Shown one piece after another: positions 1-64,000 of a stretch of DNA of 64,000 nucleotides; position 1 is the stretch's first letter, and each line of letters starts with the position of its first letter. The position numbers were made by a program, and so were the translations under genes. This stretch comes from Cyanobacteriota bacterium SRBZ.bins.94.201705. Lineage in GTDB: Bacteria > Cyanobacteriota > Cyanobacteriia > Cyanobacteriales > Cyanobacteriaceae. The DNA lies in contig JAUQQP010000044.1 of NCBI GenBank assembly GCA_030549855.1, positions 308,196-372,195 on the forward strand, given 5' to 3'. A model generated the notes under the pieces. It was not told the origin of the DNA. It did not search any database and worked only from the letters and a program-made list of their open reading frames with translations.

Positions 1-2
1 TC

Positions 3-1700
3 CTATTCTAAACTGCTTTCCTCACATTTGTAGACATATATTTTCTGACTATCCAGTGTTTTTTTGAGGTTGAGAAAAGTGACGTCTTGCGGGAGGGTTT
101 CCCTGGCCAGTTTCACCTGCAATCCTAACATGGGATCTTGTCCCTCTGCCATTAAAAATTGTAAACAATCCAAATTTTCCCAGTTGCTAATTTCGTCCAA
201 GATTTCTAGAATGGCCCTCAGGTAGGGATGATGGGGGTTTTTATACCACTGGGGGGTTACGAGATTGCCTTTGTCAAAGCCCAGATGGAATATTATGGCA
301 GGTTTACTAAACAAGGCAAGGGCTACAGGCCGTACTTCTTCTTGGATTAAAAAGCTGTGTTGTCTAGCTAGCCTCCTAATATTCTCTAGTTTCTCATACC
401 TTTGCTGGTCAGATACCAGGGGGGTTTTCCAGTTTATGGCTACAGTACAAAGGTACGTTTGTAGCAGTAGGTGCCCCAATTTTTCTGCCTTGGTTACTAT
501 ATAGTTACAATTGTATTCATTTGTTTCTACAATGAGGGGGACCCTTTCCACTATTTCGAGGCCATAACCCTTCAAACCGGCAATTTTACGGGGGTTGTTA
601 GTGATAAGACGAATCTGTTTGATGCCCAAGTCGTTTAAAATCTGTGCCCCTACCCCGTAGTCTCTTAAATCGGCAGGGAATCCTAGTTTCTCATTGGCTT
701 CTACGGTATCAAACCCTTGATCTTGTAAAGCATAAGCCTTGAGTTTGTTAATCAAACCTATACCTCTGCCTTCCTGTCGCAGATATACTACCACCCCCAA
801 GCCGGCATTTTCGATCATTTTAAGGGCAGCCTGTAACTGCATTCTACAATCACACCGCAATGAGCCCAAGGCATCCCCCGTCAAACACTCGGAATGCATC
901 CGCACTAACACCGGCTGGTGGGGAAATTTCTCTATGTCTCCCTTGACAATGGCTAGGTGTTCAGTATTATCTAGGGTGTTTTTGTAGGCGTATATCCTAA
1001 AATTGCCAAAGATGCTGGGGAAGTAACAAGAGGTTTCCCTATGGACGAAACGATCGTGTTTGAGACGATAACTGATTAAATCGGCAATGCTGATGAGTTT
1101 GAGGTGGTGTTTTTTGGCATACTCGTACAACTGGGGTAGTCTTGCCATACTGCCATCAGGGTTTTGAATCTCACAAATTACCCCTGCCGGATACAAACCT
1201 GCTAAACGGGCTAAATCCACGGCGGCTTCTGTATGTCCTGCCCGTTTTAACACTCCCCCATCCTTCGCCCTCAAGGGAAAGACATGGCCGGGCCTTGATA
1301 GGTCTTCTGGCCTGGTTTTCGGGTTTATTGCTATTTGTATTGTCCTTGCTCTATCTTCGGCTGAAATACCTGTAGTTACACCAGTATGAGGGGCTCCGTC
1401 AATACTAATGGTGAAGGCGGTTTGGTTGCTGTCTGTATTTTTGGATACCATCAGAGGCAGTTGTAACTCGTCTAGTCTTTCCCCTGTCATGGCTAAACAA
1501 ATCAATCCCCTGGCTTCCACCGCCATAAAGTTGATCATTTCTGGGGTGGCGAATTGGGCAGCACAGATAATATCCCCCTCGTTTTCCCTATTCTCATCGT
1601 CTACCACCACCACTGGGCGCCCCGCTTTTATATCTGCCAGGGCTTCTTCTATGGTGTCAAACTTAATCTCTGTCTCTGGTTTCCTTTCTACTTCCACCAC
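3..1700 (-). CDS. ribBA: Bifunctional riboflavin biosynthesis protein RibBA
   Basis: Fused enzyme that starts both branches of riboflavin synthesis: an N-terminal 3,4-dihydroxy-2-butanone-4-phosphate synthase and a C-terminal GTP cyclohydrolase II. The DHBP synthase part covers about residues 14-215, with the acidic [10 protein letters not shown] motif at 34-43. The cyclohydrolase part follows, with zinc-ligand cysteines at 272, 283 and 285 and RQEGRG at 308-313. A further tail of about 150 residues follows the catalytic domains; I recall similar lengths (about 555) in cyanobacterial RibBA. The stop codon lies at 3-5, so the gene is complete. It is divergent from tyrA, with only 87 bp between them, too short for a full FMN riboswitch. 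Confidence 0.95.
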
Positions 1701-1787
1701 GGGTATCTTCTCTGTCTTTGTCTTTCTTCCTTCTCATTTTACCTTACCCAATACAATGATTCCCTATAGTTCCATAAAAGAGGGCTT

Positions 1788-2624
1788 ATGAAAATTGGCA
1801 TTGTCGGTTTAGGTTTAATTGGGGGCTCGTTGGGGTTAGACTTGGTTGCTAAAGGTTATGAGGTGGTGGGGGTTTCGCGAAGACTTTCTACTTGTAACAC
1901 AGCGTTGGCCCGGGGCGCTGTGACTCGTGCTGGCACTGAAATGGGTCTTTTGGACAACTGTGACCTGATTGTTATTTGTACCCCCATCCAGGCCATCCTA
2001 CCTACCTTAGAGCAAATAGTTTCCTCCCTGTCTAGCCCTTGTGTAATTACGGATGTAGGTTCAGTAAAGGGAGTTATAGTATATCGGGCGACGGAATTAT
2101 GCCCCCATTTTGTTGGGAGTCACCCCATGGCGGGAAGTGCCAACCAGGGGATAGAGGCGGCTGTAGCCAATTTGTTTGAAAACGCCCCCTGTGTACTAAC
2201 CCCTATTTCTCAAACCTCTCCCCAGGCTTTGCAGACGGTATCGGCCTTTTGGCAATCCCTCGGCTCTAGGCTACATTTTACTACTCCAGAGTTACATGAC
2301 CAGGCGGTGGCTTGGATTTCCCATCTGCCTGTGATGATCAGTGCCAATTTGATATATTCTTGTACCCAAATAAAAGACAAGGAAGTACTGTCTCTGGCGC
2401 AACTGTTGGCAAGTTCAGGCTTTAGGGATACTTCTCGGGTAGGTGGTGGCAATGTGGATTTGGGGTTGATGATGGCGCAATACAATCGTGATTCTTTGTT
2501 AGCCTCCCTTAAACAGTATCGGGAAAATCTAGAATACCTCATCAGTCAAATTGAAGGGGAAAACTGGGACAATGTCAGGGCATTTTTATCTCTGTGTCAG
2601 CAGCAACGCCCCAACTTCCTCTAA
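1788..2624 (+). CDS. tyrA: Prephenate/arogenate dehydrogenase TyrA
   Basis: NAD(P)-dependent dehydrogenase of tyrosine synthesis. A Rossmann motif GLGLIGGSLG sits at residues 6-15, and the catalytic-region GSHPMAG motif lies near residue 112. At 278 residues it is a single-domain enzyme without a chorismate mutase or ACT fusion. Cyanobacterial homologues of this size act mainly as NADP-dependent arogenate dehydrogenases (family knowledge); substrate preference cannot be read here. The ATG is preceded by AGAGGG. It reads toward gltX with a 59 bp gap and may share its transcript. Confidence 0.92.
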   Translation: MKIGIVGLGLIGGSLGLDLVAKGYEVVGVSRRLSTCNTALARGAVTRAGTEMGLLDNCDLIVICTPIQAILPTLEQIVSSLSSPCVITDVGSVKGVIVYRATELCPHFVGSHPMAGSANQGIEAAVANLFENAPCVLTPISQTSPQALQTVSAFWQSLGSRLHFTTPELHDQAVAWISHLPVMISANLIYSCTQIKDKEVLSLAQLLASSGFRDTSRVGGGNVDLGLMMAQYNRDSLLASLKQYRENLEYLISQIEGENWDNVRAFLSLCQQQRPNFL

Positions 2625-2683
2625 TAGCCCTTTCCCCCTGTTGGTTAAAATAAGACATTGTTCCAGCATGAGGTAACTGTTGT

Positions 2684-4138
2684 ATGTCTGTTCGTGTTAG
2701 ACTAGCTCCATCCCCCACAGGAAACTTACATATTGGCACAGCACGTACTGCGGTATTCAACTGGCTATTTGCCCGTCACCACAATGGTACTTTTATTCTC
2801 AGAATCGAAGACACAGATACGGAACGTTCCAAACCAGAGTATACTGAGAATATCCTCTCGGGCTTGAAGTGGCTTGGGTTGGACTGGGATGAGGGGCCCT
2901 ATTTTCAAAGCCAAAGATTACATTTGTACCGTCAAGCTATTCAAACCCTGTTGGATAAAGGCTATGCCTATCGTTGTTATTGTACCCCAGAAGAATTAGA
3001 GGCTCTTAGAGAGGAACAAAAGGCCAGAAATGAAGCCCCTCGTTATGATAACCGCCATCGTAATCTTACCCCTGAACAAATTGCCGAATTCGAGGCGCAG
3101 GGAAGAAAGCCCGTAATCAGATTTAAAATTGACGACGATAGGGAAATTGTCTGGCATGACCTAATTCGGGGTACAGTGGTGTGGAAGGGGAGTGATTTAG
3201 GGGGTGATATGGTTATTGCCAGGATGCCGGAAAGTCCAGATGAGGCTTTTGGGCTTCCCCTTTACAACCTGGCAGTGGTGGTAGACGATATTGATATGGG
3301 AATCACCCATGTAATTCGCGGTGAAGACCATATCGCCAACACAGCTAAACAAATCCTGTTGTATGAAGCCTTGGGGGCTAAAATTCCGGAATTTGCCCAT
3401 ACTCCCCTCATTTTGAACAAAGATGGCAGAAAACTGTCTAAGCGGGATGGTGTGACTTCTATTGATGACTTCCGGAAGATGGGGTTTGTAGCACCGGCTT
3501 TGGCCAACTATATGACATTGTTAGGATGGACACCACCAGATGGACAAGAGATTTTCGATTTACATACTGCAGCCAAACAGTTTAGCCTTTCCCGGGTGAA
3601 TAAGGCGGGGGCAAAATTCGATTGGGATAAGCTGGATTGGATTAATAGCCAGTATCTCCACAAGATGTCGCCAGAGGAATTGTTACCCCTTATAACCCCC
3701 TATTGGCAAGAGGCTGGTTATCAGTTTGACTTGGCTACAGACAGAGACTGGTTATTGTCTATCATCGCCCTTATTACCCCCAGTTTAACCCGTCTGACGG
3801 ATGCCGTGGGCTTATCTAAACTCTTCTTCACCCCAGTCACCCTCTCTGGGGAAGCCAAGGAGTTTGTTGCCCAAACCGAGGGGGTTAAAGAGACTCTAAA
3901 TCACGTTTTAGCCAACCTTGACGGAGAATTAACTGCCGAGAAGGCTAACGAAATAATCAAACAGGCTACCAAGGAATTGAAACTAAAGAAGGGTACAGTA
4001 ATGCGTAGTATTCGTGTAGCTTTGACGGGGGAATTACATGGCCCCGATTTGCTACAAACCTGGCTTTTGCTTCATCAGAAGGGGTTGGACAAGCCTCGCC
4101 TTGAGACTGTCTACCAATCCCTCTCTAATAATCATTGA
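2684..4138 (+). CDS. gltX: Glutamyl-tRNA synthetase
   Basis: Class I aminoacyl-tRNA synthetase that charges tRNA-Glu; in cyanobacteria it normally also misacylates tRNA-Gln and feeds tetrapyrrole synthesis through glutamyl-tRNA. The HIGH-type motif HIGT is at residues 16-19 and the KMSKS-type KLSKR at 250-254. The length of 484 fits the family. It lies between tyrA and an Mrp ATPase on the same strand. A short hairpin 45 bases after the stop may end its transcript. Confidence 0.97.
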
Positions 4139-4181
4139 TATTTTCCAATTCAAACATAGCTTATAATAGACACAAATTTAT

Positions 4182-4199
4182 ATCCCCTCGGGGGATTTT
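4182..4199 (+). terminator. Hairpin between gltX and the Mrp gene
   Basis: ATCCCC at 4182-4187 pairs with GGGGAT across a two-base turn, and a short T run follows. It could terminate gltX. A TATAAT at 4162-4167 lies just upstream, so it might instead be a leader hairpin of the Mrp gene; the sequence does not decide. Confidence 0.45.
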
Positions 4200-4217
4200 G
4201 TAATGTGAGAAAAAACA

Positions 4218-5288
4218 ATGAAAGATATGGTAACCAAAGAGGCAATCTTAGAGGTGTTAAAGCCGGTAAAGGACCCGGAGTTACAAAAAAGTCTGGTAGA
4301 ATTGAACATGATCCGGGATATAAGGGTGGAGGATGGGAATGTAAGTCTTACCCTGGTTTTGACAACGCCGGCTTGCCCCCTACGAGAGTTGATAGTGGAA
4401 GACTGTGAGAAGGCGGTAAGACAGCTGGAAGGGGTGAAATCCGTATCGGTACAAGTGACTGCAGAAACCCCACAACAGAAATCCCTTCCTAACAAACAGG
4501 CAGTGGCTGGGGTGAAGAATATTATTGCTGTCTCCAGTGGCAAGGGCGGGGTAGGTAAAAGTACCGTGGCGGTTAATATGGCGGTGGCTTTGGCACAAAT
4601 GGGGGCAAAGGTGGGATTATTAGATGCGGATATATATGGCCCCAATGTACCTACCATGTTAGGCTTGAACAATGCCCCTGTAGATGTAGAGAAGACTCCC
4701 CAGGGAGAGTTTTTACAGCCTGCCTTTAATTATGGGGTGAAGATGGTTTCCATGGGCTTTCTGATAGACCCAGATCAGCCAGTTATTTGGCGGGGCCCCA
4801 TGTTAAATGGCATTATACGTCAATTTTTATATCAGGTCAACTGGGGGGCGTTAGACTATTTAGTAGTAGATATGCCCCCTGGCACTGGTGATGCCCAACT
4901 TACTCTTGCCCAAGCTGTGCCTTTGGCTGGTGCTGTTATTGTCACCACTCCTCAGACTGTTTCTCTACAAGACGCCCGTAGGGGTTTAAAAATGTTTGAG
5001 CAGTTGGGGGTAACAATTTTGGGTATTGTGGAGAATATGAGTTACTTCATCCCCCCAGACATGCCCCATAAGAGTTATGATTTATTTGGTTCTGGTGGTG
5101 GTGAGAAAACCTCCAAAGAGTTAAATGTCCCTCTTTTGGGCTGCATTCCCCTAGAGATTTCCCTTCGAGAAGGGGGGGATAAGGGTATTCCTATTGTTGT
5201 CAGCCATCCTGAGTCTGCCTCTGCCTCTGCTTTAAGGCAAATTGCCCAACAGGTGGCAGCCAGGGTTTCTGTCATGGCATTACAGTAA
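4218..5288 (+). CDS. Mrp/ApbC-type P-loop ATPase, iron-sulfur cluster carrier
   Basis: P-loop ATPase of the Mrp/NBP35/ApbC family, which binds and hands on iron-sulfur clusters. An N-terminal MIP18-like (DUF59) domain spans roughly residues 5-80. The deviant Walker A SGKGGVGKST follows at 107-116, with the MPPGTGD motif further on. The C-terminal half lacks the CxxC pair that ligates the cluster in many family members; the corresponding stretch reads SYFIPPDMPHKS. I believe cyanobacterial homologues commonly lack it too, so the scaffold mechanism may differ (inference). The ATG is preceded only by an A-rich stretch. A strong terminator follows the gene. Confidence 0.9.
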   Translation: MKDMVTKEAILEVLKPVKDPELQKSLVELNMIRDIRVEDGNVSLTLVLTTPACPLRELIVEDCEKAVRQLEGVKSVSVQVTAETPQQKSLPNKQAVAGVKNIIAVSSGKGGVGKSTVAVNMAVALAQMGAKVGLLDADIYGPNVPTMLGLNNAPVDVEKTPQGEFLQPAFNYGVKMVSMGFLIDPDQPVIWRGPMLNGIIRQFLYQVNWGALDYLVVDMPPGTGDAQLTLAQAVPLAGAVIVTTPQTVSLQDARRGLKMFEQLGVTILGIVENMSYFIPPDMPHKSYDLFGSGGGEKTSKELNVPLLGCIPLEISLREGGDKGIPIVVSHPESASASALRQIAQQVAARVSVMALQ

Positions 5289-5295
5289 CTGTTAG

Positions 5296-5322
5296 AAGGG
5301 GGCAAAAGCCCCTTATTTTGTT
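5296..5322 (+). terminator. Rho-independent terminator after the Mrp gene
   Basis: AAGGGGGC at 5296-5303 pairs with GCCCCTT at 5308-5314 across an AAAA loop, followed by ATTTTGTTTG. It lies in the spacer between the convergent Mrp and antiporter genes. Confidence 0.8.
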
Positions 5323-5341
5323 TGTCAAAAGGGATTATCGG

Positions 5342-6724
5342 TTAAGAAGGTGTCTTTATCTCTTCCTTTAACACTCCGGCTTCGATTTCTGCCTTCGCTT
5401 CTCCTAATACTATCTTTAACAGGGGTGGTGCCAGGAAGGTGGTTATAATCACCATTATGATTATGGCCGCCTCTAGGGGTTTACTCAACACGCCACTGCT
5501 GGCGCCAATGCCGGCAAATACCAAACCTACCTCCCCTCGGGGAATCATGCCTATGCCTATCCCTAGACGATTTATTCTCTCCCTAGACAGAAAACTCCAG
5601 CCACTCACTATTTTGCCTATAATCGCTACTGTAATCAAAAATACAGCTATATAAAGTCCCTCTCTGTTTTCTGGTACTACTGGATTTAACACCCCTAAGT
5701 CTACTCTGGCACCTACGGTTACAAAGAAAAGAGGTACAATTACATCGGCAATGGGTTTGACTTGTTCATCTAATTCATTACGGGTATCTGTTTCGTCTAG
5801 GACTAAACCTGCGGCAAAGGAGCCCAAAATTGCCTCTAGATGGATTACATTGGCTAAAAAGGCCATTAACAGCGCAAATATGAAGGCCGGAACAATGATA
5901 CTACCTCTTGTTTTCAGGTTCTCTACAATAGCCTCAAAGGTTTTATTAAATATACTCCCCAGAAGGATAGAACCTATCAAGAAGGCTACGGCACTGACAA
6001 TGAGTAATAATACCTGTACTAGGTTAACTTCTCCGGTTTTGGCAAGACTGGCTACCACTGCCAGGATTATAATGCCTAGTATATCGTCAATTACCGCCGC
6101 ACCGATGATAATTTGACCTTCCTTAGACTTCAACCATCCCAATTCGGACAATACCTTGGAGGTGATGCCAATACTGGTGGCGGTTAGGGCAGCACCGGCA
6201 AAGATGGCTGGCACTGCTGGAAAATGGAAGAAATACATCAAACCGACTGTGCCTAAGGCAAAGGGTACGGTTACCCCTGCTACTGCTACCAGAGTTGCCT
6301 TTATCCCTACTGTTTTTAACTCTCTAATGTCTGACTCTAGGCCTATTTCAAACAGTAGTACAACTACCCCTAATTCTGCCAAGACGGAGATTACCTCACT
6401 CTCCGACTCGAATACCTTTGTCAACAACTCCTCACTCATGGGGTTGAGGAAGTTTAGTACATTCATCACCAGGGATTTGTCGGCGGTAACTGACTCGGGG
6501 AATACCACCAGACTCAAGGCAGACACCCCTATAATCACCCCACCTACCAATTCTCCCAACACCGGGGGGAAATTCGCCATTCTAGATAATTCTGCTCCCA
6601 CCTTGCTGGTAAAGTAGATTATGGCCAAGGTTAGCAATACTGCCGTTAATACCAGAGTCGGTTTTTCCGATTCCGTGGCGGTGGCTATCAGCAGACTTGG
6701 CAATGACAAACACCAGTTAAACAT
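5342..6724 (-). CDS. Cation:proton antiporter, CPA2/NapA type
   Basis: Polytopic membrane protein of 460 residues with about twelve hydrophobic segments and no cytoplasmic regulatory domain. It belongs to the Na+(K+)/H+ exchanger superfamily. Typical features are the PPVLGELVGGVIIG segment near residue 53, the acidic AVIDDILG motif in the middle of the protein (the DD/ND-type ion site), and MIPRGEVGLVFAGIG in the last third. Length and lack of a TrkA domain resemble cyanobacterial NhaS3, a thylakoid Na+/H+ antiporter, but orthology is inferred only. It is convergent with the Mrp gene and divergent from the exporter genes. Confidence 0.88.
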   Translation of the reverse strand: MFNWCLSLPSLLIATATESEKPTLVLTAVLLTLAIIYFTSKVGAELSRMANFPPVLGELVGGVIIGVSALSLVVFPESVTADKSLVMNVLNFLNPMSEELLTKVFESESEVISVLAELGVVVLLFEIGLESDIRELKTVGIKATLVAVAGVTVPFALGTVGLMYFFHFPAVPAIFAGAALTATSIGITSKVLSELGWLKSKEGQIIIGAAVIDDILGIIILAVVASLAKTGEVNLVQVLLLIVSAVAFLIGSILLGSIFNKTFEAIVENLKTRGSIIVPAFIFALLMAFLANVIHLEAILGSFAAGLVLDETDTRNELDEQVKPIADVIVPLFFVTVGARVDLGVLNPVVPENREGLYIAVFLITVAIIGKIVSGWSFLSRERINRLGIGIGMIPRGEVGLVFAGIGASSGVLSKPLEAAIIIMVIITTFLAPPLLKIVLGEAKAEIEAGVLKEEIKTPS

Positions 6725-6784
6725 GACTTGTTAGTTGCCTTGACTTATGGTTCTTTTTCTGAGCAATTTTTTGCGGTTACTCTC

Positions 6785-6808
6785 AGACAATATAACTCAA
6801 AATTGTCT
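6785..6808. promoter_or_regulatory. Inverted repeat upstream of the antiporter
   Basis: AGACAAT at 6785-6791 and ATTGTCT at 6802-6808 form a perfect 7-bp inverted repeat with a 10-base spacer, about 60 bases upstream of the antiporter start. A TATAAT-like -10 for the minus strand lies next to it. It could be an operator; no regulator is recognised. Confidence 0.35.
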
Positions 6809-6991
6809 CAATTATACTCTGGCTATTATTTTTATTGTTTATAGTTACTATTGTCTTCTTCTTTCTCTCTGGTAGGCTGGGGCATTATATCTTCAGGAGA
6901 GACAATGGGTTGTATTAAACAGCACATATTTGTCAAAACAATGATACTCTAGACTACTATATCCTCTTCAGGCTCCTAATGGACTTTTACT

Positions 6992-7816
6992 ATGATTCGG
7001 CTGGAAAAAATCTTATTTTCTAAACAGAAAAATGCCTGGCAGAAAACCCTCCTTCGTTATTGGGATTTACTGTCTGTCCTAGTGCCCCAAACTTTACATG
7101 CCCGTTATCGTGGCTCTTATTTAGGAGTCTACTGGTCCCTGTTAAATCCTGTGATAATGACTGGTTTATATACTACCATTTTTGGAGCCGCTTTTGCTTC
7201 TTATTATGACAATTCTCTTGTTAATTATGTCCTAGCTGCCTTTACTGGTTTGTTGGTAATCCATTTTTATAATGCTTCCACCACTCAAGCACTTACTAGC
7301 ATTGTTTATAATGGGGAACTTTTGAACAAAATTAAGATTCCTATAGACATATTCCCCTTAACGGTGATAGGGGCAAATATAGTCCAGTTTTTAATAGGAC
7401 CATTCCCCATTTTGGCAATTATTACCCTGGTTAAAAGCCAAAGTATCCTCCATGTATTTCTGCTACTAATTCCCTTTATTTCTTTGGTGCTAGTCTGTAC
7501 TGGAGTAGGATTTATTGTGAGTGCACTATTTGTCTTTTTCCGGGATTTAGGTTATTTTTATGAGCTGACCACCTTTATATTATGGGTTTCTAGTCCTGTT
7601 TTTTACCCTCCAGAAATAGTACCAACTCAGGTTAAGCCTTTTTTGAACTTTAATCCCTTGGTAGCCATAATCGAATCCCTGCGTCAGATAAGTTTAACTC
7701 CCGATTTTCCTGACCCAGTCTATTTGTTAAGGGGCATTTTTTATGGCATAATACTAACTACATTGGGTTATATTTTCTTCCGCAAAATGGAACCAGAATT
7801 TTTGGATTTACTGTAG
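6992..7816 (+). CDS. ABC-2 type polysaccharide export permease (Wzm-like)
   Basis: Integral membrane subunit of an ABC exporter for surface polysaccharide or O-antigen-like glycans. It has six hydrophobic segments, an N-terminal cytoplasmic stretch with the family-typical RYRGSYLGVYWSLLNP near residue 40, and the FFRDLGY/FYPPE region between the last segments. The length of 274 is normal. The partner ATPase starts 22 bases downstream and a glycosyltransferase follows, giving a small glycan-export cassette. The exported polymer is unknown. Confidence 0.9.
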   Translation: MIRLEKILFSKQKNAWQKTLLRYWDLLSVLVPQTLHARYRGSYLGVYWSLLNPVIMTGLYTTIFGAAFASYYDNSLVNYVLAAFTGLLVIHFYNASTTQALTSIVYNGELLNKIKIPIDIFPLTVIGANIVQFLIGPFPILAIITLVKSQSILHVFLLLIPFISLVLVCTGVGFIVSALFVFFRDLGYFYELTTFILWVSSPVFYPPEIVPTQVKPFLNFNPLVAIIESLRQISLTPDFPDPVYLLRGIFYGIILTTLGYIFFRKMEPEFLDLL

Positions 7817-7838
7817 TTATGATGAGGCAAATAAACAG

Positions 7839-8609
7839 ATGAATGAAGAGGTTATTTGCTTGGAAAATGTGGAACTATGGCGTCGAAACCGGGAACATTT
7901 CCACTACGACTTCAAAAGGGCAGTATTTTCTCTGGTACAGGGGAAGAGGTTTAAAATAGAAAAAAAACTGGTGCTGAAAAATATAAATCTGAGGGTAAAG
8001 CGGGGGGAAAAGATAGGAATAATAGGTTCAAATGGGGCCGGGAAATCAACCCTACTGAAGGTAATTTGTGGAATTTTATCACCTACTAAAGGCACGGTAA
8101 GAGTTAGGGGGGAAATTGCACCATTAATAGAATTGGGGGCAGGTTTTGACCTAGAAATGTCAGTGAGGGACAATGTCATTTTATATGGGGTATTATTGGG
8201 ACATTCCAGACAAGAAATGAAACAACGCCTCAAGGATATTATCTCCTTTGCAGAGTTGGAGGAATATCTCCCCCTTCCCGTAAAAGCATTGTCTTCAGGG
8301 ATGAGGGCGCGTTTAGGTTTTGCTATAGCTACAAGTGTAAATCCAGATATCTTAATAGTAGACGAGGTATTGTCAGTAGGGGATGCCCATTTTGCCCAAA
8401 AATCCCGTAAGCGAATGGAAGAATTATGGCAGCAGAATACTACTATTCTCTTTGTATCTCACAGTTTGGAGCAGGTAAAACAGTTGTGTCCCAAAAGTGT
8501 TTGGTTAAATAATGGGGAAATAGCATTCATGGGCGACACGGAGGAAGCTATCCAACGTTATCTAGACTATATTGGCTTAAACTCCAGTGGAAAAAACCGC
8601 CTATGCTAA
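7839..8609 (+). CDS. Polysaccharide ABC exporter ATP-binding protein (Wzt/KpsT-like)
   Basis: Nucleotide-binding subunit pairing with the upstream permease. Walker A GSNGAGKST is at residues 63-71, the signature begins LSSGM at 151, and Walker B ILIVDEVLSVGD starts at 171. The LSVGD form is typical of the KpsT/Wzt/TagH exporter branch. At 256 residues it ends soon after the ATPase fold and lacks the C-terminal carbohydrate-recognition domain found in some Wzt proteins. Substrate recognition must therefore lie elsewhere (inference). Confidence 0.92.
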   Translation: MNEEVICLENVELWRRNREHFHYDFKRAVFSLVQGKRFKIEKKLVLKNINLRVKRGEKIGIIGSNGAGKSTLLKVICGILSPTKGTVRVRGEIAPLIELGAGFDLEMSVRDNVILYGVLLGHSRQEMKQRLKDIISFAELEEYLPLPVKALSSGMRARLGFAIATSVNPDILIVDEVLSVGDAHFAQKSRKRMEELWQQNTTILFVSHSLEQVKQLCPKSVWLNNGEIAFMGDTEEAIQRYLDYIGLNSSGKNRLC

Positions 8610-8671
8610 AATACTCCACAGTTTTGTTAAAAAGGAAAAACCATAGGCCCATTATAGCCAAAAACTAACCC

Positions 8672-9667
8672 ATGACACTACCCCATCTTTATTTCCTATT
8701 CCCCCGTCTGAATATAAATAGTGGTGGCAACATTGCCCAACTAAAATTCCTCGCCATTGCCCAGGAAATTACTACGGCTACAGCTGTCACCTATCGTCAA
8801 CGGGAGAAGGATACCCTTTTCTTGGATGACTTGTTAAAGAAAAACCCCGCCGAAGATACTGGTGTCTATGTTATCCACTGGGGGCCTGACATCCAACGGC
8901 TTTTAACAAAACTTAAAAATCGGCGGGTAATATATGTAGCTCATAGTAGTGGTTACAGATTTACGTTGCCCCCAAAAGTGCCAATTATAGCAGTCAGTAA
9001 ACATACCCAAGCCTATTGGGGAAGACATGCGCCCAACTCGCTAATTTTTTATCTGCCTAACGAGATTTCTCCGGAATACCAGAATCGCCATCAACCGCGC
9101 ACCATTGACATTCTAGTTATGAAACGGAAGTCTTCTAAGTATCTTTTAGAGAAACTGGTGCCTGCTTTGAAACCTCATTGTAATTTAGTTTTAGTGGATT
9201 TTTGGGTGGAAGACTTAGCCCATCTTTTCAATCAGACTAAGGTATATCTTTACGACTCTAGCGAGTATTGGTGGCAGACGGGGTTGACGGAGGGATTTGG
9301 CTTACCCCCCTTAGAGGCTATGGCTTGTGGCTGTACAGTTTTTTCTAGTATCAATGATGCCCTTTCTGATTATTTAGACCCTGGTTTTAACTGTCACAAA
9401 CTCAGGGTTTATTCTCTTGAATACGATGTTTATAGGATACTAAATGCTGTTAAAAACTGGCAAGATTGTGATAATGATGAATTATTACAAAAATATAGAA
9501 AACAGGCAATATCCGAGAGATTCAAGAAGATATTGGAGCAAATTGATTTCTTCTTCAGCTATCAAAAAATAGTAGAAGATAGCAACATTCCTGGTTTCAG
9601 TAGGGCATTGGTGGGAGGGATGATAGGAAAAATTAAGAAGAAAATAGGAGACTTGGTAAAAAGATAA
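8672..9667 (+). CDS. Glycosyltransferase, GT4-like
   Basis: A glycosyltransferase of 331 residues. The strongest signature is EGFGLPPLEAMACG at about residues 208-221, the donor-binding motif of GT-B family 4 enzymes. The start has a glycine-rich acceptor-side loop (NINSGGN). It follows the exporter permease and ATPase on the same strand after 62 bases, so it probably works on the exported glycan. The N-terminal domain is short for GT4. Donor and acceptor sugars cannot be told from sequence. Confidence 0.82.
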   Translation: MTLPHLYFLFPRLNINSGGNIAQLKFLAIAQEITTATAVTYRQREKDTLFLDDLLKKNPAEDTGVYVIHWGPDIQRLLTKLKNRRVIYVAHSSGYRFTLPPKVPIIAVSKHTQAYWGRHAPNSLIFYLPNEISPEYQNRHQPRTIDILVMKRKSSKYLLEKLVPALKPHCNLVLVDFWVEDLAHLFNQTKVYLYDSSEYWWQTGLTEGFGLPPLEAMACGCTVFSSINDALSDYLDPGFNCHKLRVYSLEYDVYRILNAVKNWQDCDNDELLQKYRKQAISERFKKILEQIDFFFSYQKIVEDSNIPGFSRALVGGMIGKIKKKIGDLVKR

Positions 9668-9684
9668 AAACCCCCTACTGGGGG
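9665..9684 (-). terminator. Terminator of the ndhCKJ operon
   Basis: On the minus strand CCCCC, the loop AGTA and GGGGG (9684-9671) are followed at once by TTTTT. This is a compact rho-independent terminator 12 bases after the ndhJ stop. On the plus strand the hairpin has no U tract, so it serves ndhJ rather than the convergent glycosyltransferase. Confidence 0.8.
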
Positions 9685-9695
9685 CAAAAGGGGTG

Positions 9696-10241
9696 TTAAT
9701 AGGCGTCTTGTAATTCGTAGAAATCGGGGGAAACGTAGTCTTTGCGTAGTGGCCAACCAACCCAGTCTTCGGGCATGAGAATACGTTTGAGGTTGGGGTG
9801 TCCCTCGTAGATTATCCCAAACATATCATAGGACTCGCGCTCTTGCCAGTCTGCCCCTCGCCAAATCCAATAGACGGAGGGCACTCGCGGGTTTTCCCTG
9901 TCCAGGAATACCTTGATTCTCACCTCCTCTGGTTTGGTGACATTGTCTGCCACTTTGATGAGATGGTAGAAACTGACTAGTTGTTTTCCCGGCCCCAAAT
10001 CGTAGGCCCCCTGACACTGGAGGTAGTTGAAACCATAGTTGTAGAGGGCCATAGCTACGGGGATAAGATGCTGGGGTTCCACTTTAATCAATTCTACACC
10101 GGAGTGGTCTGGGGCCAGGGGCTCATGGGGCAAACCGTTTTTAGTAAGCCACTGGGAGACAACCCCGGCGGGGACAATTTCTTTGGTTTCCGTGTTGTTG
10201 GGGGTTTCGGGAGAGGGTTGATTTTGGATTTCCTCTGTCAT
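9696..10241 (-). CDS. ndhJ: NAD(P)H-quinone oxidoreductase subunit J
   Basis: Peripheral-arm subunit of cyanobacterial NDH-1, homologous to the 30-kDa/NuoC subunit. It supports respiration, cyclic electron flow and, in some complexes, CO2 uptake at the thylakoid. The NuoC-type signature sits in the second half ([20 protein letters not shown], then ESYDMFGI and [17 protein letters not shown]). An acidic, proline-rich N-terminal leader is typical of cyanobacteria. Its ATG overlaps the ndhK stop by four bases, so translation is probably coupled. Confidence 0.96.
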
Positions 10242-10990
10242 GACTGGTTAGCCTCCGAAGTAGTTTCTAACAGTTTTGGTGTTTCTATTTCTACAGGCAT
10301 GCCCATAGCAGCGGCTATTTGGGCTGGTGGTTTTTGTCTGGTTTCGCTACGCAGGTATTTGCCTGTCAATATAGGTTCAACTACCCTAAGACGGTGGGTG
10401 GTGGAGTAGAAGCGATGGGTTTGGCTTCTGACTCTATTTCTTTCTTGGAGGGACTCGTTGGCTACTTTTTTGCGTAGTTTGATGATAGCATCAAAGATGG
10501 CTTCTGGACGGGGGGGACAGCCGGGTATGTATACATCCACGGGGATGAGTTTATCCACGCCCCTTACGGCAGTGGGGGAGTCGCTGCTAAACATGCCGCC
10601 GGTGATGGTGCAGGCGCCCATGGCAATTACGTATTTGGGCTCAGGCATTTCTTCATACAAACGTACTAAAGCGGGGGCCATTTTCATGGTGATAGTGCCG
10701 GCGGTGATGATCAAGTCAGCCTGACGAGGGCTTGAGCGGGGCACTAGGCCAAAACGGTCGAAATCGAAACGGGAACCGATGAGGGCGGCGAATTCAATGA
10801 AACAACAGGCGGTACCATAGAGTAGGGGCCAGAGACTAGAAAGTCTGGCCCAGTTGTACAGGTCGTCCAGGGTAGTTAGTATAACATTTTCTGATAGGTC
10901 TTGGGTTACCTGATAGGGGGAGACGGGGTTGAGGATTTTTTCCTTTGCCTGTCTTTCTAGGGTTTCCAAGTCTGGAGTGGGGGTATTCAT
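10238..10990 (-). CDS. ndhK: NAD(P)H-quinone oxidoreductase subunit K
   Basis: NuoB/PSST-type subunit carrying the N2-equivalent [4Fe-4S] cluster next to the quinone site of NDH-1. The ligands are visible: adjacent C62-C63, C127 (GACTITGG) and C158 (PGCPPRPEA). Cyanobacterial NdhK usually carries a C-terminal extension; here it runs about 60 residues past the core. The gene is the middle one of ndhC-ndhK-ndhJ, with a 57-base gap after ndhC. Confidence 0.97.
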
Positions 10991-11047
10991 AAGGTTTTTC
11001 TCTTCTTTGGTGTCTGTGTTATTTGTCTATTATAGTGAGTTAGACAT

Positions 11048-11410
11048 TTATGACCATTCTAGCGCGCCTTTGCGCCACGCATATACCAGTGCTACTACTA
11101 ATATAGCTATAAATATTAGGGCTTCTATAAAGGCGAACAAGCCCAGGACATTGAAAGCCACAGCCCAGGGGTAGAGAAATACTGTTTCAACATCAAAAAT
11201 TACAAACACAAGGGCAAACATGTAGTAGCGGATGTTGAATTGAATCCAGGCGCCCCCAATGGGTTCCATACCTGATTCGTATGTAGTACGTCTTTCTGGG
11301 CCGCCGGTGGGAGGGCGTAGGAGTTTAGAGGCAGTCAAAGCCAGGGCAGGCACTGCGGCGCTGACAATCAAAAAGCCCAGGAAATACTCGTAGCCTTTGA
11401 GGACAAACAT
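11048..11410 (-). CDS. ndhC: NAD(P)H-quinone oxidoreductase subunit 3
   Basis: Small membrane subunit of NDH-1 (NuoA type) with three hydrophobic segments. The hydrophilic loop between the first two has the conserved [11 protein letters not shown], and [12 protein letters not shown] opens the second segment. The length of 120 is exact for the family. It is the first gene of the ndhC-ndhK-ndhJ operon; its promoter must lie in the 150-bp divergent spacer shared with the penicillin-binding protein gene. Confidence 0.97.
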
Positions 11411-11560
11411 GTTTTTGGTGGCAATAATTTGTTTTTCTAATGGATTAAGAGCTATTATAAGTGGTTTGTGCTAAAATCGTGCCCTTAGGTACCTCTTTGG
11501 CAGTGCACCTTGGTATTATTGTTTTCAAACGGACCCTTTGAAAAGGCCTGATTTAAGACT

Positions 11561-13504
11561 GTGTCATCTACTCACCTTCAAGACAAAACCAATAATTTTC
11601 CCCCCCAGACTTCTCAGGGTTTCCTGGTAGGTGTGGCCCAGGCCACCGTGGGCACTATACTGGGGCTTACAGTTCTCACTACATCGGCCATTGCTGGGGG
11701 GTTAGTGGGGCTAGCCATCAGTTTTCGCAACCTGCCGGATGTGAGGACTTTAAAAACATACGTGCCTTCACAAACGAGCTACATATATGATATAAAAGGG
11801 GTACTGTTAACTACGTTTCATGGGGAGGAACACCGGACTGCTGTGCCTTTGGAGGCGATTTCGCCCCATTTGAAGTTGGCGGTGATTGCCATAGAGGACA
11901 GTAACTTTTATCACCACAAGGGTGTTAATCCCAGCAGTATTGTGAGGGCGATGATAGTGAATTTTCAGAGTGGCAAGGTGGTAGAGGGGGCTTCCACTCT
12001 GACGATGCAGTTGGTGAAAAACGTATTTTTAAGCCACAAGAGGGCCTTTTCCCGCAAATTGGCAGAGGCGGTTTTGGCCATCAGGGTGGAACAGGTTTTT
12101 ACCAAGGATGAAATACTGGAGATGTACCTCAATAACATCTATTGGGGGCATAACAATTATGGGGCGGAAACGGCAGCCCAGAGTTATTTCAACAAACCGG
12201 CTTCCCAACTGAATTTGGCCGAGGCGGCGATGATGGCGGGGATTATCCAGGCGCCGGAAATTTACAGTCCTTTTGTCAATTATCGTCTGGCTAAGGAGAG
12301 ACAAGCCTTAGTATTAAACCGGATGGTGGAGTTAGGCTGGATTACAAAGGAGGAGGCGGAGAAGGCGAAAAAAACACCTTTGTTGTTGGGTAAGCCTAAG
12401 GCGTGGCAGACTAGTAAACTTCCCTATGTAACTGACGCAGTAAAACAGGAGTTGATTGAGAGGTTTGGCCAAGATGTGCTTATTAAGGGGGGGTTACATG
12501 TCCAAACCACCGTCGACTATCACCTTCAGAAAAAGGCGGAATTGATTGTGAAAAAGGCCCACCAAAATCTTAGGGCTAGGGGGGTAAGGGCTGATCAGAT
12601 TGCCTTAGTGGCTATTGATCCTCGCACCCATTTTGTTAAGACAGTAGTGGGGGGCATAGACTACGAGAAAAGCCAATTTAACCGGGTTTTACAAGCCCGT
12701 CGACAGCCTGGGTCTGCTTTTAAACCCTTTGTCTACTATACTGCCTTTGCCACTGGTAAGTACACCCCCTATTCTGTAATTCCCAACTATTCAAAGGGGT
12801 TTCGGGAGGGCAGTGGTTTTTATCGCCCTCGTAACTACGGGGGTGACTATGGGGGAGGCGAAGTTACTATTGTTGAAGCACTGAGTAAATCACTAAATAT
12901 CCCGGCGGTGGTGTTGGGGCAAAGGGTGGGGTTAGACAAGGTGATAGAAGTCTGCCGAGTGTTGGGGATTGAGAGTCCATTGGCGCCCGTAGTATCCCTG
13001 CCACTTGGTCCTATTGGCATAACCCCTATGGAGATGGCCAAGGCCTATGCTACTTTTGCCAGTAACGGTTGGCAGTCTCCCACCACCATGATTGTTCAGG
13101 TTACCGACAGTCAGGGCAATGTCATCCTGGATAATACCCCCAAACCCAAATTGGTATTGAATGAATGGGCTGCTGCCTCTCTTACTGCTACCCTACAACA
13201 TGTAATAAAAAGTGGTACAGCCAGAAGTGCAGATATAGGAAGGCCAGCGGCGGGGAAAACTGGCACTACCTCTGCGGAGAAGGATGTATGGTTTGTGGGT
13301 TATGTACCTCAGTTGTCCACGGCTGTGTGGATAGGCAATGATGACTTCCGCAGGAGTTTGGGAAGGGGTGTCACTGGTGGGGGGTATGCGGCGCCTATTT
13401 GGAAGCAGTTTATGCTCACAGCCTTGAAAAATGAGCCTGTTATGTACTTCCCGGCTGCCTCTCAGTTTCCTCGCCCCAAACCCAGTGACGACAAAAAGCC
13501 TTAA
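11561..13504 (+). CDS. Class A penicillin-binding protein (PBP1A type)
   Basis: Bifunctional peptidoglycan synthase. One transmembrane segment lies near residues 22-55, then a GT51 glycosyltransferase domain with the catalytic glutamate in the EDSNFYHHKG motif (E112), then a transpeptidase domain. Its three active-site motifs are visible: S385-x-x-K388, S444-x-N446 and K566-T-G568. The start codon is GTG. The stop overlaps the stop of convergent pilC by a few bases. Cyanobacteria have several PBP paralogues, so I give no symbol. Confidence 0.93.
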   Translation: MSSTHLQDKTNNFPPQTSQGFLVGVAQATVGTILGLTVLTTSAIAGGLVGLAISFRNLPDVRTLKTYVPSQTSYIYDIKGVLLTTFHGEEHRTAVPLEAISPHLKLAVIAIEDSNFYHHKGVNPSSIVRAMIVNFQSGKVVEGASTLTMQLVKNVFLSHKRAFSRKLAEAVLAIRVEQVFTKDEILEMYLNNIYWGHNNYGAETAAQSYFNKPASQLNLAEAAMMAGIIQAPEIYSPFVNYRLAKERQALVLNRMVELGWITKEEAEKAKKTPLLLGKPKAWQTSKLPYVTDAVKQELIERFGQDVLIKGGLHVQTTVDYHLQKKAELIVKKAHQNLRARGVRADQIALVAIDPRTHFVKTVVGGIDYEKSQFNRVLQARRQPGSAFKPFVYYTAFATGKYTPYSVIPNYSKGFREGSGFYRPRNYGGDYGGGEVTIVEALSKSLNIPAVVLGQRVGLDKVIEVCRVLGIESPLAPVVSLPLGPIGITPMEMAKAYATFASNGWQSPTTMIVQVTDSQGNVILDNTPKPKLVLNEWAAASLTATLQHVIKSGTARSADIGRPAAGKTGTTSAEKDVWFVGYVPQLSTAVWIGNDDFRRSLGRGVTGGGYAAPIWKQFMLTALKNEPVMYFPAASQFPRPKPSDDKKP

Positions 13505-14715
13505 CCCAGTTTGTCGAAGATTTTGAACATGGGTAGATACATGGATAAGAGAATAGTACCTACCAAAAAGGCAATTAGTACCATCATGAGGGGCTCAATG
13601 ACGCTGGTGAGGGCTTTTACGGCTTGTTCTACCTCGTCTTCGTAAAAGTCTGCCACCTTCATCATCATGGCGTCTAATTCCCCAGTTTCCTCGCCAATGG
13701 TCATCATTTGAATAGCCATCGGGGGAAATACCTTTTTTTCGGCTATGGCAGTACTCAGCATGCCCCCCTCCATTACCGATTCCTTGGCGGCGCCGATGGC
13801 TTGGGCAATGACTACGTTAGGGATGGTTTCCTGGGCAATTTCCAAAGACTGGACAATGGGCACCCCTGAGCGAGTCAAAGTGCCAAAGATGCGACAGAAA
13901 CGGGCTACGGCGTTTTTCTCATTCAAGGGGCCAAATATAGGCATCTTTAATGCCAGACGGTCAATTTGTTCTCTTCCAGCCGGGGTTTTGTAGTAGGCGC
14001 GGAAGCCGAACACTAAGCCTATGATAATCCCAATGGGGATGAAGATTTTCCAGCTACGCAGAAAGTTACTCAAGTTTACCATGAACTGGGTAAGGGCGGG
14101 CAACTCTGCGTCCAGCTGTTCAAAAATATTGGCAAACACGGGCACTAGAAACATGGTCATCCCCAAGAAGGCCAACACGGCAAAAATCCCTACGGTAACG
14201 GGATAAGCCAACGCGGATTTGACCTGGTTTTGGAGACGTACCATGTCTTCCAACAGTTTGGCCAGACGATTCATTACCTCGTCTAACACCCCACCAGTCT
14301 CCCCGGCTTCCACCATGCTGACATAGAGTTTATCGAAACAGTCTGGGTGTTTGCGCATGGCATCAGAAAGACTTGCCCCTTGTTGCACGTCTTTTTCAAC
14401 TATTTGGAGAACTTTCCTGAATTTGGGATTACCAGCCTGTTCGCTCAAAACATTAAGGGCACGCACGATGGCAACCCCGGCATTGACCAAGACGGCAAAC
14501 TGACGAGAGAAAATAGCCTTATCCTTGACGGAGACTTTACTTAGGGCAGCTTCCAGACTGGCAAAGTCCAATTCCATTCCGGCACGTCTGACTTTGCCAA
14601 CGGCGGCAAAGCGTTTTTGGAGGATGCGTCTGGCCTCCTGTTCGGAATCGGCTACGACTCTTTCCTCCAGGATATTGCCAGCCCTGTCCTTGACTTGAGC
14701 TATAAATGTGGCCAT
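13501..14715 (-). CDS. pilC: Type IV pilus inner-membrane platform protein PilC
   Basis: Polytopic platform protein linking pilus motor ATPases to the fibre. It holds two copies of the T2SSF/GspF domain (about residues 70-195 and 270-395), separated by a membrane segment near 170-190 and ending in LIAFLVGTILLSMYLP. The 404-residue length fits. It lies 11 bases after pilT, so the two form an operon. The assembly ATPase gene pilB, often upstream of pilT, is not here. Confidence 0.95.
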   Translation of the reverse strand: MATFIAQVKDRAGNILEERVVADSEQEARRILQKRFAAVGKVRRAGMELDFASLEAALSKVSVKDKAIFSRQFAVLVNAGVAIVRALNVLSEQAGNPKFRKVLQIVEKDVQQGASLSDAMRKHPDCFDKLYVSMVEAGETGGVLDEVMNRLAKLLEDMVRLQNQVKSALAYPVTVGIFAVLAFLGMTMFLVPVFANIFEQLDAELPALTQFMVNLSNFLRSWKIFIPIGIIIGLVFGFRAYYKTPAGREQIDRLALKMPIFGPLNEKNAVARFCRIFGTLTRSGVPIVQSLEIAQETIPNVVIAQAIGAAKESVMEGGMLSTAIAEKKVFPPMAIQMMTIGEETGELDAMMMKVADFYEDEVEQAVKALTSVIEPLMMVLIAFLVGTILLSMYLPMFKIFDKLG

Positions 14716-14726
14716 GTCTCACCTCC

Positions 14727-15833
14727 TTAGCGAGTCCTGGTGGAAACCATACCTCCCTCGGTAACACCCATGAGACGCTTGTACTCGTCAGGTTTATTGC
14801 TTTTAGAAAGGCCTTCCTCATAGCTGATGATGCCCGCCTTAGCCAGGTTAGCCAAAGCTTGTTCCATGGTTTGCATGCCCAACTTGCCCCCGGTTTGGAT
14901 CGCAGAGTAGATTTGGGCCGCCTTTGCTTCTCGAATCAAGTTAGAAATAGCAGGGGTTACAATCATAATCTCCTGAGCCAGGGCACGGCCAAATTCGCCG
15001 GGTTTGGGGTTTTTCTTCTTGGCCAGACACTGAGCGAATACGGCCAACAGGGAGTTGGACAGCATTGCCCGGATTTGGGCTTGCTCGTTGGCCGGGAATA
15101 CGTCTACAATACGATCGATAGTACCGGCAGCGGAGCTAGTGTGGAGGGTGCCAAATACCAGGTGTCCGGTTTCTGCCGCCGTGACTGCCAGGGAGATGGT
15201 TTCCAAGTCACGCATTTCCCCTACTAGGATTATATCCGGGTCTTCCCTGAGGGCGGCTCTGAGGGCGTTAGCGAAACTCTTAGTGTCTTCTCCCTTCTGG
15301 CGTTGATGAAACAGACTCTTGATGTTGGGGAAGACGTATTCTATGGGGTCTTCTATGGTTAAAATGTGTTCGTGGCGGGTACGGTTGATATAGTCTAGGA
15401 TAGCAGCAAGGGTGGTGGTTTTACCTGACCCAGTTTGTCCTGTTACTAGTATTAGTCCTCTTGGGCGTTCAATGATTTCCTTGATTACTTCTGGCAGCCC
15501 TAGTTGTTCAAAATTGGGTATTTTGGAGGATAAGGCCCTTAAACAGGCGGCATAACACCCCCTTTCCTTGTAGACGTTAACCCGGAATCTGGCTAATCCT
15601 TTTACGCCGTATGAACAGTCCAACTCCCATTCTTGTTCTAAGGTTTTTCTTTGGGAGTTATTCAACATGCTAAAAATCAGACGCTGACATTCTTGTGGGC
15701 TGAGGGGCTCATCTCCAATGGGTGTCAGTTTGCCATTGATGCGGAAGTATACTGGTGCCCCCGCTTGGATGTGCATATCTGAGCCTCCCAACTCCACCAA
15801 CTGCTCCATCAAGTCCTCTATCATTAACTCCAT
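14727..15833 (-). CDS. pilT: Twitching motility ATPase PilT
   Basis: Hexameric retraction ATPase of type IV pili. Walker A GQTGSGKTT is at residues 132-140, an Asp box precedes ILVGEMRDLETI (Walker B), and a His box lies at TGHLVFGTLHTSSA. The AISNLIRE motif near residue 295 matches the PilT retraction signature (usually AIRNLIRE) and separates it from PilB. The Ser for Arg change within it is a small oddity. The 215-bp upstream spacer is T-rich on the plus strand and separates it from a divergent small-protein gene. Confidence 0.95.
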   Translation of the reverse strand: MELMIEDLMEQLVELGGSDMHIQAGAPVYFRINGKLTPIGDEPLSPQECQRLIFSMLNNSQRKTLEQEWELDCSYGVKGLARFRVNVYKERGCYAACLRALSSKIPNFEQLGLPEVIKEIIERPRGLILVTGQTGSGKTTTLAAILDYINRTRHEHILTIEDPIEYVFPNIKSLFHQRQKGEDTKSFANALRAALREDPDIILVGEMRDLETISLAVTAAETGHLVFGTLHTSSAAGTIDRIVDVFPANEQAQIRAMLSNSLLAVFAQCLAKKKNPKPGEFGRALAQEIMIVTPAISNLIREAKAAQIYSAIQTGGKLGMQTMEQALANLAKAGIISYEEGLSKSNKPDEYKRLMGVTEGGMVSTRTR

Positions 15834-16025
15834 AATTCCCTTCCTCCCTTTTTTCTTCCACTTGTTTCCTCAATATAACTCAACTTCCCCTTCCCTCACT
15901 AGGGATTTTCTTTACAATTTTTTACTTTCTATCTCTTTTCCCCATTTTAAACTCGATTTTTCCTCATATTAATTATAACAAATAAGAGCAAAAAATACTA
16001 TTTTTTCTGGAGAAAATTTCCGGGG

Positions 16026-16054
16026 GCACAATTGTTATTATAATAGTATTGTGC
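16026..16054 (+). promoter_or_regulatory. Promoter -10 framed by an inverted repeat
   Basis: A perfect TATAAT at 16039-16044 sits between GCACAAT (16026-16032) and ATTGTGC (16048-16054), a perfect 7-bp inverted repeat with a 15-base spacer. No good -35 is seen. This looks like a promoter with an overlapping operator for the small gene at 16091. Confidence 0.5.
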
Positions 16055-16090
16055 AGCCATAATCCTTTTTGTAAAAAAATCAGAAAGACA

Positions 16091-16435
16091 ATGAACAACA
16101 AACCCGAAGGTTTCTTGGAAAAGGCTTTTTACCTGGGAGTGGGGCTGGCCAGCCTAGCTGTAGAAAAAGTCAGTGCCAGTCTTGGAGAGGTTAATCAAAA
16201 TCTGCAGGAATTGAAACAAAAAGCGGCTGAATTTCTTCAGGAAACTGATTTTCCTCAAAAACTACAGCAACTGGCCGATGAGATGGTAGCAAAGGGCAAA
16301 ATTACTACTGAAGAAGCGCGCCAATTCGTCCAACAAATTCTCTCTGAAAATTTCCCTCCCTCTTCCCCAGACGCTTCCCCTTCCTCTGGAGAACCCCGTA
16401 TTATCGATATTGAGATTATAGACGAGGAAGAATAA
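16091..16435 (+). CDS. Small helical protein, phasin-like in layout
   Basis: A protein of 114 residues that I do not recognise by name. Residues 5-75 look like amphipathic helices, with a glycine-containing hydrophobic start (FYLGVGLASLAVEKV) and a charged, Gln/Glu-rich middle. The tail is Pro/Ser-rich and ends in a very acidic stretch (EIIDEEE). The layout recalls phasin-like or membrane-associated helical proteins seen in cyanobacteria (inference). A TTG 42 bases upstream is in frame, but the ATG gives the natural start and follows a -10 box at a sensible distance. Confidence 0.65.
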   Translation: MNNKPEGFLEKAFYLGVGLASLAVEKVSASLGEVNQNLQELKQKAAEFLQETDFPQKLQQLADEMVAKGKITTEEARQFVQQILSENFPPSSPDASPSSGEPRIIDIEIIDEEE

Positions 16436-16529
16436 TAATACAGCTTTTCTCCCCTTTCTCCTCTCTCCTCTCATTTATCCCTTTCTTTTCCTATTTGCAT
16501 CTCCCTATATATTGCAAATTAATTTTAAT

Positions 16530-16583
16530 AAAAAAATGCCCAGGTCCGCCCCTGGCAGTCACGTCTCCTGCCGTCCCACTATT
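16530..16583 (-). ncRNA. Candidate small RNA of about 54 nt
   Basis: A minus-strand transcription unit with no reading frame. A promoter (next entry) places the start near 16583. The RNA would have a hairpin GGCAG/CTGCC (16572-16568 with 16558-16554, 9-base loop). An overlapping terminator hairpin CCAGG/CCTGG follows (16555-16551 with 16544-16540) and then seven T residues at 16536-16530. The two stems share two bases and may be alternatives. I cannot assign it to a known family; size and layout recall cyanobacterial Yfr RNAs, but the Yfr1 signature ACUCCUCACAC is absent. Confidence 0.55.
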
Positions 16584-16589
16584 ACCTCT

Positions 16590-16618
16590 ATGTTAGCGCG
16601 GCCCGGGAAAAATGTCAA
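16590..16618 (-). promoter_or_regulatory. Promoter of the candidate small RNA
   Basis: On the minus strand a perfect -35 TTGACA (16618-16613), a spacer of exactly 17 bases and a -10 TAACAT (16595-16590). It starts 62 bases after the stop of the PHP-domain gene on the same strand, so it is independent of that gene. Confidence 0.6.
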
Positions 16619-16680
16619 GGGGTAGGGGGAAAATTTTTGGTAAAATGTTATCCTTTTGGGGGATAGGGTGGACGGGGAGG

Positions 16681-17400
16681 TTATAAACGGACTAGAATAT
16701 TGGAACCATGAGTATCAGTACCACAGGTGGTGTAGAGGTTGTATTCTTTTGCTAGGAGTAGGGCGAGGGAAGTTTCTGTGGGACTGGGAAGCCAGGGATT
16801 GGGGTTACCATAGGCATAATAGGCTTCGATGCCGTCAATACCCAACCTATAAGCCTCGAGGATTAACTCTTCGCCACGACGACGATAACGGAAGGGATGG
16901 GCAAGGATGGCTAAACCGCCAGCAAGATGTATACTATTGATGACGTTTTCAGCCTTGGCAGATTCTCCCTGTGGGGTTTCGCCGGTAAGATAGTCTCTCA
17001 TGTTATCATCCTGGGGATTGAAAGCATAACCAAGGAGGTGAATAGAAGTACCATTTAAATCAGCTGTAATCTCAACTCCAGTCCAAATTTGCGGCAGTAG
17101 TTGAGGGGGGTAAAGGGTTGCGGCTTTTTCTATCCATTGTTTGGCCCTTTCAAACCCCTTTATGGTATGATGGTCGGTGATGGCTAGACCTTTTAATCCT
17201 ATGGTGATAGCCTGTTCCATCAGTGCCTCTGGTGTAAGTTGTCCATCAGAACAGGTAGTGTGGAGATGGAAATTATAATGGTAGGGGCAACTATTGACGT
17301 CTATAATTCTCCACACCGCCGTTAGCGTGTCTCTATCCTGACTTTTCTCCTTGTTTCTCGTGGCGGGTAGGATTGCAGTGGTTTCTTTCCCCAGTAACAT
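16681..17400 (-). CDS. PHP-domain metal-dependent phosphoesterase
   Basis: A protein of the polymerase and histidinol phosphatase (PHP) superfamily. The metal-ligand motifs appear in order: HLH at residues 45-47, ITDHHT around 75-79, GVEITA around 107, LAHPFRY in the last third and GTDTHGS near the C terminus. Together these complete a trinuclear metal site. Stand-alone PHP proteins of this size often hydrolyse nucleoside or oligonucleotide phosphates; the substrate cannot be read here. A weak hairpin TATCC/GGATA (16649-16665) lies just after the stop. Confidence 0.85.
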   Translation of the reverse strand: MLLGKETTAILPATRNKEKSQDRDTLTAVWRIIDVNSCPYHYNFHLHTTCSDGQLTPEALMEQAITIGLKGLAITDHHTIKGFERAKQWIEKAATLYPPQLLPQIWTGVEITADLNGTSIHLLGYAFNPQDDNMRDYLTGETPQGESAKAENVINSIHLAGGLAILAHPFRYRRRGEELILEAYRLGIDGIEAYYAYGNPNPWLPSPTETSLALLLAKEYNLYTTCGTDTHGSNILVRL

Positions 17401-17568
17401 CTCTTCACAGACTATTACAAAATATTAAGTTTAATGTAACAAAAATTTTCGGGACTTGGGGCTAAATAGACTCTAGGATTTGTTATCGTTATCATCTCTC
17501 TTCCTTATAGTAATCTCGGTTTTTGTCATAGAGACAGAGTCTTATTGTAGGAAAGGGAATGAGTAGTA

Positions 17569-18842
17569 TTACCTAAGAAGAAAAAATCGGAGTGTTTTTT
17601 TTAGTTTCACCCAGGCTTTCCTAATCTTCCACCATTTGCTACCCCCAATTGCTAAAAGGGCGTAGATTCCCTGTTTTTGAGCTATAATTTCATTCAACTG
17701 TTGGTAGAGGGCGTCTATTTCCCTGACAATTTCATAGGCGTGGTTTAATTCCGCTAATAATTTGTCAATCCAGTATTGGGATTTGTTTTCCTTCCTTTTT
17801 CTCTCCTTCTCGTATTCCAGGTACCAATAATAGTAACAATCTTTTTGGGAGACAGCAAAGGGATTGGGGTATTTTTCCTGCAAATCTTGGTTTTGACGGT
17901 AAACGATTCTGTGATTTGGGGTTATTAACTCGCCGTTGTCGAAATAGTCGTATTTGTAGGGAATCTGGGCAAATTCTGCTTCGCCAGCCTCTTCACATTG
18001 TCTATGATACCACTGTAGGAGACAATTCACCGTATCGTTGTACAGGTTATACTTTTCTGGCATTATCTTTTGGGCGTTGGAGAAGTGGTAAAAATACAAT
18101 GGCTGGTTGTTTACTGTTATCCCAGTGTAAAAATCTCCCCCCAGTTGACGGTTGCTAAGATTCCAATTGGCTACGTTATAGCCGGGGTGTCTAAGTATCT
18201 TTACTTCTTGGAAAAAAGAGGGAACTAAGTCTATCCAGCGTTGGTCTGTGTAGATGCCATTATGATGGTCATCATAACAGTAATGGTAACATCTGTCGAG
18301 CCACCATTGGAGGAATGTTTTCCCTCTAATGGTGAGTTTTTCACCCCCAAGAAGCCTAAATTGAATGTACCATAACGGAGGAAACAAATCTCATTGTCTG
18401 CCACAGCCGAATGTGTTTTTTCGGGTTGAAGTTGATGAGGGGTTAATAATATGCTGGCGTGGTTGAAATGGGAAAACAAATCATCCAGGGGAGAGAAGAC
18501 TACTATATCGGGGTCAAAAAAAATGATACTATGGCAGTTATAGTTCTGGGAAATATACTGGAAGGCAATCGGCTTGATGGCTGTGCACAATTCTACTACT
18601 GAATGCTTGAATACCCATCTTTGGAAGTCGGGAATATCTAATTGACTAATGGTAACAATGTTATCAAATGGCTCATCCTTTAGAGAGAAACCAGGTGGGA
18701 TGGAGTCGTTTAAAAAAAGATGGAAGGGAATTAGGGGGTGGAATTTTTTAACAGATTTCGCCAATACTCTTGCTTTTGGGATGTAGTTAGCGGCACAAAC
18801 TGTAAATATGTGTATGTTACCCGTTGGATTTTTTCCAGCCAT
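17569..18842 (-). pseudogene. Glycosyltransferase gene split by a one-base frameshift
   Basis: Two overlapping minus-strand reading frames, 18842-18231 and 18387-17569, read as one protein of about 424 residues if a single base is added in the AAAA run (TTTT on the plus strand) at 18318-18321. The first frame carries the N-terminal nucleotide-sugar fold (IFTVCAANYIPKARVLAKS) and a DxD-type metal site (FFDPDIVVFSPLDD). The second continues smoothly with FLQWWLDRCYHY and DQRWIDLVPSFF, as expected in GT8-like transferases. The C-terminal part ends in a coiled-coil-like stretch. In-frame codons at the junction are GGA AAA preceded by G, that is GGGAAAA, a heptamer that can support -1 slippage. 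Deletion, sequencing error and recoding all remain open. Confidence 0.75.
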
Positions 18843-18866
18843 TTTTGGAATATGGAGTATTAGAAA

Positions 18867-19118
18867 CTATTTTTTTAGGGGAGGAAAGAATTTGGCCAGA
18901 ATTTTTTTAGCATTTTGGAGTATTCCCAGCAATTTCTGCCTTTGTTTTTTACAATTTTCCCCTGGTGGAAACCACAGTAACAAATTTGGTTTCCCTTTTT
19001 TCTGGAAACAGTTGTAGGTTTTTTGGAGATGGGAGGAAGAATACACTAGAGGTGTAAATTTCTTGTTGTTGGGGAGAAGACTTTGATAGAAATCGAGAAG
19101 GAGGCGAGTATTCTTCTC
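18867..19118 (-). pseudogene. In-frame C-terminal remnant of the upstream glycosyltransferase
   Basis: After the TAG at 19121-19119 the same frame stays open for 83 codons to a TAG at 18869-18867. It begins EKNTRLLLDFYQSLL, just what a GT4 glycosyltransferase C-terminal helix looks like, and ends in a Lys-rich tail. The previous residues are FVHSHLN, so a Trp codon (TGG) changed to TAG is the simplest reading. No start codon or ribosome site of its own was seen. Confidence 0.6.
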
Positions 19119-20219
19119 CTAGTTTAAGTGACTATGAACAAATTCCAATCCTCCCTTGATTAAACGGTGTCGAAGTGAGGGATTATTAAGCAACAAATCA
19201 ATGGCGGGGGGTATGGTTTTTTCATCGACTACTGGTAAGATAAAGGCATTCTCGCCATGAGTCAAGAATTTAGCAATGTTGGTGTAGGGAAGAATAACTG
19301 GGATACCCATGGCTAGAAATTCTGGTATTTTTGAGGGGAGACGATAGTCATTAAACCCATCACTTTTGCCGGGTTGAATTAAAACATCTGCCAAGGCAAG
19401 AATTTCAGGTATTTTTTCTCTTTCTACCCAACCCAATTCTATCACGTACTGACGAATCCAATTTTCCTGTGGTGTAAGAAGGGGGGTATAATCAAACCCA
19501 GTGCGTATCAGGTAGGTAGGTTTGCCTTGCTGATTTCGCTTGCCGATAGCCAGATAAAGACTCCTTACTTCTGCCACGTTAGTGGAGTAAACATTTCCAG
19601 TGTAGCAGACAACAGTGGCATGAGGTGGGAGGTAAAAATGGGAAAGAAGTTGATAATTTTTACTACGAGGGTAAAACTGGGAGGTGTCGACGCCGGGAAA
19701 AACGGTTATACAGGGGAGTGAGGGAGGTATTAGTTGCCGAAGAGTGTCAATAATAAGCGTAACCCCATTGGCATGACGGAGAAATTCCTTTGAATTTCGG
19801 GGGTGGGAAAGACAAGAAGACATTTTTATGCCTTGTGTTGCCTCCCACTGGTTAGAGGGATTTTGTAACAACCTGGCGGCTACTACTTCCTCATTATCCT
19901 CCAAGGGAACCACTAGCAGGAAGTTATAATGTTGAGACAGTTGCTCACAGTAAATTCTAACATGCTCCCTAGGAGTCCAACAGTGGACCAAGTCAGGGGG
20001 TTGTTTATGGTCAAACAAGTCTTTTATGTTTTTGCCTTCATCATACTGCGTCACCTTGTAGAGGTTGGGATGTTTGAGACTGTGGATACTATTCTTGTCT
20101 TTCGGCACCGCCACAACACAGTCCATTCCCATTTTAACCAACTCATTGGCAAAATGGTGGACATGGACAGCACTATTGGTGGGAAAGTCTGAATGGGAGA
20201 CAAGTAGGATATTTCTCAT
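19119..20219 (-). CDS. Glycosyltransferase (GT4-like), probably truncated by an amber codon
   Basis: Glycosyltransferase of 366 residues as it stands. The N terminus reads RNILLVSHSDFPTNSAVHVHHFANEL, the glycan-acceptor Rossmann half. Later come a typical GT-B linker (PGVDTSQFYPRS), the donor-side GWVEREKIPEILALADVLIQPG and KIPEFLAMGIPVI. It stops at FVHSHLN, about one helix short of a GT4 fold, and the missing helix is encoded in frame just after the stop. The ATG at 20219 is preferred; a TTG at 20234 is also in frame, and AAGGAGG touches the ATG directly, too close to be a good ribosome site. It sits upstream of another broken glycosyltransferase on the same strand. Confidence 0.8.
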   Translation of the reverse strand: MRNILLVSHSDFPTNSAVHVHHFANELVKMGMDCVVAVPKDKNSIHSLKHPNLYKVTQYDEGKNIKDLFDHKQPPDLVHCWTPREHVRIYCEQLSQHYNFLLVVPLEDNEEVVAARLLQNPSNQWEATQGIKMSSCLSHPRNSKEFLRHANGVTLIIDTLRQLIPPSLPCITVFPGVDTSQFYPRSKNYQLLSHFYLPPHATVVCYTGNVYSTNVAEVRSLYLAIGKRNQQGKPTYLIRTGFDYTPLLTPQENWIRQYVIELGWVEREKIPEILALADVLIQPGKSDGFNDYRLPSKIPEFLAMGIPVILPYTNIAKFLTHGENAFILPVVDEKTIPPAIDLLLNNPSLRHRLIKGGLEFVHSHLN

Positions 20220-20246
20220 CCTCCTTTGAGCCAAAGGGATGATATA

Positions 20247-20654
20247 CTAGTCTAAAAAGTCAATAAGGACTTCATCTGGTTCATCTACAGACTCGTCATC
20301 TTCTTGTTGGGGGATAGGGGGGTAAAGAGGCATAGAATTTGGCTTTGGTTGTATTTGTTTCTGGACATTTTCCACCAGTTTTTCCAACACCCGGAATCTC
20401 TCCTCCAGTTTGGCGGTTTCCATGGCTTTTACCTCAAGTATCTTCACTCTACAATCCAGCTGTTGTTGTTGTTGTTTAAGGTTTTTCAATTCCAATTCCG
20501 TCTGACTGTATCCCAGATAGACGCCAATAATTTCTGTTATCAATTCTGGGAGGGTGACATGTTTGTTTTCGGCGATAGAGGTTAGTTTTTCTAGCCAACA
20601 GGGGGGTATATGAAGATGGACTGTAAGGGGGGTATTATTTGTATGAGACTCCAT
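20247..20654 (-). CDS. Hypothetical protein with coiled coil
   Basis: A protein of 135 residues without a recognised family. The N-terminal 50 residues (short beta stretch VHLHIP, then two helices) resemble a ribbon-helix-helix or similar small fold, which is speculative. A coiled coil follows (LELKNLKQQQQQLDCRV to about VENVQKQI), then a Pro-rich linker and an acidic tail (DDESVDEPDEVLIDFLD). The ATG at 20654 is chosen over an in-frame TTG at 20666. It ends 28 bases before the glycosyltransferase start and may be co-transcribed with it. Confidence 0.6.
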   Translation of the reverse strand: MESHTNNTPLTVHLHIPPCWLEKLTSIAENKHVTLPELITEIIGVYLGYSQTELELKNLKQQQQQLDCRVKILEVKAMETAKLEERFRVLEKLVENVQKQIQPKPNSMPLYPPIPQQEDDESVDEPDEVLIDFLD

Positions 20655-20762
20655 GGTGAATGCCAACAGCTAGTGGAAGGTGTTTATAAACCAGTACTGA
20701 GGTTTTATTTTATTGTATTAGGGAGTGAGCAGAAGGCTTTTCTTTCTGGTGGAGGTATGGCA

Positions 20763-20818
20763 GGGGGGGGTAGGGGTGGGAGTTAGGGATTATGGGTGGG
20801 AGTCAGGGATTAGGGGGG
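20763..20818. repeat. G-rich spacer with a tandem 20-bp repeat
   Basis: GGGTGGGAGTTAGGGATTA at 20774-20792 is repeated with one change at 20794-20812 (period 20). Long G runs flank both copies, giving more than four runs of three or more G on the plus strand. That is a G-quadruplex-capable sequence in the roughly 300-bp spacer between ruvA and the coiled-coil gene. No reading frame was supported here. Confidence 0.6.
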
Positions 20819-20955
20819 TGGCTTGTGCTTCTGATGGGGATGAGGGTACAATGAGCAAATGAGGGTGTAAAGGTTTACGATTATAAACCCCATTAGCCTG
20901 TCGGCAGCCGGGGGGTGTTGTCTTTCCCAAACCGCCTCGTATTGTTTTTGTCAGG

Positions 20956-21591
20956 TTATTGGCTAGTATTGAGGGAGAGAAATTGGATAGCAGTTTTAAT
21001 CCATTCCTCCACACTAGGGTTTTTGAGGAGAAAAGAGTCTTTGGTGATAACAGAAATGGCTTGTTGTATTTCCGAGGGAGTATAACCCAAAGCCGAGAGA
21101 GTTTTTTCCACCTCTTTAATCATGTGGGGGGGAGGTAAGGGTAAGTCGGAGGCGGTAGATGAGAGGGAGGGTAGAGACAATTTGCCTTTCAATTCTAGGA
21201 TAATTCTTTCGGCAGTTTTATTGCCTATGCCGGGGGTTTTTGTTAGAAGACGGACATTGCCAGTTACAATAGCAGACACTAAGTCTTCTAATCCTAGGGT
21301 ATCAAGAAGGGAAATGGCTGTCTGTGTGCCAATACCGGAGACGCCAATAAGTTGTCGGAATAAATCCCTTTCTGCCATGGTAGCAAAACCATATAGGAAG
21401 GGTTGCTCATCTCGGATTTGCAGATGGGTGTAGACAGTTACTAACTTGTGGGGGTTAACCTGTAACTGTTGACGAAAACGATAGGGTATTTGAATCTCGT
21501 AGCCGATGTTATTGACTTCCAAAACGAGGATATGGCGTTGGTGGTGGTAGGTGTATATATCAGTGACTATTCCCCTGTAATAGCTATACAT
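20956..21591 (-). CDS. ruvA: Holliday junction branch migration protein RuvA
   Basis: DNA-binding subunit that tetramerises on Holliday junctions and loads the RuvB motor. It has an N-terminal OB-fold (MYSYYRGIVTDI onward), two helix-hairpin-helix motifs (LIGVSGIGTQTA and LTKTPGIGNKTAERIILELKGKL) and a C-terminal RuvB-binding helix bundle after a variable linker. The ATG at 21591 is chosen because AAGGA lies six bases upstream; the frame continues 11 codons further. The 211-residue length matches the family. Confidence 0.93.
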   Translation of the reverse strand: MYSYYRGIVTDIYTYHHQRHILVLEVNNIGYEIQIPYRFRQQLQVNPHKLVTVYTHLQIRDEQPFLYGFATMAERDLFRQLIGVSGIGTQTAISLLDTLGLEDLVSAIVTGNVRLLTKTPGIGNKTAERIILELKGKLSLPSLSSTASDLPLPPPHMIKEVEKTLSALGYTPSEIQQAISVITKDSFLLKNPSVEEWIKTAIQFLSLNTSQ

Positions 21592-21767
21592 TACTTTTCC
21601 TTGTGAATGGTTTTGGTTGGCCAAGGCCGGGGGGATGGCTATATTTTATACTGTTAGAAGACTGGGAGGAGAGTCATTGGCTAATTCTCCCAAACTGCCT
21701 ATAATCGCTACTAGGGATACCGTTTTCTTTCTGTAACCCTTTACTACGAGTAAAACAAAAACTTTCC

Positions 21768-22853
21768 ATGGAGAATCAGTTGAAGTCGAGGATTGCCTGG
21801 GGGAAGACGCCTAAGTGGTTTCGAGTGTTATTGATTTTTCCTCTGTTATGTTTGAATAGTTTTCTGCTTTTGAAAGTGATTGATTACCTTCAGCCTTTTT
21901 TTAGCTTTCTAGTGATAGCTTCAATCATTGCCTTTTTAATAGAGTTGGTAGTAAATTTACTAGTAGAAAAAGGTTTGAATCGCGCTTTGTCAATTGCTAT
22001 AGTTGTTCTTCTTACCCTATTCATTATAGCGGTTAGCAGTCTAATCGTCATTCCCCTACTTATCCAACAGTTGAATGATTTGATTGCCAGCATTCCCGGT
22101 TGGATTAAACACGGGAGGGATTATTTGTTGTCTTTATCCGACTTACCCTTTTTCCAGCGTTTCCCCATTAATTTTGATGCCATTATCCAGGATATAACTA
22201 ACCGCATTTCTAGTATAATTCAGTTCCTAGGCTCTCAAACATTTAACATCGTATTCGCTACCATTAACCGGGTATTTGATGTACTGTTTATAGCAATTTT
22301 GATTGTATTTTTGTTGATAGGTGGCGACAAGTTTTGGGAGGGAATCTACAGCTTTTTGCCCCCCCCCTGGGATGAGAAAGTCCCCTTCTATTTTCGGGAG
22401 ACTTTTAAGGACTACTTTTTTATACGTCTGATTATAATAGGGTTAGCAAGCCTATTGCGCCTGTTTGTTTTTGTTTTGATAGGGATTCCCTCGGCACTGT
22501 TTTTTGCCTTTATAATCGGCCTTGCGAGTCTAATACCTTTTTTTGGGGCGGTAGTAATGGTATTATCTTCAATTATCCTGCTGTTTAAGAGTATAAAATT
22601 GGCAATTTTTTTCCTGGTAGCAGCCACCATTATTGAGCAGATAACAGAAAATCTAATAGCCCCAAGATTGATGGGGGAGTTGATAGGTTTAAACCCAATA
22701 TGGGTGATTATATCCCTCTTTTTGGGGGCGAAAATAAGTGGAGTTTTAGGAGTATTTTTAGCTGTACCAACTGCCAGTGTTATCAAGAGGATTGTAGAAG
22801 ACATGAGGGGATTAGGGGAAGGAGGGATAGGGATGGAGGGAGACAGGGAATAA
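21768..22853 (+). CDS. AI-2E family (PerM-like) permease
   Basis: Membrane protein of 361 residues in the AI-2E/PerM family, whose members export varied small solutes and often have unknown substrates. Hydrophobic segments lie at the start, near residues 40-110, and in a C-terminal block containing LIGIPSALFFAFIIGLASLIPFFGAV, the family hallmark. A second family member with 339 residues lies at 41110. It stands alone on its strand, divergent from ruvA. Confidence 0.85.
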   Translation: MENQLKSRIAWGKTPKWFRVLLIFPLLCLNSFLLLKVIDYLQPFFSFLVIASIIAFLIELVVNLLVEKGLNRALSIAIVVLLTLFIIAVSSLIVIPLLIQQLNDLIASIPGWIKHGRDYLLSLSDLPFFQRFPINFDAIIQDITNRISSIIQFLGSQTFNIVFATINRVFDVLFIAILIVFLLIGGDKFWEGIYSFLPPPWDEKVPFYFRETFKDYFFIRLIIIGLASLLRLFVFVLIGIPSALFFAFIIGLASLIPFFGAVVMVLSSIILLFKSIKLAIFFLVAATIIEQITENLIAPRLMGELIGLNPIWVIISLFLGAKISGVLGVFLAVPTASVIKRIVEDMRGLGEGGIGMEGDRE

Positions 22854-22951
22854 GAGTGGCTAGGGGATTTGTGGGGATACTAACGACGAGTGGATTCTCC
22901 TAGTGAGGGGAGGGGAGGGTGGTATCTTACTGAAAGTATATTGTAGGGGGA

Positions 22952-23725
22952 TTAGGATGGGAAGGGGGAGGTGAGGGTGACATCCAAGTCTTCTTCGGGG
23001 TTAATAGAAATCAACTCCCTTTCCACGTCTCCGCCGAATACTAAGCCTCCAATGGCGCCAACAGCGGCACCACCTAAGACTTCTTCTATACCAATAGTCT
23101 TATCACCGGTAACAGCAGCAATTATAGCAGCGGCGGCGGCACCAATCAAGGCGCCTTGCCATATGGCATCTGTATTCTTCCCGGCTGATACCTTTTCTGT
23201 GCGGGAGATGACAGGAGACTGAGCACTAATTGGGTATTCTCTCCCATCTTTAAATCTTACCTTGTTGGCGACAAAACGAGAACCCCCCTCTGCAGGACGA
23301 ATTTCCCCCACTATTTCACTACCGGCGGGGATGACAACTATCCTTTTGGACTCATCCAGTACATCTTTTTCTACCACAAGGGTGAGTGGCATGGTTTCCT
23401 CTTTGGTTACCAGAATTTTTTTGGCAGTGGGGAGGGTGGTGAAGATTACAACGCCGGGATTGATGGTTGCCTGTTTGTTGGGGAGGGAGGCTGGAGAGGA
23501 AGCAGAGGGAGTTTTATTACTGTTGGCATTCACGTTAGTGTTGGTGTTGGTATTGGTATTCACGCGTCTGGGTTGCCAGTAGAGGGGGGGATTGTTACGA
23601 ATAACCCTCCCAGGCTTATAGGGTTTGGCGGCAACTGGGATGAAACTATTAGCCAGGGTGGAAAAGGACAACCCCAAGGCGAAAACAGTGGCAGCATTGC
23701 GACAGAGGCGAGAAGAGGTAAACAT
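22952..23725 (-). CDS. Exported hypothetical protein with Asn-Thr repeat and glycine-rich segment
   Basis: A protein of 257 residues with an N-terminal signal peptide (ALGLSFSTLANSFIPVAAKP). A low-complexity stretch of alternating Asn-Thr and Asn-Val/Ala follows near residues 57-70. The middle (about 95-180) is beta-rich (TMPLTLVVEKDVLDESKRIVVIPAGSEIVGEI) and resembles the barrel of TrbI/VirB10-like surface proteins. A glycine/alanine-rich stretch follows (GALIGAAAAAIIAAV, GGAAVGAIGGLVFGG), like a membrane-inserting glycine zipper. It probably acts in the envelope. The family is not recognised. Confidence 0.7.
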   Translation of the reverse strand: MFTSSRLCRNAATVFALGLSFSTLANSFIPVAAKPYKPGRVIRNNPPLYWQPRRVNTNTNTNTNVNANSNKTPSASSPASLPNKQATINPGVVIFTTLPTAKKILVTKEETMPLTLVVEKDVLDESKRIVVIPAGSEIVGEIRPAEGGSRFVANKVRFKDGREYPISAQSPVISRTEKVSAGKNTDAIWQGALIGAAAAAIIAAVTGDKTIGIEEVLGGAAVGAIGGLVFGGDVERELISINPEEDLDVTLTSPFPS

Positions 23726-23874
23726 GGAATTTCTCCCCGGTATTCTTTCGGCTTCTCCTGGGGTTTAGACGTATATAGTGGGAGTTTGTTTCCTTTTATC
23801 CTGACAAAGAAATCAATTCTCTCCAACAGGGGCTAAAATTGATAAGGGAAACTAGTGAGTAAGAGTAGGCAACT

Positions 23875-24552
23875 GTGCTTTCACATATCATCGCCGATTT
23901 TAAAATTATATTTGAAAGAGACCCAGCTGCCCGCAACTGGTTGGAAGTTTTGTTGTGCTACCCAGGGTTACAGGCTTTAATCCTTCATCGCATTGCCCAC
24001 TGGTTGTATAATCTTGGTTTGCCAGTAATACCCCGTTTGATTTCCCATTTTGCCCGTTTCCTCACCGGCATTGAAATCCACCCGGGTGCTAAAATCGGGA
24101 AGGGAGTTTTTATTGACCATGGTATGGGGGTAGTAATAGGAGAAACAGCGGTGGTGGGGGATTATTGTTTAATATACCAGGGAGTTACGTTAGGTGGGAC
24201 AGGGAAAGAGAAGGGGAAACGCCATCCCACCCTGGGAGAGAATGTAGTGGTTGGGGCAGGGGCAAAGGTGTTGGGAAATATTACAATAGGTAACGATGTG
24301 CGTATTGGCGCAGGGTCGGTGGTACTAAAGGATGTTCCCTCTAATTGTACAGTAGTGGGGATACCTGGGAGAATAGTGTATCGTTCTGGTGTTAGAATAG
24401 ACCCATTAGACCACAGTAATCTTCCTGACTCTGAGGCTAAGATAATTAGAACGTTGTTGGACAGAATCGAACAGTTGGAGAAGGAAGTCAGCGATTTGAA
24501 ACAACAATTGGCTGCCAATAAGACACTGACAGCCACAGTGACAGAGGAATAG
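23875..24552 (+). CDS. cysE: Serine O-acetyltransferase
   Basis: Makes O-acetylserine from serine and acetyl-CoA, the carbon skeleton for cysteine. The N-terminal helical SAT domain ([28 protein letters not shown]) is followed by a left-handed beta-helix of hexapeptide repeats with [25 protein letters not shown] and the [15 protein letters not shown] loop. It ends in a coiled coil. The start is GTG. A small metal-binding protein gene begins 12 bases downstream and a subtilase gene overlaps that one, so the three are probably co-transcribed. Confidence 0.93.
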
Positions 24553-24564
24553 AGGGGGATTGCC

Positions 24565-24762
24565 ATGCATTTTACCATCAGGGTGCCAAGTCTTTCCTGT
24601 GATGCCTGTATCAAAGCCATAACAAAAGCCATTCAAGCCTTGGATGCAAAGGCGGAGGTGAGGGGGAGTGTGGAGGGGAAAGTGATAGAGGTGACAACAG
24701 AGGAGAGTTTAGATAGAATAAAACAAGCAGTCATGGATGCTGGCCATGAAGTGGCAGACTAG
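24565..24762 (+). CDS. Heavy-metal-associated (HMA) domain protein
   Basis: A stand-alone ferredoxin-like HMA domain of 65 residues, the fold of Atx1-type copper chaperones. The metal-loop motif reads SLSCDACIKAI (C-x-x-C at residues 12-15), with the beta-alpha-beta pattern continuing to VMDAGHEV. The usual Met before the first Cys (MxCxxC) is replaced by Ser-Leu-Ser. Copper or another soft metal is likely but not certain. GAGGGGG lies before the ATG. Confidence 0.85.
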   Translation: MHFTIRVPSLSCDACIKAITKAIQALDAKAEVRGSVEGKVIEVTTEESLDRIKQAVMDAGHEVAD

Positions 24763-26365
24763 GGGATGGGGAGACTTTTTTGTGTTTCTGCTAACCCCCC
24801 TCGTCATCCTTTCTCTACCCCTTGCCGCCAAAGGCTTAGAGGATTCCCTTTCAGAAAGGGGGATAGATGTGATTCGGTTACACCTGCCCCCTTACAATTT
24901 GACGGGTAATAAGATTAGTATAGGACAAGTGGAGATTGGCAGACCAAAAAAATTCGGCCTGGATAAACTGCCTCCTACCCATCGTCCAATTTCTCTTGCC
25001 CGTTTATTTTATCTCGACAGTCCTGCCACTGCCAATAGTAACATTGACAATCATGCCATGATGGTAGCGGGGGTGATGGTAGGCAGACATAAGGGGTTTA
25101 CTGGAGTGGCCCCTAATGCTAGACTGTATGTAGGGGCTATTGGGACTTTAAAATTCGCCCAACAGCAACAGGAATGTCTTACCATTCAGAATATCGCACT
25201 GCAGGATGGAGGCAATGTTAGGGCAATAAATATTAGTTTTGGGGAGTCTCTAGCGAGGGATGAAAGAAAAAACCCCCAATTAGATGGTAATGCCTTGTTT
25301 ACTCAGTGTCTAGACTGGTCTGCTAGGCAACATGGTGTTTTGTATGTGGTGGCAGGGAATCAGGGTTTGGGGGGTATTCCCATCCCCACTGACAACTACA
25401 ATGGCATCACCACTGCCTATAGTCGTAAACAGAATGGGGTGTTTAGGAAAGTAGACTTTGCCAATTTAAGTATTTCCCCAGCCAGTATTGCCAAAGCCTT
25501 AATACCAAAGGAAATCAATGTAGGTAGCAGACGTGCTGTTAGTTTGTTAGCGCCGGGACATCGTATTCGGGTGTATAATCTGGAGGGGAGATTAGAGACT
25601 GTTTCTGGTAGTAGTTTTGCCGCTCCTCATATTACAGGGTCAGTTGCCCTTTTACAAGAGGCGGGGGATAGATTGTGGCGTGGGGGTGTTTTTTCTTCCC
25701 TTGACTATCGCAAGCCGGAGGTAATGAAGGCTATTTTGCTCAATTCTGCTGACAAATTAGAGGATAAAGGTGACGGCAGTCTGCTGGGAATGACACGTAC
25801 TGTTTTAACCCAGAGAAATCAAACTTGGCTGGAAAGTGATGCCTATTTAGACTCAGAAATTCCCCTCGATATGGAGATGGGGACTGGTCATTTGAACACA
25901 ATGCGTGCTTACAAACAATTGATTGCTGGACAGTATAGCCACAACAGCAAACTACCCATCATGGGATGGAACTATGATTCTATTGAGGAAAACGGTATTC
26001 ACGACTACCATTTTTCTGATGTATTAAAAGGAGGAAGTTTTATCAGTATAACTATAGCTTGGAATCGTATAGTTGAGCTGGAAGATGCCAACGGAAACGG
26101 AATGTATGACCAGGGGGAAAGGTTTATAAATAGGGGTTTAAATGACCTAGATTTAGAGTTGCTAAAAGTTGACAACAAAACGGGAGAAACTCCCATTTGT
26201 TCCTCTGTGAGTAAAGTAGATAGTGTAGAACACATCTTCTGTCAACTACCCGTCAGCGGCAGGTATAAAATCAGAGTCAGATACGCCAAAAAAGTCAACC
26301 AGTCTTTGCAACCCTACGCTATTGCCTGGCAAGCAGTGGGAGTGGGTCTTGGCTTTCGACCGTAA
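24737..26365 (+). CDS. Subtilisin-like (S8) serine peptidase, divergent catalytic Asp position
   Basis: Predicted exported peptidase of 542 residues with a signal-like N terminus (FFVFLLTPLVILSLPLAAKG). Subtilase motifs visible are the His segment NHAMMVAGVM (H106), the oxyanion Asn in VVAGNQG (N208) and the Ser segment GSSFAAPHITG (S293). The first motif, normally an Asp in a VxVIDTG-like strand, reads SIGQVEIGRP, putting Glu66 where Asp is expected. About 200 residues follow the catalytic domain. The start overlaps the HMA gene by 26 bases; an ATG at 24746 is also possible. Confidence 0.85.
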   Translation: MLAMKWQTRGWGDFFVFLLTPLVILSLPLAAKGLEDSLSERGIDVIRLHLPPYNLTGNKISIGQVEIGRPKKFGLDKLPPTHRPISLARLFYLDSPATANSNIDNHAMMVAGVMVGRHKGFTGVAPNARLYVGAIGTLKFAQQQQECLTIQNIALQDGGNVRAINISFGESLARDERKNPQLDGNALFTQCLDWSARQHGVLYVVAGNQGLGGIPIPTDNYNGITTAYSRKQNGVFRKVDFANLSISPASIAKALIPKEINVGSRRAVSLLAPGHRIRVYNLEGRLETVSGSSFAAPHITGSVALLQEAGDRLWRGGVFSSLDYRKPEVMKAILLNSADKLEDKGDGSLLGMTRTVLTQRNQTWLESDAYLDSEIPLDMEMGTGHLNTMRAYKQLIAGQYSHNSKLPIMGWNYDSIEENGIHDYHFSDVLKGGSFISITIAWNRIVELEDANGNGMYDQGERFINRGLNDLDLELLKVDNKTGETPICSSVSKVDSVEHIFCQLPVSGRYKIRVRYAKKVNQSLQPYAIAWQAVGVGLGFRP

Positions 26366-26410
26366 TTGGAAGTTATAATTGATAATTGGTGAGAGCTAAC
26401 AAGTAAAGTC

Positions 26411-27640
26411 ATGGCCAACTATGAGGCAGGCGGCGTCAGCAGTGATTTCCTCCTGCTGTGTGAATCCCAGTTGAAACTTTTATTCAGTCAATTTTCTGCA
26501 CAGGCTAGTACTGTTTATTTGACAAGAGGAGCAGAGAAGCCAGACCTAGTGCCCATTATAACATATCCCCAGCAAAATACCCAAAACACATTGCCTTTGT
26601 TGCCTCCTTTTGTGGAAACTAAATGGGATAATGTCTTAGCCAACAACACTAGTACCATTGTTCATAATACCACTAATCCCCAGTTTCCACATCAGTTGAT
26701 TCTTCCTCTGATTTACCAGGGGTTAGTTTTTGGTTTGTTGGCTATTAGTAGGGAAAACAAGCCTTGGCAGCCAGCAGAAATTATACAAGTCAAGGAAATA
26801 ACACAAACAATTGCCGTAGCTTACTTTTTGGAGAAGAGGGGGAGACTTGCGGAAGAGAAACTGGTACAATTACAACAATTGAGAAAAGAAGAGCATCAAT
26901 TGTTAGATGATTTTCTCCATCAGTTAAGAAACCCTTTGACAGCCATTATAACTTTAGCAAAACTGCTTCTGAAAAAACTTACCCCTGGTGAAGCTAATTA
27001 CAAAACCGGGGAAGGTATTTTGAGGGAAAGTGAAAGGATGCGTGAGTTGATTGCCGATTTTAGTGAACAGTTTAGACTGGAAAAAGAAACGTCAGAATTG
27101 GCAATATATCCCCAGCATGTTAGCTTTTTTTTGACAGAGAAAATAGAGGAGTTTACTCCAGTGGATTTGGTGGAAGTTGTAGAGGAGGTTGTGACTAGTT
27201 TCAAAGGGGTTGCCCAAGAGAAGAATATTGAAATTTTGAGTTACTCAGAGGAGGACATAAAACCGATTATAAGCAACAAGAAGGCCCTAAGAGAAATACT
27301 TAACAACCTAATAGACAATGCGGTAAAATACACTCCTGAAAGAGGGAAGGTGAAAGTGGAAATTTCTAAAGGGCAAGAGGGTAGTCTTATAATAAGAATT
27401 AGCGACACTGGCTGTGGAATTAAACCAGAAGATCAACCCCATATTTTTGAAAGGAAATACCGGGGTTTGGGAGTCAAGGAAAGTGTGAAGGGAAGTGGTT
27501 TAGGTCTAGCCATTGTAAAAGATTTAGCGGATAAACTTAATATCAAGATAACCCTCAAAAGCCCCCACAAATGGCTGGAAAATCAGTCGCTGGATGGCTG
27601 CCAATTCTGTTTAGAAATACCGGGTAAACCTCAGGGTTGA
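26411..27640 (+). CDS. GAF-domain sensor histidine kinase
   Basis: Cytosolic two-component kinase of 409 residues without membrane segments. A GAF-like sensory domain covers about residues 10-142. A HisKA dimerisation helix follows, with the phospho-accepting His in FLHQLRNPLTAI (H170). The ATPase domain has N box REILNNLIDNAVKYTP, G1 IRISDTGCGI and G2 GSGLGLAIV. No partner response regulator is adjacent. The ligand of the GAF domain is unknown; no chromophore cysteine is obvious. Confidence 0.9.
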   Translation: MANYEAGGVSSDFLLLCESQLKLLFSQFSAQASTVYLTRGAEKPDLVPIITYPQQNTQNTLPLLPPFVETKWDNVLANNTSTIVHNTTNPQFPHQLILPLIYQGLVFGLLAISRENKPWQPAEIIQVKEITQTIAVAYFLEKRGRLAEEKLVQLQQLRKEEHQLLDDFLHQLRNPLTAIITLAKLLLKKLTPGEANYKTGEGILRESERMRELIADFSEQFRLEKETSELAIYPQHVSFFLTEKIEEFTPVDLVEVVEEVVTSFKGVAQEKNIEILSYSEEDIKPIISNKKALREILNNLIDNAVKYTPERGKVKVEISKGQEGSLIIRISDTGCGIKPEDQPHIFERKYRGLGVKESVKGSGLGLAIVKDLADKLNIKITLKSPHKWLENQSLDGCQFCLEIPGKPQG

Positions 27641-27698
27641 TTTTGGAAAGGTACCGAGATATAATGTAAGAGTTGATTCAAGGGTGGGAAAAGGGTAA

Positions 27699-28571
27699 AT
27701 GGAAACGGTGAAAATAGGAATAATTGGGGGTAGTGGACTATACAAGATGGAGGCGTTGGAAGAAGTAGAAGAAATCAGCCTAGATACCCCCTTTGGAAAA
27801 CCCTCAGACAATCTAATACTAGGTAGCCTAGATGGAATAAGGGTGGCCTTTTTACCTCGCCACGGCAAAAACCATCATCTCCTTCCCTCTGAGGTTCCCT
27901 TTCGTGCTAATATTTATGCCCTGAAAACATTGGGGGTAGAATACATAATATCAGCCTCTGCAGTTGGCTCCCTAAAACAAGAAATAAAACCCCTGGATTT
28001 AGTTATACCAGATCAGTTCATAGATAGGACAAAAAATCGCCCTTCCACCTTTTTTGGAGATGGTATAGTGGCCCATGTAGCATTTGGCAAACCAGTGTGT
28101 GGACAGTTGAGTAAAATTCTAGCCCAAGCAGTAAGGAATTTAAACCTACCCGATATAAGTTTACACGAGGGGGGCACCTATGTGTGTATAGAGGGGCCAG
28201 CTTTTTCCACCATGGCGGAATCGAATCTGTATCGCAGTTGGGGGGGGAGTGTGATTGGGATGACGAATCTAACGGAGGCTAAATTAGCTAGGGAGGCGGA
28301 AATAGCTTATGCCACTCTGGCTTTGGTTACCGACTATGACTGTTGGAATCCCGAACACGAACATGTTACTGTAGAGACAGTGATTGAAAATCTCCATCGC
28401 AATGCTGCTAATGCCCAAAGGATAATCAGAGAGACTGTTAAACTGCTTCATCAAAATCCTTTTGTCAGTATAGCCCATTCTGCCCTCAAGAATGCCATTG
28501 TAACCCCCATTGATGCCATCCCCCCAGCTACCAAAGAAAGGCTACAGTTGTTGTTGAAGAAATACCTGTAA
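27699..28571 (+). CDS. mtnP: S-methyl-5'-thioadenosine phosphorylase
   Basis: Cleaves methylthioadenosine to adenine and methylthioribose-1-phosphate in the methionine salvage pathway. Family signatures are the N-terminal [12 protein letters not shown] phosphate loop, [20 protein letters not shown], and [19 protein letters not shown] with [15 protein letters not shown]. The length of 290 fits. It stands alone between the histidine kinase and convergent queG. Related purine nucleoside phosphorylases share the fold, but the His-rich loop and length favour MTA phosphorylase. Confidence 0.92.
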
Positions 28572-28686
28572 GGAGTTGGGGATTAGGATGTAGGCACCGT
28601 AAAAGACTTATAATCTATCCTATGGCCCACAGTATAGCCCTTAGCCGGGGACTTTGGGGGTTTAGGGTCACAAACTTTTACAATAA

Positions 28687-29634
28687 TCATAAACCCCTAG
28701 AAGGGTTGCAATTCATCTGACATTGTGCATTGCGACGCCACATCTCTGGCTTAATACGACGCAAGGCGGAAGCCTGGAAACGTCTATCCCACTCCTCTTC
28801 TGTCATGGCGGCTAATTCTGTTAAGGGGGGGGAGAGATTGGCGGGATAAGGGAAGAAATCTGGTATATCTGTTACCTTAGCAAAACGTTGATTCCAGGGG
28901 CAAACATCCTGACAAATATCACAACCGGCTACCCAGCCGTTGAGATTGTTGGCTATCTCTTCTGGCAGTTGCGGACTGCGATTTTCAATGGTATGATAGG
29001 CAATACAGCGGTTGGCATCTACCACATAGGGTTGAATAATAGCCTGGGTGGGACAGGCTTCCAAACAGCGGGTACAAGTGCCACAATGGTTAGTATGGGG
29101 TTTGTCTGCCTCCAGGGGTAAATTGGTGAGTATCTCCCCTAAAAACACCCAACTCCCATAATCCCTAGTTATAAGATTCCCATTCTTCCCCACCCAGCCT
29201 ATTCCTGCCTGTTGCGCCCAAAATTTATCTTGTATTGGTCCTGTATCTACGTAGCATTTTAGTTTTATGCCGGGTGAATTGTCTCGCAGCCAGGATGCCA
29301 GTTGTTTCAATTTTTTCCCCATCACCTTGTGGTAGTCTCTACCCCAGGCGTAACGGGATATTTTGCCTATGTTTTTATCCTGACAGTGGTGGTAGGGGGT
29401 ATAGTAATTCAGTGCAACAGATATAATCGATTTAACTTCGGGAAAACAGAGGGTAATGTCTTGTCGTTTAGGGTTTTTCATCCATTCCATCCCCGCGTGA
29501 TAACCCTTTTCCAACCAAGCTTGGAGTCTTCGTCTGTTTTCTTGGATTGTTTCCTCGTTGGGGTTGACTGTTGCTATTCCCACCCGGTGGAAGCCTATTT
29601 CTAACGCCTTCTGTTTTATTTCTTTTGCCTTCAT
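28687..29634 (-). CDS. queG: Epoxyqueuosine reductase
   Basis: Cobalamin-dependent iron-sulfur enzyme that reduces epoxyqueuosine to queuosine in tRNA. Two ferredoxin-type clusters are visible (CGTCTRCLEACPTQA and CDICQDVCPWNQ). The catalytic-side YVDTGPIQDKFWAQQAGIGW motif is upstream of them. The length of 315 corresponds to the form without a C-terminal HEAT extension. GGGGTTTA at 28658-28665 can pair with TAAACCCC at 28690-28697, over the last codons, possibly helping 3' end formation. Confidence 0.94.
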   Translation of the reverse strand: MKAKEIKQKALEIGFHRVGIATVNPNEETIQENRRRLQAWLEKGYHAGMEWMKNPKRQDITLCFPEVKSIISVALNYYTPYHHCQDKNIGKISRYAWGRDYHKVMGKKLKQLASWLRDNSPGIKLKCYVDTGPIQDKFWAQQAGIGWVGKNGNLITRDYGSWVFLGEILTNLPLEADKPHTNHCGTCTRCLEACPTQAIIQPYVVDANRCIAYHTIENRSPQLPEEIANNLNGWVAGCDICQDVCPWNQRFAKVTDIPDFFPYPANLSPPLTELAAMTEEEWDRRFQASALRRIKPEMWRRNAQCQMNCNPSRGL

Positions 29635-29718
29635 CTTCCTTTATCAGTGAGGGTATATGCACCCCTAGGCTTGTTATGGGATAATATTGCTAGTGCCTTC
29701 CATTTTATGTACCAGACG

Positions 29719-30270
29719 ATGGATGAGCAAGTGCGTCTTTTTGTTGGCATTTTCCCTTCTGCCGCCATGCAAAAACAACTATACCAGAAGGCGGATGACT
29801 GGTGTGGTTGTTTAAAAACGAAAGTGCGTCTTATCCCCCCCTCTCTGCTACACTTGACCTTGAAATTCATCGGCAATGTGGAAAAAAGACGGCTGGAGGA
29901 GGTAAAAAAGGCATTCCTTGGGGGTATGGGCAGGTTTTCTTCTATTTCCTTTGAGACACAACAGATTATGCTGTTTCCCTCCCCTTCCCAGCCGCGACTA
30001 GTAGCAGTGGCGATTCAAGACAATCCACAACTCAATTCGGCTTTTCGATTTTTTGATAGTGCCTTTGCCGATTTTGGGGTAGAATGTGATAAACGTCCTT
30101 TTCGTCCCCATATAACTGTTGCTAGGAGTCGTTATTGGGAAAGAGAAACCGTAAAACCCTCTTGTTTCTCATTAGTTGAACCAATTACCTCTATTTCCCT
30201 AGTACAGTCACAACTGACTCCCCAGGGGCCAGTATACACCATTTTGGAGTCTATTACAGTAGGTGTTTAA
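29719..30270 (+). CDS. thpR: RNA 2',3'-cyclic phosphodiesterase (2H family, ThpR)
   Basis: Small 2H phosphoesterase related to the bacterial '2'-5' RNA ligase' LigT. The two signature HxTx motifs are present: HLTLKFIG in the first half and HITVARSR in the second. The start is placed at MDEQVRLFVGIFP; the frame is open 72 bases further upstream but that part looks non-native, and an ATG at 29707 is also possible. Divergent from queG with 84 bases between starts. Its physiological RNA substrate is not known. Confidence 0.87.
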   Translation: MDEQVRLFVGIFPSAAMQKQLYQKADDWCGCLKTKVRLIPPSLLHLTLKFIGNVEKRRLEEVKKAFLGGMGRFSSISFETQQIMLFPSPSQPRLVAVAIQDNPQLNSAFRFFDSAFADFGVECDKRPFRPHITVARSRYWERETVKPSCFSLVEPITSISLVQSQLTPQGPVYTILESITVGV

Positions 30271-30322
30271 CGGCTTTTCTCTTCCACGTGGTTTTTCCTG
30301 TTGACTTTAGCAGAAAAGAGGG

Positions 30323-32173
30323 TTAGATAATGTCTCCTGTTTCTTGAAGGGAGTGTAGTCGGTGGTAGATACCGTTTTGGGCAAGTAATTGTTCATGGGT
30401 GCCTATTTCTACTATTCTACCCCTGTCTAATACCACTATCTTATCAGCAGCACGAATGGTACTCAGACGGTGGGCTATAATAATAGTAGTGCGGCTGCCG
30501 AAAATAGATGCCATTGCCAGTTGGATTTGTCTTTCCGACTCGTAATCTAGACTGGCAGTAGCCTCATCAAATATTAGCACATCTGGATTCATTATTAGTG
30601 CCCTAGCTATGCCTAATCTCTGTTTTTGGCCACCTGATAATCTTACACCTCTTTCTCCCACCACGGTATTATATCCATCTGGCAATTCTGAGATAAATTC
30701 ATCGACTCTAGCTATCTCACAGGCTTTTTTTACTTCCTCCCAGGTAGCACTAGGGTTGCCGTAAATAAGGTTATCAAATATAGTACCATTAAACAAGTCT
30801 ACTTCCTGGTGGACTATGGCTAAACGACGACGATAGCCAGTAATGTCTAAATTCCGAATATCAATACCATCTATTAGGATTGCTCCTGACAGTGGTTCAA
30901 AATAGCGGTATAGTAATTTTACCAGAGTGGATTTCCCTGAGCCAGACCTTCCTACTAATGCTACAGTCTCATAGGGGTTGATTAACAGGTTTATGTCTTC
31001 TAAAACAAGACGTTGACTGTTGTAGCCGAAACAGACATTTTTGAATTCTATTTTGCCGCTGAATTTATACTGTTTACCTGGGAAAACGAGTGGCGATTTT
31101 GGCAGTTTTGACAGGGATAGAGATAGGGAATTGGCGTCTTCTCCTGCCGGCAGATTCATAAATTCGTGGAAGCGAATCATAGAGGCATAACGTCGGGCAA
31201 AAACTTCTGCTAAATTACTAATAGGCTCAATTTCCGAATAGGCCATGCTAGCCAAGGTATAAATTGTGATAAAATGCCCCAGGGAAATCCTCTGTTGCAG
31301 GGTGGGTATCAGGATAGAGATAAACACCAAAAACAGGGACAATTCTACTACTGTTTTTGACCAAGTCGTCAGAATTACATATCCCAAATGGATTCTGTGG
31401 ATTACTACTTTGTATTCCCTATCTAGTCGTTTTTTCTGTCTCCTTAATTCCTGAGACTCTGTAGCAAATGCCTTTACTGTCTTGATATTGGTAATAATTT
31501 CCGAAGTCCTACTTTCGGTGTTTTCCTGATGTTTATCCAACAATTGTTCCTGTTGAATTAACTTTCTGAGGTGGAGCAAACTGAGGGTCAAAATTACGGT
31601 AAAGGATACTATAAAGCCTATGGCAACGCCTTTTTCTAAAGCAAATATTATAGCAAAAATCCCCAATACCCTGATAATTTTTGGAATAAGTTGGCCGGCT
31701 ATTTCTGGGTATGTCCACGTATGATTCGCCAATCCTCTTGCTACTCTGCCAGCTATTCTTCCTGGATTATTTTCATCGTAAAAACTCAGGGGAAGAGTCA
31801 GAATCTTTTGAATAACCTTGAGGGAGTAATCTCGTCTTGATTTGAGGGCTATTTCCCAATGGTACCATGAAGTTAACCAGGGTTGAATAGGTGCCCTAGC
31901 AACAGTTATTAAGAAGATGAGACAGCACAAAACAAACAGATATTTTTCCTTTTCGTTGTTAATGAAGAATCCTATGAATTCAATTTTTTGTACCAGGGAA
32001 AGTAGCAAATAATCCATGGGGTTTCCGGAGAGAATATTGAGTATTTGCCCCACTAAGTAGGGCACCAAGAGGTCAAGGATTTCAAAAAAGCCAGAGGCGC
32101 CTATACTCAAAATAGCTGTTACTTTATAGTCGTTATAGTATCTTATTAAATCCCTAAAGGAAGCCATAAACAC
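30323..32173 (-). CDS. ABC exporter, fused permease and ATPase
   Basis: Half-transporter of 616 residues: six hydrophobic segments in the first 325 residues, then an ATPase domain. Walker A GRSGSGKST is at 408-416. Further on come the signature RLSGGQKQRLGIARAL, Walker B VLIFDEATASLD and the switch-region AHRLSTI. It belongs to the ABCB/MsbA-type exporters of lipids, drugs or peptides and would work as a homodimer. No peptidase domain or partner gene indicates a substrate. Confidence 0.9.
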   Translation of the reverse strand: MFMASFRDLIRYYNDYKVTAILSIGASGFFEILDLLVPYLVGQILNILSGNPMDYLLLSLVQKIEFIGFFINNEKEKYLFVLCCLIFLITVARAPIQPWLTSWYHWEIALKSRRDYSLKVIQKILTLPLSFYDENNPGRIAGRVARGLANHTWTYPEIAGQLIPKIIRVLGIFAIIFALEKGVAIGFIVSFTVILTLSLLHLRKLIQQEQLLDKHQENTESRTSEIITNIKTVKAFATESQELRRQKKRLDREYKVVIHRIHLGYVILTTWSKTVVELSLFLVFISILIPTLQQRISLGHFITIYTLASMAYSEIEPISNLAEVFARRYASMIRFHEFMNLPAGEDANSLSLSLSKLPKSPLVFPGKQYKFSGKIEFKNVCFGYNSQRLVLEDINLLINPYETVALVGRSGSGKSTLVKLLYRYFEPLSGAILIDGIDIRNLDITGYRRRLAIVHQEVDLFNGTIFDNLIYGNPSATWEEVKKACEIARVDEFISELPDGYNTVVGERGVRLSGGQKQRLGIARALIMNPDVLIFDEATASLDYESERQIQLAMASIFGSRTTIIIAHRLSTIRAADKIVVLDRGRIVEIGTHEQLLAQNGIYHRLHSLQETGDII

Positions 32174-32489
32174 CTACTATTAAAAGTGCCAAAATATGGG
32201 TATACCAACCTATAATAAGGGGGAAAAAACTTCTTAGGTCAAGGGTAGCAAATATTCACAAAGGTTGGCGGATAACAGGAGGACATTTTGGCTATCAGCC
32301 CTATAGGTTAAGGGTAGCAAATGTCAAATGTGGTTGGCAAAGTCCTCTAATCACTGTAGGGGAGAGAATGATGATGGCAAACAGCCTTGGGGAGGCAGAA
32401 AAAAAAGGGGGGGGAAAGGGAGATATAATTTATAGGATAAAGGGGGATAAAATTTGTCAGATAAGATGCTTAAGAAAAATGTTAGTAAT
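32174..32489. other. Intergenic stretch between dnaX and the ABC exporter
   Basis: 316 bp between two minus-strand genes, so it should hold the exporter promoter and the dnaX 3' region. It contains the pair of imperfect direct repeats listed separately and a G/A-rich tract near 32400. A plus-strand frame here runs antisense into dnaX and looks like a shadow. Confidence 0.5.
32235..32340. repeat. Pair of imperfect direct repeats, period 69 bp
   Basis: TAGGTCAAGGGTAGCAAAT (from 32235) and TAGGTTAAGGGTAGCAAAT (from 32304) are nearly identical over 19 bases, and both are followed about ten bases later by GGTTGGC. Each unit spans about 37 bases. Function unknown; a regulator site upstream of the ABC exporter or a duplicated spacer fragment are possible. 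Confidence 0.6.
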
Positions 32490-34265
32490 TCAAAAGGGGA
32501 TTTCGTCGCCATCAAAAGTGGGACGGTTGACAATTTTTACCTTTTTTTCAGTTGTAATTTGCTTTTTTGCCTGTCTATTTTCCCTAACAATTATTTCCCC
32601 TTTAAAAGTTTTTAGCAGGGTTTCCAATGTCTTTTCGGAGATTTCTTCCGGTGATTTGTCAACGTCATTATTGGGAGTTTTATCAGGGGAATAGTAGGGA
32701 AAACTTGTATTCTGCTGTTGGATTTCCTGGGGTTTATTGTCAGAATCATTGGCAGGATTTGAAGAATAATCTCCTGAGTCTATGGGAGTATTGGCGGGGG
32801 GGATTTGGGGTGGAATGTCTTGGGGAGATTGTTGCAAATTTTTCAGGGAAGGGTTGACGGAGAAAGACACTGCGACGGGTTTTTGATACAATCGGCAAAA
32901 GGCCTTTTCAATGTTCTCCTGTTGTTTTTTAGCTATGTTTAAGAGGGAATCATTAGCCACGGCGATTTTAACATCACCCTCCCCCACACTGGTTATATGA
33001 CAGTACTGTTGGAAGAAGGTTTTTGTGGCCATATTGTCTATGATACCCGCTACCTGCTTCTTAATGTCGCCGGGAGAAGAGGGTATAACAGAGGGGGGGG
33101 AGGAAGGAATGACAGTATTGACGGCGTCTGGGGGTGAGGGGGGAGTTGTGACTGTGGGGAAGATGGGGGGAGTATTGGCGGAGGGAAGAAGACTAAGAAG
33201 GGTTATCTCTAACCAAAGACGAGGTTGGGTGGTGTTGCGAAGCAAACCCTCGCTATCCTTGAGTTTTTTTTGCCCTTGAAAAATAGTATACAATTCCCAG
33301 TGGTGGGCAAGACTGACTAATTTCTCCCAGGTTTGATGTGTAACCGCTACTAGGTGTCTGTCTTTGGGGGAGGTTTTGGCAATCAAAAGGGCTAGATAGA
33401 AGTTGGCCAAATCGTGTAGAATGGTTAGGGGTTCTTTGCCTTTGTCTAAAAGGCTACGACAGTGATGGATAACTGAGGAAGGCTGGTCTGAGACAATAGC
33501 CTGCAACAATTGTAACAGGTCCTCCTCAGCAGTGGCACCCACTAGGTCCCATACCCGCTGGGGAGTAATTGTACCAGACAACAGACTAAGTTGGGCTAAA
33601 AGGGTTTGGGCATCCCGCATTCCCCCCTGAGATAGTTGTGCTACCAAAGACAAGGCTTCTGGCGTAATATCAATCCCCTCCCGAGAGGCTATTTCTGCCA
33701 GGTGTTTTACCATTTCCTCTAGGGGGATACGGCGGAAATCAAAGCGCTGACAACGGGATACAATGGTAGGCAGGACTCTTTGTGGTTCTGTGGTGGCTAA
33801 GATAAATATAACATTAGGGGGTGGCTCCTCCAAAGTCTTCAGCAGGGCGTTAAAAGCCGCCGTACTCAGCATGTGGCACTCGTCGATTACATAGACTTTA
33901 TAGCGAAATTTAACTGGAGCGTATTGAGCTCTTTCTATGATTTCGCGGATGTTGTCCACCCCAGTGTGAGTAGCGGCGTCTATCTCTATTACATCCAAAG
34001 CCGAGCCATTGTTGATACTCCTACAGGCTTCGCACTGGCCACAGGGGTTGGTAGTGGGCTTGTCGCTTTCAAGGCAGTTGAGAGACTTGGCCAGGATTCG
34101 CGCACTAGAAGTCTTGCCCGTCCCTCTTGGACCACAGAAGAGGTATGCTGGTGCTATTCTACCACTTTTCAGGGCATTTGTCAAGGTTTGTGCTATCGCC
34201 TCCTGCCCCCTTAACTGTGCAAAGGTCTGGGGCCTGTACTTATGATGTAATGGCTCGTAACTCAT
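32490..34265 (-). CDS. dnaX: DNA polymerase III subunit gamma/tau
   Basis: Clamp-loader ATPase of the replisome. With the ATG at 34265 it has 591 residues. Walker A GPRGTGKTS starts at 45, a four-cysteine zinc module follows (NC..PCGQCEAC), then DECHML (Walker B) and the SRC motif in IVSRCQRFDF. After the three clamp-loader domains a Pro/Ser/Asn-rich tail of roughly 200 residues provides the tau-type C terminus. The frame is open 15 codons further upstream, but MSYEPLHHKYRPQTF is the typical start. There is no intein, although some cyanobacterial dnaX genes carry one. Confidence 0.95.
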   Translation of the reverse strand: MSYEPLHHKYRPQTFAQLRGQEAIAQTLTNALKSGRIAPAYLFCGPRGTGKTSSARILAKSLNCLESDKPTTNPCGQCEACRSINNGSALDVIEIDAATHTGVDNIREIIERAQYAPVKFRYKVYVIDECHMLSTAAFNALLKTLEEPPPNVIFILATTEPQRVLPTIVSRCQRFDFRRIPLEEMVKHLAEIASREGIDITPEALSLVAQLSQGGMRDAQTLLAQLSLLSGTITPQRVWDLVGATAEEDLLQLLQAIVSDQPSSVIHHCRSLLDKGKEPLTILHDLANFYLALLIAKTSPKDRHLVAVTHQTWEKLVSLAHHWELYTIFQGQKKLKDSEGLLRNTTQPRLWLEITLLSLLPSANTPPIFPTVTTPPSPPDAVNTVIPSSPPSVIPSSPGDIKKQVAGIIDNMATKTFFQQYCHITSVGEGDVKIAVANDSLLNIAKKQQENIEKAFCRLYQKPVAVSFSVNPSLKNLQQSPQDIPPQIPPANTPIDSGDYSSNPANDSDNKPQEIQQQNTSFPYYSPDKTPNNDVDKSPEEISEKTLETLLKTFKGEIIVRENRQAKKQITTEKKVKIVNRPTFDGDEIPF

Positions 34266-34420
34266 GCTGGGACCACCGCCTGAAAGGGGCAAATCCCCAG
34301 TATAACACAATCTCCTTTGAATTACTTTTGGAGTTTTGCATACTAGGTCTATTTAAGATTTAGTTAAGAAGGATTTTGCTATTATTAAGCATGCGGGCTT
34401 TTCCTTTCAGCAAGGGGAGA

Positions 34421-34468
34421 TCCATATATATAGGGCGTTATTGTTACTATCCACACCATATGTATGGT
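34421..34468 (+). promoter_or_regulatory. Candidate tandem NrdR boxes before nrdA
   Basis: Two sites resemble the NrdR box ACACwATATATwGTGT. One at 34421-34436 has core TATATATAG; one at 34453-34468 (ACACCATATGTATGGT) matches 12 of 16 positions. Their centres are 32 bp apart, about three helical turns, the usual spacing for paired NrdR boxes. Neither half is perfect. Confidence 0.45.
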
Positions 34469-34495
34469 ATAACAGATAAGGAGAGTTAAGTAGGG

Positions 34496-34508
34496 GTAGC
34501 GAGGCTAC
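34496..34508 (+). promoter_or_regulatory. Small hairpin just before the nrdA start
   Basis: GTAGC at 34496-34500 and GCTAC at 34504-34508 pair across GAG, four bases before the ATG. AAGGAG lies upstream of the stem at 34477-34482, so the hairpin may affect ribosome access. Confidence 0.35.
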
Positions 34509-34512
34509 AGTA

Positions 34513-36813
34513 ATGTTATTGGAAACTCAAAGGGATACGATCACTGGTTGTGGATACCAAGGTAGTGAGGAGAATAATAATCAAAGACGAAATGAGAAAG
34601 AGAATCAAATCTATGTAGTAAAGAGGAATGGCAAAATAGAGCCCCTGGATATTAGTAAAATCAGAAGAGTGGTGTCTTGGGCTTGTGAGGGGAAGGATGT
34701 GAATCCCATTGCCTTGGAATCGGGATTAAAAACCCGTCTACGCCCAGGAATTACCACTAGGGAGATTCAAGACAACCTCATCCACTGTGCCTTAGAAATG
34801 TGCGATGAAAACCAACCCGACTGGCGTTACGTTGCCGGTAGACTCCACATGTGGGGGTTGTGGAAAGAGGTGTTAGCCAGTAGGGGTTATGTGTATAGTG
34901 ACTATCGACGCACAGTAGAGTATTTTGTAAAACAGGGGAAGTATGATTCCCGCATCCTTTCCTATTCCCCTGCCCAATTGGAAGAGGCGGGTAGATGGAT
35001 TAACCCAGACTGGGATTTGGACTACGACTATGCAGGGGCAGTATTACTAAGCAGTCGTTATCTTATCCCCGAGGAATTGCCCCAAGAAGCCTTCCTCACC
35101 TGTGCCCTTTTGTTGGCATTGGTGGAAGCCCCAGAAAACCGTCTTTACTATGCCCGTCAGTTTTACGAAGCCATTGCCAGACGTCGTATTTCCCTGGCCA
35201 CTCCTATCCTTGCTAACCTGAGAATTCCCAATGGCTCTCTTACTAGTTGTTTTATTGTTAGCATTGAGGATAATCTAGAGAGTATCTTTAGAGAAATTAC
35301 AAACACTGCCCGGATTTCAAAGAATGGTGGAGGTGTAGGGGTTAATGTATCCCGGATTAGGGCAACGGGTAGTACAGTAATGGGCAAGAAAAACGCCTCT
35401 GGGGGGGTAATTCCCTGGATAAAACTCCTCAATGACACTGCTATTGCCGTAAATCAGGGGGGTAGACGCGCTGGTGCCGTAACTGTTAGTCTGGACATTT
35501 GGCACCTAGATGTGCCAGAATTTTTAGAGATGCAAACGGAAAATGGGGATCAGCGTCGCAAAGCCTATGATGTCTTCCCCCAACTGGTAATCGTGGATGA
35601 ATTCATGCGACGGGTAAGGGATAAAAGAGAGTGGACTTTGGTTGATCCTTATGAGGTATTGATGGAATTAGGTATAGATTTAGCACCTTTGTGGGGGGAA
35701 GAATTTGAAAAAGCCTATGAAGTAGTAGAAGCCAATGTGGGCACTAAATTAAAGTTATACAAACGAGTCAATGCCAGGGAGCTATTCAAGGATATAATGC
35801 GGGTTCAGGTGGAAACAGGGATGCCCTACCTAGCCTTCAAAGACACCATCAACCGCGCTAATCCCAACAAACACGAGGGGTATATTCCTGGGGTGAATCT
35901 CTGTACCGAGAGCTTTAGCAATGTAGTCCCTGGTAAATATGCCCACTGTTGTAATCTAGTATCCATCAACCTGGCTAATGCTGAAGACGACGAATTGGAG
36001 CATCTTTGCACTCTGGCAGTTAGGATACTGGATAACACAATAGAAATTACAGTCCCTCCCTTCCAAGACGCCAAAAACCACAATGAAAGGTATCGCACTA
36101 TCGGCGTTGGGGCAATGGGGTTGGCAGACTGGTTGGCCAAAAGGGAGTTGAGATATACCAATGTTCAGGAAATCAGTAATCTGTTTGAAGACATAGGTTA
36201 TTACTGCACTCGGGCCTCCATGTTGCTGGCGAAGGAAAGGGGGGCATATCCTGCCTTCCCCGGGAGTGACTGGAGTAAGGGTTTACTTATTGGTGGCAAG
36301 CCGGTAGAATGGTTTGAACAACACGCTTACAACAAACCCCGTTGGCGTCAACTGGCACAAGACATTGTCACCTACGGCATCCGCAACTCCCATATTACCG
36401 CCATCGCGCCTAACACCTCTTCCTCCCTTGTGCAAGGTTGTACTGCCAGTATCCTTCCTGTATATAGTAGGTTTTTCTATGACAAGTGGGCGAAGGGGAC
36501 TGTTCCTATAGCGCCTCCGTACATCAAAGAGAAATACTGGTATTATCAGGAAAACAAGACGCTGCCACAGGAGTATGTGGTGAAGGTGGTGGCTACCATC
36601 CAGCAGTGGATTGATACTGGTATTTCCATGGAGTTGGTGTTTAACCTCAATCAGGGTGTATACTTTCCAGATGAACCAGAAAGGACTATTAAAGCCAAGG
36701 ATATTTTTAACATCCTAATGATGGCTTGGGAGAAGGGTTGTAAGGCTGTGTATTATGTGCGTTTTGTCCAAAAGGATTCTTTTAAGGAGGAATGTAGTGC
36801 CTGTGCCAATTAG
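34513..36813 (+). CDS. nrdA: Ribonucleotide reductase class I, alpha subunit
   Basis: Large subunit that reduces ribonucleotides to deoxyribonucleotides. An N-terminal ATP-cone (VKRNGKIEPLDISKIRRVVSWA) precedes the RNR-alpha barrel. Visible signatures include SLTSCFIVSIEDNLESI (first redox Cys), the NLCTESFSNV segment with the central active-site Cys, and a C-terminal CSACAN tail carrying the swinging cysteine pair. The length of 766 fits class Ia. The beta subunit gene nrdB is not adjacent, so the subunits are expressed from separate loci. Two NrdR-like boxes lie upstream. Confidence 0.94.
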   Translation: MLLETQRDTITGCGYQGSEENNNQRRNEKENQIYVVKRNGKIEPLDISKIRRVVSWACEGKDVNPIALESGLKTRLRPGITTREIQDNLIHCALEMCDENQPDWRYVAGRLHMWGLWKEVLASRGYVYSDYRRTVEYFVKQGKYDSRILSYSPAQLEEAGRWINPDWDLDYDYAGAVLLSSRYLIPEELPQEAFLTCALLLALVEAPENRLYYARQFYEAIARRRISLATPILANLRIPNGSLTSCFIVSIEDNLESIFREITNTARISKNGGGVGVNVSRIRATGSTVMGKKNASGGVIPWIKLLNDTAIAVNQGGRRAGAVTVSLDIWHLDVPEFLEMQTENGDQRRKAYDVFPQLVIVDEFMRRVRDKREWTLVDPYEVLMELGIDLAPLWGEEFEKAYEVVEANVGTKLKLYKRVNARELFKDIMRVQVETGMPYLAFKDTINRANPNKHEGYIPGVNLCTESFSNVVPGKYAHCCNLVSINLANAEDDELEHLCTLAVRILDNTIEITVPPFQDAKNHNERYRTIGVGAMGLADWLAKRELRYTNVQEISNLFEDIGYYCTRASMLLAKERGAYPAFPGSDWSKGLLIGGKPVEWFEQHAYNKPRWRQLAQDIVTYGIRNSHITAIAPNTSSSLVQGCTASILPVYSRFFYDKWAKGTVPIAPPYIKEKYWYYQENKTLPQEYVVKVVATIQQWIDTGISMELVFNLNQGVYFPDEPERTIKAKDIFNILMMAWEKGCKAVYYVRFVQKDSFKEECSACAN

Positions 36814-36853
36814 GTTTTAAAATATTCAACGGACATTGCCTCCCCGTTGCCCC

Positions 36854-37291
36854 ATGAAATACTCCCTTCCCTTGATTGGATGGCGAGAATATGTTTGTTT
36901 ACCCCAACTGGGTATTGAAAAAATCAAGGCCAAAGTTGACACCGGCGCGAGGACGTCCGCACTACATGCCTATCAAATTCATACCTATCAAGAAGGGGAC
37001 CAACATATGGTAGAATTCAAGGTGCATCCCCTTCAAAGGCAAACCCATCTTACTGTTGTTTGCACTGCCCCTCTGTTAGGTTACAGAAAGGTTACTAACT
37101 CGGGGGGGCATGCCACCATTCGTCCTGTCATCCTCACTTCTGTAAGACTGGGGGAGTATCAGTGGCAAATTGAACTAACCCTCACTAATAGGGATGTGAT
37201 GGGTTTTCGGATGTTGTTGGGGAGAGAGGCAATCCGTCGTAAGTTTTTGGTGGATGCCGGCCATTCTTTTATATACGGTCGTCATCCCTAG
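36854..37291 (+). CDS. RimK-associated aspartic-protease-like protein (COG4067)
   Basis: A protein of 145 residues of the 'ATP-dependent zinc protease' family COG4067, a retropepsin-like fold found with RimK. The hallmark is KAKVDTGARTSALHA near residues 27-41, the D-T-G-A active-site-like loop, then VTNSGGHATIRPVI and MLLGREAIRRKFLVDAG. In Pseudomonas a homologue (RimB) trims glutamate tails that RimK adds to ribosomal protein S6; that role here is inference. A rimK gene lies 23 kb downstream. The ATG at 36854 is chosen over an in-frame TTG at 36836. It overlaps the convergent small gene by about 23 bases. Confidence 0.82.
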   Translation: MKYSLPLIGWREYVCLPQLGIEKIKAKVDTGARTSALHAYQIHTYQEGDQHMVEFKVHPLQRQTHLTVVCTAPLLGYRKVTNSGGHATIRPVILTSVRLGEYQWQIELTLTNRDVMGFRMLLGREAIRRKFLVDAGHSFIYGRHP

Positions 37292-37565
37292 TATTTTGAA
37301 TTTTGTCTTCTCTCCCTCCTTCCTCCCCCTCTTTCTCTTCTGTTTTTCTTTTTATTCCCTCCTCTTCCAGTGGTTTCCTCCTCTCCCCAATTTGTTTTAT
37401 ATTCTCTCTTTCGATTTCCTCAATTTCTCTTTGTAACATTTCCACTCCCATCCGAAAAAAACGGGATGAGTTTTCTCCTGGCAGCTGGGCTTTAGCTTGA
37501 GGAAAAAGCCAAAAAGGAGATAAAAGCCAAGGCAAAAGCCAGATAAATCCTTTCCGCTTAAACAT
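37269..37565 (-). CDS. Small exported charged protein next to metal transporter
   Basis: A protein of 98 residues with a clear signal peptide (RKGFIWLLPWLLSPFWLFPQAKAQ) and a possible cleavage after AKA. The mature part is a highly charged helix, rich in Glu, Lys and Arg (MLQREIEEIERENIKQIGER), likely a coiled coil. AAGGGGG lies six bases before the ATG, supporting translation. It starts 18 bases after the metal ABC permease gene on the same strand. No family recognised; it is too short to be the missing substrate-binding protein. A role with the transporter is only positional inference. Confidence 0.6.
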   Translation of the reverse strand: MFKRKGFIWLLPWLLSPFWLFPQAKAQLPGENSSRFFRMGVEMLQREIEEIERENIKQIGERRKPLEEEGIKRKTEEKEGEEGGREDKIQNTRDDDRI

Positions 37566-37583
37566 ATACCCCCTTGTAAAAAA

Positions 37584-38447
37584 CTAAATATTTACCCTTG
37601 ATTTTAATTTTAAATATCCGGATACTATCCCCTGGCTGGGACTAAAGAGAAAACTGAGGCTAAAAAAGCCGGCAGCGACTAAGACAATGGCCGGCCCAGA
37701 TGGTAAATTGAAATAGTAGCTAAGATACATGCCGGTGATACTGGAAATAACCCCTACTATCATTCCCACCCACATCACCTGGTGAAGACGATTTACTAAC
37801 AAATAGGCGGTAGCAGGAGGGGTTATTAAAAGGGATAAAACCAGAATTACACCCACGGCTTTCAGGCTGGCAACAATAGTCAAACCCACTAGAATCATCA
37901 AGCCAGTATCTAGCCAAATTACTGGCAACCCTGCCGCCTCTGCTCCAAGTCTGTCAAAGGTGTAAAATAATAATTCCTTGTAGAATAAAATGACTGTTAA
38001 TAGGACAACCAATCCCACCACTATTGTATCTCTTACATCCCCTGTGCTTACCCCCAGAATATTGCCGAAGAGAAAGTGGTTTAGGTCGATTTTGTTTTCT
38101 TTTTGTACCACAGTAATTAGGATAATGCCAAGGGCAAAAAAACTGGAGAAAACTATGCCCATTGCTGCGTCTTCCTTGATTTTTGAAAAGTTTTTAATGC
38201 CATTTATTATTACTGTACTCAGCAAACCGGCAATTAATGCCCCAAGGAAGATACTGACATGAAAGATGTATGCAGTTGCAACTCCAGGCAACAGAGAATG
38301 ACTAATGGCATCCCCCAGCAAGGCAAGTCTTTGCACCATCAAATAACTACCTACAACGGCACATATTGCCCCCACCACTACTGCTACTACTAAAGCCCTT
38401 TGCATGAAACTATATTGTAAGGGCTCTATTATCCAATTCCAAATCAT
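37584..38447 (-). CDS. Mn/Zn-type ABC transporter permease (MntB/ZnuB family)
   Basis: Integral membrane subunit of a cluster 9 ABC importer for Mn2+, Zn2+ or Fe2+. About eight hydrophobic segments span 287 residues, with the conserved GDAISHSLLPGVA loop near residue 36. It overlaps the upstream ATPase gene by 38 bases. The metal cannot be fixed from the permease; cyanobacterial MntCAB systems use the same families. Confidence 0.88.
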   Translation of the reverse strand: MIWNWIIEPLQYSFMQRALVVAVVVGAICAVVGSYLMVQRLALLGDAISHSLLPGVATAYIFHVSIFLGALIAGLLSTVIINGIKNFSKIKEDAAMGIVFSSFFALGIILITVVQKENKIDLNHFLFGNILGVSTGDVRDTIVVGLVVLLTVILFYKELLFYTFDRLGAEAAGLPVIWLDTGLMILVGLTIVASLKAVGVILVLSLLITPPATAYLLVNRLHQVMWVGMIVGVISSITGMYLSYYFNLPSGPAIVLVAAGFFSLSFLFSPSQGIVSGYLKLKSRVNI

Positions 38448-39210
38448 TACTCCTTCCCTCTGCTAGAAAGTTTTTATGAGGTAAAAAATTGATTTTTCCT
38501 CCGTAGGTTTTAACCAGGTTTTCTTCGGTAAAAACTGCCTGTATTTCTCCCTGAGCTATTACTGTTTTATTTAGCAAAATTAGGTGGTCAAAGTTATTAA
38601 TACTATCCCCTAGGTCGTGGTTAACTACTAAGACAAATTTCCCTTGAACGGCTAGCTGTTTAAAAATGTCAAAAATTATCTTTTCAGTGTTATAATCTAC
38701 GCCGGTAAAGGGTTCATCAAAAAAGAAAATGTCAGCCTCTTGGACTAAAGCCCGTGCTAAAAATACCCTCTGTTGTTGTCCTCCCGATAATTGTCCAATG
38801 GGACGGTTGATATAGTCTAACATGCCCACTTGCTCTAGGGCAATCCTGGCCTTTTGTCTACTAACATGAGAAAAGGGGCGAAACCAGCCTGTCTTTTTCA
38901 CTCGCCCCATCATTACCACATCCCATACAGTAGTAGGATAAGTCCAATCTATTTGACTTTTTTGTGGTACGTAGGCAACATGTTCGCGACACCTGGACAA
39001 AAGTTTTCCCCTCCATACCGTAGCCCCAAAGTTAGAAGGGACTAATCCTAACATAGCCTTGAGTAAAGTGCTTTTGCCAGCACCATTGGGTCCTATTATA
39101 CCCGTTAGCCTTCCCGGCAAGACAGTTAAACACACATGTTTTAAAACATAGGCGTCATGGTAACTAACCGTCAAATTCTCTACCCGAATTGCATTCTCCT
39201 TCTCTTCCAT
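38410..39210 (-). CDS. Mn/Zn-type ABC transporter ATP-binding protein (MntA/ZnuC family)
   Basis: ATPase subunit of the metal importer. Walker A GPNGAGKST is at residues 40-48, the signature LSGGQQQR at 141-148, then FFFDEPFTGVD and the switch His in VVNHDLGD. GAGGG precedes the ATG. The operon lacks a substrate-binding lipoprotein gene (MntC/ZnuA type); lipA lies directly upstream, so the binding protein must be elsewhere. Confidence 0.9.
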   Translation of the reverse strand: MEEKENAIRVENLTVSYHDAYVLKHVCLTVLPGRLTGIIGPNGAGKSTLLKAMLGLVPSNFGATVWRGKLLSRCREHVAYVPQKSQIDWTYPTTVWDVVMMGRVKKTGWFRPFSHVSRQKARIALEQVGMLDYINRPIGQLSGGQQQRVFLARALVQEADIFFFDEPFTGVDYNTEKIIFDIFKQLAVQGKFVLVVNHDLGDSINNFDHLILLNKTVIAQGEIQAVFTEENLVKTYGGKINFLPHKNFLAEGRSNDLELDNRALTI

Positions 39211-39215
39211 TCCCT

Positions 39216-39237
39216 CTTCACCATGGCTTCACCATGG
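39216..39237. repeat. Perfect 11-bp tandem duplication before the metal transporter
   Basis: CTTCACCATGG occurs twice in direct succession, six bases upstream of the ATPase start codon. Each copy has an NcoI-like CCATGG palindrome. Beside it TGGGGG and TCCCCCA (about 39235-39254) can form a hairpin. Together they would lie in the leader of the transporter mRNA. Confidence 0.6.
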
Positions 39238-39286
39238 GGGCAATTTATCCCCCATTGTAGCAGAAGATGAAAAGATTATGAAAAAA

Positions 39287-40171
39287 CTACACCTCCCCGG
39301 CGTGATAGGAACTGCGTACTAAAGGACCACTACTGACGTGTTCAAAGCCGAGGGAATAGGCAATGTGCTTTAACTCCTCAAATTCGGCAACAGTCCAGTA
39401 TTTTTGCACAGGAAGATGGGCAAGAGAGGGGCGTAAATATTGCCCTAGGGTAAGACGATTGCAGCCAACCCGACGCAAATCCTCCATGGTGGCAATAATC
39501 TCTTCCTTGGTTTCCCCTAATCCCAACATCAACCCGGATTTGGTGGGGATGGTAGGATTCAACTGTTTTACTATAGCTAACAGTCTGAGGGAGCGATCGT
39601 ATTTAGCTCCCCGTCTTACCTTGTCTTGCAAACGAGCTACGGTTTCGAGATTGTGATTGAAACAGGCGGGGTTGGCATTAACAATCTTAGCAACACTATC
39701 CCACTGCTGTTGTTGCCAATTCTTACCCCTAGCAAAATCGGGAGTCAATACCTCAATGAGGGTATCGGGATTTTTCTCCCTGATGGCTTCCATTACCCTG
39801 ACAAACCAAAAGGCGCCTCCGTCGGGCAAGTCGTCTCTGGCTACAGAAGTGAGTACCACATATTTCAAACCCAGTAGAGTCACCGCCTCCGCTACCCTAG
39901 CTGGTTCATTTTCGTCCAAGAGGCGAGGAGGCTTTCCCTTCTCCACTTGACAAAAAGCACAACTACGGGTACAAATATCCCCCATTAGGAGAAAAGTAGC
40001 AACCCCCTGACTATAACACTCTGCCCGGTTTGGACAACGCCCCTCCTCACAAATAGTATGAATCCCCCTTTGTTTTATAATCTTCTGTACCCTGGATATC
40101 TGAGAAGCCCTACCTATGCTAGGACGTAACCAAGAGGGTAAATTGACCAATTCCCTTCTACTTTCTGTCAT
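39287..40171 (-). CDS. lipA: Lipoyl synthase
   Basis: Radical SAM enzyme that inserts two sulfurs into protein-bound octanoyl groups. The auxiliary cluster cysteines are C41, C46 and C52 ([12 protein letters not shown]) and the radical SAM cysteines C67, C71 and C74 (CTRSCAFC). The C terminus carries the [13 protein letters not shown] motif that holds the cluster-ligand serine. The length of 294 fits. Many cyanobacteria have two LipA copies; only one is in this window. Confidence 0.95.
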
Positions 40172-40286
40172 GGGTTAAATTATTCTATACCGTGACTACT
40201 GATAAGCTAAGAGGACAATCTGTAGCTTTCTTAGTCTAATATACTTAATTAGGATTAGGGTGTTAGATTGAAAAAGGAGTGCAGTT

Positions 40287-40832
40287 GTGTCTACCCACCG
40301 AGTTTTGGTAATTGATGACAGTATGGTCATTAGACGTACTGTCAGAGACATGTTACCTCCCGGAAAATTCGAGGTAGTAGAGGCCAAAGACGGAGTACAG
40401 GGGCTAGAATTAATCCATACTTGTAACCCCAACCTCATCATGCTAGACTTCTTCCTGCCCAAGAAAAATGGTTACGAAGTATTTCAAGAAATACAAAAAG
40501 ACCCCCGTCTCAGGACTATCCCACTATTGATAATGTCTGGCAGGAAGGATGAGGTGACCGAAAAAATACCCGAACCTTTTGAATATTTCTCCTTCCTAGA
40601 AAAGCCCTTCGATGCCAAACAACTAATCCAGGCCATCAAGGAGTCCATGGAGAAGGCCAAAAAACTGGCCAGTCTCCAACAACAGGCCACTGCAGCCGCC
40701 CCTGTAGCCGCCACCACAGACGCCTCCCTGTCTGACCTTCAAGCCAGAGTGCAACAACTGGAGTCAGAGGTGGAACAGTTGAAAAAACAAGTCAACCAGC
40801 TGGTATCATTTATCAAGAAAAAATTGCAATAA
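40287..40832 (+). CDS. CheY-like response regulator with coiled-coil tail
   Basis: Receiver domain of about 120 residues: acidic pocket D10-D11, phospho-acceptor D54 in LIMLDFFLP, S84 and K106 (EKPFDAK). No DNA-binding domain follows. An Ala/Thr-rich linker leads to a C-terminal coiled coil (LQARVQQLESEVEQLKKQVNQ). The start is GTG with AAGGAG eight bases upstream. It is divergent from lipA, and no histidine kinase is adjacent. It probably signals by protein-protein contact, as in PatA/PilG/CheY-like systems (inference). Confidence 0.88.
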   Translation: MSTHRVLVIDDSMVIRRTVRDMLPPGKFEVVEAKDGVQGLELIHTCNPNLIMLDFFLPKKNGYEVFQEIQKDPRLRTIPLLIMSGRKDEVTEKIPEPFEYFSFLEKPFDAKQLIQAIKESMEKAKKLASLQQQATAAAPVAATTDASLSDLQARVQQLESEVEQLKKQVNQLVSFIKKKLQ

Positions 40833-40891
40833 ACCGGCTTTCCCCCCAAATCCCCCTCTCCCACCCGAGACTATTAAACTACTGCCAAGAC

Positions 40892-41110
40892 ATGAATTTT
40901 AAATCCCAACTTTCTTTTGTCTTGAAGGTATTTGTATTATCCACCCTAATCTCCTACGGGATAAAATACCAATCTCAGCCTCTTTTAGAAGCAGTAGATA
41001 AGGGCTTTTTGGCCCTTTTTCTGGTGACAATCCCCGGGGCAAGTATTTTATCTGTTTTTCTGTTTAAAATTATGAGAAAAACCCATGACATTCACCTGAA
41101 AGACAACTAA
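40892..41110 (+). CDS. Small two-helix membrane protein
   Basis: A protein of 72 residues with two hydrophobic segments (LKVFVLSTLISYGI and FLALFLVTIPGASILSVFLF) and a charged C terminus. Its stop codon overlaps the start of the AI-2E permease in TAATG, so the two are translationally coupled and it may be an accessory of that permease (inference). Family not recognised by name. Confidence 0.7.
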   Translation: MNFKSQLSFVLKVFVLSTLISYGIKYQSQPLLEAVDKGFLALFLVTIPGASILSVFLFKIMRKTHDIHLKDN

Positions 41111-42129
41111 TGGATTTGTCACAATGGCTTAGTTTTAGTGCGGTTATAATTGCGATATATGTCATCTGGCAAATTCGTCAAATTCTCCTTCTTGTTTTTA
41201 CTTCTATAGTTCTAGCTATTGCCCTCAACTTGATAGTGGAAAATTTCTGTAAGTTAGGGCTGAGAAGGAACTACGGGGTAATGATAGCAAGCGGAATTTT
41301 TTTAGTATCAATTATTTTATTTTTCTCTATTATTGTTCCCTCATTGGGTTTACAATTGAAACAACTGTTTGAGTTACTGCCCCAAGGATTAGAAAAAATA
41401 GTGTATGAAATAGAGAGAATACGAGGATTTTTTTCCCCTCAACCTGGGGAGAGAATGTTGGAGGTTAGATCATTTATAAATCAAATTCAGCCGATAATTA
41501 ACGATTTAGTAAACAGGGGGATTAGTTTTATATCAGGAGTATTAGGGGCACTGCTGAGTGGAATTTTACTGATAGCATTAACCCTAATGTTTTTAGGGGA
41601 ACCTACGCCATATAAGCGGGGTATAATAAGGATTTTTCCGGCATTTTATAGAAAGAGAGTGGGAGAAATTATTGACAAAATAGAGGCGGAATTAAAGGAA
41701 TGGCTGACAGATACCTTCATAAAGATAATATCCGTCACTAGTTTGAGCTATCTGTGTTTGTATATGGTAGGGATTCCCCTGGGACTAGTACAATCGTTAA
41801 TGGCAGGGATTCTCTCATTTGTCCCCTATATTGGGGCAACAGTGAGTGTATTGTCACCCCTAGCAATTTCCTTCATATCTTCTTCCTGGAAGCCCTGGGT
41901 AGTTCTGTTGTCTTATATTGTTATATTGGCCGTAACCGACAGAATTATAATACCCAAACTGAGGAAAAACAGGATAGTACTAAACCCGGCTAATATTCTC
42001 ATAGCAGAGGTGATATTTGCCAATTTATTGGGATTATTAGGACTGTTTTTGGTAGTGCCCCTCACAATCTGCACCCAGATAATAGTAGAAGAAATACTAA
42101 TAAAAGACGTTTTCGAGCAATGGCAATAG
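41110..42129 (+). CDS. AI-2E family (PerM-like) permease
   Basis: Second AI-2E family protein of the window (339 residues). Hydrophobic blocks occur at the start, near residues 135-155 and in the C-terminal part, with the hallmark YMVGIPLGLVQSLMAGILSFVPYIGA and the LLGLFLVVPLTI segment. It shares the fold but not high identity with the protein at 21768. Its ATG overlaps the preceding gene. Substrate unknown. Confidence 0.85.
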   Translation: MDLSQWLSFSAVIIAIYVIWQIRQILLLVFTSIVLAIALNLIVENFCKLGLRRNYGVMIASGIFLVSIILFFSIIVPSLGLQLKQLFELLPQGLEKIVYEIERIRGFFSPQPGERMLEVRSFINQIQPIINDLVNRGISFISGVLGALLSGILLIALTLMFLGEPTPYKRGIIRIFPAFYRKRVGEIIDKIEAELKEWLTDTFIKIISVTSLSYLCLYMVGIPLGLVQSLMAGILSFVPYIGATVSVLSPLAISFISSSWKPWVVLLSYIVILAVTDRIIIPKLRKNRIVLNPANILIAEVIFANLLGLLGLFLVVPLTICTQIIVEEILIKDVFEQWQ

Positions 42130-42133
42130 GGTC

Positions 42134-42163
42134 TTGTCAATAAACAACCCTGAGGGTTAGAAT
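42134..42163 (+). promoter_or_regulatory. Candidate rpsT promoter
   Basis: TTGTCA at 42134-42139, an 18-base spacer and TAGAAT at 42158-42163; each box has one mismatch to consensus. The spacer contains a small palindrome AACCCTGAGGGTT. The predicted start leaves a leader of about 57 bases before the GTG. Confidence 0.5.
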
Positions 42164-42226
42164 AGATGATCCGAGTATTATCTGCCAGAAACACTAGTGT
42201 AGTAGTTAGAGACACAGAGAAAAGTA

Positions 42227-42568
42227 GTGGCTAACACAAAATCTGCTATCAAGAGAATAAAAATAAACGAGCGCAACCGTTTGCGCAACAGGGCTTACAA
42301 GTTGGCGGTAAAAGCCCTCATGAAACAATACTTCAGGGCGGTACAGGCCTATGCGGCATCTCCTACAGAGGAAATGATGCAGGAGGTGCAAAGGTGTATG
42401 TCTGCCGCCTATAGCAAAATAGACAAAGCGGTAAAGAGGGGAGTATTCCACAAAAACAACGGTGCCAGGAAAAAATCCAGATTAGCTAGGGCTTTGGCCA
42501 AAGTGGTTCAAAGCCTGAAGGGACAGTCGGAGACAGCCGGAGGGGAAACCGCAGCCTCTGTGGGGTAG
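42227..42568 (+). CDS. rpsT: 30S ribosomal protein S20
   Basis: Small-subunit protein that binds 16S rRNA. It is highly basic, with the start [23 protein letters not shown]-type typical of the family and [21 protein letters not shown] near the end. At 113 residues it has a C-terminal tail (Gly/Thr/Ala-rich) of about 15 residues beyond the usual bacterial S20. Translation starts at GTG. TatD and rpoB follow on the same strand. Confidence 0.95.
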
Positions 42569-42640
42569 TCTCCCAAGACCTCTGGGATAGATGATAAGAT
42601 AGAGTGCGGACGGGCTGTTTGTAGGGGGATATTTATATAT

Positions 42641-43498
42641 ATGACAAAACCTTTGGCTGAGGACATGGTGGTAGCGGAAGGGGGTGTTACCAAGGGGGGG
42701 GATTGCCCCTCTCCGACAATCTCCTTGGTGGACACCCACGCCCACGTGAACTTTGACGTATTCCAAGAGGATTTACAGGAGGTGAGAAGTCGCTGGCTGT
42801 CCGCCGGCGTGACTAAACTTGTAAATTCCTGTGTGACACCCGGGGAATTCCAGCAGATAAATTCGTTGTGCGACCTTTTCCCCGAATTGTACTGTTCAGT
42901 GGGGCTTCATCCTCTTTACACGGAGTTTTGGGAAGGGGAGAAATCCTACAAGGAGATTCTACAAGCGGCCCAGTCCTATCCCAAGGTGGTAGCCATAGGG
43001 GAGACGGGTTTAGACCTATACAAGGATAACAACTTGGAGCTACAGAGAGAGGTGTTTTGGAAGCACCTAGAAGTAGCTCATGCTTTAAACAAGCCTGTTA
43101 TCATCCACTGTAGAAATGCCGCTAGGGAAACCCTAGAGGTTTTAAAGGAATTTTGGCGGCACCAAGGGGAGATAACAGGTGTAATGCACTGTTGGGGGGG
43201 TGACCCGGAGGAGACCAAGTGGTTTTTGGATTTGGGATTATATATCAGTTTCAGCGGGGTAGTAACTTTTAAGAATGCAAAAACAGTACAAGAAGCGGCG
43301 GCCCTAGTACCCGACGAGCGTCTCCTAATAGAGACAGACTGTCCCTTCTTGGCCCCAACCCCCTACAGGGGGAAACGGAATGAACCAGCCTATGTTTTAT
43401 TTGTAGCAGAAAAACTGGCGCTTCTGCGTCAACAAAGCCTGGAAGAAATTGCTAGAGTCACCACGGCCAATGCTTGCCGGCTTTTCAACCTCGAGTAA
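42641..43498 (+). CDS. tatD: TatD family metal-dependent deoxyribonuclease
   Basis: Amidohydrolase-fold nuclease with DNase or exonuclease activity in characterised homologues. Metal ligands are visible as DTHAHVNFD, GETGLD, VIIHCRNA, MHCWGG and ETDCPFL. The first 28 residues before DTHAH are unusual and poorly conserved in character, so a later GTG or TTG start (near 42724-42727) is possible. It lies between rpsT and rpoB, the same neighbourhood I recall in Synechocystis. Confidence 0.9.
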   Translation: MTKPLAEDMVVAEGGVTKGGDCPSPTISLVDTHAHVNFDVFQEDLQEVRSRWLSAGVTKLVNSCVTPGEFQQINSLCDLFPELYCSVGLHPLYTEFWEGEKSYKEILQAAQSYPKVVAIGETGLDLYKDNNLELQREVFWKHLEVAHALNKPVIIHCRNAARETLEVLKEFWRHQGEITGVMHCWGGDPEETKWFLDLGLYISFSGVVTFKNAKTVQEAAALVPDERLLIETDCPFLAPTPYRGKRNEPAYVLFVAEKLALLRQQSLEEIARVTTANACRLFNLE

Positions 43499-43515
43499 GG
43501 GTTTGTCCCTACAAG

Positions 43516-43564
43516 TCCCACCTGTGCGGGGTTAGTGTAATAAATCCCCACCTGTACGGGTTGG
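43516..43564. repeat. Two copies of a TCCC(C)ACCTGTRCGGG element
   Basis: TCCCACCTGTGCGGGGTTA at 43516-43534 and TCCCCACCTGTACGGGTTGG at 43545-43564 repeat with a period of about 29 bases in the spacer before rpoB. A related TCCCCACCTACAGGGG occurs at 50927, after rpoC2. Likely a small dispersed repeat. Confidence 0.5.
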
Positions 43565-43589
43565 CAATTGAATAACCCCTATCTAGTAT
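43561..43589 (+). promoter_or_regulatory. Candidate rpoB promoter
   Basis: TTGGCA at 43561-43566, a 17-base spacer and TAGTAT at 43584-43589, about 26 bases before the rpoB ATG. The -35 overlaps the end of the second repeat copy. Confidence 0.4.
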
Positions 43590-43615
43590 AGCACCATATT
43601 CTTGAATACTAACCT

Positions 43616-46600
43616 ATGAGAAGCCACGAACTATTACCCGATCTCATCGAAATCCAACGCTCCAGCTATAAGTGGTTTTTGGAAAAAGGCCTCATAGAGG
43701 AGCTTAACAGTTTTACCCCCATTACCGACTATGCGGGCAAGTTGGAACTTCACTTCATAGGGGAAAAGTACCGTCTTAAGGAGCCCAAGTACGACCTGGA
43801 AGAGGCTAAAAGAAGGGATGCTACATACTCGGTACAGATGTATGTGCCGACTATATTACTAAACAAGGAAACGGGAGAAAGAAAGGAACAAGAGGTATTC
43901 ATCGGCGATTTGCCCTTGATGACAGATAGGGGCACTTTCCTCATTAACGGTGCGGAAAGGGTAATTGTAAACCAAATTGTTCGTTCACCGGGGGTATATT
44001 TTAAGTCAGAGGTTGATAAAAACGGCAAAAAAACCTACTCCGCTTCTATTATCCCCAACAGGGGCGCTTGGTTGAAGTTTGAGACGGACAAAAACGGCAT
44101 TGTCTGGGTCAGAATAGACAAAACAAGGAAAATTTCGGCCCAGGTACTGTTGAAAGCCATTGGTTTGACGGATAAGGAGATATTTGACCGACTGCGCCAT
44201 CCGGATTTCTACCAACGGACGATAGATAAGGAGGGGAATTTCACCACCGACGAGGCTTTGATGGAGTTGTACAAAAAACTCCGCCCAGGGGAACCTCCTA
44301 CGGTAAGTGGCGGCCAGTCCCTTCTAGAAAGTCGCTTTTTTGATCCCAAACGCTACGATTTAGGGAAGGTAGGACGCTATAAGATTAACAAGAAACTACG
44401 GCTTACTATCCCAGAAAACGTCCGCACCCTCACCGTGGACGACATAATCGCCGTGGTGGACTATCTGATTAACCTGGAATTCGATATTGGGAGTGTGGAC
44501 GACATAGACCACCTGGGCAACCGCAGAATCAGAAGCGTGGGGGAACTGTTGCAAAACCAGGTAAGAATAGGTCTTTCCCGTCTGGAAAGAATTATCAGGG
44601 AAAGGATGACAGTGGGAGACCCGAACACCCTCACCCCGGCGGCACTGGTCAACCCTAAACCCCTAGTAGCGGCCATTAAAGAATTCTTTGGGTCGTCCCA
44701 GCTATCCCAATTCATGGACCAGACTAACCCCCTGGCAGAATTGACCCACAAGCGCCGGATTTCTGCTTTGGGCCCAGGAGGACTAAGTCGCGATCGGGCT
44801 GGCTTTGCCGTAAGAGACATTCACCCCAGCCACTACGGCCGCATTTGCCCCATAGAAACCCCTGAAGGCCCCAATGCCGGCTTGATTGGCTCCCTTGCCA
44901 CCTATGCCCGGGTTAACGAGTATGGTTTTATAACTACGCCCTATTACAAAGTAGAAAACGGGAGAGTGCGTTGGGATTTGCCCCCCGAGTACCTCACCGC
45001 TGACGAGGAAGATGACAAGAGAATAGCCGCCCCGGACGTGGCTACGGACGAACAGGGTTATATCCTGGGAGAGACGGTGCCCATCCGCTACCGTCAGGAA
45101 TTTTCTACCACCACCCCTGACCAAGTAGACTATATAGCTGTATCACCAGTACAAATCGTCTCCGTAGCCACCTCCCTCATACCCTTCTTGGAACACGATG
45201 ACGCTAACCGCGCCCTGATGGGCTCTAACATGCAAAGACAAGCAGTGCCCCTGTTGCGCCCCTCTCGTCCCCTTGTGGGTACAGGCTTAGAGGCCCAGGC
45301 GGCACGAGACTCGGGGATGGTTGTGGTGTCTCGCCACCACGGCAAGGTAACCTATGTGGATGCCAAGACCATCAAGGTAAAAACTAAAGACGGACAGGAG
45401 ATAGTCTACAACCTCCAGAAATATGAGCGTTCTAACCAAGATACCTGTCTGAACCAAAAACCAATAGTAGACGAGGGAGAAGAGGTAGTACCCGGCCAGG
45501 TGTTGGCGGATGGCGCTGCCACGGAAGGGGGCGAACTGGCCTTGGGACAAAACGTCCTTGTGGCCTACATGCCCTGGGAAGGTTATAACTATGAGGATGC
45601 TATCCTTATCAGTGAGAGACTGGTTCAAGAGGATGTATATACCAGTATACACATAGAGAAATATGAGATAGAAGCCCGTCAGACAAAATTGGGGCCAGAA
45701 GAAATCACCCGGGAAATACCTAATGTGGGAGAAGAGGCTTTGGCTAACCTGGACGAAAATGGCATCATCCGGGTAGGCGCCTGGGTGGAAGCGGGAGACA
45801 TCCTGGTGGGGAAAGTAACCCCCAAAGGAGAGTCCGAGCAACCGCCAGAGGAAAAACTGTTGCGGGCTATCTTCGGGGAGAAGGCCAGAGACGTAAAAGA
45901 CAACTCCCTGCGTCTGCCCAACGGCGAAAGAGGACGGGTTATCTATGTCCGCGTCTTTACCCGCGAACAAGGAGACGAGCTCCCTCCAGGGGCTAACATG
46001 GTTGTAAGGGTATATGTTGCCCAGAAAAGGAAGATCCAAGTGGGGGACAAGATGGCGGGAAGACACGGTAACAAGGGAATCATCTCTCGCATCCTCCCTC
46101 GGGAAGACATGCCCTATCTCCCCGATGGTACCCCTGTGGATATTGTCCTCAACCCTCTGGGGGTGCCCTCCCGGATGAATGTAGGACAGGTGTACGAATG
46201 TCTTATGGGATGGGCCGCCTACCACCTGGGTTGTCGTTTTAAGATAACCCCCTTTGACGAAATGTATGGCGAAGAGGCCTCCCGTAATACCGTTCACGCC
46301 CTCTTGAAAGAAGCCGCAGAAAAGTCCGGCAAAGACTGGATTTTTAACCCCGACAATCCCGGTAAAATTCAACTGTATGACGGTCGTACCGGTGAACCTT
46401 TCCACCAGCCGGTGACAGTGGGTAAGGCCTACATGCTGAAACTAGTACACCTGGTAGATGATAAAATCCACGCCCGCTCCACTGGGCCCTACTCCTTGGT
46501 CACTCAGCAACCTCTGGGCGGTAAGGCCCAACAGGGAGGTCAAAGATTCGGAGAAATGGAGGTATGGGCCCTGGAGGCCTACGGGGCAGCCTATACCCTC

Positions 46601-46912
46601 CAGGAGTTACTCACTATCAAATCTGACGATATGCAGGGGCGTAATGAGGCCCTCAATGCCATCGTCAAGGGGCAGCCTATCCCTCAACCCGGCACCCCTG
46701 AATCCTTTAAGGTCCTTTTGCGGGAACTTCAGTCCTTGTGTCTGGACGTTTCTGTCCACAAGGTAGTGGAACGGGAGGACAAAAGTGTTGAGGATATTGA
46801 GGTAGACCTGATGGAGTCTGACCATCGCTCCTACCCAAGACGTCCCACCTACAAGGAGGAATACAACCTCGTCAGTCTCGGGCAGGACGATGACGACGAC
46901 GACGAGGAGTAG
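43616..46912 (+). CDS. rpoB: RNA polymerase subunit beta
   Basis: Catalytic beta subunit of RNA polymerase, 1098 residues, complete. Typical segments include [21 protein letters not shown], the rifampicin-region [42 protein letters not shown] and [14 protein letters not shown]. It is short compared with proteobacterial beta, lacking the large lineage insertions, as usual in cyanobacteria. The C terminus is strikingly acidic ([10 protein letters not shown]). It is followed by rpoC2, not rpoC1. Confidence 0.98.
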
Positions 46913-46923
46913 TTTATAATCTC

Positions 46924-46960
46924 CGGGGGCTAAAAACAGGCTTTTCCACGGCCGCCCCCG
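46924..46960 (+). promoter_or_regulatory. Hairpin in the rpoB-rpoC2 spacer
   Basis: CGGGGGC at 46924-46930 and GCCCCCG at 46954-46960 form a perfect 7-bp stem with a 23-base loop, 12 bases after the rpoB stop. No U tract follows, so it may be a processing or attenuation element rather than a terminator. It lies exactly where rpoC1 would sit in most cyanobacteria. Confidence 0.5.
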
Positions 46961-47010
46961 CCTCTTTCCTTCCCTGAAAAGAAAAACCCTTTTATTCAAC
47001 CTACCTATCC

Positions 47011-50868
<3,858 letters not shown>

Positions 50869-51245
50869 TATCCTCTCCTAGAGTATCTGCCAGGTGGGGA
50901 CAAGCCAGGGACAGAGATAAGCCCCATCCCCACCTACAGGGGAGGGACTATCCTTTCCCCTATTAGTGTTTTTTCGCCAATTTTTCTTTATTTGTTTTTT
51001 TATTTCTGGGGCAATATCTCCATTCTCTTCCCCTTTTCTTTCTAGGAAATCTTCTTTCCGCTTGCCTATACAATCTGTCAAAATAAACCAGGACATTTTC
51101 TAGTAGTAAATTTCTCTTTTAAAACTGGAACAACAAATATAAAATGCCCAAAAGAGGGCAAATCTTAAGAATTTTGGAAATCTGGGGTCCTTTCAATGGA
51201 AATAGGCTACAATGACGGTGTAGTGTAGAGTTTTTCCGTAGCCCT
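50869..51245. other. Intergenic stretch between rpoC2 and hypB
   Basis: 377 bp. It begins with the inverted repeat listed separately. Around 51120-51245 is the AT-rich upstream region of hypB, with a small GCCC/GGGC hairpin near 51144. A minus-strand frame (51096-50878, 72 codons, starting MSWFILTDCIGKRK) is open but has no ribosome site and ends across the repeat; I do not call it a gene. Confidence 0.45.
50892..50935 (+). terminator. Inverted repeat after rpoC2
   Basis: AGGTGGGGA at 50892-50900 and TCCCCACCT at 50927-50935 form a perfect 9-bp stem with a 26-base loop, 24 bases after the rpoC2 stop. A T-rich stretch follows about 30 bases later. Terminator function is plausible but the loop is long. 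Confidence 0.45.
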
Positions 51246-51992
51246 ATGTGTACAGACTGCGGTTGCAGTGTTACCCCCCAGGACATATCTATCAACAATC
51301 AACCAGTAGAAGAAGAAAAAAACAGTCAGACTCTCCACATCCATCAGTCGATTCTGGCTAAAAACAATCATATCGCCCATCACAACCGGGAATTTTTTGC
51401 GGAGAAAAACATATATGTATTGAATGTCTTATCCTCCCCTGGTGCGGGTAAAACAACTTTTATCCAAAAAATGCTTTCTGATTTGAAAAATACCTACAAA
51501 ACTGCAGTAATTGTCGGCGATTTGGCCACTGATAATGACTCCAAAAAAATAGCACAGGTAACTGACCAAGTGGTGCAAATTACCACCGGCGATGTCTGTC
51601 ATTTAGAAGCCGACATGGTAAGAAAAGCCCTCAAAAATCTCAACTTGGACAACTGTCAGCTGTTAATTATCGAAAATGTGGGCAATTTAGTATGTCCATC
51701 CGCTTATGACTTGGGAGAAAATGAAAGAATTGCTATTCTCTCCGTAACCGAAGGAGAAGATAAACCCTTAAAATATCCCACCCTATTTAAGACTGCCAAT
51801 GTAGTTATTATTAACAAAATGGACATTGCCAAAGTGGTGGAATTTGACCTGCAACTGGCTATTAACAATATTAAAAACATTGCCCCTCAGGCGGAAATAT
51901 TTACAGTCTCTGCCCGCACCGGTGAAGGAATGCAACAATGGTATAATTATCTCCAGCAAAAAATCCAGTCCCCCTTGGCATTACCCGTTTAA
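51246..51992 (+). CDS. hypB: Hydrogenase nickel-insertion GTPase HypB
   Basis: GTPase that delivers nickel to NiFe-hydrogenase. The N-terminal nickel motif MCTDCGC is intact (C2, C5, C7), followed by a linker with a few histidines rather than a His-rich store. The G domain has the P loop SSPGAGKTT at 63-71, metal-site C118-H119 and C150, and NKMD at 190-193. No hypA or other hyp genes lie nearby, so the gene is isolated. Its presence suggests the cell makes a NiFe-hydrogenase, probably the bidirectional type (inference). Confidence 0.95.
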   Translation: MCTDCGCSVTPQDISINNQPVEEEKNSQTLHIHQSILAKNNHIAHHNREFFAEKNIYVLNVLSSPGAGKTTFIQKMLSDLKNTYKTAVIVGDLATDNDSKKIAQVTDQVVQITTGDVCHLEADMVRKALKNLNLDNCQLLIIENVGNLVCPSAYDLGENERIAILSVTEGEDKPLKYPTLFKTANVVIINKMDIAKVVEFDLQLAINNIKNIAPQAEIFTVSARTGEGMQQWYNYLQQKIQSPLALPV

Positions 51993-52050
51993 TTTTATGC
52001 CTGTTTTTGGTTAATGTTTTTTTTCCCCTTTTTTTAGCATTCCAATAATT

Positions 52051-54225
52051 TTAGTTCCCATTATTATTACAAATTTCTTGGAGTTTTTCTAACAGTAAAA
52101 CCCAGTACTTTTCCTCTGGACTAAATCTATTTTCTGCCAGGGATTCCCTCAACCATTGTTTATCCTCTTCTGTCAGCAAACGGGGAGAGAGGTAACAAAG
52201 GCGAGATAAATCCCATCCCCAAACCGCTACCTTGCCATCCCCACCGGCAGTAATCAAATTGCGCCCATCGGTGGTAAACTGGATGGCCGTAATGTAAGAC
52301 TGGTGAATGTCGAGGGTGTTGATATTTTCCCCAGTCTCTAAATTCCAAAGTTGTACAATACCATCACTGCCACCAGTAGCCAAAAGACGTCCATCTGGGC
52401 TAATATCTAAACAGAAAACACTCCCAGAATGCCCCTCCAAAGAAAACTTAACGGTATTGTCGGCGAGATTCCATACCTTGACAGTACTGTCACTGCTGCC
52501 GGAAACTAGAGTCTTACCATCCGGAGTGATGCCAAGACACCAAACTCTGCCAAAATGTTCCTCTAGAGTGGCAATTTCCCTGCCCTCATCCAAAGACCAT
52601 AGTTTAATGGTACAATCCTGACTAGCAGAAGCCAGAGTCCGACTATCAGGGGTAACAACCAAATCCCATACCCCGTCTTCGTGTCCAAATAAATTATACA
52701 GGTGGTCACCATCAGGCAGACGCCAAATACGAATGCTGTTGTCTCTTTTTCCCCCACAGGCAATTAACAAGGTATCGTCAGGGGATATAATTACCTTTTG
52801 TACCTCCCGGGAAAAACCCCTTAAACTCTTAAACAGTCTTGCCTGGGGATACTGCCACAGACGCACCTCCTGGTAGCTGGCACTAGCTATCAGCTTAGCA
52901 TTTTTCGTCATGGCTAAGGACCAAACAGAGGCTACATTGGCGGAAAGACGAGTTATAAGATTGCCTTCTGGTAGCCGCCAAAGGGATACAGTTTTATCCC
53001 TACTCCCCGCCGCCAGGATTGTACCATCCTCATTCAAAGATAGGCTTGTAACCGGTTTTAAATGCCCTTTAAGAGTCTTAGTGAGTTTACCAGAGTCCAA
53101 ATTCCATATATATATCAACTCGCCAGAGGCAGTAATTACATTTTTCGCGTCGGGGGTAACAGCAATCGCCTCTACTGCCTGGGGATGATTTTCTAAAACA
53201 TGGAGACATCTAACTAGATTTCCCTGGGGAGGAGTATTTGTGTTGATATTTCGCAAAATTTGGGCTACTTCGGCTATCTTCTTCTTCAGAAGTTCATCTT
53301 TGATAGACAGACGCTTAGTTTCGAGTTTTTTCACTATGGGGATGCTATAAACAGCAGGCGCAAAGGAAAGCATCTGCCACAAAATCTCCCATTCTTTACC
53401 CCGGGAGAGGGTTTGAATAATAGCTTGCCATTGATTAGCAGTAATCTCCCCCACCCTTTTCCCTTTTTTGCCGCCTAATACCGTCCAAACCCATTCCAAT
53501 CTACTAAGGGAGGTGCCATGTTGGTCAATCCTTTGTCGCAACTGGGGGGAGGCATTTTGATACACCTCTGCCATCAATTCAAACTCCGGGTCAATTTGTC
53601 GAAAAAGCTCCCACTGTTGGGTAAAATAACAGAAAAGGGCGGCCTGTGGCGCTTCAGAGGGGATATACCCACACTCTCTGGCAATTTCTAAGGCAGCAGC
53701 ATTGTTTTCCTCACTGGCAAGACGACAAACCTCCCCTTGTAATTCCACCGTGGCGAGGGAAGATAACCATTCTCTAGCAGTGTTTTTGAGGTAGGCATCC
53801 GTCTCCTGACTGTAAATTTCTAGCAGGGGAGAAATAACAGCCTTACCTTTTTCCTCCAAAATCCCCCTCCAACCCAAATTGAGGGCAGTCAAAACCTTTA
53901 TTTGTAGAGGATGGGATGCCACCCACCCCTTCAGTTTTAGAATCTTTGCCAACTCTCCATCTCTAGTTTCTGCCCAAACACGACATACTACATCAATTAA
54001 TTCGGTTTCCTGGATTTTAACTTGTCTGAGAAAATTCAACACCAAATTACGAAAACCCCTATCCCCCGAAAAAAAACAATAAGCCCTAATCACCAACTCC
54101 AAGGCTTGAGGGTTACGCGCCTCTAGTAACTCCCTTGCCGCCTTTTGTCGCAGCATGTCGGCTAAGAAGGGGGTTTGATTGTATAATTGCTCCTCCAGTT
54201 TTTTTAACCTACCCTCATCCATCAT
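52051..54225 (-). CDS. WD40 repeat protein with helical N-terminal half
   Basis: A protein of 724 residues from the ATG at 54225, which has GGGAG five bases upstream; the frame extends 28 codons further with a hydrophobic, unlikely leader. The first half is alpha-helical and looks like HEAT/armadillo-type repeats. The second half has eight WD40 repeats, recognisable by YIWNLD, SLWRLP, RLWQYP, RIWRLP, KLWSLD, KVWNLA, QLWNLE and AVWGWD, enough for one closed propeller. No catalytic domain is seen, so it is a scaffold. Partners are unknown. It is divergent from rbcL. Confidence 0.85.
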   Translation of the reverse strand: MMDEGRLKKLEEQLYNQTPFLADMLRQKAARELLEARNPQALELVIRAYCFFSGDRGFRNLVLNFLRQVKIQETELIDVVCRVWAETRDGELAKILKLKGWVASHPLQIKVLTALNLGWRGILEEKGKAVISPLLEIYSQETDAYLKNTAREWLSSLATVELQGEVCRLASEENNAAALEIARECGYIPSEAPQAALFCYFTQQWELFRQIDPEFELMAEVYQNASPQLRQRIDQHGTSLSRLEWVWTVLGGKKGKRVGEITANQWQAIIQTLSRGKEWEILWQMLSFAPAVYSIPIVKKLETKRLSIKDELLKKKIAEVAQILRNINTNTPPQGNLVRCLHVLENHPQAVEAIAVTPDAKNVITASGELIYIWNLDSGKLTKTLKGHLKPVTSLSLNEDGTILAAGSRDKTVSLWRLPEGNLITRLSANVASVWSLAMTKNAKLIASASYQEVRLWQYPQARLFKSLRGFSREVQKVIISPDDTLLIACGGKRDNSIRIWRLPDGDHLYNLFGHEDGVWDLVVTPDSRTLASASQDCTIKLWSLDEGREIATLEEHFGRVWCLGITPDGKTLVSGSSDSTVKVWNLADNTVKFSLEGHSGSVFCLDISPDGRLLATGGSDGIVQLWNLETGENINTLDIHQSYITAIQFTTDGRNLITAGGDGKVAVWGWDLSRLCYLSPRLLTEEDKQWLRESLAENRFSPEEKYWVLLLEKLQEICNNNGN

Positions 54226-54402
54226 AAAAACTCCCATCAGGGGCTTGACAATAATTATACCGATAACCAAGGGCCGAACAATCTTTTGTTGTACCACAAA
54301 TAACTGCAAATCCCCATTGTATTACCTGTTTACCTATATAAACTACCTCCCTAGATACCACTTAGCGGAAAAGATTTGTCATAAATACCTATACATAATC
54401 CC

Positions 54403-54417
54403 ATTAGATAAGTTAAT
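54403..54417 (+). promoter_or_regulatory. Candidate RbcR operator upstream of rbcL
   Basis: ATTAG, five bases, TTAAT at 54403-54417 exactly fits ATTA(G/A)-N5-(C/T)TAAT, the binding motif I recall for the LysR-type regulator RbcR of Synechocystis. It lies 171 bases before the rbcL ATG. A possible -10 TAATAT at 54484-54489 would put the site about 85 bases upstream of the start, reasonable for an activator. Confidence 0.55.
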
Positions 54418-54560
54418 CAAAGTCAGAAAAAAAAATAATCTTAAATAGTTGTCAAAGAGAAGAGAAAATGAGCCTGTTCATGTTAATATAGACCCTGATA
54501 GAGGAAAAACGAAAACCTACTTCCCTAGAGAACTTCCTAGACTTGAGCATATAAACATAA

Positions 54561-54579
54561 CTGATATAATCAGGGAGGA
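54561..54579 (+). promoter_or_regulatory. rbcL ribosome binding site with adjacent palindrome
   Basis: AGGGAGGA at 54572-54579 stands eight bases before the ATG, the strongest Shine-Dalgarno-like site noticed in the window. It directly follows and partly overlaps a palindrome CTGATATAATCAG at 54561-54573, which could affect ribosome access or RNA stability. Confidence 0.6.
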
Positions 54580-54587
54580 ATACAAAA

Positions 54588-55994
54588 ATGGCACAAGTAG
54601 GGTTTAAAGCCGGTGTGCAAGACTATAGGCTAACGTACTACACACCGGATTATACGCCCAAGGATACAGACTTATTGGCCTGCTTCCGGGTAACACCCCA
54701 GCCAGGAGTGCCCCCAGAAGAGGCAGCAGCGGCAGTAGCGGCAGAATCCTCCACAGGGACTTGGACTACCGTATGGACTGACAACCTGACCGACTTGGAG
54801 CGTTATAAGGGCCGTTGCTATAATATTGAGCCAGTACCAGGGGAAGAAAACCAGTACTTCGCCTTCGTAGCCTACCCCCTCGACCTGTTTGAAGAAGGCT
54901 CTGTAACCAACATTCTAACATCCCTGGTAGGAAACGTTTTCGGTTTCAAGGCCCTTCGGGCACTACGCTTGGAAGATATTCGTGTTCCAGTAGCTCTGGT
55001 AAAAACCTTCCAAGGGCCTCCACATGGTATTGTAGTAGAAAGAGACAAGCTGAATAAATACGGTCGTCCCCTGTTGGGATGCACCATCAAACCCAAATTG
55101 GGGCTTTCTGCGAAAAACTATGGCCGCGCCGTATATGAGTGTCTCCGCGGGGGCTTGGACTTCACCAAGGACGACGAAAACATCAACTCCCAGCCCTTTA
55201 TGCGGTGGCGCGATCGCTTCCTGTTCGTCCAAGAGGCAGTACAAAAAGCTCAAGCAGAAACCGGTGAAATCAAAGGGCACTACCTGAATGTTACCGCCCC
55301 CACCTGTGAGGAAATGCTAAAACGGGCGGAATTTGCCAAGGAAATCGGTGCCATTATCATCATGCACGACTTCCTCACCGCCGGTTTCACCGCTAACACC
55401 ACCCTGGCCAAGTGGTGCCGCGATAATGGGGTACTACTCCACATCCACCGGGCAATGCACGCCGTAATCGACCGTCAGAAAAACCATGGTATCCACTTCC
55501 GTGTATTAGCCAAGTGTCTGCGTCTGTCCGGTGGTGACCACCTCCACAGTGGTACCGTTGTAGGGAAACTGGAAGGCGATCGCGCAGCTACCCTCGGCTT
55601 CATCGACCTGATGCGGGAAGACTACGTAGAAGAAGATCGTTCTCGTGGTATCTTCTTCACCCAAGACTACGCTTCTATGCCCGGTGTACTGCCAGTAGCC
55701 TCTGGTGGTATTCACGTATGGCATATGCCCGCCCTGTTGGAAATCTTCGGCGATGACGCCTGCTTCCAATTCGGTGGTGGGACACTAGGACACCCATGGG
55801 GTAACGCCCCCGGGGCAACCGCCAACCGTGTAGCCTTAGAAGCCTGTGTCCAAGCCCGCAACGAAGGTCGCTCTCTCGCCCGGGAAGGCAACGAAATCAT
55901 CAAAGAAGCCGCCCGTTGGTGCCCAGAATTGGCCGCCGCTTGCGAATTGTGGAAAGAAATTAAATTCGAGTTCGATACCGTTGATACCCTCTAG
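54588..55994 (+). CDS. rbcL: RuBisCO large subunit, form IB
   Basis: Carboxylates ribulose-1,5-bisphosphate in the Calvin cycle, within carboxysomes. Active-site elements are present: TIKPKLG with the catalytic Lys (K168), the carbamylated Lys in [11 protein letters not shown] (K194), the HIHRAMHAV region, and the loop 6 region [11 protein letters not shown]. The length of 468 is slightly below the usual 470-475. Codons look strongly biased toward C-ending forms, as expected for high expression. It carries the only two HIP1 octamers noticed in the window. It heads rbcL-rbcX-rbcS. Confidence 0.99.
55210..55217. repeat. HIP1 octamer
   Basis: GCGATCGC inside rbcL, the highly iterated palindrome of many cyanobacteria. 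Confidence 0.9.
55576..55583. repeat. HIP1 octamer
   Basis: Second GCGATCGC inside rbcL; no further copy was noticed in the window. Confidence 0.9.
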
Positions 55995-56097
55995 GTTTCA
56001 GTGGTACTAGCCCCAGGGAAGAGCTCTCATTATGGGCCAAAGGTTATAAATAGATTAAGAGAGTTCTCCCCTTTTCCGGGCTAAACCCCACTGAAAC
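55995..56097 (+). promoter_or_regulatory. Long nested stem filling the rbcL-rbcX spacer
   Basis: GTTTCAGTGG at 55995-56004 pairs perfectly with CCACTGAAAC at 56088-56097. Inside it TAGCCC (56008-56013) pairs with GGGCTA (56078-56083). An inner stem, GAGCTCTC (56021-56028) with GAGAGTTC (56059-56066), extends by GGGA/TCCC with one bulge. The structure starts at the base after the rbcL stop and ends one base before the rbcX ATG. It can act as partial terminator, processing site or 3' stabiliser setting the rbcL to rbcXS ratio. Confidence 0.75.
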
Positions 56098-56098
56098 T

Positions 56099-56506
56099 AT
56101 GTCCTACAATCATATTGCCAAGGAGACGGCGCGGGTGTTACAAAGCTATCTCACCTACCAGGCTGTTAAAATCATCATCAGTCAACTCAGTGAGACCAAT
56201 CCCCAGCAGGCTATATGGCTTAGTCAGTATAGTGATCGTACTAAAATTCAGGATGGCGAAGCCTATCTCCACCAGCTGTTGGGGGAAAACAAAGAGTTGG
56301 TGTTACGGATTTTAACAGTCAGGGAGGACATAGCTAATCATATCCTGGAGTTTTTGCCAGAAATGGTTAAAACCAACATCCTCCAGTCTAATATAGAACA
56401 CCGTCGTCGTCTCTTAGAAAGTTTAACCCGAGTTTCTCCTAACAATAGTCCACAATCTCACCCAGAAATCGACCCAAAACCACTAGACAATAAGAAGGAA
56501 GAATAG
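56099..56506 (+). CDS. rbcX: RuBisCO assembly chaperone RbcX
   Basis: Homodimeric chaperone that clamps the RbcL C-terminal tail during assembly of the L8 core. It is helical, 135 residues, with the typical start ([19 protein letters not shown]) and the [13 protein letters not shown] segment. The last 25 residues are a polar, disordered-looking tail. The gene lies between rbcL and rbcS, four bases before rbcS, so translation with rbcS is closely linked. Its ATG is hidden at the foot of the spacer stem. Confidence 0.95.
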
Positions 56507-56510
56507 GTAT

Positions 56511-56846
56511 ATGCAAACACTACCAAAGGAGCGTCATTACGAAACCCTTTCCTATCTCCCTCCCATGACCGACCAGCAAATCCTCAAACAGATACAATAT
56601 TTGCTGGCTCAAGGTTACATCCCTGCTATAGAATTTGAAAAAGACCCCACTCCTACTGATCACCACTGGACTTTGTGGAAACTCCCCCTGTTTAATGCTA
56701 CCACCCCCCAAGAGGTATTAAACGAGGTTCGGGAATGCAAAGCCCAATACCCCGACCACTACATCCGTGTTATCGGCTTTGACAACATCAGACAATGTCA
56801 GGCTCTCAGCTTTATCGTTTACAAGCCCAACGCCAGCCGTTTCTAA
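56511..56846 (+). CDS. rbcS: RuBisCO small subunit
   Basis: Small subunit capping the L8 core to form L8S8. It shows [25 protein letters not shown] at the start, [11 protein letters not shown] in the middle and [15 protein letters not shown] near the end. The 111-residue length matches cyanobacterial RbcS without a chloroplast transit peptide. It is the last gene of the operon and is followed by a strong terminator. Confidence 0.98.
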
Positions 56847-56882
56847 GAATCTAAACATATCGTAACATCTCTCTCAGACTAG

Positions 56883-56910
56883 GGTAGCCCTGTGCTACCT
56901 TTTTATTTTT
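56883..56910 (+). terminator. Terminator of the rbcLXS operon
   Basis: GGTAGC at 56883-56888 and GCTACC at 56894-56899 form a stem with a 5-base loop, followed by TTTTTATTTTTT. A textbook rho-independent terminator 36 bases after the rbcS stop. Confidence 0.9.
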
Positions 56911-56977
56911 TCATAATCCCGCCACTCACCATTTTCCTATGGCACAATGTCAATAATGGCCGGTACGTCTTTCTCTC

Positions 56978-59971
56978 ATGTACCCCTGGATTTTTGCCTT
57001 TGCCTTGGCTACTTCTGCCATTGCCCATCCCTTGGGGAATACTGGCCATTTGCCCCAACAAACCCCAATCCTCACATCCCAATTCCCCCTAGATGTCTCA
57101 CAATTGTACCGGAAAATAGAGGCCCTGTACTACCAGGGAAGGTATGCAGAAGCCGTCGCCTTAGGGGAGGAGTTGCTGAAAAAAGTAATAACCACATTTG
57201 GCTACCAGAGTCGGGAAACCGCTATCACCCTTAATGCTATTGCGCATCTCCAGGCTAATCTGGGTAATTATACTCAGGCAGAGGAGCTATACCAACAGTC
57301 CCTTGCTATCCTAGACAGAATAGTGGGGGAAAATCACCCCGATACCGCCACCGTAATTAACAACCTGGGATTGCTATACTCCTATCAAGGCAAATACCCC
57401 CAGGCAGAGGAGTTGTTGTTAAAGTCTCTGGGGTTACGAATTAGCCTCGGGGGAGAAGAAGATGGTTCCGTGGCAGAGTCCTATAACAATCTTGCCCTGT
57501 TATACTACTACCAGGGAGAATATGAGGAGGCAGAGTCTTTCTATCAAAGGGCAATAAGGGTGGCTAAAAAGGCCTTTGGCTACAAACACCCCACCACTGC
57601 CACCTTTCTCAGCAATCTGGCCCTACTTTATACCACCACTGGTAATTATATCAAGGCAGAGTCCCTTTTACAACAGTCTCTCTCTATCCGCCGAGAAGTT
57701 TTGGGAGATAAACACCCAGATACCGCCTACTCTTTAAACAATTTAGGTCTGTTATACTACCACCAGGGAAATTATACAGAAGCAGAGACACTATTTGCTA
57801 AAGCCCTATCTATTTTTCAGGAAACCCTGGGGGAAAAAAATCCCGTCACCGCCACTGTCGTCAATAATCTAGCAGAATCCTATAGATTCCAGGGGAAACT
57901 TACCCAAGCCTTACCCCTCTACCAAAAGTCTCTCCAAATTAGACTGGAAACTCTGGGAGAAATACATCCTGACGTCGCCCAGTCTTATAACAACATAGCA
58001 GGCATCTATCTGGACAGTCATGACTATGAGCAGGCAGCTAATTATTATACCAAAGCCTTAGAAATTCAAAAACAAGCCGTGGGGGAAAAACATGCTGATA
58101 CTGTCCAAATTCTCATAAACTTAGCCGAGTCTTCTCTTCGTCTAAAACAATATCAAGCCGCAGAAACCCAATTCCAAAAAAGCCTCACTCTGGCTGGGGA
58201 GGTTTTGGGGGAAAAACACCCTCTTCTGGCAAAATCCCTCACTGGTTTGGCTTCCCTCCACTGGCTAACCACAAAATATCCCCTGGCATTAGACTATCTC
58301 CAGCAGGCTACAGAGGTGGAAGAATATAATCTTAGTCAGTTTCTCTACTCTACTGGCGACGAATATCGCAAACTTCTATATATTAATACCCTAAAAGGCA
58401 CTACCAATGCGGCCATCTCCCTTCACCTTAATTACCTCCCAGATGACAAAAAAGCTGCCACATTAGCCTTAACCACTATTCTCCGTCGCAAGGGTAGGGT
58501 GTTAGACGCTATGAGTGACATAATGGCTACCCTGCGTCAACACAGTAACCCCCAAACAGAAGCCCTATTTGACAGTCTAGCCCAAAAGAAAAACCTATTG
58601 GCCAGTCTTAGTCTTGGTAACACTAACCTATCTTTCCCTCTATATCAACAAACTATTTCTCGCCTAGAAGAGGAAATCCGGCAACTGGAAACCCAACTGT
58701 CTGCCAAAAGTGCCCAATATCGCACCCTTACTCAACCTATCACCCTAGAGGCCGTTAGACAAGCCCTACCACAAGACGCTGTGTTGGTAGAATATTTCAT
58801 CTATCAACCCCTTAACCCCAAAACCCCTTCCCCGGCAAAACCTCGTTACGCCGTTTACCTGTTACACCCAGACGGCAGTCTTAAAGGAATAGACTTGGCA
58901 GAAGCAGAAACTATAGACTCCCTGGTAACCCAATTTCGTCAGTGTCTAAGCCTAGGGGAAGAGGGAGACAAGACAGTTATTACCCAGTCTAGCCAACAAC
59001 TATATCAACTCGTCTTCCAACCTCTATTACCCTATCTAAAAGACAGGAAAAAACTCTTCCTATCCCCGGAAGGACAGTTGAATCTAATCCCCTTTGCCGC
59101 CTTGCAAGATAACAAAGGCAATTATCTCATCCAAGAATACACCTTCAACTATCTTACTAGTGGTAGGGACCTTTTGAGAATCCAAAATCGTTTCCCTTCC
59201 TCCTCTCCCCCTGTAATCGTAGCGGCACCAGAATACGATATTGACTACAAAAACCTGAGGGAAAGCCGCAGGGGGGTAAGAAGAAATGTCCAGTGGAGAA
59301 ACCTAGCCTGTTGCACACCCCTAGAAGGCACAAAGGAAGAAGCCCAGGCCATTGTATCCCTTCTCCCCAATTCTCGTCTTTATATTGGCCAAGAGGCTAC
59401 TGTAGATAAACTTTTTACCGTAAAAGCCCCAAAAATACTCCATATAGCCACCCACGGCTTCTTCTTGCCACCCCCAGAAGACACCTTTTCCCCCACCCCC
59501 ACCACTCCCGCCACCAGGGGAATATTACCCCCCTCCGGCTATATTCAAGACAATCCCCTCCTGTTTTCCGGGTTGGCTTTTGCCGGCTTTAACCCCAGCA
59601 AGGGGAAAACCGACGGCGTCTTAACCGCCTTAGAAGCTGGCAGTTTGTATTTGTGGGGAACTCAACTAGTAGTACTGTCTGCCTGTCAAACGGGGGTGGG
59701 AGAAGTGCGTCAGGGAGAGGGAGTGTATGGCTTAAGAAGGGCATTGGTATTAGCTGGTGCGGAAAGTCAGTTAATCAGTCTTTGGGATGTCTTTGATGAT
59801 GCCACCAGGCAGTTGATGACTAAATACTATCGCCGACTCATCCAGGGAGAAGAAAGAGTCCAGGCCCTCCGTCAGGTACAATTAGAAATGCTAAACAGTA
59901 AACAATACCATCACCCCGTCTTCTGGGCAGCATTTATCCCCTCGGGAGACTGGCGTAGCCTCCATCCCTAA
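56978..59971 (+). CDS. Exported TPR-CHAT protein (caspase-like fold)
   Basis: A protein of 997 residues. It begins with a signal peptide (YPWIFAFALATSAIAHP), so it is probably periplasmic or secreted. About ten tetratricopeptide repeats of 42 residues follow (pattern NLGLLYxYQGxYxxAExL) to near residue 450, then a helical linker, then a CHAT domain. The CHAT caspase-like dyad is intact: His826 in HIATHGFF and Cys903 in LSACQTG. CHAT proteases cut partner proteins in signalling or defence; here no partner is adjacent. It lies downstream of the rbcS terminator, so it is separately transcribed. Confidence 0.9.
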   Translation: MYPWIFAFALATSAIAHPLGNTGHLPQQTPILTSQFPLDVSQLYRKIEALYYQGRYAEAVALGEELLKKVITTFGYQSRETAITLNAIAHLQANLGNYTQAEELYQQSLAILDRIVGENHPDTATVINNLGLLYSYQGKYPQAEELLLKSLGLRISLGGEEDGSVAESYNNLALLYYYQGEYEEAESFYQRAIRVAKKAFGYKHPTTATFLSNLALLYTTTGNYIKAESLLQQSLSIRREVLGDKHPDTAYSLNNLGLLYYHQGNYTEAETLFAKALSIFQETLGEKNPVTATVVNNLAESYRFQGKLTQALPLYQKSLQIRLETLGEIHPDVAQSYNNIAGIYLDSHDYEQAANYYTKALEIQKQAVGEKHADTVQILINLAESSLRLKQYQAAETQFQKSLTLAGEVLGEKHPLLAKSLTGLASLHWLTTKYPLALDYLQQATEVEEYNLSQFLYSTGDEYRKLLYINTLKGTTNAAISLHLNYLPDDKKAATLALTTILRRKGRVLDAMSDIMATLRQHSNPQTEALFDSLAQKKNLLASLSLGNTNLSFPLYQQTISRLEEEIRQLETQLSAKSAQYRTLTQPITLEAVRQALPQDAVLVEYFIYQPLNPKTPSPAKPRYAVYLLHPDGSLKGIDLAEAETIDSLVTQFRQCLSLGEEGDKTVITQSSQQLYQLVFQPLLPYLKDRKKLFLSPEGQLNLIPFAALQDNKGNYLIQEYTFNYLTSGRDLLRIQNRFPSSSPPVIVAAPEYDIDYKNLRESRRGVRRNVQWRNLACCTPLEGTKEEAQAIVSLLPNSRLYIGQEATVDKLFTVKAPKILHIATHGFFLPPPEDTFSPTPTTPATRGILPPSGYIQDNPLLFSGLAFAGFNPSKGKTDGVLTALEAGSLYLWGTQLVVLSACQTGVGEVRQGEGVYGLRRALVLAGAESQLISLWDVFDDATRQLMTKYYRRLIQGEERVQALRQVQLEMLNSKQYHHPVFWAAFIPSGDWRSLHP

Positions 59972-60024
59972 GGCAACGATAATAATTGTAGAATTAGGAT
60001 TGAAAGACAGTAACAGCAGACTTT

Positions 60025-60933
60025 ATGAAGATTGCCATCTTGTCTCAGGATAGTCATCTCTACTCCACCCGCAGACTCAAAGAAGCGGGAGAAAAAAGAG
60101 GACATGAGATGAAGGTAATCAACTACCTGAGATGTTACATTAATATCGCATCTGGCAAGCCATCTATAGTCTACAAAGGGAGGGAATTAGAAAATTTTGA
60201 TGCTGTTATTCCCCGCATTGCCGCCTCTCGCACCTTCTACGGTTGTGCTGTGGTAAGACAGTTTGAAGTAATGGGGGTATTTAGTGCCAATGAATCCCAG
60301 GCTATTTCTCGCTCAAGGGATAAACTCCGTTGTATCCAGATTCTCGCCAAGGAAGGAATAGGCTTGCCAGTCACAGGTTTCGCCCATGACACTGAAGACA
60401 TTGATGGCTTAATAAAGGCAGTAGGTGGTGCCCCCGTGGTAATCAAGTTATTAGAAGGCACTCAGGGAATAGGTGTAGTACTAGCCGAAACCCACCAAGC
60501 GGCCAAATCCGTAATTCAGGCATTTCGAGGCTTAAATGCCAATATCCTAGTACAAGAATACATTAAAGAGGCCCAAGGCACAGACATCCGTTGTTTTGTC
60601 ATCGGTAACAAGGTAGTAGCCGCCATGAAAAGACAAAGTGCCGACGGCGAATTTCGCTCCAACCTCCATCGCGGCGGCAAAGCAGAAAAAGTCAAACTCA
60701 CCCCTGAAGAGAGAATAACCGCCATCCGTTCAGCTAAGGCCATGGGATTGCGTATTGCGGGCGTAGACATGTTGCGCTCCAATCATGGCCCCGTGGTAAT
60801 AGAAGTTAACTCTTCCCCCGGCTTAGAGGGCATTGAAAAAGCCACTCAAATCGACATTGCCGACAAAATCATCCAATTTATTGAAAAAAGCGTCCAAAAC
60901 GGCAACACCAATGGCAGCCGTATCCAATACTGA
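60025..60933 (+). CDS. rimK: RimK-type ATP-grasp glutamate ligase
   Basis: ATP-grasp ligase of the RimK family. RimK adds glutamates to the C terminus of ribosomal protein S6 in characterised bacteria. An N-terminal preATP-grasp part ([20 protein letters not shown]) leads to the ATP-grasp core with [33 protein letters not shown] and the metal-binding [14 protein letters not shown]. The length of 302 fits. The COG4067 partner family is present at 36854. A small membrane-protein frame overlaps its 3' end. Confidence 0.94.
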
Positions 60934-61078
60934 GCCCGTCTCTCGGCCCTATTTAGAAGACACGCCCCCCATCGTACCTTACTATATCGCCTTTATATCA
61001 CTTTTTTTCCTCTTTGTCAAGGGCCCCACCGTGTTACAAGACCAAATATGCAACAACGGCAAACGGGGAGGTAGTTAG
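60911..61078 (+). CDS. Possible small membrane protein overlapping rimK
   Basis: A frame of 55 codons starting at an ATG 23 bases before the rimK stop. It has an N-terminal polar stretch, one hydrophobic segment ([15 protein letters not shown]) and a basic tail. The overlap and position suggest translational coupling with rimK, but no ribosome site is evident and no family is recognised. It could be spurious. Confidence 0.35.
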
Positions 61079-62252
61079 TACAAACTGTAATTTTGTGAAA
61101 TTCAAAGAGTTGACAGAAGAAATTTTTTATAAAAGGGGAAGAATAAAAGGGCAAAGACAGACATATAAAAATTGAACGAATACCCCTTTGGGGGTTCTAA
61201 GCGTATAATTGGGCTTTAACCGGCTAAATATTATGTTTAAATAGTTGCCTATCTCTCGTATTTATATTGTTTTTTAGGGTTTATTTATGATTATTAAGGA
61301 GCTATATATTAGGGGAAAACATTAGGCATAAATCTTGGTTTTAGATAGAGTTTGATGCTATCATATCTAGGGAAAATTTGATTTAAAAATTTATGATTTT
61401 TACAGGTTTATCTAATAAGTTCCAGCGTTACATTTTAGCAATCTTTCATGGTTTCAGTAAATTGGTATGCCGGAATAAAAATTCTAGCAGGCTTTTAAAA
61501 ATTATTAAAACTATTTGCCAATCGTAAATAGAGAGAGACGAGGAGATAAATACGTTTATTTCATGGTTTTTAAATGGCAAGTTTGGTCTTCTTATGACTG
61601 AATAGCAGGAGATAGTGGTAAAATGGGGCAAGAAAAGAGGACAAGGGCAAAACAAAAAATGTTTAAAATGAGCCCTCTATTGTTGGTTTTTGCCAGATTC
61701 CTTCTCCCCGCAGAAACCACCATAGGCCAGGTTATGTATCTGGGCGGCTATTACACGGTTATTATCGGCTAATTAACGATAACAAAACAGAATATTTTGC
61801 CCTCTTATAGGTGTTACCGCAGTCAGCCGCAGTCTATAACCATTACTGGACTTTTAAACACAAAGGCAGATGCTGATTTGCCCCATTACTGCCATATTTG
61901 CCCTCCTCTTTATTGTTGCTCTTTTGCTCACCCTGTGTTAACCTTTAGCTCCAAAAGGGACACTGATAGTAAAAAGTACCGTCTAGCCCAACTGCCGTGC
62001 TTTTGTCTGTCTAAACCAGTTCTACCCAGTGAGACAGTCTACTTACTATACCTAATTATAAGACAATGTTTCCCATCCCGCCCTCACCAGTGCTAGTAAT
62101 CATCCCCCTAAACCCCATCCTTACAGCTAGTTGTCTGGTATCCGGACACCCGTTGACAGTGGCCAGTGACAATCTGTATTATTTGGCAAGCAGATAATAG
62201 CAGCCAGTGATAGTCCCTATGGTTTTAGGATACAAAGACTACCTGTTGGTTA
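61079..62252. other. Large non-coding stretch between rimK and leuA
   Basis: About 1.2 kb without a convincing gene. The first half is AT-rich, with a hairpin ACCCC/GGGGGT at 61182-61195 that may end the rimK transcript. Open frames at 61446-61655 (minus) and 61797-62096 (plus) show no domain, ribosome site or usual codon pattern. A 37-codon frame at 61659-61772 encodes a partly hydrophobic peptide but is unsupported. The 3' part contains a consensus-like promoter. Decayed genes or non-coding RNA are both possible. Confidence 0.5.
62153..62182 (+). promoter_or_regulatory. Orphan promoter with perfect -35
   Basis: TTGACA at 62153-62158, an 18-base spacer and TATTAT at 62177-62182 on the plus strand. 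The only things downstream are about 100 bases of spacer, the leuA terminator hairpin and antisense leuA. GCCAGTGA occurs both in the spacer and again 30 bases after the -10. Confidence 0.4.
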
Positions 62253-62293
62253 AAACGGGAATCAGAAAAGGCTAATCCACCTGATCCCCGTTT
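62246..62293 (-). terminator. Terminator of leuA
   Basis: On the minus strand AAACGGGGATCAG (62293-62281) pairs with CTGATTCCCGTTT (62265-62253) over 13 positions with one G-U pair and a 15-base loop. TTTTAACC follows, including the last T residues of the stem. It lies 14 bases after the leuA stop. Confidence 0.7.
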
Positions 62294-62306
62294 GAGTAAA
62301 ATTATA

Positions 62307-63944
62307 CTAGGCAGGGGTCACCAGATTGGCATGTTGGGCCGTCTTGTCGTTGTTGTTATCATGCCCATTATGATGACGCCCAACTGTAACCGCATAGAGG
62401 CGATTCAAGGCAGCTATATAAGCCCGGGCAGAGGCTACAATAATGTCCGTATTGGCAGCATAGCCGGAATAGTTTTTCCCCTGGTGACGCAGACGCACAG
62501 TTACCTCTCCCATGGCGTCTATCCCGGCAGTCACAGATTTTACCGAATACTCCACTAACTCGCTGGGAATATTCACCACCTGACTTATAGCCTTGTATAC
62601 CGCATCTACTGGTCCTGTGCCTATAGCTACAGAAGTAACATCTTTACCTTCAGGTGTTCTCACAGTGACTGTAGCGGTTGGTACTGCAGGTTCACCACAA
62701 GAAACCTGTACCAACTCCAGGCGGTATAATTCAGGAGGCTGTTGGATTTCGTCGCTGACTATCGCCTCCAAATCCCAGTCGGTGATTTCCTTCTTCTTGT
62801 CGGCTAACTCCTTGAAGCGAATAAAGGCTTTGTTTAACTCTTCCTCTGACAATTCAAACCCTAACTCCTGCAAACGGGTGCGAAAGGCATTGCGTCCAGA
62901 AAGTTTCCCTAGTACAATCTGATTAGAGGTCAAACCGATGGATTCGGCCGACATAATCTCATAGGTGAGGGGATTTTTCAATACCCCGTCTTGGTGAATG
63001 CCAGACTGGTGGGCAAAGGCGTTAGCCCCTACAATAGCCTTATTAGGTTGTACCACCATCCCCGTCAAACTAGACACTAGACGGGAGGTTTTATATATCT
63101 GTTTGGTATCAATATTAGTCAAAGGCTCAGTGGAATCAGCAGGACGTCCCAAATATGGGTTAAAATACTGACGACGGACATGTAACGCCATCACCAATTC
63201 CTCTAAAGCCGCATTGCCTGCCCTTTCCCCAATCCCATTAATAGTACATTCTACCTGTCTGGCACCATTTTTGATAGCTTCTAGAAAATTAGCTACTGCT
63301 AAACCTAGGTCGTTGTGCCCATGGACTGATATAATAGCCTTATCAATATTGCGTACATTCTCCTTTATTCCCTTGATTAAGGCGCCAAATTCCGAAGGCA
63401 CAGTATAACCCACAGTGTCGGGGATATTAACAGTAGTTGCTCCAGCCTCTATTGCCAATTCTAACACCTGATATAAAAATTCTGGGTCAGTGCGTCCAGC
63501 ATCCTCGGCAGAAAACTCCACATCCGGCGTAAAAGTCTTGGCATAGGCCACCATTTCCGGTACTATTTCCAAAATCTCCTTTCTAGTCTTCTTCAACTTA
63601 TACTGCAAATGTATGTCGGAAGTAGCGATAAAGGTATGAATACGACTCTTACAGGCAGGTTTTAAGGCTTCGCCGGCACTTTTTATATCTTGTTTTGTAG
63701 CACGAGCTAAAGCACAGATAACAGGACCATTTTCAGTACCTACCACTTCTGCTATTTTTTGTACAGCGGCAAAATCCCCGCGACTGGCATGAGGAAACCC
63801 CGCCTCTATCACATCTACTCCCAGTTTGGCTAAAGCCTTAGCAATGGTCAATTTTTCCTCCACATTCAAACTAACCCCAGGGGATTGCTCTCCATCTCTC
63901 AAAGTGGTATCAAATATAATAATCCTGTCCGGTTGTTTTGTCAT
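62307..63944 (-). CDS. leuA: 2-isopropylmalate synthase
   Basis: First committed enzyme of leucine synthesis, condensing acetyl-CoA with 2-ketoisovalerate. The metal and substrate motifs are [13 protein letters not shown] at 11-23 and the H-x-H of SVHGHNDLG at 208-210. The long form (545 residues) includes the C-terminal LeuA dimer domain that binds leucine for feedback inhibition. A citramalate synthase is an alternative for related proteins, but length and the LeuA domain favour isopropylmalate synthase. It ends in a His/Asn-rich low-complexity stretch ([12 protein letters not shown]). Confidence 0.94.
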
Positions 63945-64000
63945 ATTTTCCCCTCTACTGCAATATAGCTCTATTCGCTGATTATAGTCGACTCCTTCTA

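Follow-up and report, generated by a model that had tools for sequence, protein, structure and literature searches.

The site under study lies in a stretch of 64,000 nucleotides from a cyanobacterial contig (hereafter the window), 3′ of a PHP-domain gene on the same strand. A preliminary description had listed a TTGACA, a 17-nt spacing, a TAACAT, two hairpins with a common CC and a run of seven Ts, and all of these were confirmed on the minus strand between 16618 and 16530. The TTGACA (16613-16618) is the −35 element of what we define below as a class A promoter and is kept at the syntenic site of a congeneric genome. The −10 element TAACAT follows 17 nt later (16590-16595). Together the two match 10 of 12 consensus positions, and their placement predicts a transcript start near 16583. 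The 5′ flank GGAC (16573-16576; family consensus GGRC, columns 6-9 of an alignment of 105 copies) leads into hairpin 1 (16554-16572), in which GGCAG (16572-16568) pairs with CTGCC (16558-16554). Hairpin 1 is supported by covariation in the 105 copies and by 24 syntenic pairs. Within it, G at 16567 stands opposite A at 16559, an opposition that is nearly invariant in the family; a bulged G (16560) and one extra pair (A16566-T16561) lie below a purine-rich apical loop. The terminator-like hairpin 2 (16540-16555; CCAGG 16555-16551 with CCTGG 16544-16540) overlaps hairpin 1 by the CC at 16555-16554 and is only partly conserved in the family. It is followed by the T-run (16530-16536), a presumed intrinsic terminator of which four columns are 85-96% conserved among copies, and by an AT-rich tail (16505-16529) with a family consensus of about WWWTGANAANAATNATCAAYA. 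The window copy matches our family model R2 end to end (16500-16581, minus strand, 84.4 bits), and the conserved unit, 16581-16500, thus exceeds the interval 16530-16618 first described.

Taken by itself, the window site is unremarkable. Its fold is no more stable than those of shuffled sequences (z = −0.35), and the 8 kb around it contain 17 promoter-like sites versus 11.1 expected from shuffled sequence (sd 3.5) and nine terminator-like sites versus 11.3 expected. It is comparison that raises the site above chance, through some 80 paralogues, the covariation among them and synteny with a second species. The proposal that this is a free-standing small RNA gene is supported. As described, there is no convincing reading frame at the site, and loops that differ in length by 1-2 nt among copies speak against protein coding. 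The failure to place the RNA in a known family was also borne out. An Rfam 15 covariance search of the window at gathering score returned zero families, a search of 16400-16750 at E ≤ 10 gave only unrelated chance matches, and a search of 20 loci with further copies found only tRNA and tmRNA. The UCCU-core motif of Yfr1 does not occur on the transcript strand from 16583 to 16500, in agreement with the preliminary description.

Copies in one genus and the first hairpin

A BLAST search of the spacer against its own genome returned 43 matches on many contigs, mostly to the transcript body. From 34 own-genome copies, and no congener sequence, we built a covariance model (R1) that detected 64 copies in the own genome (G000) and 37 in the sole congeneric genome examined (G001). 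R1 found zero copies in 38 other relatives, and zero in surveys of 289 other genomes of the order and 385 other genomes of the phylum, which used stricter filters that weak distant members could escape. The second model, R2, was built from all 105 copies. At E ≤ 0.05 it detected 87 copies in the own genome and 55 in the congener; a threshold of E ≤ 1e-3 left 80 and 52. It found zero in 18 relatives. The window thus holds one of some 80 copies of the transcript body that are scattered over a genome of 2.87 Mb, and within the searches made the family appears restricted to one cyanobacterial genus, with two congeneric genomes positive. Phage, plasmid and viral collections gave zero matches, and we rejected an origin from such elements.

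The aligned copies have in common GGRC-GGCAG-loop-CTGCC, a G-rich segment, the T-run and the AT-rich tail. Two subfamilies differ in how the sequence continues, with CCAGGG...CCTGGGC in one and CCAARACAYTTGGGC in the other. Placement is mostly intergenic and includes tandem and convergent clusters. Elsewhere in the window, the convergent gap 37291-37584 has an extreme purine/pyrimidine asymmetry resembling that of a small RNA gap; a second family member was suspected there from this strand asymmetry, and none is present. Two own-genome copies near contig ends, G000:C19:38384-38470 (L071) and G000:C16:35-120 (L082), agree exactly in their upstream sequence, which may mean that the assembly is broken within a repeated member of the family.

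Hairpin 1 is kept by selection as a structure in nearly all copies. Across the 105 copies, 98.9% of its cells are paired. One pair is A-U in 35 copies, C-G in 35, U-A in 32 and G-U in 2 (104 of 105 paired), and another is C-G in 73, U-A in 21 and G-C in 7. The observed number of compensatory cells was reached by none of 500 shuffles. The unpaired G opposite A, beside a bulged G or U, is present in 104 of 105 copies. Wobble cells agree better with the transcript strand than with its complement (12 G·U versus 3 A·C, p = 0.035).

For about 24 copies the congener has an orthologue in the corresponding position, and the flanks of these are mostly 76-88% identical. At 24 syntenic sites with six base pairs each (144 pairs), 124 pairs are unchanged, 13 show double compensatory changes, six have a one-sided change into or out of G·U with pairing retained, and one is broken. 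Double compensation therefore accounts for 13 of the 20 changed pairs, and breakage for one of 20. The orthologue of the window copy (G001:C5:27097-27151) has GGCGG/CCGCC in place of GGCAG/CTGCC, a compensatory change from A-U to G-C, and retains TTGACATTTT. Conservation of promoter and stems in a close relative, on which the preliminary description had made its reading depend, is thus seen for the −35 element and the stem, with a weaker −10 (TACCCT). The 5′ segment is not conserved, and loop letters are often unlike between syntenic orthologues. Five syntenic sites in the congener (L209, L210, L211, L212 and L216) have kept promoter and tail with a hairpin body that is decayed or different, which hints at a wider superfamily or at turnover of the body.

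The second helix behaves differently. It is paired in 61.6% of cells, compared with 98.9% for hairpin 1, and is not common to the second subfamily. It is therefore no family-wide feature, and the earlier suggestion that the two overlapping hairpins act as a switch is left unsupported at the level of the family.

The apical loops are purine-rich yet variable (GACG, GAGG, GGAG, GAAA and others). A CsrA-type sponge displaying GGA was rejected, as GGA is not conserved and GG is followed about equally often by A, C and U. Loops of this kind could instead pair with C/U-rich sites in mRNAs, each subfamily with its own targets, so that hairpin 1 merely presents the loop. Such base-pairing, by which the known multicopy small RNAs NsiR1, FopS and Yfr2 act, fits the purine richness, whereas the differing loops of syntenic orthologues and the unconserved 5′ segment speak against it. 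We regard it as possible though rather doubtful, and as the next most likely mode of action after a shared protein partner. A protein partner is favored because stem geometry and the G·A/bulge are constant while the loop letters vary even between orthologues.

Transcript end, promoters and neighboring genes

The AT tail directly 3′ of the T-run is gapless in all 105 copies, and one of its columns is 99% A. Genome-wide, the tail motif occurs 134 times versus 23 for a reversed control, and tail-like motifs are repeated downstream of copies (121 versus 9.6 in shuffles). Some of these belong to neighboring or convergent copies, and about 20 lie 66-121 nt further on. Second AT-rich tails at 66-121 nt past the first are seen, for example, at G000:C36:14848-14871 (L076), G000:C27:86129 (L064) and G001:C14:4125 (L134); by eye, the segments between first and second tails have no common motif. 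The tail was also considered as an RNA or DNA dyad with a Fur-box-like consensus, and this was rejected as its arms do not covary. Because the tail is conserved beyond the T-run, a transcript end at the T-run, and with it a length of 54-55 nt, is uncertain. The RNA may extend past 55 nt, or the tail may serve as a signal in the DNA or in processing. Taken with the similar motifs found 66-115 nt on in some copies, the conserved tail suggests either a longer transcript or a role at the DNA level for part of the unit. In their 200-nt flanks the copies are pyrimidine-rich upstream (purine fraction 0.3-0.45) and purine-rich downstream (0.6-0.74) for ~100 nt beyond the T-run, as though transcription ran on. 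Convergent pairs with facing or overlapping tails occur in the own genome at C7:8480(+)/8575(−), C38:76625/76781, C29:13383/13580, C39:108019/108247, C14:52519/52743 and C19:38441/38624.

Two promoter classes precede the copies. Class A has the form TTGACA-TANNAT. Under a strict definition (exact TTGACA, 16-18 nt spacing and no more than two mismatches in the −10), it was found upstream of 48 of 105 copies compared with 13 of 2000 control windows. In class B, TGNTANNAT is preceded by an HLR1-like (RpaB-type) box. The 14-mer of this class, TTTACATTTCTTAA, stands 26-28 nt ahead of TGNTANNAT in 36 of the 105 copies, compared with 1 of 1000 control windows. With up to one mismatch it occurs 47 times genome-wide versus 8 for the reversed control. 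By strict criteria 84 of the 105 copies have a promoter and 21 have none.

RpaB activates through HLR1 (KTTACAWW-N2-KTTACAWW) from about −66 to −45 (PMC13421787). The class B box matches 11-15 of the 16 HLR1 positions at about −55 to −40, with a deviating second half-site (TTAACA or TTAATA instead of TTACA), and resembles HLR1 as a candidate RpaB-type site. The region upstream of psaD has a comparable arrangement. Together with this region, HLR1-like boxes noted upstream of an apparent gene for a HU-type DNA-binding protein and an apparent ResB-like gene make up loci L192, L202 and L205.

Among class A copies, identity is 33% over the first 14 nt of the spacer and 74% in the −10 region; between copies generally, the spacer is near random (33-40%) and the −10 region is 74-80% identical, whereas identities in the −35 and the 14-mer are partly circular, as these elements defined the classes. 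Retention of the −10 beside a near-random spacer makes the recent copying of a repeat less likely and favors selection acting on each promoter. This bears on the idea that the copies are miniature mobile or selfish repeats (REP/REPIN-, MITE- or cassette-like), with the hairpin and AT tail as transposase or recombinase recognition sites and the promoter incidental. The many scattered hairpins, the tandem and convergent clusters, the repeated tail-like motifs and the syntenic sites that retain promoter and tail without the body would all suit such an element. At least 24 copies, however, occupy identical sites in both species, promoters stand at fixed spacing although their spacers are randomized, and wobble cells favor one strand. 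REPIN-like inverted doublets are missing, as are matches in the phage, plasmid and viral collections. We therefore consider a mobile repeat improbable.

With respect to neighboring genes, 35 copies lie in convergent gaps, 28 have both neighbors antisense and 21 have both on the same strand. A cis-acting element, either a 5′ leader or a terminator of neighboring genes, would agree with the window copy's position 3′ of the PHP gene and with the few copies that lie within about 120 nt ahead of a same-strand gene. Against this, the gene that follows is in most cases on the other strand, and the majority of copies are directly preceded by a promoter of their own. A leader of the downstream gene was rejected, as no downstream ORF is consistent among copies. 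Overall, we judge a cis element very unlikely.

A proposed mode of action and known systems

Computation established the copy number, the predominance of intergenic sites, structural selection on a hairpin, the two classes of promoter and fixed-site inheritance in two species. The copies share sequence and structure, and 84 of 105 have their own promoter, as in a family of paralogous (sibling) small RNAs. The locus is thus very probably one gene of a genus-specific family of about 80 paralogous, independently promoted non-coding small RNAs. This high confidence concerns a family of real, selected RNA genes and excludes the identity of any partner. Points against it are the ordinary fold stability of the window copy, the 21 of 105 copies without a strict promoter and the weak −10 (TACCCT) of the window copy's orthologue.

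We infer that each gene is transcribed into an RNA of roughly 55-90 nt. The common hairpin, with its 5-bp stem, near-invariant G·A and bulged G or U, one closing pair and purine-rich loop, would be recognized by a single partner common to all copies, for which an RNA-binding protein is the likeliest candidate. That a shared hairpin-binding protein is involved is plausible, and we hold this step tentatively. The many promoters, of the TTGACA type or of the HLR1-like light/redox type, would set the total RNA dose under different conditions. More speculatively, the family could be a genus-specific global RNA system in which about 80 interchangeable structured small RNAs titrate the putative protein by total dose, within a wider superfamily that has the same promoters and AT tail and other RNA bodies; we offer this as a possibility on which we would not insist. 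The family may point to an unrecognized RNA partner in a cyanobacterial lineage, in which that role does not usually fall to chaperones of the Hfq type.

The family seems to be previously uncatalogued, and no sequence link or Rfam match to NsiR1, FopS or Yfr2 and no sequence relation to PsrR1 was detected. NsiR1, the heterocyst-specific small RNA of Nostoc, has 12 copies in a tandem array upstream of hetF with individual DIF1 promoters (PMC9045159). It is similar in its length of about 60 nt, its multiple, diverged siblings and its promoter for each copy (PMC9045159), but forms one array of 12, whereas the present family has about 80 members that are mostly dispersed over many contigs with class A or B promoters. 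FopS of Bacteroides comprises 12-15 paralogous small RNAs per genome that base-pair through a 5′ seed; like the present family they are dispersed, each has its own promoter and all share a motif, and they are associated with an RNA-binding protein (PMC11697453). They belong to a different phylum and use the 5′ seed, while the copies described here have a hairpin in common and are five to six times more numerous. Yfr2, likewise cyanobacterial and multicopy at non-conserved loci, reaches nine copies and is present in all analyzed cyanobacteria (PMC6778093), unlike the present family, which was not found in the 385 other phylum genomes and has no Rfam match.

REPINs are inverted hairpin doublets linked to RAYT transposases and, like REP sequences generally, are numerous, dispersed and intergenic (PMC3116915). 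The hairpins reported here are single and oriented, with dedicated promoters and fixed-site inheritance. PsrR1 is a cyanobacterial small RNA within the RpaB regulon (PMC13421787) and acts on the transition to high light. In the present family, by contrast, the candidate HLR1-like box stands at an activating distance.

By these comparisons, the family appears exceptionally large for paralogous small RNAs. The known multicopy families compared here have up to 9 (Yfr2), 12 (NsiR1) or 12-15 (FopS) members, versus about 80 in this 2.9-Mb genome. A one-genus family of about 80 whose structure is still under selection would be evidence that small RNAs are able to expand in the manner of a gene superfamily, and its copies would form a natural set for asking how they share or divide function.

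Follow-up and report, generated by a model that had tools for sequence, protein, structure and literature searches.

A strongly folded, phylogenetically recurrent RNA element between rbcL and rbcX in a cyanobacterial Rubisco operon

Stable RNA structures in intercistronic regions are known in several forms. Hairpins engaged in translational coupling can mask the start of the downstream gene, intrinsic terminators and attenuators combine a hairpin with a run of U, and the spacers of cyanobacteria contain palindromic repeats of the REP and MITE type. The nearest described logic is selective RNA processing and stabilization (SRPS), with a stable stem-loop behind the first gene of an operon, as in the cip-cel operon of Ruminiclostridium (Clostridium) cellulolyticum, which serves a multi-subunit complex (PMC4423207, PMC10311766). 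In the sections of PMC4423207 used here, 28 of 33 SRPS stem-loops have no run of U behind them, and the more abundant gene is the one with a 3′ stem-loop. Here, we analysed a 64,000-nt stretch of cyanobacterial DNA (hereafter, the window), in which the spacer between rbcL and rbcX is a strongly folded, phylogenetically recurrent intercistronic RNA element. Like the cip-cel elements, it is a stable stem-loop after the first gene of an operon for a multi-subunit complex, as seen from its fold and from the gene order, the genes being presumably co-transcribed. The U tract, mostly absent from the SRPS as presented in those sections of PMC4423207, is also missing from most of the corresponding spacers of relatives (101 of 116 without a hairpin followed by four T). 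Unlike the SRPS of cip-cel as presented in the same sections, the rod in the window's genus has a UUUU inside it (no U run follows the window's outer stem), and the rod of the window fills the whole spacer, abuts the next start codon and is described here from a predicted fold. As a kind of element the rod is ordinary, and it is unusual in that it closes the entire distance between the stop codon and the start codon.

The large and small subunits of Rubisco are needed 1:1, and the assembly chaperone RbcX presumably in smaller amounts. Genes with different output needs sit together here, and a folded spacer between them is a concrete, mutable element with which their balance can be probed. Open reading frames and Pfam matches give the gene order rbcL, rbcX, rbcS in the window, which would be transcribed as a single operon with the following features:

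54588-55994, + strand: rbcL, Rubisco large subunit (open reading frame; Pfam RuBisCO_large, 6.1e-142), stop codon TAG at 55992-55994
55995-56098, + strand: rbcL-rbcX spacer, 104 nt, an end-to-end RNA rod in the MFE fold
55995-56004, + strand: 5′ arm of the outer stem, 10 bp, starting at the base after the rbcL stop (MFE)
56008-56013, + strand: 5′ arm of the middle stem, 6 bp (MFE)
56015-56072, + strand: inner hairpin, about -19 to -20 kcal/mol by itself; stems of 4, 9 and 3 bp interrupted by single-base bulges
56015-56018/56069-56072, 56020-56028/56059-56067 and 56030-56032/56056-56058, + strand: pairs of the inner stem (MFE)
56072-56075, + strand: UUUU where the inner hairpin ends on its 3′ side, resembling a weak terminator tract; L007, a relative of the same genus, has it too
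56078-56083, + strand: 3′ arm of the middle stem, 6 bp (MFE)
56088-56097, + strand: 3′ arm of the outer stem, leaving a single base between it and the rbcX ATG (MFE)
56099-56506, + strand: rbcX, Rubisco assembly chaperone (Pfam RbcX, 7.9e-51)
56511-56846, + strand: rbcS, Rubisco small subunit (Pfam RuBisCO_small, 1.1e-42), 4 nt past rbcX

A terminator-like hairpin with a T tract at 56881-56901, 35 nt past rbcS, is a plausible end of the operon; such sites are in no excess in the window (3 in the window-wide scan vs 3.4 in shuffles). Directly 3′ of rbcS, positions 56978-59971 encode a 997-aa protein that combines tetratricopeptide repeats with a CHAT domain.

The spacer alone folds at -44.1 kcal/mol, with a z of -5.0 to -5.4 over repeated runs. 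Free-energy folding thus bears out the sequence-only reading of this DNA, according to which the 104 bases fold on themselves from end to end. With a few flanking bases, the energy was -45.5 kcal/mol vs a shuffle mean of -27.7 (z -4.92), none of 200 shuffles being as low, and the fold was unchanged when 60 nt from each of rbcL and rbcX was included. The perfect 10-bp outer stem and the 6-bp middle stem noticed in that reading are both found in the MFE fold. The inner stem had been put at about 12 bp; its 9 + 3 bp were recovered, but with a single-base bulge between them and with a continuation of 4 bp, and an extra 4-bp hairpin sits at the apex of the rod in the MFE fold. The rod had also been said to run from the base after the rbcL stop to one base before the rbcX start, which agrees with the paired limits of 55995-56097; the noted end, 56097, is the last paired base, and the spacer itself ends at 56098. 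A known RNA family was rejected: Rfam gave no match at gathering score in the whole window, and at 55900-56200 there were just three snoRNA matches (E 2 to 6.4), far below the gathering score.

The spacer was compared with 106 codirectional spacers of 50-250 nt in 452 kb of the source contig, window and rbcL-rbcX spacer included, the ends of which are approximate because the genes were called by a simple ORF score with longest starts. Their mean z was -0.47. Within this background, the rbcL-rbcX spacer ranked fourth by z and first by energy per base and was one of four at z ≤ -5; it was also the only one of the 106 that combined z ≤ -3 with closure at most 3 nt from both ends. A multi-copy mobile repeat (REP/MITE) was ruled out, since the spacer sequence has a single full-length copy in the genome, the other four matches being 14-17 bases long with E above 1.

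To cover the same junction in other cyanobacteria, rbcL searches supplied 30 loci from the window's own and related genomes, the best 80 of 583 named-genome relatives and 27 further stretches, a sample drawn without a search for alpha-cyanobacteria and tilted to close relatives because the best 80 of 583 were taken. G010 and G013 (incomplete rbcL) were excluded and G043 had no match; beside rbcL, L097 and L124 had neither an rbcX nor an rbcS match, and L021 together with 12 loci titled non-cyanobacterial had no rbcX match. We extracted 123 rbcL-rbcX spacers, 29-271 nt long before the length cut. With the window's own included, 117 were distinct and 116 were scored (L101, 29 nt, was omitted), and 106 were left once near-identical ones had been removed.

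The rbcL-rbcX spacers differ widely in length and sequence. The 116 distinct ones had a mean z of -3.99, with z ≤ -2 in 101 and z ≤ -3 in 83 (15 missed z ≤ -2), counts that are non-independent trials because the loci share descent. As controls, the 110 nt upstream of rbcL gave a mean z of -0.22 and z ≤ -2 in 2 of the 109 stretches scored (out of 135 distinct, 30-400 nt only, a few non-cyanobacterial loci included), and the rbcX-rbcS spacers gave a mean z of -0.79 and z ≤ -2 in 17 of the 77 scored (out of 106 distinct, those <30 nt left out). In the 110 nt past rbcS, a place at which termination is to be expected, the mean z was -3.36, with z ≤ -2 in 88 of 114. Loci without an rbcX match yielded 13 rbcL-rbcS spacers, of which 10 were scored and 3 had z ≤ -2. 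When only lengths of 80-160 nt were considered, z ≤ -2 was reached by 72 of 77 rbcL-rbcX spacers, 2 of 107 stretches upstream of rbcL, 11 of 47 codirectional spacers of the window's own genome (the window's spacer included) and 7 of 15 rbcX-rbcS spacers, so that folding is frequent in the few long rbcX-rbcS spacers as well. A differently spelled hairpin is present at the rbcL-rbcX junction in most of the sampled cyanobacteria.

We then asked how the pairing behaves while the sequence changes, using a swap test in which each spacer was cut at its midpoint, blind to the fold, and its own halves were set against halves from other species. Own halves beat the swapped mean in 100 of 106 rbcL-rbcX spacers and ranked in the top 10% of partners in 60 of them. 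The region downstream of rbcS fell in between (58 of 103 with the own pair better, 28 of 103 in the top 10%), and the exact 110 nt upstream of rbcL gave 40 of 83 and 5 of 83, respectively. For the outer stem in the window's family, the first 8 bases of 13 spacers were paired with the 8-base stretch that stops 1-2 nt short of the rbcX ATG, in a register set by hand, with a one-base shift between the window's genus and the rest. Standard pairs occupied 83 of 104 cells, and 61, 39, 34, 43 and 42 in slid registers. Permutations had a mean of 69.7 and none of 5000 reached 83, a result that is no true probability because the permutations ignore phylogeny and L008 and L011 are near-identical. Pair 1 was G-C in 2, A-U in 5, G-U in 2 and non-standard in 4 of the 13 spacers, and pair 5 was C-G in 4, U-A in 3 and non-standard in 6. 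The family ends (10 and 13 bases, 12 spacers) also paired better with their own partners than in any of 5000 permutations. In the 94 spacers outside the family, the first 10 and last 13 bases showed no covariation (714 of 5000 permutations as good), although wider ends, 20 with 26 bases, did covary (0 of 5000 as good).

The only same-genus relative, L007, differs from the window's spacer at 13 of 104 positions, 7 of them paired; 4 pairs are kept and 3 are broken. No two-sided compensatory change was seen in this comparison, the 4 kept pairs having changed on one side. The spacer diverges from L007 about as fast as the rbcL DNA (13/104 vs 146/1407). Compensatory changes in relatives, proposed as a check of the fold, are thus found in the outer stem of the family, but the changes relative to L007 are one-sided, with three broken pairs. 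With moderate confidence, we read the spacer as an intercistronic RNA hairpin that is preserved on account of its shape and not of its spelling. Its folding calls for caution when the rbcL-rbcX spacer is used as a phylogenetic marker or when the operon is moved into plants.

Concerning its function, the most likely reading, to which we give an even chance, is that the rod is a signal for 3′-end protection or processing, or for partial termination, that would separate the output of rbcL from that of rbcX-rbcS. According to this proposal, the rod would form at the 3′ end of rbcL and, once cleavage or partial termination had taken place at the rod or slightly past it, would be a barrier to 3′-to-5′ decay; a stable rbcL-only mRNA could then build up above the rbcX-rbcS part. 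In the window's genus, the inner hairpin and UUUU may add some partial termination, and the outer stem, which would be completed only in read-through transcripts, would cover bases -2 to -11 of rbcX. A role of the rod in unequal operon output is likely, and 3′-end protection and rbcX gating, both also proposed from the sequence, are plausible putative roles. That the structure gives unequal output from one operon had been proposed from the sequence and is partly supported; compensatory pairing in the family and recurrent folding without sequence conservation speak for it, and the one-sided changes relative to L007 speak against it.

Read counts from Fremyella diplosiphon bear on this separation. 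In Table 2 of PMC5784247, the part of that paper used here, the reads for wild type in green and red light and for the mutant in green and red light are 11,568, 13,245, 8,840 and 29,880 for rbcL, 4,522, 5,419, 1,249 and 2,586 for rbcX, and 3,828, 6,487, 1,390 and 3,087 for rbcS. From these we computed rbcL:rbcX ratios of 2.6, 2.4, 7.1 and 11.6, a 4.7-fold spread over the four conditions, and rbcX:rbcS ratios near 1 (1.18, 0.84, 0.90 and 0.84). The heading over the counts is 'No. of reads', and that part of PMC5784247 mentions no normalisation for length; once divided by the gene lengths of the window as stand-ins, the rbcL:rbcX ratios become about 0.7, 0.7, 2.0 and 3.3. Wild-type Fremyella thus shows no drop from rbcL to rbcX in these counts, the length-corrected ratio being about 0.7. 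As the change of the ratio across conditions is independent of length normalisation, the uncoupling in the tabulated data would lie between rbcL and rbcX. These counts, which come from another species, fit an rbcL output separate from that of rbcX-rbcS, a reading that is drawn here and not by the authors of PMC5784247 in the section concerned. In Synechocystis Δsll0528, rbcL, rbcX and rbcS drop together (-1.26, -1.15 and -0.99 as tabulated in the portion of PMC12014562 used), which shows no rbcL/rbcX split and counts against the uncoupling reading. The portions of PMC4320622, PMC4770689, PMC4419860, PMC10989929 and PMC4766695 used here describe neither an rbcL:rbcX ratio nor such a hairpin. 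Titles and abstract openings of the open-licence literature yielded no report of an rbcL-rbcX hairpin as a functional element, which is weak evidence of absence. Older work has dealt with the co-transcription of rbcL and rbcS in Anabaena and may mention such structures.

A translational gate or bridge, in which the outer stem hides the region before rbcX from free ribosomes and a ribosome stopping at rbcL opens the 5′ arm and permits the rbcX start, is to our mind rather unlikely. Its geometry fits: the outer stem runs from the base after the stop codon to one base before the ATG, and the closed rod sets the rbcL stop beside the rbcX start. The footprint of a ribosome terminating at the rbcL stop presumably covers the 5′ arm of the outer stem, and with no gap between the stop codon and this arm, such a ribosome should melt it. 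Mean unpaired values for bases -12 to -1 were 0.09 for rbcX (0.26 in L007), 0.75 for rbcL and 0.42 for rbcS, in contexts of different lengths, so the low value for rbcX is as a gate would have it. In addition, the compensatory pairing of the family lies in exactly the outer stem, the family ends beat all 5000 permutations, and at least 5 MFE pairs joined the first 12 with the last 15 bases in 8 of 13 family spacers vs 40 of 117 overall. However, the mean accessibility of rbcX bases -12 to -1 in the family (0.31, 12 spacers) is little below that of the others (0.38, 94 spacers), the distance from the hairpin foot to the rbcX start has a median of 9.5 nt and is ≤3 nt in just 22 of 106 rbcL-rbcX spacers, and the extreme ends outside the family lack covariation, although the wider ends have it. 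Closure right up to the rbcX start codon is mainly a feature of the family. The rod resembles translational coupling hairpins in that its outer stem masks the region before rbcX and its 5′ arm lies where we take a terminating ribosome to sit; it differs from them in that masking right up to the start codon is no general rule beyond the window's family, and in being known here from predicted folds. Also unlikely, in our judgement, is a combined scheme in which the window's family has turned the rod into a closed bridge that sets the rbcL stop next to the rbcX start and reserves initiation at rbcX for ribosomes that have finished rbcL, and the cyanobacterial rod in general, conserved in shape and free in sequence, sets large-subunit output against that of the chaperone and the small subunit.

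Termination was a further role proposed from the sequence, in the form that the structure can end most transcripts after rbcL. This claim gained no support from a standard terminator scan, which found no site within the rbcL-rbcX spacer, though the inner hairpin and UUUU are present. A strong ordinary terminator was rejected on these grounds, a weak one (inner hairpin + UUUU) remaining by a laxer test, namely a hairpin of -8 kcal/mol or better that ends at four T. The laxer test was positive in 15 of 116 rbcL-rbcX spacers, those of the window and L007 among them, in 81 of 114 regions downstream of rbcS and in 0 of 66 rbcX-rbcS spacers. A stricter U-tract measure (at least 5 T among the 8 nt that follow the main hairpin) was positive in 3 of 116 rbcL-rbcX spacers and in just 17 of 114 regions downstream of rbcS, so it misses many terminators. 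The laxer-test counts imply that the element is no ordinary intrinsic terminator in most of the sample, and that the rod of the window's genus includes a weak candidate terminator. We therefore weighed a partial intrinsic terminator, or attenuator, in which the inner hairpin and UUUU would stop a fraction of transcripts after rbcL, and regard it as unlikely. Both the window and L007 have an inner hairpin, of about -19 kcal/mol, whose foot carries TTTT, and the RNA prefix ending at TTTT folds into this hairpin, as an attenuator would. Against it, the standard scan finds nothing in the spacer, the T run is only four long and followed by CC, the loop is large, and the same 101 of 116 spacers have no hairpin + 4 T. 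The window's element is like an intrinsic terminator in having its inner hairpin followed by UUUU, and unlike one in its short U tract, its large loop, its additional middle and outer stems, which can form only with sequence 3′ of the U tract, and its negative standard scan.

A neutral build-up at a site tolerant of repeat or palindrome insertion, giving a fold without a role, is very unlikely: relatives' spacers do contain palindromic elements (for example, six with TGTACA ends), three Nostoc rbcLX genotypes have a 74-158 nt insert (as given in the part of PMC4476775 used), and three other codirectional spacers of the 106 in the genome lie at z ≤ -5, but the other spacers of the operon and genome are mostly without such folds, the outer stem has compensatory changes, and the window's spacer has one full-length genomic copy, which also separates it from the REP/MITE palindromic repeats of cyanobacterial spacers, whose inverted-repeat architecture it shares.

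Three further features were noted in the spacers. A conserved leader, approximately GGCTGGGGTCAAGC, stands directly before the rbcX start in, for example, L066, L073 and L119; the 14 nt preceding rbcX contain GGGTCA in 35 of 106 rbcL-rbcX spacers, and the motif is in none of the regions before rbcS or rbcL at the same loci. The window's family is without this GGGTCA leader, which could be a ribosome, protein or processing site. Palindromes with TGTACA ends lie inside the rods of 6 of 106 rbcL-rbcX spacers (L015, L017, L066, L070, L075 and L076), from two cyanobacterial groups, as if the rod tolerated palindromes that lengthen it. Elsewhere in the window's genome, another codirectional spacer, L158 (contig C39, 300831-300922, minus strand), is folded at a z of -4.7, and its 3′ arm, rich in purines (AGGAGAGG), immediately precedes the start codon called for the following gene, which makes it a candidate ribosome-site-hiding hairpin.
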